A program made the position numbers and the translations under genes. Shown here piece by piece: positions 1-32,870 of a stretch of DNA of 32,870 bases. Source of the stretch: a virus; IMG/VR virus record IMGVR_UViG_3300036817_000497, positions 1-32,870 of that record; one strand, given 5' to 3'. A model generated the notes under the pieces. It was not told the DNA's origin. It worked only from the letters and a program-made list of their open reading frames with translations, and searched no databases. Within the stretch, counting starts at the first letter, position 1. Each line of letters starts with the position of its first letter.

Positions 1-861
1 CTAAATCGGTAGGGTCGCGTAGCGCAAGCGCAAGGTCGCTAGCTCCATTAAAGCTCTCACAAATAGAGAAGTCCTGGAACGGCCCTGAAGCCAATCTGCA
101 AGCCGTGGACCAAAGCGCTTATACGCCTTTTTAAGGCACGATGGTGCCTGGGTATGCATGTAATAACGGAAGCGCTTCCAGCGCGGGTTGTGCGCCCCAT
201 AGGCTGCTCGAGCGACCCAGCAGAAGGCGACGACGGCCAGGGCTGATACTGCGCTGCCAGCTCCGCCAAGAATGCTTCCGGTTTGAGAGTTCTGCGCATT
301 CGCACTCGCGACCGATTGCTGAGCTGCAAGGTTCGTTGCGAACTGGCTCTCCTGGACCTTGTAGGCATAGTTGGCTTGGTTCCAATTATTCTGGCCTGCA
401 ATGTTGGATAGCGCGATCTGGGAAGCATCTGCGCCCGAAAGTCCGAAGGTACGCGGCTGGAAAGTTTGGTTGGCCGTTTGGAATTGGTTCATCAGCTGCT
501 GCTGATACTGCTGCTGGCTTAAACCTAAGTTCCTGGCGACGTTCGCCATGCCGGTCGTGCCGGTGCCCATGCTCCAGTTGCCGGTAGAACCGACTGCGCC
601 AGCCATCCCTGCTCTGGTCCAGAGGTTCTCTAGCTGCGGGTTGATGCCCCCGCTCATGTTCGTGTTGAGATTATTCAGGAACGTCTGCTGGCTACTCCAT
701 AGCTGCGGATAACGTTGCCGGAAGTCCTGATCGCTAAGGCCATAGGCCTGCTGATCCATCGAGAGAGCCTGATTCTGAATGGCCTGGGGGTTGGCCTGGA
801 CAAACGGAGGCATCTGGCCAGGGCTCTGAGGCTTGGGGATGGTCGGCGTCGCGGTGGGCAT
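1..861 (-). CDS. Phage virion-associated protein with C-terminal CWVAR-type module
   Basis: Predicted 286-aa protein. The first ~200 residues are Q/N/A-rich and low in charge, with stretches such as QQQYQQQLMNQFQTANQ, typical of helical internal or tail-associated virion proteins. A short hydrophobic Gly/Ala stretch follows, then a C-terminal module beginning CWVARAAYG and continuing HNPRWKRFRYYM. From memory, this CWVAR-x-x-YG...NPRW...FR module occurs at the C-termini of many otherwise unrelated phage proteins; its function is not known to me. The reading frame stays open up to 918, but ATG 861 is chosen because it overlaps the preceding stop as TAATG and has a GGGAG about 8 bases upstream. 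It is the last gene of the left minus-strand structural block. An internal virion or tail-assembly role is inferred from position and composition. Confidence 0.72.
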   Translation of the reverse strand: MPTATPTIPKPQSPGQMPPFVQANPQAIQNQALSMDQQAYGLSDQDFRQRYPQLWSSQQTFLNNLNTNMSGGINPQLENLWTRAGMAGAVGSTGNWSMGTGTTGMANVARNLGLSQQQYQQQLMNQFQTANQTFQPRTFGLSGADASQIALSNIAGQNNWNQANYAYKVQESQFATNLAAQQSVASANAQNSQTGSILGGAGSAVSALAVVAFCWVARAAYGAHNPRWKRFRYYMHTQAPSCLKKAYKRFGPRLADWLQGRSRTSLFVRALMELATLRLRYATLPI

Positions 862-1229
862 TAGCGAGTCTCCCAGACCGACAAAGATTGCCTCTTGAGG
901 CCGACCTTGCCAAGCCATTTGTCATTGGCCAGTTTTGACTGGGGATCAATGAGCCAGAGCGGATTAAAAAACATCTCCCTGCTCCCTCGGATCACTGCCT
1001 TTGAGGTTTCGTAAAACTCCCGAGGATCCCAATCGGGCGCAACCGTGGGCCGGATCGAAACTACCGGCTGCGCGTAAAAGTAGGCATTGAGCTTGCCGTC
1101 TACGAGCACGATGAAGATCGGAAAGACCGGCGCGATTTTAGTGCCGCACTCTTGGGCAAATTGCTCGAGCTTCCAGGTGTCGAGTCCGCCCTCGGTGTCT
1201 ATCCGGTACTGTTCAACGCAGTGCTTCAT
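861..1229 (-). CDS. Hypothetical protein (122 aa) between collar and CWVAR genes
   Basis: No family recognised. The protein is about 122 aa, soluble and mixed alpha/beta in appearance, with a hydrophobic strand (APVFPIFIVLVDG) followed by aromatic-rich segments (LNAYFYAQP, MFFNPLWLID). ATG 1229 is chosen because it overlaps the collar gene's stop as ATGA. In-frame ATGs at 1235 and 1259 would lengthen it by 2 or 10 residues. The stop overlaps the next gene as TAATG, so all three genes are probably translationally coupled. Position among tail genes suggests a virion or tail-assembly role, but nothing in the sequence proves it. Confidence 0.6.
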   Translation of the reverse strand: MKHCVEQYRIDTEGGLDTWKLEQFAQECGTKIAPVFPIFIVLVDGKLNAYFYAQPVVSIRPTVAPDWDPREFYETSKAVIRGSREMFFNPLWLIDPQSKLANDKWLGKVGLKRQSLSVWETR

Positions 1230-1939
1230 TGCCATTTGATCATGTAGTTTATCGTGCAATAAGGCGGCATCGTAACGACCGGCTGCTGATTGGGGCCAGT
1301 CGGGTTGCCCCCCGCATCGGCTAGTGGTTCATTCTGAAAACCGTCTGGGCTGCCATAGCCTTGAGGCTGGAAGTTTGGGAAGCCCGTGCCGGTGGTGCCG
1401 CTTGCGCCGATGTAATTGTGGATGAGTGGGTAAAGGGATCTCAAAATGGTCATCATTGGCGGTAGATTGGCCGTTACAATCAAAGCACTGGTTTGGCTTC
1501 CGCCTTGCGCAGCCACTCCCTGCCCGTTGGTCGAGGTCGACCCATCTGCGGCAGTGAGCGTGGTTAGAGGAACTCGAGAATCAGCTACAAATCCGGCGGC
1601 ATTAATGTAAAAAACACCACCCGGCGGCAGATTAAAAGTGCTCTCGCCATCGCCGTTTCCCCAGGTCTCGCCAATTACTGTAAAGAGCCCCGAAAAAGTC
1701 CCGCGGCTGACCTCCCTCCCATCGCAAATTAACCAGTTGGTTGGAAGGCTCCTGGCATGGCCGCCCCACAAAGCAATTGTCCCGATCGGTAAGCCCTGTT
1801 GAATGGGCCCATAGCGACCAGTTTTTGGACTGAAGTAAAACCAGCCTGAGTTAATCCCGCCCTGATCATTGAACCAGGGACCAATATCATGGGTGGGCGT
1901 CGGTCCGCCCGATTGCCCGATTAAAAAGCTCGGATCCAA
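1226..1939 (-). CDS. Tail collar paralogue C (body, downstream of an in-frame TAA)
   Basis: Phage tail collar-type protein, the third of three tandem paralogues. Residues ~51-110 hold the collar signature: PIGTIALWGG, then a tryptophan and CDGREVSRGTFSGLF, a VIGETWG turn and FNLPPG. The C-terminus ends in an MPPYCTINYMIKWQ strand, matching MPP...VIKY in both paralogues. The open frame can start only at TTG 1939, preceded by AAGG with a 4-base spacer. The paralogues carry ~40 more N-terminal residues. An in-frame ATG at 2044, coupled by TAATG to the upstream gene, encodes a matching N-terminus but hits TAA at 1946-1948. The protein is therefore truncated, restarted, or the result of a nonsense change. 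It probably forms part of a tail fibre tip or baseplate. Confidence 0.75.
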   Translation of the reverse strand: MDPSFLIGQSGGPTPTHDIGPWFNDQGGINSGWFYFSPKTGRYGPIQQGLPIGTIALWGGHARSLPTNWLICDGREVSRGTFSGLFTVIGETWGNGDGESTFNLPPGGVFYINAAGFVADSRVPLTTLTAADGSTSTNGQGVAAQGGSQTSALIVTANLPPMMTILRSLYPLIHNYIGASGTTGTGFPNFQPQGYGSPDGFQNEPLADAGGNPTGPNQQPVVTMPPYCTINYMIKWQ

Positions 1940-1945
1940 CTGGCC

Positions 1946-2044
1946 TTACAAGGATTCGCCGAATAAAGCGATCAAGTCGGGCAAAAGTCCTCTCCAGCCT
2001 GCTGGTGCAGCAGAAACCGTCAGATCAATTGGAATCGCGCTCAT
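1946..2044 (-). pseudogene. Detached N-terminus of collar paralogue C (32 codons then TAA)
   Basis: ATG 2044 overlaps the preceding stop as TAATG and starts a 32-residue frame, MSAIPIDLTVSAAPAGW and onward, ending in TAA. It is in the same frame as the collar body at 1226-1939, only three codons away. Its start resembles paralogue B (MSVPVPVNISIAPPPVGW), so it is the true N-terminus of this paralogue, severed by one stop codon. It may be made as a short peptide or be dead. Confidence 0.7.
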
Positions 2045-2814
2045 TACATGTATTTGATTACATAGTGAACCACCACAAAAGGTGGCATCACCGGGATGAC
2101 TTGCTGGCCAGTTCCTAACGGATTTCCGTTCTCATCGGTCACCGGGTAAAGGTACTGATCGCTCCCCGGCGTCTGAATATTTGGCTGGTTAGTATTGCCG
2201 GTGATCTGTTGGGTGTTGACTAAGGGAATCGAAATCTTGGCAGCCGGGAGTTGATTAGCTACCAGCTTCGCGGTTTGCGACCCTCCCCTAATAGCGGTTT
2301 GCCCGTCCGTCGAATTGGAATCGTTGTAATTAGGATCATTGGCAGTGTCAGTAAACCCAGCACCGTTTAGGAAAAGCACGGCAGGCGGGGGTAAATAAAA
2401 AGTGACGCCATCAAAAGCAACTGTGCCCCAGATATCTCCAATGGCCGTGTAGAGTCGAGGATAAGTAGCGATAGGCAGTCCCTGGCCCTTGCAAAGAAGC
2501 CACCTTGGCGGGACGCTGGTTATAGGCCTTGTGCCCCACATCATGACGGTACCGATCGGGCATCCTTGCTGGCTTGGCTGATAAGCATTGGTGCTAACGT
2601 CCCAGAACCACCATTCATCACCGTTGGCCCATGGCCCGATGTCGCTTGCGGGTGCGCTGCCGTTAACTTGACCTGTCAAAAAACTAGCGGTGATTGAGCC
2701 AGATAGCAGGCTGGCTATCAATGTTGCGAGTTCCTGAAAAAGATTGGGGCTTTGCGCCGTCCAACCCACGGGCGGTGGTGCGATCGAGATGTTAACTGGA
2801 ACCGGGACGCTCAT
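2044..2814 (-). CDS. Tail collar paralogue B
   Basis: A 256-aa tail collar-domain protein, probably a tail fibre or tip component exposed to the host surface. The N-terminus has a short helix (~25-48), then a DIGPW motif shared with the other two copies. The collar region spans ~85-145 with PIGTVMMWG, a tryptophan, CKGQGLPIATYPRLYTAIG and FYLPPP. The C-terminal domain (QYLYPVTDENGNPLGTGQQ, then VMPPFVVVHYVIKY) is diverged from its neighbours. Its start overlaps the preceding stop as ATGA and its stop overlaps ATG 2044 as TAATG. The usual collar Gly/Ser loop is replaced by an insertion around TVAFDGV. Confidence 0.85.
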   Translation of the reverse strand: MSVPVPVNISIAPPPVGWTAQSPNLFQELATLIASLLSGSITASFLTGQVNGSAPASDIGPWANGDEWWFWDVSTNAYQPSQQGCPIGTVMMWGTRPITSVPPRWLLCKGQGLPIATYPRLYTAIGDIWGTVAFDGVTFYLPPPAVLFLNGAGFTDTANDPNYNDSNSTDGQTAIRGGSQTAKLVANQLPAAKISIPLVNTQQITGNTNQPNIQTPGSDQYLYPVTDENGNPLGTGQQVIPVMPPFVVVHYVIKYM

Positions 2815-3587
2815 TGATACTTGATAATCACATTAGCAGCGGCAAAGGGAGGCATCGTTGCAAACTGAGTCTGTGCTTGGTTGATAAGTGGCGTCCCGTT
2901 CCCGTCCAATATTTGAAAATTTCGCGGCGGGATATTGGTCTGAGAAGCGGGATACAAATTCGACACTCCCGCTACGCCACCTGCAGACATCCCGGTCCAG
3001 ACGAACTTTACTGCGACATTCAGCGCTGGCATATTTTGCGCAGTAAGAAGCGGTGCCACTTGTGCTCCTCCCTGAACGCCCCAGCCAGAGCTTCTCCTGC
3101 CCCCGTTATTACTAGCGGCGGCTACAAGCGTGACACTTGGATCCGGCGTGAATTGCCCGTCATTCACATAGAATAGGCCGCCCGGCGGCAAATTAAAGGT
3201 GGTGACCCCATCTCCACCTCCCCACTGAACGCCGATCACTTGGTAAAGCTCGTTGTAGTCAGTGCGCGAAAGTTCACTTCCATCACAGGTTACCCAATTA
3301 TTAGGGGTTCCTTGACCGCCCCAAAAAGTCATCATGCCGACCGGCACGCCGTCATAACCGCGAGTATAAGCCCCTTGAGCTGCGTTCCAAAACCACCATT
3401 CGCCATTGTTAAACCATGGGCCGATATTGCTCTGGGGGAGAACTCCACCCATCTGACCTATGATGTAGTCAACTGAAGGAGTCCATTCGGTCCCAAGAGA
3501 ATTACCTAGCGTATTTAACAGTTCCTGAACGCCCTCTGGATTATCCGCAGGAAGGTTCGCCACATAAAACTGGACAGGAACGGCCAT
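2811..3587 (-). CDS. Tail collar paralogue A
   Basis: A 258-aa protein with a textbook collar region at ~82-140: PVGMMTFWGG, NNWVTCDGSELSRTDYNELY, QVIGVQWGGGDG and FNLPPGG. An NIGPWFN motif precedes it, as in the other two copies, and the C-terminus ends in MPPFAAANVIIKYQ. It is the first transcribed of three tandem paralogues and lies one base after the 480-aa structural gene. The shared scaffold with divergent regions after the collar suggests duplication followed by diversification of a host-contact protein. The structural family is clear; the exact virion location is inferred. Confidence 0.87.
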   Translation of the reverse strand: MAVPVQFYVANLPADNPEGVQELLNTLGNSLGTEWTPSVDYIIGQMGGVLPQSNIGPWFNNGEWWFWNAAQGAYTRGYDGVPVGMMTFWGGQGTPNNWVTCDGSELSRTDYNELYQVIGVQWGGGDGVTTFNLPPGGLFYVNDGQFTPDPSVTLVAAASNNGGRRSSGWGVQGGAQVAPLLTAQNMPALNVAVKFVWTGMSAGGVAGVSNLYPASQTNIPPRNFQILDGNGTPLINQAQTQFATMPPFAAANVIIKYQ

Positions 3588-3588
3588 G

Positions 3589-5031
3589 TCATTGCGGGGT
3601 GCGGCCCCAACTTACTCTGATAGTTAACGCTAACGTAGATCCAATTAGTAATGCGTGCGGTTGGTTCCAAGTCCAAGTCTCAATCTGATTGGTTAGGTCC
3701 GCGATTCCGTAGCCGAACGCGAAAACATTCGGAGAATTGCTAATCACGATGTTAGCGATTCGGTCCAAGTAAAAGCTGCCAGGACTGTAAGGTTGAAGCA
3801 CGCAGTCAACGGTCGATAAAAAATCAGGATCGATCCGGCTGGGCGCACCGTTGCCGCCAGTTATTTCTGTACCACCGATGCTCGAGGCCCAAGCTTCGCC
3901 AGCATTGCTCGGCTCGCCATAGGCCCAGAAAAAGTCCGGGGCAGTCGGAGGCGGAATCTGCTGGCCAATCGTACCGATTAACCAGAGGCCTTGATTGCCG
4001 CGGAAAAATTGGCCGCTCAGCGGAATAGTGGCCGAGCCGCCGGTAGCTGCAGCGCTCCACGGCACCGCAAGACTTAAAGTGGTCGATTGCCCGTGGGTAG
4101 TATCCGTGATTTGAGTCGAATCAAGTATTGTCCACGTGCCGTTGTAACCTGCAACGCTGGCTCCAGCCACGATGATGCTCTCTCCCACAATCGCAGGCAC
4201 ATTGCCCGCCATCGTAATCGCCAGATTCCCTGGCAGCGTCGTCGAGTTGGCATATTGCCAAATCGAGAACTGGATAGGTAGATTTGTAACAGTGAGTGTA
4301 GTCGGCGTTCGACCACTGAAAAAGTTACCCGGCCCGTTCCCGTAATCGATGCCGATTGTTATTTGATAGGTGACTTGCAGTTGTTGCCCACTAGGCAATG
4401 CCGCCGTGGGTCCAATCAGACTCACCGGTGTCGCCAAAACTACCCGGCTGAAAAGATTCGGTCCGGCAGCACTGGAATCGCTAAATCCCAGCTCGGTATA
4501 AGTCACCTCGGTTTCTTCCGGGATAAAGAGATAGGTGCGCCACAGAACGATATTGCCAGGATTAAGTAAATACCCGCAGGCCCCCGGCGTTACCAGATAG
4601 GTGGTTGTGCGCTTTGCTTCGCCCTCCAGAATCGCTTGATTGGTGTACTCGATCGTGAAGGGGGTCGCAGTCGGAACGCTGCCGCTAGTGAAAAGGGTCA
4701 CATGCTGCGCGTCAGTAAATGCCTCAATCTTGAAGCGCAGTCCAAGACTTGCGAAAACGCAGTCGGCATCCAGATCCGCAACCGAGAATGTGGCGGCCGC
4801 CGCGGTTAAAGCGGTACCGCTAATCGTGGCAGTCGTATTGGGATTACGACCCGTTGGATTAGAACCGGTGCCGCAGCAGCAGGCTACGAAGGCCTGATTG
4901 AAAGGCATCGTCGCGATCTTATCCAACCCCTGATCAAGAATGAGATTGTCTTGCCAGCCATAGTCTTTAACGACTCGCCCATCCTGGCGCACGGCAACCC
5001 TGACGCGGCCCTTGAGAGTGCTCTTTATCAT
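3589..5031 (-). CDS. Phage structural protein (480 aa), tail or fibre-associated
   Basis: A 480-aa protein, almost entirely beta-type and rich in Thr/Ser/Gly, as in tail-spike and fibre components. The N-terminus (GRVRVAVRQDGRVVKDYGWQDNLILDQGLDKIA) resembles a motif seen at the start of many phage minor tail or fibre proteins in which a strand pair is followed by an NLIL-x-GL-x-I segment. Central repeats such as ATISGTALTAAAATFSVADLDAD and LTVTNLPIQFS look like small Ig-like or adhesion modules. Its start overlaps the upstream 83-aa gene as ATGA. Family assignment is by composition and position between nozzle and collar genes; no enzymatic motif is visible. Confidence 0.7.
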   Translation of the reverse strand: MIKSTLKGRVRVAVRQDGRVVKDYGWQDNLILDQGLDKIATMPFNQAFVACCCGTGSNPTGRNPNTTATISGTALTAAAATFSVADLDADCVFASLGLRFKIEAFTDAQHVTLFTSGSVPTATPFTIEYTNQAILEGEAKRTTTYLVTPGACGYLLNPGNIVLWRTYLFIPEETEVTYTELGFSDSSAAGPNLFSRVVLATPVSLIGPTAALPSGQQLQVTYQITIGIDYGNGPGNFFSGRTPTTLTVTNLPIQFSIWQYANSTTLPGNLAITMAGNVPAIVGESIIVAGASVAGYNGTWTILDSTQITDTTHGQSTTLSLAVPWSAAATGGSATIPLSGQFFRGNQGLWLIGTIGQQIPPPTAPDFFWAYGEPSNAGEAWASSIGGTEITGGNGAPSRIDPDFLSTVDCVLQPYSPGSFYLDRIANIVISNSPNVFAFGYGIADLTNQIETWTWNQPHALLIGSTLALTIRVSWGRTPQ

Positions 5032-5279
5032 GGTGGTGGGGAATAGGTTGCAGTAACCAAGATCACTTTTGTGCCCGCAGTCTCAGTGGCCGAGCAGGCT
5101 GCAACTCCAGCATAATAAATTGCACTGGCCAAAATTACGCCGGTGCCCGCTCTATCACTCAGTAAAGGAGTCATTACGATGCGCTGCGGGGCTGGCACTT
5201 GGCCCAGGCTGTCGTAACCAGAGTCCGGCGTGCGCGGCGTCCAAACTTTTTTGAAATTCTGGAAGATTCTCGCGGCCAT
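5028..5279 (-). CDS. Small structural-operon protein (83 aa)
   Basis: An 83-aa protein without a recognised family. The N-terminal half is basic and aromatic (ARIFQNFKKVWTPRTPDSG), the C-terminal half is hydrophobic beta-like (GVILASAIYYAGVAA) and ends in TYSPPP. ATG 5279 lies two bases after the nozzle-like gene's stop region and its own stop overlaps the 480-aa gene as ATGA, so it is translated within the tail operon. The compact placement suggests a small connector or tail-assembly factor; this is inference from context only. Confidence 0.65.
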   Translation of the reverse strand: MAARIFQNFKKVWTPRTPDSGYDSLGQVPAPQRIVMTPLLSDRAGTGVILASAIYYAGVAACSATETAGTKVILVTATYSPPP

Positions 5280-5281
5280 AA

Positions 5282-7147
5282 TCAGTCAACCGGGATCGTG
5301 CAAACCTTGGGCGGCGGCAGGCAGCCGATCGCGCTCACGATGTTGATGCCCGGCTTCTCATTCTCTGAGCATGTGCCGATGCCGGGCTGTGGATAAGTTT
5401 CGACAAAAAGCCGCAGCTCGCGGATGGCCATCCGGCCCTGCCAGTTGATCAAGAGCTGAAAGCCTTTATCGACTGAGTGCTGGTAAGTGGTCTCGATGCC
5501 GCAGGTGCTCGAGCAGCCGTCTTCCTCGCTGGCCGCGCCCGTGATTTCTTCAGTCTTGATGGTTCGGGTTTGCGCACGGTAAGTGTTAAAAACGGTGTCG
5601 GTCGTGATCCCCTGATAGGTCCAAAGTGGGGTAACTTCGTTGCCGGGTAAACCCTCTTCGGCGACCACAAGCAGCTCGAGGATCCGCCGGTAATGGCCGC
5701 GAATCGGTGCGTAGTAAATCTGGATAGAAACGTCGCCCAAGATTTCGATCAGATCGAGTTCGGCATATTTGAAGCGCGAAAGTTCGCCTACTTGAGACAC
5801 CTCGAAAATCTTGGTTTCAAAGCTGCAGCTAATCGGCGTCTCAAGGGCCTGCATCAGCCGGTCGGTGCGCCGTCCGATAAAGTCTTCCCAGATCATGATG
5901 TGATTGCCGTTCTGGTCCGGCGCGCACGAGTAGGAAAGCTCAAAACACCGCGGAACATCCTGGACTTCGGCGCTCACGAATTGCACCGGAAAGGTGCCGG
6001 TCCAGATGCCACTCCAACAAGGATTAGCATCAGAGGAAATCATCGACTGCGGTGCACCATCCATGACCCAGATGTGCCGGTTCCAGCGCGAGCCGCTCGG
6101 CACCGAAAACAGGAGCCAGTTTTCAAACGCCACCGCAGCAATCCCGCTCCGATCAGGGCTCAAATTATCTTTGGAGCGAAGCATCTCCAGGTCACGAGGT
6201 GCCATTAGACTCGATTGGTAGGTCTGGAAGGCCTGATCGAGCCGGACCACGCCGACCTCGCTATAAGCCCAGGGAAGTCCGAATTGATTGACTACGCCGA
6301 AAGGCGAGACGCTTCCGTAGTCCGGCACAACGATTTGCTGGAAATTGGTCGTGTTTTGCCATGCCGTCCGATCCAAAATTCCGCTTTGGAGAGCCGTCAC
6401 CGTAAAAGGGGTAAAGACTAAGAGCTGGGTCGTAATCTGCGTCCCAGGCTGGGCTCGCATCTCTATCATGCCGGTGCACTCTTCGGGCAGCGCAAAGCCG
6501 TCAGCCTCCGCCAGATAAGTTCCTTCGGTGAAGGAGTTCGGATTTAAGAGGTCGCTAGCGTAGACTAAATTCTCGTAAACGACCCACAACCGGCTGCCGG
6601 AATAAGCCATGATCGTGCCGACCGGGCACTGGTAAAAGGGCGGCCCGCCTTGGTTGTGGCCTGCCTGGGCGGCTCGAGTTGAGGAGTTGGCAATGTAGAA
6701 CGCACTGGCCGTGTAACCATCCTGCATGAGCAGCATGTCTACCGGATCCTGAAGCACTGTTAGCGTCCCATTGAGGTTGCGCTGCGCGGCTTGGCGCGAC
6801 TGGCAAAAGTACACCTTCGGGCTGTCGTAATAGAAGCTGACATTGGGCACTTGCTGGTAAGTGGTGAAGGGGTAGATCGAGTAGTAAATCGCGCCATCGA
6901 CCGCCCAGACCAGTTGCTCCTTTTGCCTGAATGGCCGGTAGAGGCACATGCCTTGTGCCCGCTTTCCTGGAAGTCGAAACATGAGTCGCCGACCGGGCCG
7001 AGTCTGAACGATGCCAGCGCGGTTTACGAGGTTTTCGCCCCAATTGTACTGCCCTTGGGGCAGGCTGGTCGGGTCCATGGCGCTGTTAGCGCCAGCGATC
7101 CAATAGCGGTCCTGGACCGGTGTCCGAGCGTTATTCGGATAGGCCAT
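5282..7147 (-). CDS. Tail nozzle / DNA-stabilisation-like beta-propeller protein
   Basis: A 621-aa protein resembling the nozzle class of short-tailed phages (T7 gp12-like, P22 gp10-like), which sits below the portal and adaptor and closes the DNA channel. The start (WIAGANSAMDPTSLPQGQYNWGENLVNRAGIVQTRPGRRLMFRLPG) matches the usual opening of such proteins, where a mostly-turn leader gives the locations of data-like strands. Propeller-like repeats follow, e.g. QLVWAVDGAIYYS, SRLWVVYENLVYASDLLNP, TTQLLVFTPFTVTAL, ENWLLFSVPSG and RHIWVMDG. A C-terminal domain contains EDGCSSTCGIETTYQHSV. It lies at the head of the left structural block. Assignment rests on repeat pattern, length and context. 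Confidence 0.7.
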   Translation of the reverse strand: MAYPNNARTPVQDRYWIAGANSAMDPTSLPQGQYNWGENLVNRAGIVQTRPGRRLMFRLPGKRAQGMCLYRPFRQKEQLVWAVDGAIYYSIYPFTTYQQVPNVSFYYDSPKVYFCQSRQAAQRNLNGTLTVLQDPVDMLLMQDGYTASAFYIANSSTRAAQAGHNQGGPPFYQCPVGTIMAYSGSRLWVVYENLVYASDLLNPNSFTEGTYLAEADGFALPEECTGMIEMRAQPGTQITTQLLVFTPFTVTALQSGILDRTAWQNTTNFQQIVVPDYGSVSPFGVVNQFGLPWAYSEVGVVRLDQAFQTYQSSLMAPRDLEMLRSKDNLSPDRSGIAAVAFENWLLFSVPSGSRWNRHIWVMDGAPQSMISSDANPCWSGIWTGTFPVQFVSAEVQDVPRCFELSYSCAPDQNGNHIMIWEDFIGRRTDRLMQALETPISCSFETKIFEVSQVGELSRFKYAELDLIEILGDVSIQIYYAPIRGHYRRILELLVVAEEGLPGNEVTPLWTYQGITTDTVFNTYRAQTRTIKTEEITGAASEEDGCSSTCGIETTYQHSVDKGFQLLINWQGRMAIRELRLFVETYPQPGIGTCSENEKPGINIVSAIGCLPPPKVCTIPVD

Positions 7148-7196
7148 TGCTCGGGGCTAATCGTACTGATCAGCAGGGGCCCGAGCAAGCGTGGAT

Positions 7197-7412
7197 CTAG
7201 CGATGCTTCAGGAAGCAAAGCTCGCACACGACCGCGATCCGTTTTGGATCCTGGCCGGGAAAATCGCGCTGGAAATCCGCGATCGCTTCCTGATCATCGT
7301 TGGTGGGGTGAAATGTCAGCCCGCACTCTGAGCAAGTCACCAGCTCTCCGGCCTCGAGCGCCTTATCCTCGGTGAGGTGCAGAAGATTGCGGCTGATTTG
7401 CCGGATTTTCAT
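7197..7412 (-). CDS. Zinc-ribbon protein, paralogue 1 (71 aa)
   Basis: A 71-aa protein with two CxxC pairs (C27/C30 in TCSECG and C63/C66 in VCELC), spaced as a small zinc ribbon. Between them is a helix ending in FQRDFPGQDPKRIAVV. The neighbouring 7495-7698 product has the same plan (CEACG ... AREFPG ... VAVLCDPC), so the two are tandem duplicates. ATG 7412 is preferred over a TTG at 7484, since neither has a strong ribosome site and the ATG gives a size close to the paralogue. No enzymatic motif is present. A role in nucleic-acid or protein binding is inferred from the fold. Confidence 0.65.
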   Translation of the reverse strand: MKIRQISRNLLHLTEDKALEAGELVTCSECGLTFHPTNDDQEAIADFQRDFPGQDPKRIAVVCELCFLKHR

Positions 7413-7494
7413 CTCGGAGAATTGCCCCGATAGATTAAGGAGCCTCGGGGCCAGGGCTCTTTTATTTACGGGTACATTACCCAAATAAAAGTCG

Positions 7495-7698
7495 TCAATT
7501 ATTCAAGCTGTCGGTCTTGTGAAAAGCGATGAATTTTTCCCAGCAGGGATCGCAAAGCACAGCCACATCCTCCATCGGGATCCCAGGAAATTCTCTGGCG
7601 TACTCAGCTTCGACCTGCTCTTGAGAGTTCTCAGGCACCCATTCTCGTCCGCAGGCCTCGCACTTAACCTGCTTATTCCTCGATCCCGTACTGCTCAC
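7495..7698 (-). CDS. Zinc-ribbon protein, paralogue 2 (67 aa)
   Basis: A 67-aa protein with C13/C16 (KCEACG) and C49/C52 (LCDPC) separated by a helical segment EQVEAEYAREFPG. The start is GTG 7698, which overlaps the upstream gene by 26 bases; no in-frame ATG is available. A weak AGGT lies about 11 bases upstream. It is the tandem paralogue of 7197-7412; the shared FPG and V-A-V-x-C motifs make common descent clear. Function unknown; small zinc ribbons of this type are frequent in phage accessory operons. Confidence 0.68.
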   Translation of the reverse strand: MSSTGSRNKQVKCEACGREWVPENSQEQVEAEYAREFPGIPMEDVAVLCDPCWEKFIAFHKTDSLNN

Positions 7699-7966
7699 GC
7701 ATCTTTGCTACCTGTTCTTGCACCCGAACGCAATCGCGGCGGTCCATCTTCTCTGCCTCCTGGTCGGTCATACGAAGCACCGATTTCAGGTTGTTGCGCT
7801 GTTGCTCGCTCAACTCAGGTTTTTCTTGGCGCGGAATCTCTATCAGGCCGAATCCTACCTTGATGCCATCCTGGGTCTCGCCCTCAAGGAGCGGGATCAG
7901 GTTGGCGTCAGTCACCGGAATCATCTTCTGGCTCGCAGAATCGTATTTGTAAACTTTGCCTTTCAT
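7673..7966 (-). CDS. Hypothetical protein (97 aa)
   Basis: A 97-aa charged protein without a recognised family. The N-terminal half looks beta-rich (GKVYKYDSASQKMIPV, IKVGFGLIEIP), the C-terminal half is a predicted helix pair (QRNNLKSVLRMTDQEAEKMDRR, VQEQVAKMREQYG). Its start overlaps the preceding gene as ATGA and its end overlaps the next gene, so it sits in a continuous translation-coupled run of small genes. No metal-binding or catalytic pattern is visible. Confidence 0.62.
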   Translation of the reverse strand: MKGKVYKYDSASQKMIPVTDANLIPLLEGETQDGIKVGFGLIEIPRQEKPELSEQQRNNLKSVLRMTDQEAEKMDRRDCVRVQEQVAKMREQYGIEE

Positions 7967-8190
7967 CGGGGGCCTCGGGCAATCGTTTCCAGATCTTTTT
8001 TTACCTCATCTTCAATGAGATCAGCAGTGGTGCGCAAAACCTGGGGCAACGCCGCGAGCAGTATTTCGTCCGATTTAACGCTTAGGCCGCTGCCTTTTGG
8101 GCCACCGACCACGATTAAAATCAGAGCTTGAGCATTCAACTCTTTTTTGAGGCTTACTGCCTCCTCGTCGTATTTTCCTGGGCCGATCAT
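7963..8190 (-). CDS. Hypothetical phage protein (75 aa) with LPQVLRxxADxIE motif
   Basis: A 75-aa protein with a hydrophobic strand (ALILIVVGGPKGSGLSV) followed by a helix (ALPQVLRTTADLIEDEV). This strand-Gly-loop-helix pattern, with LP-x-x-LR-x-x-AD-x-IE near the end, is familiar from many short phage hypotheticals, but I know of no assigned function. It is coupled to the downstream gene by ATGA and starts two bases before the upstream gene's stop. Confidence 0.65.
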   Translation of the reverse strand: MIGPGKYDEEAVSLKKELNAQALILIVVGGPKGSGLSVKSDEILLAALPQVLRTTADLIEDEVKKDLETIARGPR

Positions 8191-8191
8191 G

Positions 8192-8410
8192 TCAATTAAA
8201 TCCTTGGATCCACCGGGTGATCAGTGCCTTTCTGTCGAATTCATTCGATATCAGAAATTGCATTCCTAACGGAAGCGCAATGTGGTCTTTAAGCTCGTCA
8301 TGCTTACAGAGATCGCTGCCCATGGAGGCCACCGCATTAGTGAGATCTCCTTTGCGAATGTATTCCATGGCCCTGTCCTTAGACCACTGGAGGTGCTCAG
8401 CTCTTGTCAT
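8192..8410 (-). CDS. Conserved phage protein (72 aa), EHLxWxKxRAxEY family
   Basis: A 72-aa helical protein that follows a pattern common in phage genomes: EHLQWSKDRAMEY at the N-terminus, GDLTNAVASMGSDLCKHDEL in the middle, LGMQFLI, and a terminal RWIQGFN. These positions (W/RA/EY, GDL-x-x-A-x-x-SM-x-SDL-x-KH, GFN) are highly conserved in this family from memory. Function is unknown. It overlaps the upstream gene by 14 bases. Family membership is fairly confident, role is not. Confidence 0.78.
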   Translation of the reverse strand: MTRAEHLQWSKDRAMEYIRKGDLTNAVASMGSDLCKHDELKDHIALPLGMQFLISNEFDRKALITRWIQGFN

Positions 8411-8861
8411 GATGTTTGCCTTCTAGCGGAGTGGGTGCGTGCCATTTCTCCCATTCAATCACGCGGGTCAGTTGCGGAAAGTAATTGGCCGGTGGGATCC
8501 GTTTTTCCCAACCGACATCAAAAGTGAGACACAGAATCTGAGTGAGGAAATCAAAGTCGAAGCTGACCGATAAAGTGTCACCAGCGTTATCGCCTTCGAA
8601 GATCAGTCCGTAGCCGTAGAACGATCTGCCTTCCAGCGAGAAAGTAACCAGCGGCGGATTGCGCAATTGCCCCGTATCATCGACCCAGACATCGATGTGA
8701 CGACCGTTAACTTTGGTGTTGAGCCGCCCCATATCCAAGCAATCGCATTCCAGGGCTTGGTACCAACTCTTGAGCTGCTTGGGGACTGAGAGGATGTGAG
8801 CCCGGCAGCGGTAGGGATCGATAAACCAGCCCCAGATATTGCCTTGTGGGTAATTACTCAC
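8397..8861 (-). CDS. DUF3846-like hypothetical protein (154 aa)
   Basis: A 154-aa protein whose N-terminal ~95 residues resemble the DUF3846 layout often found in phages: a PYRCRAHILSVP strand, a helix with LKSWYQALECD, a strand containing VNGRHIDVWVDDTGQLRNPP, and a Gly-rich SFYGYGLIFEGDN hairpin. The C-terminal ~55 residues (SVSFDFDFLTQILCLTFDVGW onward) are an acidic/aromatic extension I do not recognise. GTG 8861 is the start, supported by AAGGA five bases upstream; the overlapping ATG 8863 is followed at once by TGA. The family link is tentative. Confidence 0.62.
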   Translation of the reverse strand: MSNYPQGNIWGWFIDPYRCRAHILSVPKQLKSWYQALECDCLDMGRLNTKVNGRHIDVWVDDTGQLRNPPLVTFSLEGRSFYGYGLIFEGDNAGDTLSVSFDFDFLTQILCLTFDVGWEKRIPPANYFPQLTRVIEWEKWHAPTPLEGKHHDKS

Positions 8862-8870
8862 ATTAGTCCT

Positions 8871-9080
8871 TCACGCAGTTTCGCTCGGATCGACAATGAA
8901 TTCCTTTACAACATAGGTGCTTTCATACGGCAGCTCCATGCGTTCGTTCATTTCACGCATCGGAACGTCAAGCGCTTCTTTGGCTTTATCGGCTAGTTTC
9001 CTAGTCGACCACACAGACTCAATTAGATCATTCTCGTATTCGACTGAACTCGTGACTATGTAAACCTTCCTTACTGTAAT
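8871..9080 (-). CDS. Small KVYIVTS-type protein (up to 69 aa), no canonical start codon
   Basis: A 69-codon frame in the apparent gap between two genes. It reads ITVRKVYIVTSSVEYENDL, then a helix (RKLADKAKEAL) and an acidic strand (YVVKEFIVDP). This resembles small phage proteins that begin with a KVYIVTS strand followed by a helix with a pattern like ADKAKE. No ATG, GTG or TTG precedes the conserved strand; the frame is closed by TGA upstream. Candidate starts are ATT 9080 and ATA 9059, the latter five bases after GGAAGG. The protein is credible by composition; the start is unresolved. Confidence 0.5.
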   Translation of the reverse strand: MTVRKVYIVTSSVEYENDLIESVWSTRKLADKAKEALDVPMREMNERMELPYESTYVVKEFIVDPSETA

Positions 9081-9553
9081 CCTTCGCGAATATAAGCAAC
9101 CGCCTCTTCATGGCCTTTCAACGCTTCATCCCATGTGTGGTACCGGCGCTGGTAGTTATCCAGGCTCTTGCGGAACGCTCTTTTCAAGAGTTTTGATTCC
9201 ACCTTTTCGGTCTCGGAAAAAATCATGGTCTCAAAGAGCAGCGGATGCTTACTGAAGTAGTTGTTGTCGATCCCTAAAAAAACGGTCGAAACTTGCCAGC
9301 CATTGACTGAGGTGCAGGCTACGCGGCGGTTAGCATGATTCTCAAACCAGCGGGCCCACTCAAGAGTGTCCTCGATCGGGACTGGTTCGTGCCCGTTGAG
9401 GATGTAAAGGCCAAGTCCTCTGCCTCCATGCTGGAGTTTGTGCTCAACCTCCAATAGCTCGTCTCTGAGCCGTGAGGCGATCTCTTCGGGCGTCGGCAAG
9501 AACTCTTTAATCCGATCGAAAATTCGCTCGTCTTTTTCGTCCTCGTTCATCAC
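9071..9553 (-). CDS. Conserved phage protein (160 aa), VSTVFLGID family
   Basis: A 160-aa protein matching a widespread phage hypothetical family: YILNGHEPVPIEDTLEWARWFE, then RRVACTSVNGWQVSTVFLGIDNNY, LLFETMIFS and a terminal helical RRYHTWDEALKGHEEAV. The order of an ILNGHEPV-type start, VSTVFLG-x-D-x-x-x, PLLFETM and W-x-EA-x-x-GH-x-x-x-V is characteristic from memory. No function is known to me. It is coupled to the upstream coiled-coil gene by ATGA and overlaps the possible KVYIVTS frame by 10 bases. Confidence 0.8.
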   Translation of the reverse strand: MMNEDEKDERIFDRIKEFLPTPEEIASRLRDELLEVEHKLQHGGRGLGLYILNGHEPVPIEDTLEWARWFENHANRRVACTSVNGWQVSTVFLGIDNNYFSKHPLLFETMIFSETEKVESKLLKRAFRKSLDNYQRRYHTWDEALKGHEEAVAYIREGLQ

Positions 9554-10392
9554 TCACCATGTACGCGGATCGCCGTCGCGGCTCCGAAAGAGGTCTTACC
9601 CTCCTTTTGGATCTGCAGGCCGGGAATTGAATCCAGGGCTTTGCCGGTCTCGTCCAAATGTTTCGCCAACGACTGCGCCGGGCTCTGCCGTAATTCCCAT
9701 TTAATCAGCTCAGGATGGCTCTGGAAGAGTTTTATCGGGTCAGTGCAGGTGCAGAGGTACTTCGTCCAATTGCGCCCGCCTGGGAGCTTCTCTTCAGGAA
9801 TCTCTTCGGGCGGCAGGGGCACGTTCTCGCGCTGCAGTTGGAGTTCAATGTTCTTACTCTCAATCGAGACCTCGGCCCGATTGACCTGAGCCTGGATGCG
9901 TTTCCTTTCTGCCTCCTCCTCGGCCAGCTTCAACCGCATTTGCAGTTGCTCTTTTTCCCGCTTCAGCTCCTCCAGTTTCGCTTGCACTCTCTTCTCATCG
10001 ACGATCCGCTTGGCGTCGACCCTGGCCTGGGCCATGTCGCGTTCCCTCTGGACCGCGGCCTGATGGATGGCGACCTCTCTAGTGATGCGTTTGTATTCGA
10101 CCTCCATCGGGCCGTCCAGCTCATGGAAGATCGCGTCCAGGGCCCTCCCGGCGGAATTAATCGGGGCCTTGGCCAAATCGTAATTGGCTTTGAGCCCTTT
10201 TCTGAGTCCTTGCAGTTCCTGAGCCGCCAAAGACGCCCGGCTCTGGCTGGCAGCGTCGGTGACTTTCTCGATTGCTTGGGCCCTTGCGATGACGATTTTC
10301 ATTGCCTCGATAGCCTGCTCGGGTTTCGTGACAGTGATCTCGTCAACCTGGAGAGGTTCTCCCCGTACTAAGGCAACGATTGCGCTATTCAT
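9550..10392 (-). CDS. Coiled-coil phage protein (280 aa), DUF1351-like layout
   Basis: A 280-aa protein with a long charged helix at about residues 95-195 (KRITREVAIHQAAVQRE, EELKREKEQLQMRLKLAEEE), predicted coiled coil, and a C-terminal globular region (DPIKLFQSHPELIKWELR, then SIPGLQIQKEG). The TDP...F-x-x-x-PEL...IPGL order recalls phage proteins near recombination genes, such as the DUF1351 class, but the link is weak. It is the first gene of the left minus-strand operon. There is no Shine-Dalgarno; a TTGATG/TATACT promoter would start transcription only 2-4 bases before ATG 10392, suggesting a nearly leaderless message. Confidence 0.65.
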   Translation of the reverse strand: MNSAIVALVRGEPLQVDEITVTKPEQAIEAMKIVIARAQAIEKVTDAASQSRASLAAQELQGLRKGLKANYDLAKAPINSAGRALDAIFHELDGPMEVEYKRITREVAIHQAAVQRERDMAQARVDAKRIVDEKRVQAKLEELKREKEQLQMRLKLAEEEAERKRIQAQVNRAEVSIESKNIELQLQRENVPLPPEEIPEEKLPGGRNWTKYLCTCTDPIKLFQSHPELIKWELRQSPAQSLAKHLDETGKALDSIPGLQIQKEGKTSFGAATAIRVHGE

Positions 10393-10401
10393 AACTTTTG
10401 C

Positions 10402-10446
10402 AGTATAAGATCGGCCTTGATTCCATCAAGATTTTCCTTCAATATT
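10402..10446. promoter_or_regulatory. Divergent promoter pair with a 15-bp palindromic operator candidate
   Basis: Minus strand: -35 TTGATG (10424-10429) and -10 TATACT (10402-10407), 16-base spacer. Plus strand: -35 TTGATT (10417-10422) and -10 AATATT (10441-10446), 18-base spacer. Between and overlapping both -35 boxes is CTTGAT-TCC-ATCAAG (10416-10430), a perfect inverted repeat with a 3-base centre. A protein bound there could block both promoters. Both transcripts would begin only a few bases before their ATGs. All inferred from sequence. Confidence 0.5.
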
Positions 10447-10455
10447 TTTCTCTGT

Positions 10456-10962
10456 ATGCCTGATTCGACTCAAGAAACTCTTGATCACATTGAACGCGTC
10501 CGCGATCTAATTTCCTCGGTGGTGGCCGGGCTCTACAAACGAGCGCACGTCCATGACGCTTCCAAGCTCCAGGAACCTGAGAAGTCGGCTTTTGATACTT
10601 TGAGTCAAAAGCTCAAAGACGTAACGTACGGAAGCGAAGAATACCGCTCCGCGCTGCGCGAGATTAAGCCTGCGCTCCAACACCACTACGCTCATAATGC
10701 GCACCACCCCGAGCACTGGGAGAACGGCATTCTGGATATGTCGCTATTGGACCTGATCGAAATGTTCGCCGACTGGAAAGCGGCGACCGAACGTATGAAG
10801 GACGGCGGCGACCTCGGGCGATCGCTCCTGCTCAATAAGGATCGCTTCGGAATCGATGATCAGCTCTACTACGTCCTGGTTAATACCGCGATGGAAATGA
10901 AGTGGATCAAGGAACGCCCGGCCTTAACGAACACTCACACTAGACCACCAAAAAATGACTGA
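10456..10962 (+). CDS. DUF5662 family protein (168 aa)
   Basis: A 168-aa helical protein with the DUF5662 pattern: HIERVRDLI, RAHVHDASKLQEPE, YGSEEYRSALREIKPALQHHYAHNAHHPEHW, MSLLDLIEMFADWKAATERM, and a final LLNKDRFGIDDQLYYVLVNTAMEM. The HDASK and HHYAHNAHHPEH clusters look like metal ligands of an HD-like helical fold, so a hydrolase function is possible but unproven. ATG 10456 is chosen over an upstream TTG because the family begins near it. No Shine-Dalgarno is visible, in keeping with a start just upstream. It leads a three-gene plus-strand group. Confidence 0.82.
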   Translation: MPDSTQETLDHIERVRDLISSVVAGLYKRAHVHDASKLQEPEKSAFDTLSQKLKDVTYGSEEYRSALREIKPALQHHYAHNAHHPEHWENGILDMSLLDLIEMFADWKAATERMKDGGDLGRSLLLNKDRFGIDDQLYYVLVNTAMEMKWIKERPALTNTHTRPPKND

Positions 10963-11149
10963 CGAAGAGAAGATCCGAGAGGACGTCAAAGCGCTCGCTG
11001 TAATCGTTGGGAAGCTTAACGAAAGGGTCGGCGGCATCTTTGAAGCGCTGCAAATTGTTCGCCAGATCTCGGACCTGCAAGATCAGCGACTGGCAAACCT
11101 GGAAAACTTTATGCAAATCGCCGAGCTAGCGAGAAAGGCTTCAGAATGA
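10955..11149 (+). CDS. Small helical protein (64 aa)
   Basis: A 64-aa, strongly helical and charged protein (MTDEEKIREDVKALAVIVGKLNERV, then DLQDQRLANLENFMQIAELA). Heptad-like leucine/isoleucine spacing suggests a short coiled coil and possible oligomerisation. It overlaps the DUF5662 gene by 8 bases and the next gene as ATGA. No family recognised. Confidence 0.62.
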   Translation: MTDEEKIREDVKALAVIVGKLNERVGGIFEALQIVRQISDLQDQRLANLENFMQIAELARKASE

Positions 11150-11421
11150 CTATTGCAATCGCAGGCGAAAACTTAGATACCCAGCGGGCCCAGGATTTGG
11201 CCATGAATCTGATGCTGGTGATCAAGGCTCATTACGAGCAGGGGCCCATGGAAAGAGCACGGGTGCTCGAGGTCTTAAATGCCTTGGCTTTGTGCACTGC
11301 CATCACGGTTCACGGCACTGACGTCGACAGCCAATTTGCCACCGATATCTTCGCTTCCGCCTTCTCTATGAACCTCGAGCTTTACCGGGACAACTTCCCC
11401 AACCCCGAGCACACCAACTGA
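11146..11421 (+). CDS. Hypothetical protein (91 aa), third gene of the plus-strand trio
   Basis: A 91-aa mostly helical protein (AQDLAMNLMLVIKAHYEQGPMERARVLEVLNALALCTA) ending in RDNFPNPEHTN. It starts with an ATGA overlap to the 64-aa gene. Its last 11 codons and stop recur at 12673-12707 with three mismatches, so a fragment of this gene's 3' end has been copied or carried to the other side of the following minus-strand cassette. Function unknown. Confidence 0.62.
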   Translation: MTIAIAGENLDTQRAQDLAMNLMLVIKAHYEQGPMERARVLEVLNALALCTAITVHGTDVDSQFATDIFASAFSMNLELYRDNFPNPEHTN

Positions 11422-11423
11422 TG
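11389..11423 (+). repeat. Direct repeat, left copy (35 nt)
   Basis: This stretch covers the codons for the 91-aa gene's C-terminus plus its TGA and the next ATG. It matches 12673-12707 at 32 of 35 positions, same orientation, 1284 bases apart. Confidence 0.8.
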
Positions 11424-11430
11424 GCAGTTG

Positions 11431-11703
11431 TCAGCTCGGATTGGCCGGGGCCGTGCTCGGCGCGGCGGCATGCGGCGGCACAAACGTGAGGCCTTTAATG
11501 ATGCCGTCCAGTACCGTCTTAGCGCCGGTCGTGGCGTCGGTCGCGATTGTAACCGCGGGACCAATAGTTGGGATCAGGCCCGTGACTACGCCTGCGGTTT
11601 GTTCAAACTTTTGAATAGAACTCAGCACGTTGTCTGCGTCTTCGAGGAGTTGGGCGAATGTCATTTGTTTCGTTAGGGTTAGGGTTAATGTTGCCAGGGC
11701 CAT
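11431..11703 (-). CDS. Small hydrophobic-core protein (90 aa), last of the membrane cassette
   Basis: A 90-aa protein with an uncharged central stretch (AGVVTGLIPTIGPAVTIATDATTG) preceded by a helix (QLLEDADNVLSSIQKFEQ) and followed by a Pro/Ala-rich tail. The stretch is hydrophobic enough for an amphipathic or membrane-associated segment but is not a clear transmembrane helix. ATG 11703 overlaps the upstream gene by 19 bases and has a weak GGGA upstream; ATG 11664 (77 aa) is the alternative. It converges on the plus-strand 91-aa gene with nine bases between stops. Function unknown. Confidence 0.58.
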   Translation of the reverse strand: MALATLTLTLTKQMTFAQLLEDADNVLSSIQKFEQTAGVVTGLIPTIGPAVTIATDATTGAKTVLDGIIKGLTFVPPHAAAPSTAPANPS

Positions 11704-12290
11704 TTAATTCCCGGTGAGGGTCGCGGCGTAGGGGCGGCACGTTTCTGGATCAGATTCAGTTTGCGCCGGTTAGTTTCTCCCAGATCGCGACTAACCGCGC
11801 TATTCTTACGCGTGGCCATAATATCTTGATTCAGTGCATCGATGCGCGGATTGAGTTGCTCTAGTTGCTGAGAGAGCCATGTCTGAAACCCATCTAACTG
11901 ATCTTTGATCTGTTTGGTGGTTTGCTGTCCGATCTCAGCGTCCCGGTTATTCTGTTGCACCCGCGCTTCTGCTGCCGTGGTGAACGTTGCTAAATTGTTG
12001 CGTTCATCCCGGTCAAACTTGTGGATAACCTTGCCGAGAGAATCAGTTGCCATGGAGTCGCTGATCTCCGCGAGATACATTGAGGCCACCTCCTGGCGCA
12101 TATCATAGATGCTGACGCCCATTTGCGCCACTCGTGAGAGCATCTGAACTTGAGCGTAAACGATGTAGGCGCACGAGATCATGGTCGCGAAACAAATAAT
12201 GCAAACTGCAATCAGCAGATTACGGTAAAGCCGCCTGACTTTTTGTTCCCGATGAGTGATTTCCTGGCCAAGTGTTTCAACCGGTGACAT
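11685..12290 (-). CDS. Membrane-anchored coiled-coil protein (201 aa)
   Basis: A 201-aa protein with a positively charged N-terminus (HREQKVRRLYRN), one transmembrane helix at about residues 24-46 (LLIAVCIICFATMISCAYIVYA) and a long helical, Gln/Asn-rich C-terminal domain (VQQNNRDAEIGQQTTKQIKDQ) that is likely coiled coil. By the positive-inside rule the N-terminus is cytoplasmic. The layout resembles inner-membrane spanins or superinfection proteins, but no partner lipoprotein is seen. The ATG overlaps the preceding stop by one base as TGATG, and the gene lies between two copies of a direct repeat. Confidence 0.65.
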   Translation of the reverse strand: MSPVETLGQEITHREQKVRRLYRNLLIAVCIICFATMISCAYIVYAQVQMLSRVAQMGVSIYDMRQEVASMYLAEISDSMATDSLGKVIHKFDRDERNNLATFTTAAEARVQQNNRDAEIGQQTTKQIKDQLDGFQTWLSQQLEQLNPRIDALNQDIMATRKNSAVSRDLGETNRRKLNLIQKRAAPTPRPSPGIKWPWQH

Positions 12291-12616
12291 CAGCCCGAGC
12301 CTCCTCCTCCCCTGCGTCTCAATAACAGCTCCTTGACCTCGGTTAAGGTCTTCTTCACTTCAGACAATCCGCTAACCACATCTCGGCGAAGGAAAGTCAT
12401 CTCTTGATCTCTGACCACTTCCAGCTGCTTATCCTGCCGGGACAGTTGCCAGAAAATCCAGCCAATGACGCCTGCCGCAAATGCGGTGAGCCCGATCACT
12501 CCCCAGGCCAACCACCAATTAACGGGCTTGTCGTAGGTCTCGTTGGCCGCCTGCACTTGCTGGGTCAAGGTCGGCAGCTGCTGGGCGAGAAAATCCGCTA
12601 GGATTCGAGGCCACAT
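12290..12616 (-). CDS. Single-pass membrane protein (108 aa), cassette leader
   Basis: A 108-aa protein with one transmembrane helix at ~34-57 (WWLAWGVIGLTAFAAGVIGWIFWQL), a 33-residue N-terminal helix and a basic, helical C-terminus (VKKTLTEVKELLLRRRGGGGSG). It is the first of three minus-strand genes placed between the repeats. The size and single helix would fit a small phage holin-like or regulatory membrane protein, but the lysozyme is 16 kb away. Translation is coupled to the next gene by a TGATG overlap. Confidence 0.65.
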   Translation of the reverse strand: MWPRILADFLAQQLPTLTQQVQAANETYDKPVNWWLAWGVIGLTAFAAGVIGWIFWQLSRQDKQLEVVRDQEMTFLRRDVVSGLSEVKKTLTEVKELLLRRRGGGGSG

Positions 12617-12672
12617 TTACAACCGGGTAGAGTCACGCATTCATCCAGACTGAGGCAAGCGCCAATATCCGA

Positions 12673-12707
12673 GACAACTTTCCCAACCGCGAGTACACCA
12701 ACTGATG
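12673..12707 (+). repeat. Direct repeat, right copy (35 nt); remnant of the 91-aa gene's end
   Basis: In the same frame as the donor it reads RDNFPNREYTN then TGA, with ATG of the next gene overlapping. There is no start codon for it here, so it is a 3' fragment rather than a gene. Upstream, 12617-12672 contains no gene I can see. Confidence 0.8.
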
Positions 12708-12953
12708 AGTGATTGGCTAATTGAAAAGAGAATCCCCTGCAGCGGCACTTATGGAACCGGTAGGGGATGGTTTTATGCTAATGAGGAGAGAATCGTGATT
12801 TACGGGCCTGGATTGCAGCACGTCGAGCTAAGGACTAGAACATTTTTAAAGTTAGCGCTCGAGGTAGCCCAACTCCCTGGCGCGCCGAGGATTCGAATGG
12901 ATCAAATCGTGGCAAGTCCGGCAGACCGCGGTCCAGTATTGCCGATCGAGTAA
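12705..12953 (+). CDS. Small plus-strand protein (82 aa), convergent with HNH gene
   Basis: An 82-aa protein with well-formed beta-type segments (DWLIEKRIPCSGTYGTGRGWFYANEERIVIYG) and a helix (FLKLALEVAQLPG). The ATG follows directly on the repeated 3' end of the 91-aa gene, as TGATG. Its last 34 codons lie antisense to the HNH gene's end, so the C-terminal part may be non-homologous read-through. No family recognised. It is the only plus-strand gene in this section and was perhaps once contiguous with the 10456-11421 group. Confidence 0.5.
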   Translation: MSDWLIEKRIPCSGTYGTGRGWFYANEERIVIYGPGLQHVELRTRTFLKLALEVAQLPGAPRIRMDQIVASPADRGPVLPIE

Positions 12954-13118
12954 GAGTCGGCCCCAGCGGCCTTTGCGGTGATGGACGTCAATCGAGCGGC
13001 CCTGGTGGCAGATCTCGCACACAGGCTTTGCGGCCAGGAATGCTTTCCGATCGTAGGAGTAGATGCGCACCTGGGCCCGGCGCTTGTCACTGACCGGATT
13101 TAGTTTTGTTCGCTTCAT
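12852..13118 (-). CDS. HNH endonuclease (88 aa)
   Basis: A compact HNH nuclease with a zinc-binding C34-x2-C37 (VCEIC), the catalytic IDVHHRKG at 43-50, and C66-x2-C69-H70 ... H74 (VCRTCHDLIH). HNH enzymes cut DNA with a single metal ion; in phages the small versions aid packaging or are mobile nickases. The frame extends upstream to 13244, but ATG 13118 is the start because an AGGAAGG sits 6 bases upstream and the added residues are non-protein-like. It overlaps the membrane-protein gene by 32 bases and the plus-strand 82-aa gene on the opposite strand. Confidence 0.85.
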   Translation of the reverse strand: MKRTKLNPVSDKRRAQVRIYSYDRKAFLAAKPVCEICHQGRSIDVHHRKGRWGRLLLDRQYWTAVCRTCHDLIHSNPRRARELGYLER

Positions 13119-13281
13119 CGACGACCTTCCTGACCTGCTCGTAATTAAGGTTAGAGATCCACTGGCGGCTGTAGCTCTCCAACTGTTTTTTACTGTAGGG
13201 ACGCAGCTTGTAGAGCATCCAAAGGTTGAGTGCGGAGAGAGCAAGATTGGCGAGCGTTATATACCATAGGAAATCGGTCAT
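13087..13281 (-). CDS. Small single-pass membrane protein (64 aa)
   Basis: A 64-aa protein: transmembrane helix at about residues 4-25 (FLWYITLANLALSALNLWMLYKL), then a charged helix (KKQLESYSRQWISNLNYEQV). Its start overlaps the preceding gene as ATGA. The size and one-helix-plus-soluble-tail plan are common for phage membrane proteins of lysis, exclusion or unknown function. No diagnostic motif is present. Confidence 0.65.
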   Translation of the reverse strand: MTDFLWYITLANLALSALNLWMLYKLRPYSKKQLESYSRQWISNLNYEQVRKVVDEANKTKSGQ

Positions 13282-13583
13282 GGCGTTCGGCCTGATTCAA
13301 AGCGTTCCTCCTCCTCAAGAATCGCAGTGCTCCATTGCCGAACGCGTAATGCATTCTCTTTAGCCAGCACCTCATTGCTCTTGTCAATCAGAGCTTGCAT
13401 GTTGAGCTTAAAGTTTTGTTTAACCTCCGGCGGAGATTGCTCTGCCGTGAGCTTCGCATAAGCCTCAGTCAAGGTAACATCGAGCCGCCTCTGGGTTTCG
13501 TGAGTGATGAGAGGGATGATCTGCGCACTGATCTCACGGTAACGTTTAGCGCGCCGGAGTTGCGTCCACAGTGTGTAAATCAT
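13278..13583 (-). CDS. Hypothetical helical protein (101 aa)
   Basis: A 101-aa, mainly helical protein with amphipathic stretches (AQIIPLITHETQRRLDVTLTEAYAKL, NEVLAKENALRVRQW, ILEEEERF) and many charged residues. It starts with an ATGA overlap to the 39-aa basic peptide and is coupled to the next membrane-protein gene. No family recognised. Confidence 0.6.
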   Translation of the reverse strand: MIYTLWTQLRRAKRYREISAQIIPLITHETQRRLDVTLTEAYAKLTAEQSPPEVKQNFKLNMQALIDKSNEVLAKENALRVRQWSTAILEEEERFESGRTP

Positions 13584-13699
13584 TTTCGCTTTAGAGATGA
13601 GACCGTTTGAGTGGGTTTGGCTTTTTGAGCGGCTTTGGCTTTCCTAGCGGCAGTAAAGACACTAAGGGTGCGTCTCAGTGTCCCAGTTTTCTTTTGCAT
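13580..13699 (-). CDS. Short basic peptide ORF (39 aa)
   Basis: A 39-codon frame: MQKKTGTLRRTLSVFTA followed by a Lys/Ala-rich tail ending SLKRK. About a third of residues are Lys or Arg. Its TGA overlaps the next gene's ATG as ATGA, the same coupling used by neighbouring genes, which supports expression. ATG 13699 lies one base after the T-tract of a terminator hairpin. It may bind nucleic acid; nothing else is visible. Confidence 0.45.
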   Translation of the reverse strand: MQKKTGTLRRTLSVFTAARKAKAAQKAKPTQTVSSLKRK

Positions 13700-13700
13700 G

Positions 13701-13743
13701 AAAAAACCCTAGCAAGTCTTTGGGTGACTTAGCTAGGGCTTTT
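13701..13743 (-). terminator. Intrinsic terminator overlapping the end of the GRPPS gene
   Basis: On the minus strand the hairpin is CCCTAGC-(T)AAGTC / GACTT-GCTAGGG (13707-13738), a 12-bp stem with one bulged base and a 7-base loop, followed by TTTTTT (13701-13706). The stop codon of the 100-aa gene is inside the stem. The plus-strand side ends in CTTTT, a weaker tract. Strong by inspection. Confidence 0.8.
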
Positions 13744-14031
13744 CACGTGCCTGCGCGCTCGGGCTCGAGCCCGAGCGAGTTTGGCTTTGGCGATTCGTTC
13801 TTCCCTCGGCATGGGAATGCTCTTTTTCCAAACCCTCCATCCCTGGTCGCCCTCACTCATGATTCGAACTTTTACGCCCATGCTGCGGGCGATCTGATAG
13901 AGCGTTTCGCGCCTCTTTTTTGAAACAAAAGATTGCCCGATACGCATGGTCCAGAGCTTGACGTGCTCGTCTGATGGCGGACGGCCTCTGGTCTCGGTGA
14001 TGGGTACGTTGTCCTCGATAATTAATGGCAT
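13729..14031 (-). CDS. Basic GRPPS-motif protein (100 aa)
   Basis: A 100-aa protein that looks like a small phage family with an N-terminal strand and GRPPSDEHV motif, then a helix-turn region (SFVSKKRRETLYQIARSMGVKVRIMSE), a tryptophan-containing strand (GWRVWKKS) and a strongly basic tail (KAKLARARARARRH). The middle resembles a small DNA-binding fold and the tail would support nucleic-acid binding. ATG 14031 has no Shine-Dalgarno, unlike an overlapping frame that begins at 14152. The gene ends inside an intrinsic terminator. Function inferred as DNA-binding or structural, not shown. Confidence 0.65.
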   Translation of the reverse strand: MPLIIEDNVPITETRGRPPSDEHVKLWTMRIGQSFVSKKRRETLYQIARSMGVKVRIMSEGDQGWRVWKKSIPMPREERIAKAKLARARARARRHVKSPS

Positions 14032-14152
14032 AGCTTATTCGTCTGTAGAATGTGGCCAAGGCGATCGGATCGGTGATCCGGCCAGAACGAGAACCGATTT
14101 TAAAATCGATCCCGGTCTGGTATTTTCGTCCAGGTTGAGTAAAAGGTTGCAT
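13853..14152 (-). other. Overlapping ORF (99 codons) with a strong ribosome site
   Basis: ATG 14152 has GGAGGA seven bases upstream, the best ribosome site in this section. The first ~40 residues (MQPFTQPGRKYQTGIDFKIG, then GRITDPIALATFY) look protein-like. Beyond 14031 the frame overlaps the GRPPS gene and becomes Arg/His/Gln-rich, as a frame shadow would. Possible explanations are a translated leader that couples to the GRPPS gene, a frameshift joining the two, or a real overlapping gene. Confidence 0.4.
14066..14108. promoter_or_regulatory. Two palindromes in the divergent region before the plus-strand operon
   Basis: CGGATC-GGT-GATCCG (14066-14080) has 6-base arms and a 3-base centre, the same geometry as the operator candidate at 10416-10430. 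CGATTTTAAAATCG (14095-14108) is a perfect 14-bp palindrome. Both lie in the 173 bases between the GRPPS gene and the plus-strand operon, though also within the overlapping 14152 frame. Operator function is inferred. Confidence 0.35.
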
Positions 14153-14204
14153 AAGTCGTTCCTCCCCGCAATATTTTCATAGAACAATATCCTGTGCACT
14201 GAAA

Positions 14205-14501
14205 ATGATCAAGTATATCCCCACCACCGACCTTACCAATGCGCGGGTCTGGTACATCCTGGACGACAACCAGGGCAAGATCTATGTCCCCGCGCTCGTG
14301 CTGAGCCAGAACGGGCCCCTAGTGCGCTTGAATTGCCTTACCCGGCCATTGACACCGGAGCTGAATCTAAACAATCCAGCGGACCAGGACCGCATCGAGT
14401 GGCGCACCATGACCCGAGCCCCCGGAGATCCAAAGCATGTTCGAAGAGCCAATCAAAATGCTGAGCGCAGAACAAGCAGCTCAACTAAAGGCTTCATCTA
14501 A
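14205..14501 (+). CDS. First gene of the main plus-strand operon (98 aa, hypothetical)
   Basis: A 98-aa protein: an N-terminal beta-rich half (KYIPTTDLTNARVWYILDDNQGKIYVPALVLS, LVRLNCLTRPLT) and a basic C-terminus (KHVRRANQNAERRTSSS) that overlaps the next gene by 65 bases and is probably shaped by it. ATG 14205 follows an AT-rich stretch with CAATAT-like boxes at 14185-14190; no clear Shine-Dalgarno. Family unknown. As the leader of an operon that runs to 25962 it may be an early or regulatory protein. Confidence 0.55.
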   Translation: MIKYIPTTDLTNARVWYILDDNQGKIYVPALVLSQNGPLVRLNCLTRPLTPELNLNNPADQDRIEWRTMTRAPGDPKHVRRANQNAERRTSSSTKGFI

Positions 14502-15024
14502 TGGCGCGCCTGCTGCCGTCCAGGAGGACGCCACGAAGCTCGGAAGGCGCATATGGCAGTTGGCCCTCGCTGGTAACAATCGAGATCAAATCGCCGAGCG
14601 ACTCAAAATTCCCGTGGAGCTGCTGGATGAAACTCTCTACGCTTATCGAATTCGGCTGGGACTTTCGATTGACCATTACCGTCTCCTCGATAACGAGAGA
14701 CTCGACCGGCTCCTAGTCCGGTACTTGCCGATGGCGCTAGGCGGTCCCATTACGATCCAGAAAATCAAGGACGGCATCCCCTTTTGTGAGAGTGACTTCG
14801 ACCGGCCCCTCAAAGCTGGCCAGTTTGCCCTTCAGCTCATGTCCCAGCGGACCAAAATTCTGAGCGCTTCCACCCAGCTCGAGGCAGGCTCGCCGGGATC
14901 CTTTGGAGGCAAGGACTACAGCGAACGCAACATTGTGATCTGGCTTAAAGAGGTCATGCCTTCGATCGACCGAATCACCCGCGAACTTGAAGTACCAAAT
15001 GACAGCGCAATTTCTGAGCCGTGA
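14437..15024 (+). CDS. HTH protein, possible small terminase subunit (195 aa)
   Basis: A 195-aa protein with an N-terminal helix-turn-helix candidate (QLALAGNNRDQIAERLKIPVELLDETLYAYR, about 43-73), a helix with ERLDRLLVRYLPMALGG and a C-terminal helix (QLMSQRTKILSAS). The order of HTH, an R-L-D-x-L helix, then an x-QR-x-K-(I/L)-L helix resembles small terminase subunits, which recognise packaging sites. No large terminase is present to support this, so it could also be a transcription regulator. ATG 14437 has GGAG nine bases upstream and is preferred over ATG 14458. Confidence 0.55.
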   Translation: MFEEPIKMLSAEQAAQLKASSNGAPAAVQEDATKLGRRIWQLALAGNNRDQIAERLKIPVELLDETLYAYRIRLGLSIDHYRLLDNERLDRLLVRYLPMALGGPITIQKIKDGIPFCESDFDRPLKAGQFALQLMSQRTKILSASTQLEAGSPGSFGGKDYSERNIVIWLKEVMPSIDRITRELEVPNDSAISEP

Positions 15025-15532
15025 ACAGTACCCGGAACTGTATGCCGCAATCGCCAAAGCCTACGGGCCGCTCCCAGGCAAGGACTTCCACCTACCTCCT
15101 ATGACCGACCAGCCGACAACCAATCGCCAGAAATCCATCACCGAAGACGATGCCATCGACTACCTAAATCTGTGCAAAAACGCCTACACCAAAGCCATCA
15201 ACGAATCGCAGGGGCCCCTCCTAATCAGTCAGTACCGGTACGAAATCCGCTACTGGGAAGATTATCTGCATGTAAACTGGCCAGAAGAGAGGGCGAAACG
15301 CGAGCTTTTCGGAGGCCGGAGCGAGCCGATGACCAAGGAGCAGCTCACCGCGGCGATGGATCAGGTCTATGAACGGATGGCGAAAATCCCGGAACTGGCT
15401 GAGCCCATGATGGCCCTTGATGCCATGTCGCCTCAGTCTCGAGTAACCGCTGAGATATGGGGAGTGCTCAAAACTTTGGCCGCGATTCAGGACGAAGTCA
15501 TCGTTAAGCTCCCGCCGGAAAGCACCCAATGA
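14999..15532 (+). CDS. Protein with collar-like N-terminus (177 aa)
   Basis: A 177-aa protein. Residues ~3-34 (QFLSREQYPELYAAIAKAYG, then PGKDFHLPP) read like the core of a phage collar domain, compare CDGREVSRGTFSGLFTVIG and FNLPP in the three collar proteins at 1226-3587. The remainder is helical and hydrophilic (EDDAIDYLNLCKNAYTKAI, YRYEIRYWEDYLH, EQLTAAMDQVYERMAKI) and unrecognised. ATG 14999 overlaps the HTH gene by 26 bases; TTG 14987 would add four residues and ATG 15101 would remove the collar-like part. The unusual pairing of a tail-type motif with a block otherwise devoted to DNA functions is noted below. Confidence 0.62.
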   Translation: MTAQFLSREQYPELYAAIAKAYGPLPGKDFHLPPMTDQPTTNRQKSITEDDAIDYLNLCKNAYTKAINESQGPLLISQYRYEIRYWEDYLHVNWPEERAKRELFGGRSEPMTKEQLTAAMDQVYERMAKIPELAEPMMALDAMSPQSRVTAEIWGVLKTLAAIQDEVIVKLPPESTQ

Positions 15533-15780
15533 GCCAGCCGCAGCACCAAGGGAGCAGTCATCCAGAAGTCAAGATGACCCCCGTTAAATCGACTAACATT
15601 TCCGACATTGGTTATCACCCAGAGTCCAGCACTCTCTGGGTGAATTTTACTAACGGCACCCGCTATGTTTACAACGGCGTGACGCCCAAGGTTCACTCCG
15701 ACTTCCTATCCAGTAAGAGCAAGGGCAAGTTTTTCCATTCTCAGATTCGCGGAAAGTATCAGCACAATAAGCTGAAGTAA
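15529..15780 (+). CDS. KTSC domain protein (83 aa)
   Basis: An 83-aa protein with a KTSC domain from about residue 16 on: MTPVKSTNISDIGYHPESST, LWVNFTNGTRYVYNGVTPKV and FLSSKSKGKFFHSQIRGKY. The pattern P-V-x-S-x-x-I...GY...L-x-V-x-F-x-NG-x-x-Y-x-Y-x-x-V, then S-x-G-x-(F/Y)-F-x-x-x-I-(R/K) is diagnostic. The domain is short and its biochemical role is not settled; it is often linked to nucleic-acid proteins. It overlaps the upstream gene as ATGA and is followed by the helicase gene after 74 bases. Confidence 0.88.
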   Translation: MSQPQHQGSSHPEVKMTPVKSTNISDIGYHPESSTLWVNFTNGTRYVYNGVTPKVHSDFLSSKSKGKFFHSQIRGKYQHNKLK

Positions 15781-15854
15781 CAAATTCGTCTAAATGGCGC
15801 TAGCGCCGGTGCTTGCGCTTGCCTTGCGTGCTAGCCTGCGGTAGCTTGCGCGCC

Positions 15855-17408
15855 ATGGACCTGCGGCCCTACCAGTCCAAAGCGGTGGGTTCCACGCTTG
15901 CGGCGTGGGAGAGCTTCGACCGTCTGTTGGGCGTGGCGGCCACTGGGGCAGGCAAAACAGTTATTGCCTCCCATATTTTACTCCAACGATTTCCGCACGG
16001 ACCGTCATTATTTATTGCACATCGTAAAGAGCTTCTCACCCAGGCGATCGATAAGCTCACTCGCGTGACTCACGTCCCTATTGGACTCGAGCAGGCCGAG
16101 AAACATTCCAACGCCGGGCACAGGATCGTCGTGGCCAGCGTCGACTCGCTTCACGAAACGCGGCTCCTGAAATGGACGCCCGAACATTTTGGCTCGATCA
16201 TCATTGATGAGTGCCACCGCTCAGTCTCTCAGACCTACCGCCGCGTACTGAATTATTTCTACCGGGCTAAGACGCTGGGGATCACCGCGACGCCGGATAG
16301 AACGGATCAACGATCCCTTGGCGAAATCTTCGAGCACATCGCTTTTGAGATCGGCCTGATTCCGCTGGTTCGCGATGGCTGGCTGGCCCCGATCAGAACC
16401 GAGCAGATTCCGCTCAAGATTGACCTGGGAGGCGTCGGATTGGACTCCCGAGGTGATCTGGACGCTAACCAGACTGCGGAGCGCCTGGAGCCTTACCTGG
16501 ATGCCCTGGCGCTTGAATTAGCCAATAACCACATCAAGCGAAAGACTCTCGTTTTCCTACCATTGGTTAAGCTGAGCCAAAGCTTCGCCGAAGCCGCCCA
16601 GGCCGTGGGGCTGGCCGCCGAGCATATCGATGGCGAGAGTAAGGACCGAGAAGAGATTTTAGCAAGATTTCGCGAAGGGGAAACACGGGTGTTGTCGTGT
16701 GCTGCCCTCCTAAGCGAAGGCTACGATGAGCCCTCGATCGACTGCGTGGTAATGATGAGGCCGACTCAAAGCCGGTCCTTTTATTACCAATGCGTCGGCA
16801 GAGGGTTTCGGACTTGCGAAGGCAAGACCGACTTGCTGGTCTTAGATCCGTTTTGGCTCTCGAGTGAGCATTCACTGGTCAAGCCAGCAAGCCTCGTAGC
16901 GGAGACTGACGCTGAAGCCGAACAGATTGCGGCACTCTTGGAAGAGGAGCCGGACCTGCTCAGGGCTATGGATCAAGCCAAAGCTATCAACCTTGCTTTG
17001 GTCCAACAAAAGGCACGCGAACTGGCCAAAGTTTTGGACGCGACCTCCAAGCGTGAACGCACGGTCTTCGATCCGCTTGAAATCGCGGGTGTACTTGGCA
17101 ATGAAAAGCTCGCCGATTTCATCCCGGTCATGCATTGGCACACTGAATCAGTCACTACAAAACAGGCTGAGCTTCTGGTCAAGCTCGGCGTCAACCCTGA
17201 TGGCGTCATGAACCGCGGGCACGCACATGTGATTCTCAAAGACCTCTTGAAGCGTACCAAGAAGAATTTGGCGACCTTCCGGCAACTGCGCTATCTGATT
17301 AAGTACCATCACCCTAGCCCGCACATGGCCACGGTTAAGGAGGCTAGCGAATTCCTAGATAAAATCTGGCGCAAAGGGCGTCGAGGTCAGCAGTTGTCGC
17401 TTGTATAA
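15855..17408 (+). CDS. SF2 DEAD/DEAH-type helicase (517 aa)
   Basis: An ATP-dependent superfamily-2 helicase. Visible motifs are Q-tip LRPYQSKA (3-10), Walker A ATGAGKT (29-35), FIAHRKEL (Ia, 53-60), VASVDSLH (93-100), DECH (118-121), TATPDRTD (motif III, 144-151), FLPLVKLS (IV) and YYQCVGRGFR (VI, 310-319). Both RecA-like domains are complete. The C-terminal ~160 residues are helical and unrecognised. ATG 15855 is chosen over a TTG 42 bases upstream because the family begins at LRPYQ. In phages such enzymes act in replication or recombination. It is not a terminase despite its place before the portal. Confidence 0.93.
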   Translation: MDLRPYQSKAVGSTLAAWESFDRLLGVAATGAGKTVIASHILLQRFPHGPSLFIAHRKELLTQAIDKLTRVTHVPIGLEQAEKHSNAGHRIVVASVDSLHETRLLKWTPEHFGSIIIDECHRSVSQTYRRVLNYFYRAKTLGITATPDRTDQRSLGEIFEHIAFEIGLIPLVRDGWLAPIRTEQIPLKIDLGGVGLDSRGDLDANQTAERLEPYLDALALELANNHIKRKTLVFLPLVKLSQSFAEAAQAVGLAAEHIDGESKDREEILARFREGETRVLSCAALLSEGYDEPSIDCVVMMRPTQSRSFYYQCVGRGFRTCEGKTDLLVLDPFWLSSEHSLVKPASLVAETDAEAEQIAALLEEEPDLLRAMDQAKAINLALVQQKARELAKVLDATSKRERTVFDPLEIAGVLGNEKLADFIPVMHWHTESVTTKQAELLVKLGVNPDGVMNRGHAHVILKDLLKRTKKNLATFRQLRYLIKYHHPSPHMATVKEASEFLDKIWRKGRRGQQLSLV

Positions 17409-17435
17409 ATTTTTTACTTCAATTATTGTCTGGAC

Positions 17436-17747
17436 ATGACCACGACGAAGCACGGCGGGCAGCGACGCGGAAGCGGTAGGCCGCGGATCCCAGGCATGGT
17501 GCAGATGACGATCAGTGTTCCGCGATGGGTTCGCGATGGCATCAGAGAAGCCACTGGAAAGAGGAAGGGCTTAGGGAGTGGCTCGGTGATCGCCGACCTC
17601 TATTCATGCCATCAGCTTCACCGGGGACCATTCTATAACCGGCGGAGCTTTCTCGAATCAATGGAAACATTGGGATCATCGGGATGCGAGGATCCAGTTT
17701 TGGAAGCCCTCCAGCGAGCTGCTGCGCGCCAACGACGTTGTTCCTAA
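17436..17747 (+). CDS. Ribbon-helix-helix-like protein (103 aa)
   Basis: A 103-aa protein with a basic, Gly-rich N-terminus (TKHGGQRRGSGRPRIPG) and then VQMTISVPRWVRDGIREATGKRKG, which reads as the strand and first helix of a ribbon-helix-helix DNA-binding unit. Similar GGQRxGSGRP leaders are common in small phage proteins. The second helix is not convincing: after ~residue 55 the sequence is Ser/Cys/Arg-rich and another frame is open in parallel. It may be a repressor or antirestriction-type regulator, or damaged in its second half. Confidence 0.55.
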   Translation: MTTTKHGGQRRGSGRPRIPGMVQMTISVPRWVRDGIREATGKRKGLGSGSVIADLYSCHQLHRGPFYNRRSFLESMETLGSSGCEDPVLEALQRAAARQRRCS

Positions 17748-17793
17748 AATTTTCGCTGTGAGACAGAGCGAATCCAAGCTATCGGCTAGGAAA

Positions 17794-17844
17794 AACCGCT
17801 GCCACTCTTTGGCTAGCTCCACTTACCTATGGGCGGCAGCGGTT
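17794..17844. repeat. 10-bp inverted repeat in the 194-base gap before the YkgJ-like gene
   Basis: AACCGCTGCC (17794-17803) and GGCAGCGGTT (17835-17844) are perfectly complementary with a 31-base loop. No poly-T follows, so it is not a standard terminator. It may be a structured leader, an attenuator or a small RNA element. The rest of 17748-17941 shows no gene I trust. Confidence 0.5.
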
Positions 17845-17941
17845 GTCTCCAGATTATTCAAGGGGCGGGGCCTTCGTTTGCCAGCCATTGCTCAAATCAA
17901 AAGCGGCGGGGGTCTCGTCCCTTGAGTAGTCAATCAAATAC

Positions 17942-18439
17942 GTGAAACCAAAGCAAGAACGGCGCGAACTGCAGAAACTTTACGCGCTCATTCCGCATTT
18001 CAAATGTCGCGAGGGCTGCACCGATTGTTGCGGGCCGGTACCGGCAACCAGGGAAGAGAAACGCATCGCGCCGGAGCTGGCCAAGACCGCGGACACGGTC
18101 ACTAACCTCGTCGATGCAAACATCAAAGCTTGGTGCGCGATGTGCCCTTATGCCCGGCCAGGGCACGGGTGCGCGATCTACGAGGATCGGCCCTTCATCT
18201 GCCGCCTCTTTGGTGCGAGCGAGCACCCCATGCTTAAGTGCCATCACGGGTACCATGCGGAGAAGCAATTCACGGTCGAACAGACCGCGCAACTAGTGAG
18301 CCGCTACATGAAGCTCTACACCCAGGAAGAGCACCTCGAGCACCAGCAAATGGTCGCGGCCTGGAAGAAAAAATACGCACTCGAGCCGGACTATCAGACC
18401 GACCAAAACTACGACTGCTTTGCCTCGCTTTACGTCTAA
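17942..18439 (+). CDS. YkgJ-like CxxxCxxCC cluster protein (165 aa)
   Basis: A 165-aa protein of the YkgJ/UPF0153 type, which binds a metal or Fe-S cluster with clustered cysteines. C22, C26, C29 and C30 (KCREGCTDCC) form the first group; C65, C68, C77, C87 and C100 (CAMCPY, GHGCAIYEDRPFICRLFG, LKC) form the second. The CxxxCxxCC and CAIYEDRPxxCRLF order is diagnostic. Start is GTG 17942; no ATG is nearby. Members usually occur in bacterial genomes, so a phage copy is noteworthy. The biochemical role of the family is not firmly known to me; a redox or metal function is inferred. Confidence 0.85.
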   Translation: MKPKQERRELQKLYALIPHFKCREGCTDCCGPVPATREEKRIAPELAKTADTVTNLVDANIKAWCAMCPYARPGHGCAIYEDRPFICRLFGASEHPMLKCHHGYHAEKQFTVEQTAQLVSRYMKLYTQEEHLEHQQMVAAWKKKYALEPDYQTDQNYDCFASLYV

Positions 18440-18446
18440 GACTGGT

Positions 18447-18647
18447 ATGAAAGCATTGATTCTGTTTCTACTGGTTGCGACGTCGTCCTTAAGTGCTCGC
18501 GCCGATGATGATGACCGCTACTCGGGCTATCGCAGCAACTACCATTACCACCACCACCGCCATGGCTACTACGTCTACCGGCGGCACTGGGACGAGGAGC
18601 AGGCCGCGTGGGTGCGAGTGCGTATCTGGATTCCTTACGACGAATAA
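18447..18647 (+). CDS. Secreted His/Tyr-rich small protein (66 aa)
   Basis: A 66-aa protein with a standard Sec signal peptide: basic n-region (MKA), hydrophobic core (LILFLLVATSSL) and an AXA-type site after SARA (around residue 19). The mature part begins DDDD and continues RYSGYRSNYHYHHHRHGYYVYRRHW, very rich in His, Tyr and Arg. It ends in VRVRIWIPYDE. ATG 18447 is chosen rather than 18420 because it puts the signal peptide at the N-terminus. His/Tyr clusters could bind metal ions. The product is likely exported to the host envelope, perhaps as a bacterial-type accessory gene. Confidence 0.62.
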   Translation: MKALILFLLVATSSLSARADDDDRYSGYRSNYHYHHHRHGYYVYRRHWDEEQAAWVRVRIWIPYDE

Positions 18648-18953
18648 ATGATTCACTACCGCCAGCACCGGCCAGCGTTTTTCGAGGGCTTTGAAAACCT
18701 GGAAGGCGACGTGCCAGATGTCGACCGGCTCCTGGAGATCGAGTTCATCAAGAATTTCAGCACGCTCCCAAACTTTCACCGCTTTTCTGTCGGCAGCACT
18801 GTCCAGACTCCGAAAGGCTTAATGAACACTTTGATGGCAGAATACCGCGAAGGCTATGAGTGGTGGGTGGTGGCTTATTTGTGGCCGCATGATGAACTAG
18901 AACCTCTTCCCAAATGGGAGGCAAAGTATAAGGATAAAGAACATGGCAACTGA
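18648..18953 (+). CDS. Hypothetical protein (101 aa)
   Basis: A 101-aa soluble protein beginning MIHYRQHRPAFFEGFENL directly after the secreted protein's stop. It contains aromatic-rich strands (FSVGSTVQTPKGLMNTLMAEY, GYEWWVVAYLWPHDELEPLP) but no family I recognise. It overlaps the next gene by 11 bases. Confidence 0.6.
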   Translation: MIHYRQHRPAFFEGFENLEGDVPDVDRLLEIEFIKNFSTLPNFHRFSVGSTVQTPKGLMNTLMAEYREGYEWWVVAYLWPHDELEPLPKWEAKYKDKEHGN

Positions 18954-19185
18954 CCAAACCACCGGTGAAGAATTACAAGATCTCGACAAATATCCTGCCG
19001 CCTTTCAACAGTGGGTCGGCAGGAAGGTGAGCATCACCGAAATAGCCAAGCTCGCAGCACAGTGCCATGCCACTGCCGAATCCTTTGACGCAAAGCTGCG
19101 CGTCTGCAGAGCGCTCGCGCTGCTTTTTGAATCTTGGAATCTTTGGGTCAAAGGCGTAAGCTCACCAGCTGATGAACAAAGCTAA
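18943..19185 (+). CDS. Hypothetical protein (80 aa)
   Basis: An 80-aa mostly helical protein (ITEIAKLAAQCHATAESFDAKLRVCRALALLFESW). It overlaps its two neighbours, by 11 bases on the left and 14 on the right, fitting a compact operon. No family recognised. Confidence 0.58.
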   Translation: MATDQTTGEELQDLDKYPAAFQQWVGRKVSITEIAKLAAQCHATAESFDAKLRVCRALALLFESWNLWVKGVSSPADEQS

Positions 19186-19465
19186 GGTAGGCAGTGGCGA
19201 GCTGACTCCCTTCAAAAAAGGGTCCACCGGCTCAGAATCAATTGGCGGCTCGACTAACAAAGAGCACGAAGGCCGCGAGAACCTCACCCGGCATGTCTTT
19301 ATGGACAAGGCCTCGCGCAACGTGACCGAACTCGACCCCTTCAAGACCGGACCTATGGGGCCCGGCATCAACACCGGCAATCCAACGGTGCCAAAGTTTC
19401 GCGAGCGCGATTCGTCCGGCATTCCGATGGAAGGCTACAAGCCATTCAGCGATAAGGAGCTTTAA
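19172..19465 (+). CDS. Hydrophilic pre-portal protein (97 aa)
   Basis: A 97-aa low-complexity, Gly/Lys/Ser-rich protein without a predicted core. The motif ELTPFKKGSTG near residue 10 recurs as ELDPFKTGPMG near 53, so it has a degenerate internal repeat. It may be disordered. Placement two genes before the portal-linked zinc protein suggests a structural or packaging accessory, inferred from position only. Confidence 0.55.
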   Translation: MNKAKVGSGELTPFKKGSTGSESIGGSTNKEHEGRENLTRHVFMDKASRNVTELDPFKTGPMGPGINTGNPTVPKFRERDSSGIPMEGYKPFSDKEL

Positions 19466-19466
19466 A

Positions 19467-19706
19467 ATGGCCAACCAAGGTGATTGGGGAGGCGGTGGGC
19501 GTTCGAATATTCCAGGCACGGTGAAGCGGACCAGGAACGTCACGCGTAACACCACTAGCACCGTCAGCGGCCCTTCGTTTGAAAGCTCGGAGGAAGCACC
19601 GGCGCTCAAAGACTATCCTCTCCCACAGTATGACCGCGAGCCCTTCGATCCTGAATTCAAGAATGTGCGAGCTAGAGGCAACGACAAGGTTCGAGGCAGC
19701 CGATGA
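19467..19706 (+). CDS. Gly-rich hypothetical protein (79 aa)
   Basis: A 79-aa polar protein (GDWGGGGRSNIPGTVKRTRNVTRNTTSTVSG, then LKDYPLPQYDREPFDPEF) with no recognisable fold. It follows the previous gene by one base and precedes the zinc protein by four. Probably disordered; no function assigned. Confidence 0.52.
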   Translation: MANQGDWGGGGRSNIPGTVKRTRNVTRNTTSTVSGPSFESSEEAPALKDYPLPQYDREPFDPEFKNVRARGNDKVRGSR

Positions 19707-19710
19707 CTAG

Positions 19711-20349
19711 ATGAGAATCGTCGATGCGGTCGTTCCTCATGGCGGCTGGCATTATCGCCAGAGACTCGTTTCAAGCCCGCAGCGACCGCAGTTCCAGCAC
19801 ATCCTTGGGGTAAACTACTCAGACCTGCTGGATAAAGTACTCAAGTTCCGGCTCAACAATTTAGAGATGGTCCCGAGCGGGACCGCCACCGGTGACATCG
19901 TCGCCGCGGATGTCACCTATTACATCTGCGGCCACTGGCCCCATAACTGCACCGGATCCAAAGCGGAGCTGGCCGCCATCGCATCCGGTAAAAGGCCGCC
20001 GGGCCCGCGCCCAGACTACCGCCGACCGCTCACCAGGATCGAAGACTGGTTGACCATGCTGCAGGAAAAAACCGTCAGCTGGGTCGATCAGATGACTGCG
20101 ATCCAGCGCGCAAAAATCTGTATCGCCTGTCCGATGAATCAGAGCTGGCGCACCGGCTGCGGCCCTTGCAATGACAATGCCGTCCGGCGCTCGGCGTTAG
20201 CCCGAGGATCCCATCAGACCGGCTTAGAATCTAAGCTCAAGTCCTGCGTCACCTATGGAACATTGCTCGAGCTTTCAGTATGGCTCGAGAACGATTACAG
20301 CGCTCCTCGCCGTCGCGTTCCAACGGAGTGCTGGAAGCTTCCGCGTTAG
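19711..20349 (+). CDS. Cys-rich pre-portal protein (212 aa), putative zinc binder
   Basis: A 212-aa protein. N-terminal residues ~1-70 are beta-rich; the middle holds C-x6-C (YYICGHWPHNC). A helix (LTMLQEKTVSWVDQMTAIQRAKICIACPMN) leads into C-x2-C, then GCGPC, and a later LKSCVTYG, giving a likely metal site. Proteins with a RAxxCxxCPxN pattern near the portal are common in tailed phages, but I know no assigned function. It lies 54 bases before the portal gene, whose product it may help assemble. Confidence 0.65.
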   Translation: MRIVDAVVPHGGWHYRQRLVSSPQRPQFQHILGVNYSDLLDKVLKFRLNNLEMVPSGTATGDIVAADVTYYICGHWPHNCTGSKAELAAIASGKRPPGPRPDYRRPLTRIEDWLTMLQEKTVSWVDQMTAIQRAKICIACPMNQSWRTGCGPCNDNAVRRSALARGSHQTGLESKLKSCVTYGTLLELSVWLENDYSAPRRRVPTECWKLPR

Positions 20350-20403
20350 GGCGTGCTTGCATTCGCAAAGCTCTGACGGCATCATCGCTGTTGGAGCTAG
20401 CCT

Positions 20404-22821
20404 GTGGCGCAGGATTCGTATACCCCAAAAGCTGCCTATACGGCAGGGATTGGCCAATTCTCAAATCCCGAGCTGGACGAGCGCGGAAGGCCAAAAAATA
20501 AGCCGATCAATTCGGCTATGCAGGCCTACGCCCTGTACCTGCGCTTTAAGAAACAGAACCGGGCCAGAGCAAACCGGAACCGGCAGATCCAGGATGTCTA
20601 CAATGGCCGCCCGCCTTATGATCAGAAGGAGTTAGAAGATCAGTCTCAGGGCTGGCGCTCGAATGTTTCCACGCTGTTTTTAAGCTCAATCGTCGACCGG
20701 GTAACACCGCGCTTCTGCCAAGCGATTCACGACGTCAAGTACCTGACTCCTTCCGAGTTGCCGGACAGTTACGATGACTACGCCAACAAGAGTGAACTCT
20801 TCCAGGCCAAGACCACTGAACTGATCCGCAAGTGGCCAAGCTGGACCGATTTCGTGCAGCGCGTCGCCGGAGAAAATGTACTGCACGGCTATGTGGCCGC
20901 CTATAACATCGACGAACACAACTGGCGTCCCAGGACATGGCGGCAGGAAGAAACCTACTTCGACGAACAGTGCCCGCAAGATGTTCACCGACTGGACTGT
21001 TTTGTTGTGGAGCAGGACTTCTACATCCACGAACTCGTTAGCCTGCTCGAGGAAGAGGAAACAACCGAAAAAGCAGGGTTCGACGTCGAGAACGTCAAGA
21101 AGGCAATCGAGTACGCGATGCCCCCGCGGGAAGACTTACCCAGCGATCCGCGGCAGCTCTCCGACATGGCCCGCGAGGGCTCGCTTTACTTCAGCTGGCA
21201 CCGAGCTAGCAAGATGATCCAAACGGTACACGTTTTCGTTAGGAATTACACGGGGGGAATTGATCATTGGTGGGTAAATCGCAACTCGAGCATGGTCCAG
21301 CGCGAAGCCGCACCGCAGTCTAACGACGGCGACACCGGCGGCGGTGAAGAGCTTTTCTACGGCGAGGATGTGGCGGAGCTGATGGAGGACGTCATCACGC
21401 TCTTTAGTTTCCAGGCGGGCAATGACCGGCTCTTCGGTAGCCGTGGACTTGGGCGCATGCTGGTCAACATGGCAATCTCAGTTGAGCGCGAACGCAATTT
21501 GTACTTCGATCAGCAGTACATTGCCGGGCTCCTAATCGGCACCGCCGAAGAGAAAGACATTCCCTTTTTGCAGCCTCGGGTGATGTCACCATTTTTGATC
21601 CTGCCCAAGGGTTTCGAACTGATGGCCCAACAGCTCCAGTTCAACCCCGAGACCTTCAGCGGCCTCGACACCAAGCTCACCGGCATCTGCGAAATCATTG
21701 CCGGAACCTTCATTCCAGAGCAGATCCAAGCGAACGGTCAGAGCCAGCAAACTGCGACCGAGGCTACTATCGATGCGACTCGCGAAGAAGAGATTCGCCA
21801 GGGAATTCTCAACCGTTGGTGGACTCAATTCACGCATCTGATTATCCAGATGCAACGCCGGATTTACTCACCGCTCAACATCAAAGCCGCGCTGGCCTTT
21901 GTGGAAGCCCGCGATCAGGCCGCCTCGGCGGGCATAAAAATGGTCACCGAAACGATCATGGAGAAACTGCTCAAGATCGATCCGGCAGCCGATGAGAGTT
22001 ATACGACGCCCCCAGAGCTTGGACGCGCTGACGGCGATGCGGTTGAGATCATTGTGTCACTTCTGGACGCTGGCCTTGCGGCTGAAGAAATCCTGATTTT
22101 GGCCTACGCGCCCGCGGCTGAATACAACACGAACGTCGGCGCGGTCGAAGACAATAAGATGCTCCAGTTCGGCATGACCGTGCAGGGCAACCCATATTGG
22201 GACCAGGGTAAATTGAACTTTGAATGCGGTGCAGCTCAGATCGGCTATCGGCGAGCCAAAGACCTGTTTGTCGGTGATCCCTCGATGACCACAAATCTGG
22301 AGCAGCAGCGCCAGCAGTACTCGGAATGGACTGACATGACCCAAGGTCAAGCCATGCCGGTGAGCGATCGTGACGATCATGTCCAGCATTTAACGGCGCT
22401 CACCCAGAAGGTCCAGTCATCGCTCAATACGATGCGCGAAATGCCGCCCGAAGTGATCCCAGAGCAGGATCTCTCGTGCATGCAGTTGGGACTAATGCAT
22501 GGCGACGCGCACGTCCAGGCTGAGAACAAAAAGTCGACCGCGGCCACTGCCGGAGGCCGGGCCAAACGCACTAAAGAATTGCAGCCCTTGCAGCAACAGC
22601 TCACCCAAGCCGGACAAGTCTTCAGCCAGCTTCTGGAAGCCCGCTCCAAAGCCCAGGCCATGGCCGCAGCCGCGGGTAATGGCGCTATGCCGCCTTCTCA
22701 TACCGGCCCGGCTGCCGCGATGCCACCCCAGCCGCCAAACGCACGCCGCGGCATTGGAGGCATTCCCCAACTGCCGCCCCCTCAACCTAACCCTGCCGCT
22801 AACACAGGAGTTCCACAGTGA
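20404..22821 (+). CDS. Portal protein (805 aa)
   Basis: A large portal-type protein, forming the ring through which DNA enters and leaves the capsid. The N-terminal half has the portal entry pattern: QRVAGENVLHGYVAAYNID and, further on, ISVERERNLYFDQQYIAG, FLILPKGFELMAQQL and FSGLDTKLTGICEIIAGTFIPEQI, with the helix-plus-wing order typical of podovirus portals. TATEATIDATREEEIRQGIL resembles the inner tunnel helix. The C-terminal 100 residues are Pro/Ala/Gln-rich and perhaps disordered. The start is GTG 20404; its TGA overlaps the next gene's GTG as GTGA. No upstream large terminase is present in the window. Confidence 0.85.
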   Translation: MAQDSYTPKAAYTAGIGQFSNPELDERGRPKNKPINSAMQAYALYLRFKKQNRARANRNRQIQDVYNGRPPYDQKELEDQSQGWRSNVSTLFLSSIVDRVTPRFCQAIHDVKYLTPSELPDSYDDYANKSELFQAKTTELIRKWPSWTDFVQRVAGENVLHGYVAAYNIDEHNWRPRTWRQEETYFDEQCPQDVHRLDCFVVEQDFYIHELVSLLEEEETTEKAGFDVENVKKAIEYAMPPREDLPSDPRQLSDMAREGSLYFSWHRASKMIQTVHVFVRNYTGGIDHWWVNRNSSMVQREAAPQSNDGDTGGGEELFYGEDVAELMEDVITLFSFQAGNDRLFGSRGLGRMLVNMAISVERERNLYFDQQYIAGLLIGTAEEKDIPFLQPRVMSPFLILPKGFELMAQQLQFNPETFSGLDTKLTGICEIIAGTFIPEQIQANGQSQQTATEATIDATREEEIRQGILNRWWTQFTHLIIQMQRRIYSPLNIKAALAFVEARDQAASAGIKMVTETIMEKLLKIDPAADESYTTPPELGRADGDAVEIIVSLLDAGLAAEEILILAYAPAAEYNTNVGAVEDNKMLQFGMTVQGNPYWDQGKLNFECGAAQIGYRRAKDLFVGDPSMTTNLEQQRQQYSEWTDMTQGQAMPVSDRDDHVQHLTALTQKVQSSLNTMREMPPEVIPEQDLSCMQLGLMHGDAHVQAENKKSTAATAGGRAKRTKELQPLQQQLTQAGQVFSQLLEARSKAQAMAAAAGNGAMPPSHTGPAAAMPPQPPNARRGIGGIPQLPPPQPNPAANTGVPQ

Positions 22822-23090
22822 TCAATTGGACCAATCACGACCGCCACGCTTTAGACGAATGGCTCAGCACTGACCTGGGCCGCAAATTTCTCTCCTACCT
22901 CGAACAAGAAAAGCCACCCTTTCCTGAAGAGACTGATCTGACCGCTTTCGCCCTGGCCGGAGCTATCATGAAAGGCTATTCGATGCTGTTAGAAAAAATC
23001 ACCGGCGCACGAAAAATCTTGGTGCCCCCAGTTCCGCCGGTCCAGTTCATCGACACCTCCGATAATCCAGTGCTCCAGGAGAAGGAGTAA
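22818..23090 (+). CDS. Small portal-scaffold linker gene (90 aa)
   Basis: A 90-aa protein: a helical N-terminal half (HDRHALDEWLSTDLGRKFLSYLEQEKP, then LTAFALAGAIMKGYSMLLEKI) and a proline-rich C-terminus (LVPPVPPVQFIDTSDN). It starts with a GTGA overlap to the portal gene and ends two bases before the scaffold gene. Position suggests a head-assembly cofactor. No family is recognised. Confidence 0.62.
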   Translation: MINWTNHDRHALDEWLSTDLGRKFLSYLEQEKPPFPEETDLTAFALAGAIMKGYSMLLEKITGARKILVPPVPPVQFIDTSDNPVLQEKE

Positions 23091-23092
23091 TT

Positions 23093-24454
23093 ATGGCAGA
23101 GGTTAGTGGAGTCACTTCAAGTGGGATCCCGCGCACGGTCGATCCCAAGTTCAGCATCACTACTCGCGATCAAGCCCTCGATCTGGAGAAGGCCTTCGAT
23201 AAAGCTTTCGGCTCTATTGGGGAAGAGCCCAAACCGGCGACTGAGCCGGAGCCTAAGCCGATCGAAACTGAGCCGGTAGAGACGCCTCCAGTCGAAACCC
23301 CAAAACCGGAGGAGACGCCCCCAGAGCCAACGCCTGAAAAAAAAGAGACGCCCCGAACTGAAGGGACGCCTCCGGCTGCTGCTGCTCCTGCTACCCATCC
23401 CGATGACGAAGTGGATGAGGAGCTTGATAAGCTACGACTTCATGAGGATTCGCGGCCCGAGACTGTCACGGTCTTTAAGCAGATCCGCGGGATGCTTAAA
23501 ACCGAGCGCAAGCTGGCTAAGGAGTTGCGAGAGCGAGTCGAAAAAGCCGAGACTGAATTGACGACCGCACGCTCCACAGTGCGTCCGGTGAACGACCCGG
23601 AGGTGCAAAAGGAACTCGAGACTTTGCGCTCCTTCCGCACTAAGCATCAGGTCTTTGATGATAGCGGCTACCAAATGCAATACGAGCAGCCGGTGCGTAC
23701 CCTTTTTGATGAGGTCGTAGCGGATGTTAAGAAGCTCGCGCCCGATCAGGCCCAGGCCGCAGAATGGGAAAAGCAAATGCGCGCTGTCGGTCCTGACCGG
23801 CTGGACCGCAATTACTGGAACGAAGGAGTCATTAATCAGTGCGCGGATCCCATCAATAAAGAGCGCTTAGTGCGCAAGATTTCGCTGCTGCTGGACGCTC
23901 AGGATAAGCGAAACGACTTCCGCCAAAAGATGGCCACCGAGCCGGAAGCGTTTGAACAATTCCGCACTCAGCAGGCTTCTGACTATTGGGGCACTTTCAC
24001 TTCTGAGGCCGAAGACGAAGCCAAAAAGATCATTCCCACTCTGGGCGATTGGGCTAGCCCTCGGGACATCGCTCTCGCGAAAACGGCTCAGGAACGAACC
24101 GCAGCCGAAGCCCATAACAAGGTCTACAAAGAGTTCGAAGACGTTTTCCAAAAAGCCCTTACTGACGCGGCAACCCAAGGCCCAAGAGGGATGACTCGAG
24201 TCGCGGTCCAGGCCGTCCTAGCCGAGAAATACAAACGCGAAAACGAGACTCTCTCTACCCAGCTAAAGAAAGCGCAGGCCGAGCTGAGAGTTGCTCAGGA
24301 CGAACTCAATAAGATTGCCGGTGCGCGCTCTACGGTCAACAAGTCCAGCGGTGCATCCGCAGCCGTTAAGAGCGGATCCGAGAAACCAAAGGCCAAATTA
24401 GGCCAGTCAGTAGAAGAAGCATTTGCCCAGCATAACTGGACTAGGACGTCGTGA
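23093..24454 (+). CDS. Scaffold-like protein (453 aa)
   Basis: A 453-aa acidic protein. Residues ~45-110 form a Pro/Glu/Thr-rich linker (PKPATEPEPKPIETEPVET onward); the rest is almost continuously helical and charged (LRERVEKAETELTTARS, NKERLVRKISLLLDAQDK, LSTQLKKAQAELRVAQDELNKI) with a basic C-terminus (KPKAKLGQSVEEAFAQHNW). Composition, size and position directly after the portal match scaffolding proteins that guide capsid assembly and bind the coat through a basic C-terminal tail. A capsid gene would be expected immediately downstream but is not there. Confidence 0.78.
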   Translation: MAEVSGVTSSGIPRTVDPKFSITTRDQALDLEKAFDKAFGSIGEEPKPATEPEPKPIETEPVETPPVETPKPEETPPEPTPEKKETPRTEGTPPAAAAPATHPDDEVDEELDKLRLHEDSRPETVTVFKQIRGMLKTERKLAKELRERVEKAETELTTARSTVRPVNDPEVQKELETLRSFRTKHQVFDDSGYQMQYEQPVRTLFDEVVADVKKLAPDQAQAAEWEKQMRAVGPDRLDRNYWNEGVINQCADPINKERLVRKISLLLDAQDKRNDFRQKMATEPEAFEQFRTQQASDYWGTFTSEAEDEAKKIIPTLGDWASPRDIALAKTAQERTAAEAHNKVYKEFEDVFQKALTDAATQGPRGMTRVAVQAVLAEKYKRENETLSTQLKKAQAELRVAQDELNKIAGARSTVNKSSGASAAVKSGSEKPKAKLGQSVEEAFAQHNWTRTS

Positions 24455-25209
24455 TCTCCGATCTAGTCGAGCAGCGCTTCTCGATGGAGTATCGGAAGCC
24501 GCACTATCCGGTGACCATCCTCGTGCCTTATCTGGACGGGATCCGCGGGCCCGTGGTCGCCACGTTGCTTTCCTACGCCAAACAATACGATGTTGGGTTT
24601 GAGTTAGTCGGTAACACTCTGCTAGCATCAGCGCGCAATGAACTGGCGGATCGCTTTCTTAAAAGCAAAGCCGAGTGGAGCTTCTGGCTCGATAGTGATG
24701 TCTTCATCCCCTTCGGAAATGCCGCCGCCTATAACGCCTATAGCGGGACCACCAAGGGCAAAGATTTTGCAAAGTATAGTACCCTCGATCGGTTGCTTAG
24801 CCATAATCTGCCTTTTGTTGGTGGAGTGTACCCTGGTCGTTTTAAGGGCGCTCCGTTGACCATCCAGCCTGATCTCGCACCCAGGAACAGTACTGATCGT
24901 AGAGTCTGCGAAGACTTACGCCTGGGCCAAAGTGCTGGAGGCATTTATGCGGTCGACTGGCTGGCCGCTGGGCTGATGTTGGTGCACAGACGGGTGTTTG
25001 AGCGCATCATGAAAGCCAAGCCTTGGAAGCCGCCTTTCCCCAGCGCCTTCTATCCCTTCTTTATCAACTCTGGCCCCAAGGGCGAGGATGTTTATTTCTG
25101 CGAGCTAGCGCGCTCGGTCGGCATCCAGCCCCACCTTGACACTGACGTCCGCGCCGGTCATATCGGGCTAGGAATTTGGACTTGCGAAGATAGCGAACCG
25201 GCGAAATAA
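24451..25209 (+). CDS. GT-A type glycosyltransferase (252 aa)
   Basis: A 252-aa glycosyltransferase-like protein. VTILVPYLDGIRGPVVATLL and LLASARNELADRFL form the nucleotide-sugar Rossmann-like start, and FWLDSDVFIP supplies the DxD-type metal/nucleotide motif (D81, D83). VGGVYPGRF and LMLVHRRVFERI follow, as in GT-A enzymes, and GEDVYFCELARSVG supplies an ED-type catalytic-region motif. The start is GTG 24451 (GTGA overlap with the scaffold). It probably adds a sugar to a virion or host-envelope target. Its place next to the FkbM gene, in the capsid slot, suggests glycan decoration of the particle. Confidence 0.85.
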   Translation: MISDLVEQRFSMEYRKPHYPVTILVPYLDGIRGPVVATLLSYAKQYDVGFELVGNTLLASARNELADRFLKSKAEWSFWLDSDVFIPFGNAAAYNAYSGTTKGKDFAKYSTLDRLLSHNLPFVGGVYPGRFKGAPLTIQPDLAPRNSTDRRVCEDLRLGQSAGGIYAVDWLAAGLMLVHRRVFERIMKAKPWKPPFPSAFYPFFINSGPKGEDVYFCELARSVGIQPHLDTDVRAGHIGLGIWTCEDSEPAK

Positions 25210-25210
25210 G

Positions 25211-25227
25211 AGGAGGAAATAATTATG
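25211..25227 (+). promoter_or_regulatory. Strong ribosome binding site for the FkbM gene
   Basis: A full AGGAGG (25211-25216) lies eight bases before ATG 25225. It is the strongest site in the plus-strand operon, where most genes rely on overlap coupling, so this enzyme may be made at a higher or independent level. Confidence 0.85.
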
Positions 25228-25962
25228 GCTGCTCCTCTAAGCCTTTTGAGCCCTACTTCGCCCTTGCCGCTCGGCGGGAAATTCATTTCCTACGCTCAGA
25301 ATTTTGAGGACGTCATTCTGTGGCGCGTGCTTAAAAACGTAGAGCGTGGCTTTTATGTTGATGTCGGCGCTGGCGACCCTTTCGAAGACTCGGTCACTTA
25401 TGCCTTCTATCAACGGGGCAATTGGCGAGGGATCAACATCGAGCCGGGCAGTGAGAAGTTCAGACTTTTAGTCGAGCACCGGCCCGATGACGTCAATCTG
25501 CAGACTGCGTGCGGACCGCAGATCGGCATGGCTCGATTCTACTTCTATCCTCGGGGCGTCGGCATCGTTGCCAATAAGCTCGAGGTGCGGGAAATCTTCG
25601 AGCATCACGGGCACACGGGCTTCCAACTAGCGACCAGCCAGACGACGCTAAATCACATCCTGAAAGAGTTTTCCCAGCCGGAGATTCATTTCCTCAAAAT
25701 TGACGTGGAAGGCTACGAAAAAGAGGTGCTCGAAGGCCTGGACCTCTGCAAGTACCGGCCCTGGATCCTGATAATAGAAGCGACCCGGCCCTGCACGCAG
25801 ATCAGAACCGACCATCAGTGGATCAACAGAGTCAGAGACCAGAGCTATCGCTACGCCTATTTCGACGGCCTGAATTGTTTCTACGTTTCAGAAGAGCACG
25901 CCGATTTGATAGAAACTCTCAGCGTACCGCCCAACGTCTTTGATAATTTCAGAAAGTTTTAG
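25225..25962 (+). CDS. FkbM-family methyltransferase (245 aa)
   Basis: A 245-aa SAM-dependent methyltransferase of the FkbM type. FISYAQNFEDVILWRVL leads into the SAM-binding FYVDVGAGDPFEDSVT, then GINIEPG (acidic ribose contact), and the diagnostic FLKIDVEGYEKEVLEGLDL near residue 160 with a later EATRP strand. FkbM enzymes O-methylate sugars or antibiotics; with the adjacent glycosyltransferase it may cap a virion or lipopolysaccharide sugar. It ends with TAG directly abutting the stop codon of the convergent adaptor gene. Confidence 0.9.
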   Translation: MAAPLSLLSPTSPLPLGGKFISYAQNFEDVILWRVLKNVERGFYVDVGAGDPFEDSVTYAFYQRGNWRGINIEPGSEKFRLLVEHRPDDVNLQTACGPQIGMARFYFYPRGVGIVANKLEVREIFEHHGHTGFQLATSQTTLNHILKEFSQPEIHFLKIDVEGYEKEVLEGLDLCKYRPWILIIEATRPCTQIRTDHQWINRVRDQSYRYAYFDGLNCFYVSEEHADLIETLSVPPNVFDNFRKF

Positions 25963-28005
25963 CTAAAAAATCTGCGGAAACGCATTTCCGTAGGTCGACT
26001 GAGGCCACTGCAGCGTGATCGTTGCGTGAGGATTGCGAGCGCTCCATTCGTCATCCAGTAGCTGCACGGCCATTTGCAGTTGGTCCTGGGCAATCGTGAC
26101 CGGCGCGGTCGGTTGGAAGGGAGAGCCGGTCGTCCCTGATCCGCCGGTGCGCATGGTCGCGATCGCCGTCATCGCTAGAATCACCGCTTCCCGGCTCCGG
26201 CAATGAATCGGATCAGTCAAATTCTCGAACCGGGCCCAGTTTTTCTTGTAGCGCAGGCGCACGCGTTTACACATCGTTCCCACCCGAAAGATTCGATACA
26301 TGGGTTCGGTGTCCTGGGGCCAATACATTGAAATAAATTCGACTTGTCCCGGTGGATAGGTCGGATTTTGGCCTGGAATTTGCGGGGCCAGAGCGTTGGC
26401 TGCGAACAGGTTGATGAATCCGTAGGTCGGATCTTTTGAGACACGCTCGACTCGAGTAAAAACGTAGGGAGCCGGTTTGAATCTATTGAAACACGGGATT
26501 GAGACGCCCCATTGGCCGCTCGAATTGACTACCGGCAGATCGCCGTTGAAGCCGTACACGGTGACCATAGCGCCGTTGTCCTGGGCCAGCTCCGGCATCG
26601 CGCAGAGCTGACAGGGGCCTTTAAGCCGGAAGGCGATCGGAGTCGACCCTACCTCTTCCCAGCCTTTGCCCAGCCGGTTGGTACCATTGACCGTATTCTC
26701 GCCGCAGAAGCCCGTGCCGTAAGGGCCATAAGGCGTGTAGCCAGGACGCGGCTGTTGAGCCAACTGCGGCCATGCCACCCAGTTTTCTGGATCCTGCTTC
26801 AAGTCTCCGAACTCGCCGCCGCCCGCATAAGAAAATTCGAACCAAGGCGACTTATACGAGCCAATGGTCCGATTGATGTTGATCGCCAAAATCGTGTCGA
26901 CGTACCGCGGAAGGGTCACGTAATAGTCGCTATCGGCTCTGAGAGTAACTACTCCCATTAATCCATCCCAATACTGACACTTGTTGTACAGCACCTCCAT
27001 GGTCGAAGTGATTCGGTCCATGATTCGCTGCTTACCGATAAATCCAAAGATCCGGCAGGCCTCATCATAAATGTCGGCCACGATAACTTCGTCACGCTGG
27101 CCGATGGTGAGGTTGAGGGAGCTGGCGACCTCGCTAGCAGCAGCAGCTGCGCTGTACTGATTCCTTGCGGCCTGCTCTTCATTAAGATAGGTAATCGCTT
27201 GCTGCTCAGCTTGCGTAGCAAGGTCATAGTGCACTTCGTCGTAGTACTTAATGGCTTGACACTGCAGAATGACCGCTTGCGCACTATTGAGCGGGATTAC
27301 ATCGAGTAATGACGCGATTTTGATTGTTTTACGCCGTGCCAGCATGCGGACCGACACGGCGCGTTGACTCAGCTTTATGCAAGAAAACTCCGGCAGAGTA
27401 ACGTTTGGATAATAGTGGGCCAGGACGTAATTGCCAGCACTGAGCGTCACAGTGCCAATTGTGGGCGGTTTTACCACCTCGACCACTCCATATGCGTTGG
27501 CCGTGCTCGGCGTCGGCGTGGTGCCGCTGGGCGCGATTGGCAGGTCAATTATGTAGTCAGTCCGGCTCCGGCCCCGCACCGTCATGTGCAGGTTTAAATT
27601 GACGTCCGCCTCAGAATCGCTCGACGCCGTTAAAAGAGCACCGCCTCGAGGCCACCGGCGCTGGATCGGGCTCGTCAGGCGGTCCTGCCATTGCCAACCG
27701 GCCTCGATGTCATTCGAGCCGGGCCCGTTCATCGTGAATTCGTACAGGCTCGAATGGCTGAAAGCCGGATTGCCGTTCAGGTTGACCTTGATCGGTTTTT
27801 CAATCTGATAGGGGAGGAAAACGTAGTAATCCTGCTGGGTCGGCAAGTCCACATAGACCTGCAGTGGATCAAAGGTGACGCTGGTGGCGCAGGCCTTGCG
27901 TGCCAGCGTTTCTACCGCTCGAGTCAAGACGCTGAAAAGATAAGGCTGGTCACAGCGCCCAGTGACCTGTTGCACTTCGCCGATGATGTCTTGAACAACG
28001 ATCAC
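25963..28005 (-). CDS. Duplicated head-tail adaptor-like protein (680 aa)
   Basis: A 680-aa protein made of two homologous units, residues ~1-305 and ~306-680. Each starts with an IV-x-DI helix (VVQDIIGEVQQVTGRCDQPYL; VIVADIYDEACRIFGFIG), has a DYYVxLP strand (QQDYYVFLPYQIEKP; DSDYYVTLPRYVDTI), then an F/FEF-type Gly/Asn stretch (SSLYEFTMNG; SPWFEFSYAGG). Each ends with a basic segment and AQAVILQCQAIKYY or REAVILAMTAIATM helix. The module resembles the tail-tubular/adaptor (T7 gp11-like) proteins that join the portal to the nozzle. It is translated by ATGA coupling from the charged protein. Confidence 0.75.
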   Translation of the reverse strand: MIVVQDIIGEVQQVTGRCDQPYLFSVLTRAVETLARKACATSVTFDPLQVYVDLPTQQDYYVFLPYQIEKPIKVNLNGNPAFSHSSLYEFTMNGPGSNDIEAGWQWQDRLTSPIQRRWPRGGALLTASSDSEADVNLNLHMTVRGRSRTDYIIDLPIAPSGTTPTPSTANAYGVVEVVKPPTIGTVTLSAGNYVLAHYYPNVTLPEFSCIKLSQRAVSVRMLARRKTIKIASLLDVIPLNSAQAVILQCQAIKYYDEVHYDLATQAEQQAITYLNEEQAARNQYSAAAAASEVASSLNLTIGQRDEVIVADIYDEACRIFGFIGKQRIMDRITSTMEVLYNKCQYWDGLMGVVTLRADSDYYVTLPRYVDTILAININRTIGSYKSPWFEFSYAGGGEFGDLKQDPENWVAWPQLAQQPRPGYTPYGPYGTGFCGENTVNGTNRLGKGWEEVGSTPIAFRLKGPCQLCAMPELAQDNGAMVTVYGFNGDLPVVNSSGQWGVSIPCFNRFKPAPYVFTRVERVSKDPTYGFINLFAANALAPQIPGQNPTYPPGQVEFISMYWPQDTEPMYRIFRVGTMCKRVRLRYKKNWARFENLTDPIHCRSREAVILAMTAIATMRTGGSGTTGSPFQPTAPVTIAQDQLQMAVQLLDDEWSARNPHATITLQWPQSTYGNAFPQIF
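25965..25990 (-). terminator. Intrinsic terminator within the adaptor gene's last codons
   Basis: Minus strand: CGGAAA-TGCG-TTTCCG (25975-25990), a 6-bp stem with a 4-base loop, then CAGA and TTTTTT (25965-25970). It covers the last codons of the 680-aa gene and leads into its TAG. The stem is short, so efficiency is uncertain, but the T-tract is good. Confidence 0.6.
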
Positions 28006-28361
28006 TTCGCTTCTTTCTTGGCAGCCTTGGCTTTGTCCTCCTCATCGTACTTTTTAAACGCCTCGTCGACCTGCTCGCGGCTGGACTTTTTCTGCTTCAC
28101 TTCCTTGCCTTTTTCGTGCGGCTCAAAGTGGTGCACGTCCAAGTCGTAAGAATGCTCCTCCTTGCCGCCGCGGTCTTCGGTCGAATGGCTGCGGCACTTG
28201 CCTTTGATGTGTCCCTCAAACTCTTTGCCGCCCTCCATGCCGTCTATCGACTTGGGCAGCCCGCGAAGAAACAGGCTCGGCGCGATCTCGCTATCTTTGT
28301 CGCTCCCTTCCGGCCCCATTAAGGCCTTATCAAGTGATTCTCTTTTGCGTGTGACTTTCAT
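28002..28361 (-). CDS. Charged head-associated protein (119 aa), capsid-staple-like candidate
   Basis: A 119-aa protein with a basic start (KVTRKRESLDKALMGP), a beta-rich centre (FEGHIKGKCRSHSTEDRGGKEEHSYDLDVHHFEPHEK) and a Lys/Glu-rich helix at the end. The centre, with an x-V-x-S-x-S-x-x-x-x-GG-x-x-x-S-x-x-L-x-I plan, recalls small phage head proteins (capsid-staple or decoration type), but this is a weak match from memory. It couples by ATGA to the adaptor gene and by ATGA to the lysozyme gene. Confidence 0.5.
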   Translation of the reverse strand: MKVTRKRESLDKALMGPEGSDKDSEIAPSLFLRGLPKSIDGMEGGKEFEGHIKGKCRSHSTEDRGGKEEHSYDLDVHHFEPHEKGKEVKQKKSSREQVDEAFKKYDEEDKAKAAKKEAK

Positions 28362-28888
28362 GCGATGCGACTGGTGTCAGTGCCTCCAGGGATAATTGTA
28401 CTCGCTAGCTGGGCTAGCGCGCTATTGCGATTTAGCCAGCCCTGTAGAAATTTTGGCCGGTTCAGTGCCCGGTAAAAAGCATTGCCTTTCTCGATCGTGG
28501 CCAGCGCCAAGCCCAGCGCATCTGTGGCCTTGATTGCCGCCATCGTTTTTGGTCCGATGATGCCGTCCGCGGTAACACCCAGGGCTTGTTGAATCAGCTT
28601 GGCCGCTCGCGATTTGCCGGTGTTGACGCAGTAGTTGAAATAGACCTGCCTTAAGGGCTCGGGAAAGTTTCCGGCTCCCTCGCTAGTCCACTCGGTCCAA
28701 TAGATGTACTTGGCCTGCGACTCTGTCAGATTACGGATGTTAACATCGGGATGGGATCTTTGATCTATCCCATACTTGGTGGCTCCGCCGGGATCATCGG
28801 GATCGTCTTCATAGTCCACTCCCTCCCATTCTTTCAAGAACTCGAAGAACGCATTAAAATCGGACGTATAGTTAGGTGCAACGCTCAT
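28358..28888 (-). CDS. GH108 lysozyme (endolysin), 176 aa
   Basis: A 176-aa peptidoglycan hydrolase. The GH108 start EGVDYEDDPDDPGGATKYG (22-40) holds the catalytic Glu22 and the conserved DPGGxTxxGI; the domain continues with a DLTxSQAKYIYW-type helix and VNTGKSRAAKLIQQALG. A peptidoglycan-binding motif (GVTADGIIGPKTMAAI) follows at about 106-121. It has no signal peptide, so release to the cell wall needs a holin. ATG 28888 has AAGGA seven bases upstream. The next gene upstream encodes a plausible holin. Family clear. Confidence 0.92.
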   Translation of the reverse strand: MSVAPNYTSDFNAFFEFLKEWEGVDYEDDPDDPGGATKYGIDQRSHPDVNIRNLTESQAKYIYWTEWTSEGAGNFPEPLRQVYFNYCVNTGKSRAAKLIQQALGVTADGIIGPKTMAAIKATDALGLALATIEKGNAFYRALNRPKFLQGWLNRNSALAQLASTIIPGGTDTSRIA

Positions 28889-28891
28889 CGT

Positions 28892-29227
28892 TCATCCTTT
28901 TATATCCTTCTGAGGAGATGGTCTTTGTAAAACTGCAGGAGGAGAGAAAAGCCGCCTCGATCCCGCGATTAGCACAATCCCGCCAACTACCAAAATCTCA
29001 TCCAGACTGCTACTCAAACCCGCATCACGCCCATAACGCCAGGAATCGTAAACCCCGATTCCCAATGCTAACATTCCTGCTAAGGGCTCCCGCCACCAAT
29101 GGCGCAATTGCGCCCGAGCTGCTTCAATAGGAAGAATCTTTTCAGCTCCATTGCTCTCTATTGCCTCTATAACTGCCTGTAGCTTTTCTGCTTTTTCTGG
29201 ATCGTCACTTCCCTGCTCTTCGGCCAT
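28892..29227 (-). CDS. Holin candidate (111 aa)
   Basis: A 111-aa protein with an acidic N-terminal half and two hydrophobic segments, around residues 49-60 (PLAGMLALGIGVYD) and 77-92 (EILVVGGIVLIAGSRRLF), separated by a short polar turn. The second is a credible transmembrane helix; the first is short. Placement directly before the lysozyme and the basic tail (RPSPQKDIKG) fit a holin. The ATG abuts the upstream TAA. Without a clear hairpin of two full helices this remains a candidate. Confidence 0.55.
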   Translation of the reverse strand: MAEEQGSDDPEKAEKLQAVIEAIESNGAEKILPIEAARAQLRHWWREPLAGMLALGIGVYDSWRYGRDAGLSSSLDEILVVGGIVLIAGSRRLFSPPAVLQRPSPQKDIKG

Positions 29228-29428
29228 TTACTTTTTCTTTCTGAATCCTCCTTTGGGCTTTTTGGCGATGTTATGAAGATCACGCGCCGGAATATCTTGC
29301 GCGATTCGGCCAGCGGCAGTTTTGCTTGTTTTGCCGCTCTCCTGCATCCCGCGAGCGGTTCCAAATAGTCGTTGTTGGGCTGGCGTAATTTTATGGCCCC
29401 GAATCGTCCCTTTCGGTTTTCCTGGCAT
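29228..29428 (-). CDS. Small basic Gly/Lys-rich protein (66 aa)
   Basis: A 66-aa strongly basic protein: PGKPKGTIRGHKITPAQQRL, then a helix (FGTARGMQESGKTSKTAAGRIAQDIPARDLHNIAKK) and a KPKGGFRKKK tail. ATG 29428 is chosen over 29539 because it does not overlap the upstream gene and has GGA ten bases upstream. Small PAQQRLFG-type proteins near phage head or lysis genes are common; role unknown. Confidence 0.55.
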   Translation of the reverse strand: MPGKPKGTIRGHKITPAQQRLFGTARGMQESGKTSKTAAGRIAQDIPARDLHNIAKKPKGGFRKKK

Positions 29429-29429
29429 A

Positions 29430-29729
29430 TTAATCAGTTCCTTTATCAGTTTGTTTGTAACTAGGGCCTTTTTCCCTGTCGTATACACTAATCCCATGGT
29501 CGTAGGCCTGGATGGCTTTGCCCAAACGCATTGCGGCATCCTCCAGGTGTCGATAGGTTAAGGTGATGTTGGCGTGAATTTCATCGTGCTGGCCTGGGTA
29601 GAGTTCCTGGATTTTAAAAACCGGCGCTTGATGCATTTGCTTAACCGACTCAGCTATAGCTTTGATAGCTGTGCGTTGGTCCTTGCATGCTCCATCGAAG
29701 GTGTCGATGGGCTCTCCTTCTTGGCTCAC
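29430..29729 (-). CDS. RHLEDAxMRLGKAIQ protein (99 aa), Acb2/Tad1-like candidate
   Basis: A 99-aa protein. GTG 29729 is the start, with AAAGGA nine bases upstream and no overlap; a GTG at 29810 would overlap the preceding gene by 68 bases. The centre is HANITLTYRHLEDAAMRLG followed by KAIQAYDHGISVYD. From memory, this YRHLEDAxMRLGKAIQ pattern belongs to small phage proteins classified with the Acb2/Tad1 hairpin domain, which sequester cyclic nucleotides and cyclic ADP-ribose signals of CBASS and Thoeris. Size matches (~95 aa). The family link is recalled, not tested; it could be an unrelated helical protein. Confidence 0.55.
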   Translation of the reverse strand: MSQEGEPIDTFDGACKDQRTAIKAIAESVKQMHQAPVFKIQELYPGQHDEIHANITLTYRHLEDAAMRLGKAIQAYDHGISVYDREKGPSYKQTDKGTD

Positions 29730-29742
29730 TTCAATTGGTCCT

Positions 29743-30033
29743 TTATTCGAATGCGAGTTTAATGATCGAACCCAGCTTCTCTTTAAGCTTGGTTTTCTCG
29801 GTAGAGGCACCTCGAGTCAATCCCAACAGGTAAACCTGCACGACGGCACCAAGGATCTTTTTGTCGAAGGGCACCGTGTTCGCGTCGATCGAGAAAATCT
29901 CCGCGTCATTGTTTGAATAAAGTCGAACAATTCCCTCGCTCCTTGTGGCGTAGCAATTGCCGTCTAACTCAAGTCGGTCGCCAGTGCGCTCAGTTAGCTC
30001 GCCGTCTTTGTTGAGTTCTTCGATTCGGTTCAT
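29743..30033 (-). CDS. Hypothetical protein (96 aa)
   Basis: A 96-aa protein: charged helix (NRIEELNKDGELTERTG), a beta-type centre (CYATRSEGIVRLYSNNDAEIFSIDANT) and a helix (KKILGAVVQVYLLGLTRG). AGGA lies about 12 bases upstream of ATG 30033. It follows the fibre genes and precedes the Acb2-like candidate. Nothing diagnostic. Confidence 0.58.
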   Translation of the reverse strand: MNRIEELNKDGELTERTGDRLELDGNCYATRSEGIVRLYSNNDAEIFSIDANTVPFDKKILGAVVQVYLLGLTRGASTEKTKLKEKLGSIIKLAFE

Positions 30034-30051
30034 TTGTCGTTAGATTCCTTT

Positions 30052-31614
30052 TTAAAAGCCAGTATCGACATCGTAGTCAAAAAGCACCGGAGTCGAGAGA
30101 GGAAACGTAACGCCTGGGCCGGACAAGTCGCCAATCGTTTTGGGGTATCCGGTCGGAGCAGTTGTACCAACTAGTCCGACCGCATCGACGTAAACCTCAT
30201 TCTGCGTCGTACCATACCAGATTCGAGCAACTGGATTTGCTGTGGCTAACTCCCGCTCGAAACAGACATTGCTTCGAATAGCGCTAGAACCTTGGACGCA
30301 TTGCCCCTTTGCGACTGCTAGGTTGTAGTTCCCAGTTATAGCTTGATAACCATAAGGTATTGATTTTTGATAGTAGCGCTTACATGCGAAGAGGTTGTCG
30401 TTAAAGCTCAAATCCATCGGGGTGGAACAGGCGTTTCCCGGCTCGTGTTGAACGAAAGCGATAAAGAGCTGTGCACCGACAGGTTTTGTTAGGAAATTAT
30501 CAAGTCCGGGGGCCGTGATGAAATTGCCGGACTGCCAGACTCCCGCCGATGGAGCAATCCAGGTAGAGCCTGAGCAAAGGGTCAGAATTAAACTATATGC
30601 GAGAACACCGGGCGCGAAGCTTCCATAACTTCCAGCACTTGGAAATTTAGGCAGATTGGGAAGCTGAATTAAGGTCCATACTTCCGGCGTCGGAATGGTG
30701 CACAATAAAGGCAGACTTTGAGTCACACCTCCATCACGGATACTGAGTCCAAAACGCAAACCACCGACCACATTGGTAAAGGCCAGAATAGAAAAAGAGT
30801 GGACGTCAGCCGACATTTCGCGAAAGAGTGGAGCTTCGATTTGTGACGTAATGGCGAAAAGATCTCCGGCTCCGACTGCCAAGCTCTGCTGGCTATTGAG
30901 CGTAAGGCTAATCATCCCAGTGCTGATCCGATAGTTGATTCCTGGGATATTGGCTGGTCCCGGTGTCGGCGATGCTTGACCAGTGCGTCCACAAGCAACC
31001 GCAGCGTTGATGCCATTAGTTCTGCTGATGAACCAACGATCACAAATCCTAGTTAACCCTGCTGCTGGCACAATGAAGGGGGTATTGGTCACCGGAAATT
31101 GGTTAACCTCGAAATTTGGATTGCCAGCAGCATTAAACGAGCGAAGTCTGACCGCCCAGATCGTGGGCTGCACCGCGGGAGACAAACTCTGACAAGCATT
31201 TGTGCCGTCAACAAAATCGCCGGTGCTCCCGGAAAGCTGATTAAGCAACCCACCAGCTACCGTCCCAGCTGGCGCAATGGTATCACTGCCTCCCGGCAAA
31301 TGGGTCGCAGCATGAGGGGAAGGGGCAAATCCCGTGGGGATTCCGGTAATGCCGGTCCAGGGCACTTGCTGGGCAAGGACTGCTTGAGGTACTACTGCTC
31401 CCGAAGTAAGCCCCTCGGCTATGACCGCTTTGTCAACAATGCCGTAAACGCCGTTGGTCGCATACTGGCTTGAAAGCATGTCGCCGCCGCCAGGGCCAGT
31501 GCCTCCGCCGGTGGCACCGATAGTGATTGTAGTTGGGCTCTCTTGAATCGTTATTCCGCTCCCCTGTAAAAGAGTCTTTAAGGGCCAATAGACGCCTGCT
31601 TGTCCGATGCTCAT
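30052..31614 (-). CDS. Tail fibre protein 2 (520 aa)
   Basis: A 520-aa fibre-type protein. Residues ~46-130 (MLSSQYATNGVYGIVDKAVIA, then SPHAATHLPGGSD at 99-111, and a GG-x-L-N-Q-L segment) are shared with fibre protein 1. The HAxTHxPGGSD motif is common in tail fibres. The remaining ~390 residues are beta-rich with many Gly/Ser/Asn and probably form the host-contact part. The start overlaps fibre 1 as ATGA. Host-recognition is inferred from module type and length. Confidence 0.78.
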   Translation of the reverse strand: MSIGQAGVYWPLKTLLQGSGITIQESPTTITIGATGGGTGPGGGDMLSSQYATNGVYGIVDKAVIAEGLTSGAVVPQAVLAQQVPWTGITGIPTGFAPSPHAATHLPGGSDTIAPAGTVAGGLLNQLSGSTGDFVDGTNACQSLSPAVQPTIWAVRLRSFNAAGNPNFEVNQFPVTNTPFIVPAAGLTRICDRWFISRTNGINAAVACGRTGQASPTPGPANIPGINYRISTGMISLTLNSQQSLAVGAGDLFAITSQIEAPLFREMSADVHSFSILAFTNVVGGLRFGLSIRDGGVTQSLPLLCTIPTPEVWTLIQLPNLPKFPSAGSYGSFAPGVLAYSLILTLCSGSTWIAPSAGVWQSGNFITAPGLDNFLTKPVGAQLFIAFVQHEPGNACSTPMDLSFNDNLFACKRYYQKSIPYGYQAITGNYNLAVAKGQCVQGSSAIRSNVCFERELATANPVARIWYGTTQNEVYVDAVGLVGTTAPTGYPKTIGDLSGPGVTFPLSTPVLFDYDVDTGF

Positions 31615-32405
31615 AGGGTTTGCCTCCCGGTTAAGTAAAACGAGACCCCGGCAGTGAAATAAGCCGCAGTCCCTGCCGGTGTATCAAGCACCAATCGCCA
31701 TGTTAGGGAATTAGCCGCTGCCGCCCAGACCCGAGTCATCGCGCCGGAAAGAAGGATGAGGGCTATGAAAGAGTTTTGCGGGACCAAGGCCGAGAGCTGG
31801 GTGGATTGGGTGACCTGCACCCAACCAGGAATCGTGGGGTCGTAGATATCGACGTGGACCCAACCGGCTGGAGGAAAGTTTTGGTTTGCGTCATAGATGT
31901 AGGGCATCATCAGCGTGTACACCCCCGGAGCAGGATTCTGGACAATGCCCTGGCAGATTACCGATCCCGCAGTGAAGGAGGCATCGACATTCGCTGGCTG
32001 CTCGGAGCGGAAAAGGAGGACGCCCGGTAAATTATGGAGCGCTACATCACCTCCATAGTACTGCAAAGCGTTGCCTGAACCTTGTGGCATCAGACCCGCA
32101 CCCAAGGGAGTTGCTAATCCTAACGGATCGCTCCCCCCCGGCAGGTGTGTGCCTGCGTGCGGGCTGGGAGGAAAGGTTGCTGGCAGGTCAAGGATGTTAT
32201 TCCAATCAACAGCATTGGCGGTATTCGCGACTATGGCATGATCTACTACTCCCGGCTGACCGTTGGTCGCGTAGGTAGATTTTAACATGTAGTTAGTTGC
32301 GTCCGCGGTCGGCTGCATGATCACCAGCGGTAAACAAGTTTGATCCTGGTAATCGCTAGGAAGAGGCACCTCGATGACATCGCCTCGAATAAGTTGAGTG
32401 GCCAT
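31611..32405 (-). CDS. Tail fibre protein 1 (264 aa)
   Basis: A 264-aa fibre protein: N-terminal attachment-like region (MATQLIRGDVIEVPLPS), the shared module at ~40-112 (MLKSTYATNGQPGVVDHAIVA, then SPHAGTHLPGGSD), and a C-terminal beta-type domain (WVHVDIYDPTIPGWVQVTQS and SFYLTGRQ). It lies three bases after the BppU-like gene. Likely an appendage protein that assembles with fibre 2. The domain is clear by motif, host target unknown. Confidence 0.78.
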   Translation of the reverse strand: MATQLIRGDVIEVPLPSDYQDQTCLPLVIMQPTADATNYMLKSTYATNGQPGVVDHAIVANTANAVDWNNILDLPATFPPSPHAGTHLPGGSDPLGLATPLGAGLMPQGSGNALQYYGGDVALHNLPGVLLFRSEQPANVDASFTAGSVICQGIVQNPAPGVYTLMMPYIYDANQNFPPAGWVHVDIYDPTIPGWVQVTQSTQLSALVPQNSFIALILLSGAMTRVWAAAANSLTWRLVLDTPAGTAAYFTAGVSFYLTGRQTL

Positions 32406-32408
32406 AGG

Positions 32409-32870
32409 CTAGCTAGCTAGTTGAGCTTGTGCGTTTTGACTGGCAGCGGCAGCGATAGCAGTTCCCGGTAAGGGCGGGGGAATCTCGTGGGCTTGAGACA
32501 AGGTCAAATCAGAGCTTGGGATCACGTCCAATTCCCCGCGAGCGATGGTTTGACTTAAGACAGTTGAGCGCGTCCGATACTTAAGATCAAAAGCGTAGCG
32601 GCCCGGCGGCACGTTCATGGTGTACTGGCCTAGCCAGATTAGCGCCGTCCAGCCGCAAAGCCCGTGCTGCTCGTTCCAGATCACCTGTCCCAGAATGTTG
32701 GGGTCGGTCGGATCCAGACTCGCTTTGACTGTGAAAACGAAGGTCCAATTCGTGATGTCTGGCACCATGGGACACTCACAGAAAAGGGCGATGAAGTAAG
32801 CTAAGCAATCGCCCTGCACGACTTCCCAGCGCATGTTCTCGCGGAAGTCGCCCATCCAAAAAGGCCGCAC
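32409..32870 (-). CDS. BppU-like N-terminal fibre protein (>=149 aa), 5' end at window edge
   Basis: Reads GTG at the very edge of the window, so the 5' end may be incomplete; ATG 32855 (MGDFRENM) and ATG 32834 (MRWEVVQGDC) are internal starts. Residues from MRWEVVQGDCLAYF to TVLSQTIARGELDVI follow the pattern of baseplate/fibre N-terminal modules (QGD-x, WTFVFTVKASLDP, a PPGRYAFDLKYR strand, a G-x-L-x-V end). The family link is from memory and partial. The C-terminal ~30 residues are Ala/Gln-rich. Confidence 0.62.
   Translation of the reverse strand: MRPFWMGDFRENMRWEVVQGDCLAYFIALFCECPMVPDITNWTFVFTVKASLDPTDPNILGQVIWNEQHGLCGWTALIWLGQYTMNVPPGRYAFDLKYRTRSTVLSQTIARGELDVIPSSDLTLSQAHEIPPPLPGTAIAAAASQNAQAQLAS

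Follow-up and report, generated by a model that had tools for sequence, protein, structure and literature searches.

A predicted head-to-tail adaptor carrying two fused homologous units in a family of uncultivated bacterial viruses

The minus strand of the window (the whole 32 870-nucleotide stretch of viral DNA that was analysed, IMG/VR record IMGVR_UViG_3300036817_000497) carries a gene for a single 680 amino acid chain (25963..28005) in which two homologous units follow one another. For each unit the podophage adaptor fold is predicted, a helix bundle plus a beta-sandwich, and the product is very probably the adaptor between head and tail of a short-tailed phage, made as a tandem dimer. The adaptor fold itself is known; what is new here is that two copies of it, as modelled, are fused in each chain throughout a family of uncultivated bacterial viruses. 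Neither the solved structures nor the cultured phages yielded a tandem adaptor, and no description of one was found in the literature searched.

The open reading frame has no internal stop. It begins with a GTG that overlaps the stop of the preceding 119-codon gene by four bases (GTGA). Unit A corresponds to residues 1–303 (27097..28005, minus strand) and unit B to residues 304–680 (25966..27096, minus strand). An adaptor-like protein duplicated end to end had been proposed in a preliminary description made from the letters of the window, and comparison of the halves bears the duplication out. BLASTP with the window protein alone aligned them with E = 1e-9 and 21% identity, and HHalign with 12 family members gave a score of 174 (E = 1e-24), against a maximum of 23.7 among 100 controls in which the columns of half 2 were shuffled. 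When 20 family members were used, the profile comparison of the halves reached E = 1.1e-32. The aligned region pairs residues 2–285 with residues 307–661, nearly the full length of both halves, and 33 positions are conserved across both units, including positions around the hairpin and in the last helices.

The shared motifs listed in the preliminary description are all there: IVVQDI in unit A and VIVADI in unit B, DYYVFLP and DYYVTLP, a Gly/Asn hairpin (NLNGNP and NINRTI) and a basic segment (RMLARRKT and RLRYKKNW). The AxAVIL helix is likewise present in both units (AQAVILQCQAI and REAVILAMTAI); its description as terminal has to be corrected, since a second helix follows it (residues 260–290 and 634–657) and then a short segment, LNLTI in unit A and ITLQW in unit B. 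This last segment, examined as a C-terminal embracing helix or loop, is conserved in both units and lies where the structural models are poor. The junction between the units (residues 291–306, about VASSLNLTIGQRDEVI; 27088..27135, minus strand) closes unit A and enters helix 1 of unit B. Its residues N298, L299, I301 and R304 are invariant or nearly so among relatives, and its counterpart in the second unit is the ITLQW near residue 665. The halves differ in length mainly because of two loop insertions in unit B, one at residues 380–447 (26665..26868, minus strand), modelled with low confidence and largely absent from compact relatives, and one at residues 539–556 (26338..26391, minus strand); compact relatives lack both.

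The family was detected in 29 IMG/VR contigs, of which two (L013 and L085) cut the gene at the contig end. All 27 remaining contigs, five of which encode an identical protein (L020, L021, L028, L030 and L031), have both units in one chain, i.e. they do not carry several separate ring genes as crAss001 does. The most divergent member (L082, 868 amino acids, 35% identical in the alignment) has kept both units. An assembly or gene-fusion artefact of one contig, or a chance similarity, is ruled out by the recurrence of the same two-unit open reading frame in these 27 contigs, down to 35% identity, together with the shuffled controls; the divergence of the units to 21–29% identity and their segregation into two clean clades (see below) also argue against an artefact, whose probability we regard as negligible. 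One adaptor reading frame, in a 132-kb relative (L029:7989-10001), has no ATG, GTG or TTG where its relatives start, which may reflect a rare start codon or a sequencing error.

Within each of ten compact relatives the two halves match one another at about E = 1e-21 to 1e-31, with 25–29% identity. A maximum-likelihood tree of 40 half-sequences separates the 20 A units cleanly from the 20 B units (support 100/99); the split recurs in all 200 bootstrap trees and the branching order is broadly alike inside both clades. Because A and B units form separate clades, a single duplication and fusion must have preceded the whole family. The halves have since diverged, and no exchange between them is detectable. 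Relatives with separate halves, which the preliminary description had suggested looking for, were sought in IMG/VR with whole-protein, half-protein and divergent queries, and no single-unit relative was found, with the qualification that pattern-seeded scans of this kind miss distant relatives.

Purifying selection acts on each of the halves (pN/pS 0.20–0.33), and half B tends to evolve faster (pN 0.194–0.247 versus 0.141–0.197 for half A). This tendency, together with the long insertions of half B, would agree with a division of labour in which one unit forms the adaptor ring and the other, while keeping the fold, has turned into another part, for example a dock for fibres, a domain that binds the nozzle or a decoration. 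The L082 protein could be read in the same way, as its unit A bears an inserted chitobiase-like domain (CHB_HEX_C_1, PF13290, E = 2.8e-9), located in the loop whose equivalent in unit B of the window protein holds the second insertion (residues 539–556). However, the 33 positions conserved in both units and the purifying selection acting on both suggest that the two make similar contacts, and we consider such a division of labour improbable. A stretch resembling the inserted domain was noticed by eye in the nozzle-like protein encoded next to the L082 adaptor (adaptor L082:1327-3933, nozzle-like L082:3933-6620), where Pfam gives no hit.

The assignment to adaptors comes from predicted structure. 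Searches of Pfam and PHROGs with the adaptor gave no match above noise, PDB sequences searched with full and half profiles gave nothing, no relative was found among prophages of 84 980 bacterial and archaeal genomes, and cultured phages yielded no relative of the adaptor or of the nozzle-like, portal-like or capsid-like proteins described below. A full-length model of the window protein (AlphaFold2, 12 sequences, pLDDT 64.7, pTM 0.34) has the same order of secondary-structure elements in both halves. Its first half (model residues 1–300) was matched by VIA-align to 13 adaptor or ring entries with Z scores of 6.7–10.4, the best being GP4 (8jov_2, Z 10.4, 171 aligned residues, 4.7 A), followed by KHP30 (10.3), Pa223 (10.3), SU10 (10.2), cyanophage A4 (10.0) and VP1 (9.2) and, at lower scores, by the crAss001 rings (7.5–7.9), DEV (7.8) and PhiM1 (6.7). 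Because the full-length model tested half 2 poorly, the compact second half of relative L033 was folded alone (AlphaFold2, 23 sequences of second halves only, pLDDT 68.7, pTM 0.47); the second half of the window protein is 40% identical to it. Only adaptor or ring chains of podophages, largely the set matched by the first half, occupy its best 13 rows (Z 5.7–8.0 over 141–171 residues), the next, unrelated row has Z 5.0 over 52 residues, and later rows are mainly unrelated and cover about 50 residues; Foldseek probabilities for this half are 0.99 for Pa223 and 0.98 for SU10. According to the tool, Z scores of this size often occur with models that have no clear match, and they would be unconvincing alone; the match of half 2 carries weight because the whole adaptor set ranks at the top and because half 2 is homologous in sequence to half 1. 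The rmsds between models and structures are mostly 5–9 A, both models being of middling confidence, and the fold-level matches share only about 6–14% identity with the models. Different folds for the two halves were the outcome that the preliminary description had named as contradicting a duplication of the adaptor; this outcome was not seen, as two separate predictions, one built from second halves only, both rank podophage adaptors first. A fold search of BFVD also returned, among its confident matches, several uncharacterised viral proteins of 455–581 residues, which might be further cases, so that the tandem architecture may extend beyond this clade.

In short-tailed phages such as T7 the genes are ordered terminase or portal, scaffold, capsid, adaptor and nozzle. 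The order in the relatives, reconstructed by clustering of neighbouring genes and from a 74-kb relative, would fit the adaptor role: (i) terminase large subunit, an unnamed gene, a portal-like gene (826 amino acids) and a scaffold-like gene, (ii) glycosyltransferase-like and FkbM-type genes, (iii) a capsid-like gene (413 amino acids), a small gene, the tandem adaptor and a nozzle-like gene (615 amino acids), the last being the next gene after the adaptor in most relatives, and (iv) a fibre gene, an ejection-like gene (542 amino acids), YcaO, TfuA and genes for large proteins of 532 and 824 amino acids, with one for 2606 amino acids at the other end of the contig. The names portal, capsid and nozzle were given from order, size and the look of the sequences, these proteins being unrecognised by any library; the nozzle-like family has no significant match in PHROGs or PDB sequences. 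The terminase large subunit of one relative matches phrog_2 (E = 6e-7); the Terminase_6N profile matched none of eight records, in one of which PHROGs recognises the terminase large subunit. In relative G003 the portal-like homologue is located two genes after the terminase large subunit.

The window contains the same kinds of gene in another arrangement. The candidate portal (805 amino acids; 20404..22821, plus strand), which has no profile match, was named from order and size; the candidate scaffold (453 amino acids; 23093..24454, plus strand) from its position, its acidic composition and a coiled-coil-like appearance by eye; and the candidate nozzle, similar in kind to T7 gp12 (621 amino acids; 5282..7147, minus strand), from position. 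The capsid-like gene is not within the window. Directly upstream of the adaptor is the gene for a small charged protein of 119 amino acids (28002..28361, minus strand), a spot likewise occupied by a small gene in relatives of the clade. The second gene upstream of the adaptor, still within the structural region, is that of a GH108-type endolysin (28358-28888; PF05838, E = 1.4e-13).

Next to the scaffold-like gene of the window come two genes, one glycosyltransferase-like (24451-25209) and one for an FkbM-type methyltransferase (25225-25962; PF05050, E = 6e-28), and glycosyltransferase-like and FkbM-type genes precede the capsid-like gene in relatives (L033:2267-3646, L033:3643-5211 and L033:5333-6070). 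A YcaO gene (PF02624, E = 1.9e-57) adjoins a TfuA gene (PF07812, E = 5.7e-28) in relative G003 (L092:9786-11006 and L092:10994-12340), with a further locus at L033:15015-16256. This pair, known from peptide-backbone thioamidation, sits inside the structural cluster after the ejection-like gene, and about ten relatives have genes of the same clusters; the two enzymes might modify a virion protein. The 2606-residue protein encoded at one end of the 74-kb relative (L089:32-7852) has a DUF7178 match near its C-terminus and is possibly a giant virion protein that is ejected.

Each solved adaptor chain matched by the models consists of one unit, of 185–243 residues. This agrees with the preliminary description, which took known adaptors to be single-unit, and with the crAss001 study, where the other podoviruses are noted to have been seen with only one ring, made of one protein (PMC10172136). 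Since the chain found here has two fused copies and every solved match has one, the connector ring must be built differently. The preliminary description had foreseen, for a fused dimer, either half as many chains or an added layer, and these are the right alternatives to weigh. In T7 a 12-fold adaptor ring holds the clip of the portal and continues the DNA channel into a nozzle of 6-fold symmetry (PMC6702177). Granted a tandem adaptor, we judge by analogy that a single ring of six chains is probable. Once the DNA is packaged, the tandem protein would form a ring that grips the portal on one side and takes up the nozzle on the other; in it six chains would alternate their A and B units around the circle. 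The pseudo-12-fold symmetry of such a ring would fit the 12-fold portal above, and each chain would have one counterpart in the six-fold nozzle below. Two kinds of neighbour, which other phages obtain by bending identical subunits, would here be fixed in the sequence. In SU10, the fibre dock and the embracing loop are not alike in adjacent adaptors, and each nozzle platform is in contact with two adaptors (PMC9509320); one tandem chain could supply both of the neighbours that SU10 makes from differing adaptors. We lean, somewhat more cautiously, towards the fuller proposal that in this clade of uncultivated short-tailed phages the connector consists of six tandem chains forming a pseudo-dodecamer, with the fused A and B units encoding the step from 12 to six between portal and nozzle.

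The positions conserved in both units suit equivalent places in one ring, and are compatible with two similar rings too. In the rival arrangement twelve chains would be stacked in layers, A units forming one dodecameric ring and B units a second, so that the tail barrel is longer and each C-terminal arm of a unit leads without a break into the adjoining layer's unit. Such a fixed vertical link would suit the conserved junction, which has few residues to spare. There is direct precedent in crAss001, whose barrel has five stacked dodecameric rings formed from four paralogous ring proteins of adaptor fold (PMC10172136). These paralogues are mostly 15–19% identical, a divergence close to that between units A and B (21% identity for the window protein, 25–29% for compact relatives), and each half has the crAss ring chains 7qoj and 7qog among its structural matches. 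Yet podophage adaptors that form one ring, and not crAss proteins, match each half best (the difference is small for half 2), the crassvirus rings are encoded by separate genes, and stacking would leave the mismatch between 12 and six at the nozzle unsolved; none of these points is decisive. We regard stacked layers as rather unlikely, less so than a division of labour between the units, and prefer the single ring of six chains.

How a 12-fold portal is joined to a 6-fold nozzle is a general matter in short-tailed phages, and the known ones use identical adaptor subunits in slightly different shapes. A tandem adaptor with the two positions written as separate sequences would be a natural system in which the residues facing portal, nozzle and fibres could be read for each position. 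Stacked units, on the other hand, would make the family a second case, after the crassviruses, of a tail barrel with several rings, reached by another route. With either arrangement the protein marks a phage lineage without a cultured relative detectable by sequence.

Among known systems, the podophage adaptors (T7 gp11, SU10 gp11, GP4, KHP30, Pa223, cyanophage A4 and VP1) resemble the tandem protein in the predicted fold of each half and apparently in the place of the gene, which in relatives lies between the putative capsid and nozzle genes; they differ in having one unit per matched chain instead of two units in 680 residues, and share no detectable sequence similarity with it. The crAss001 ring proteins R1–R5 (gp43, gp40, gp35 and gp34) are likewise paralogous copies with the adaptor fold and are comparably far apart, but there the copies come from separate genes and form stacked dodecameric rings, whereas here they are fused in one chain. 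The T5 tail tube protein, in which a tandem duplication leads to pseudo-hexameric trimers (PMC9022992), offers an accepted precedent for the proposed ring, as an internally duplicated ring subunit that builds a pseudo-symmetric ring with half as many chains; it is a different protein, from the tail tube of a long-tailed phage, and the parallel is one of analogy only.
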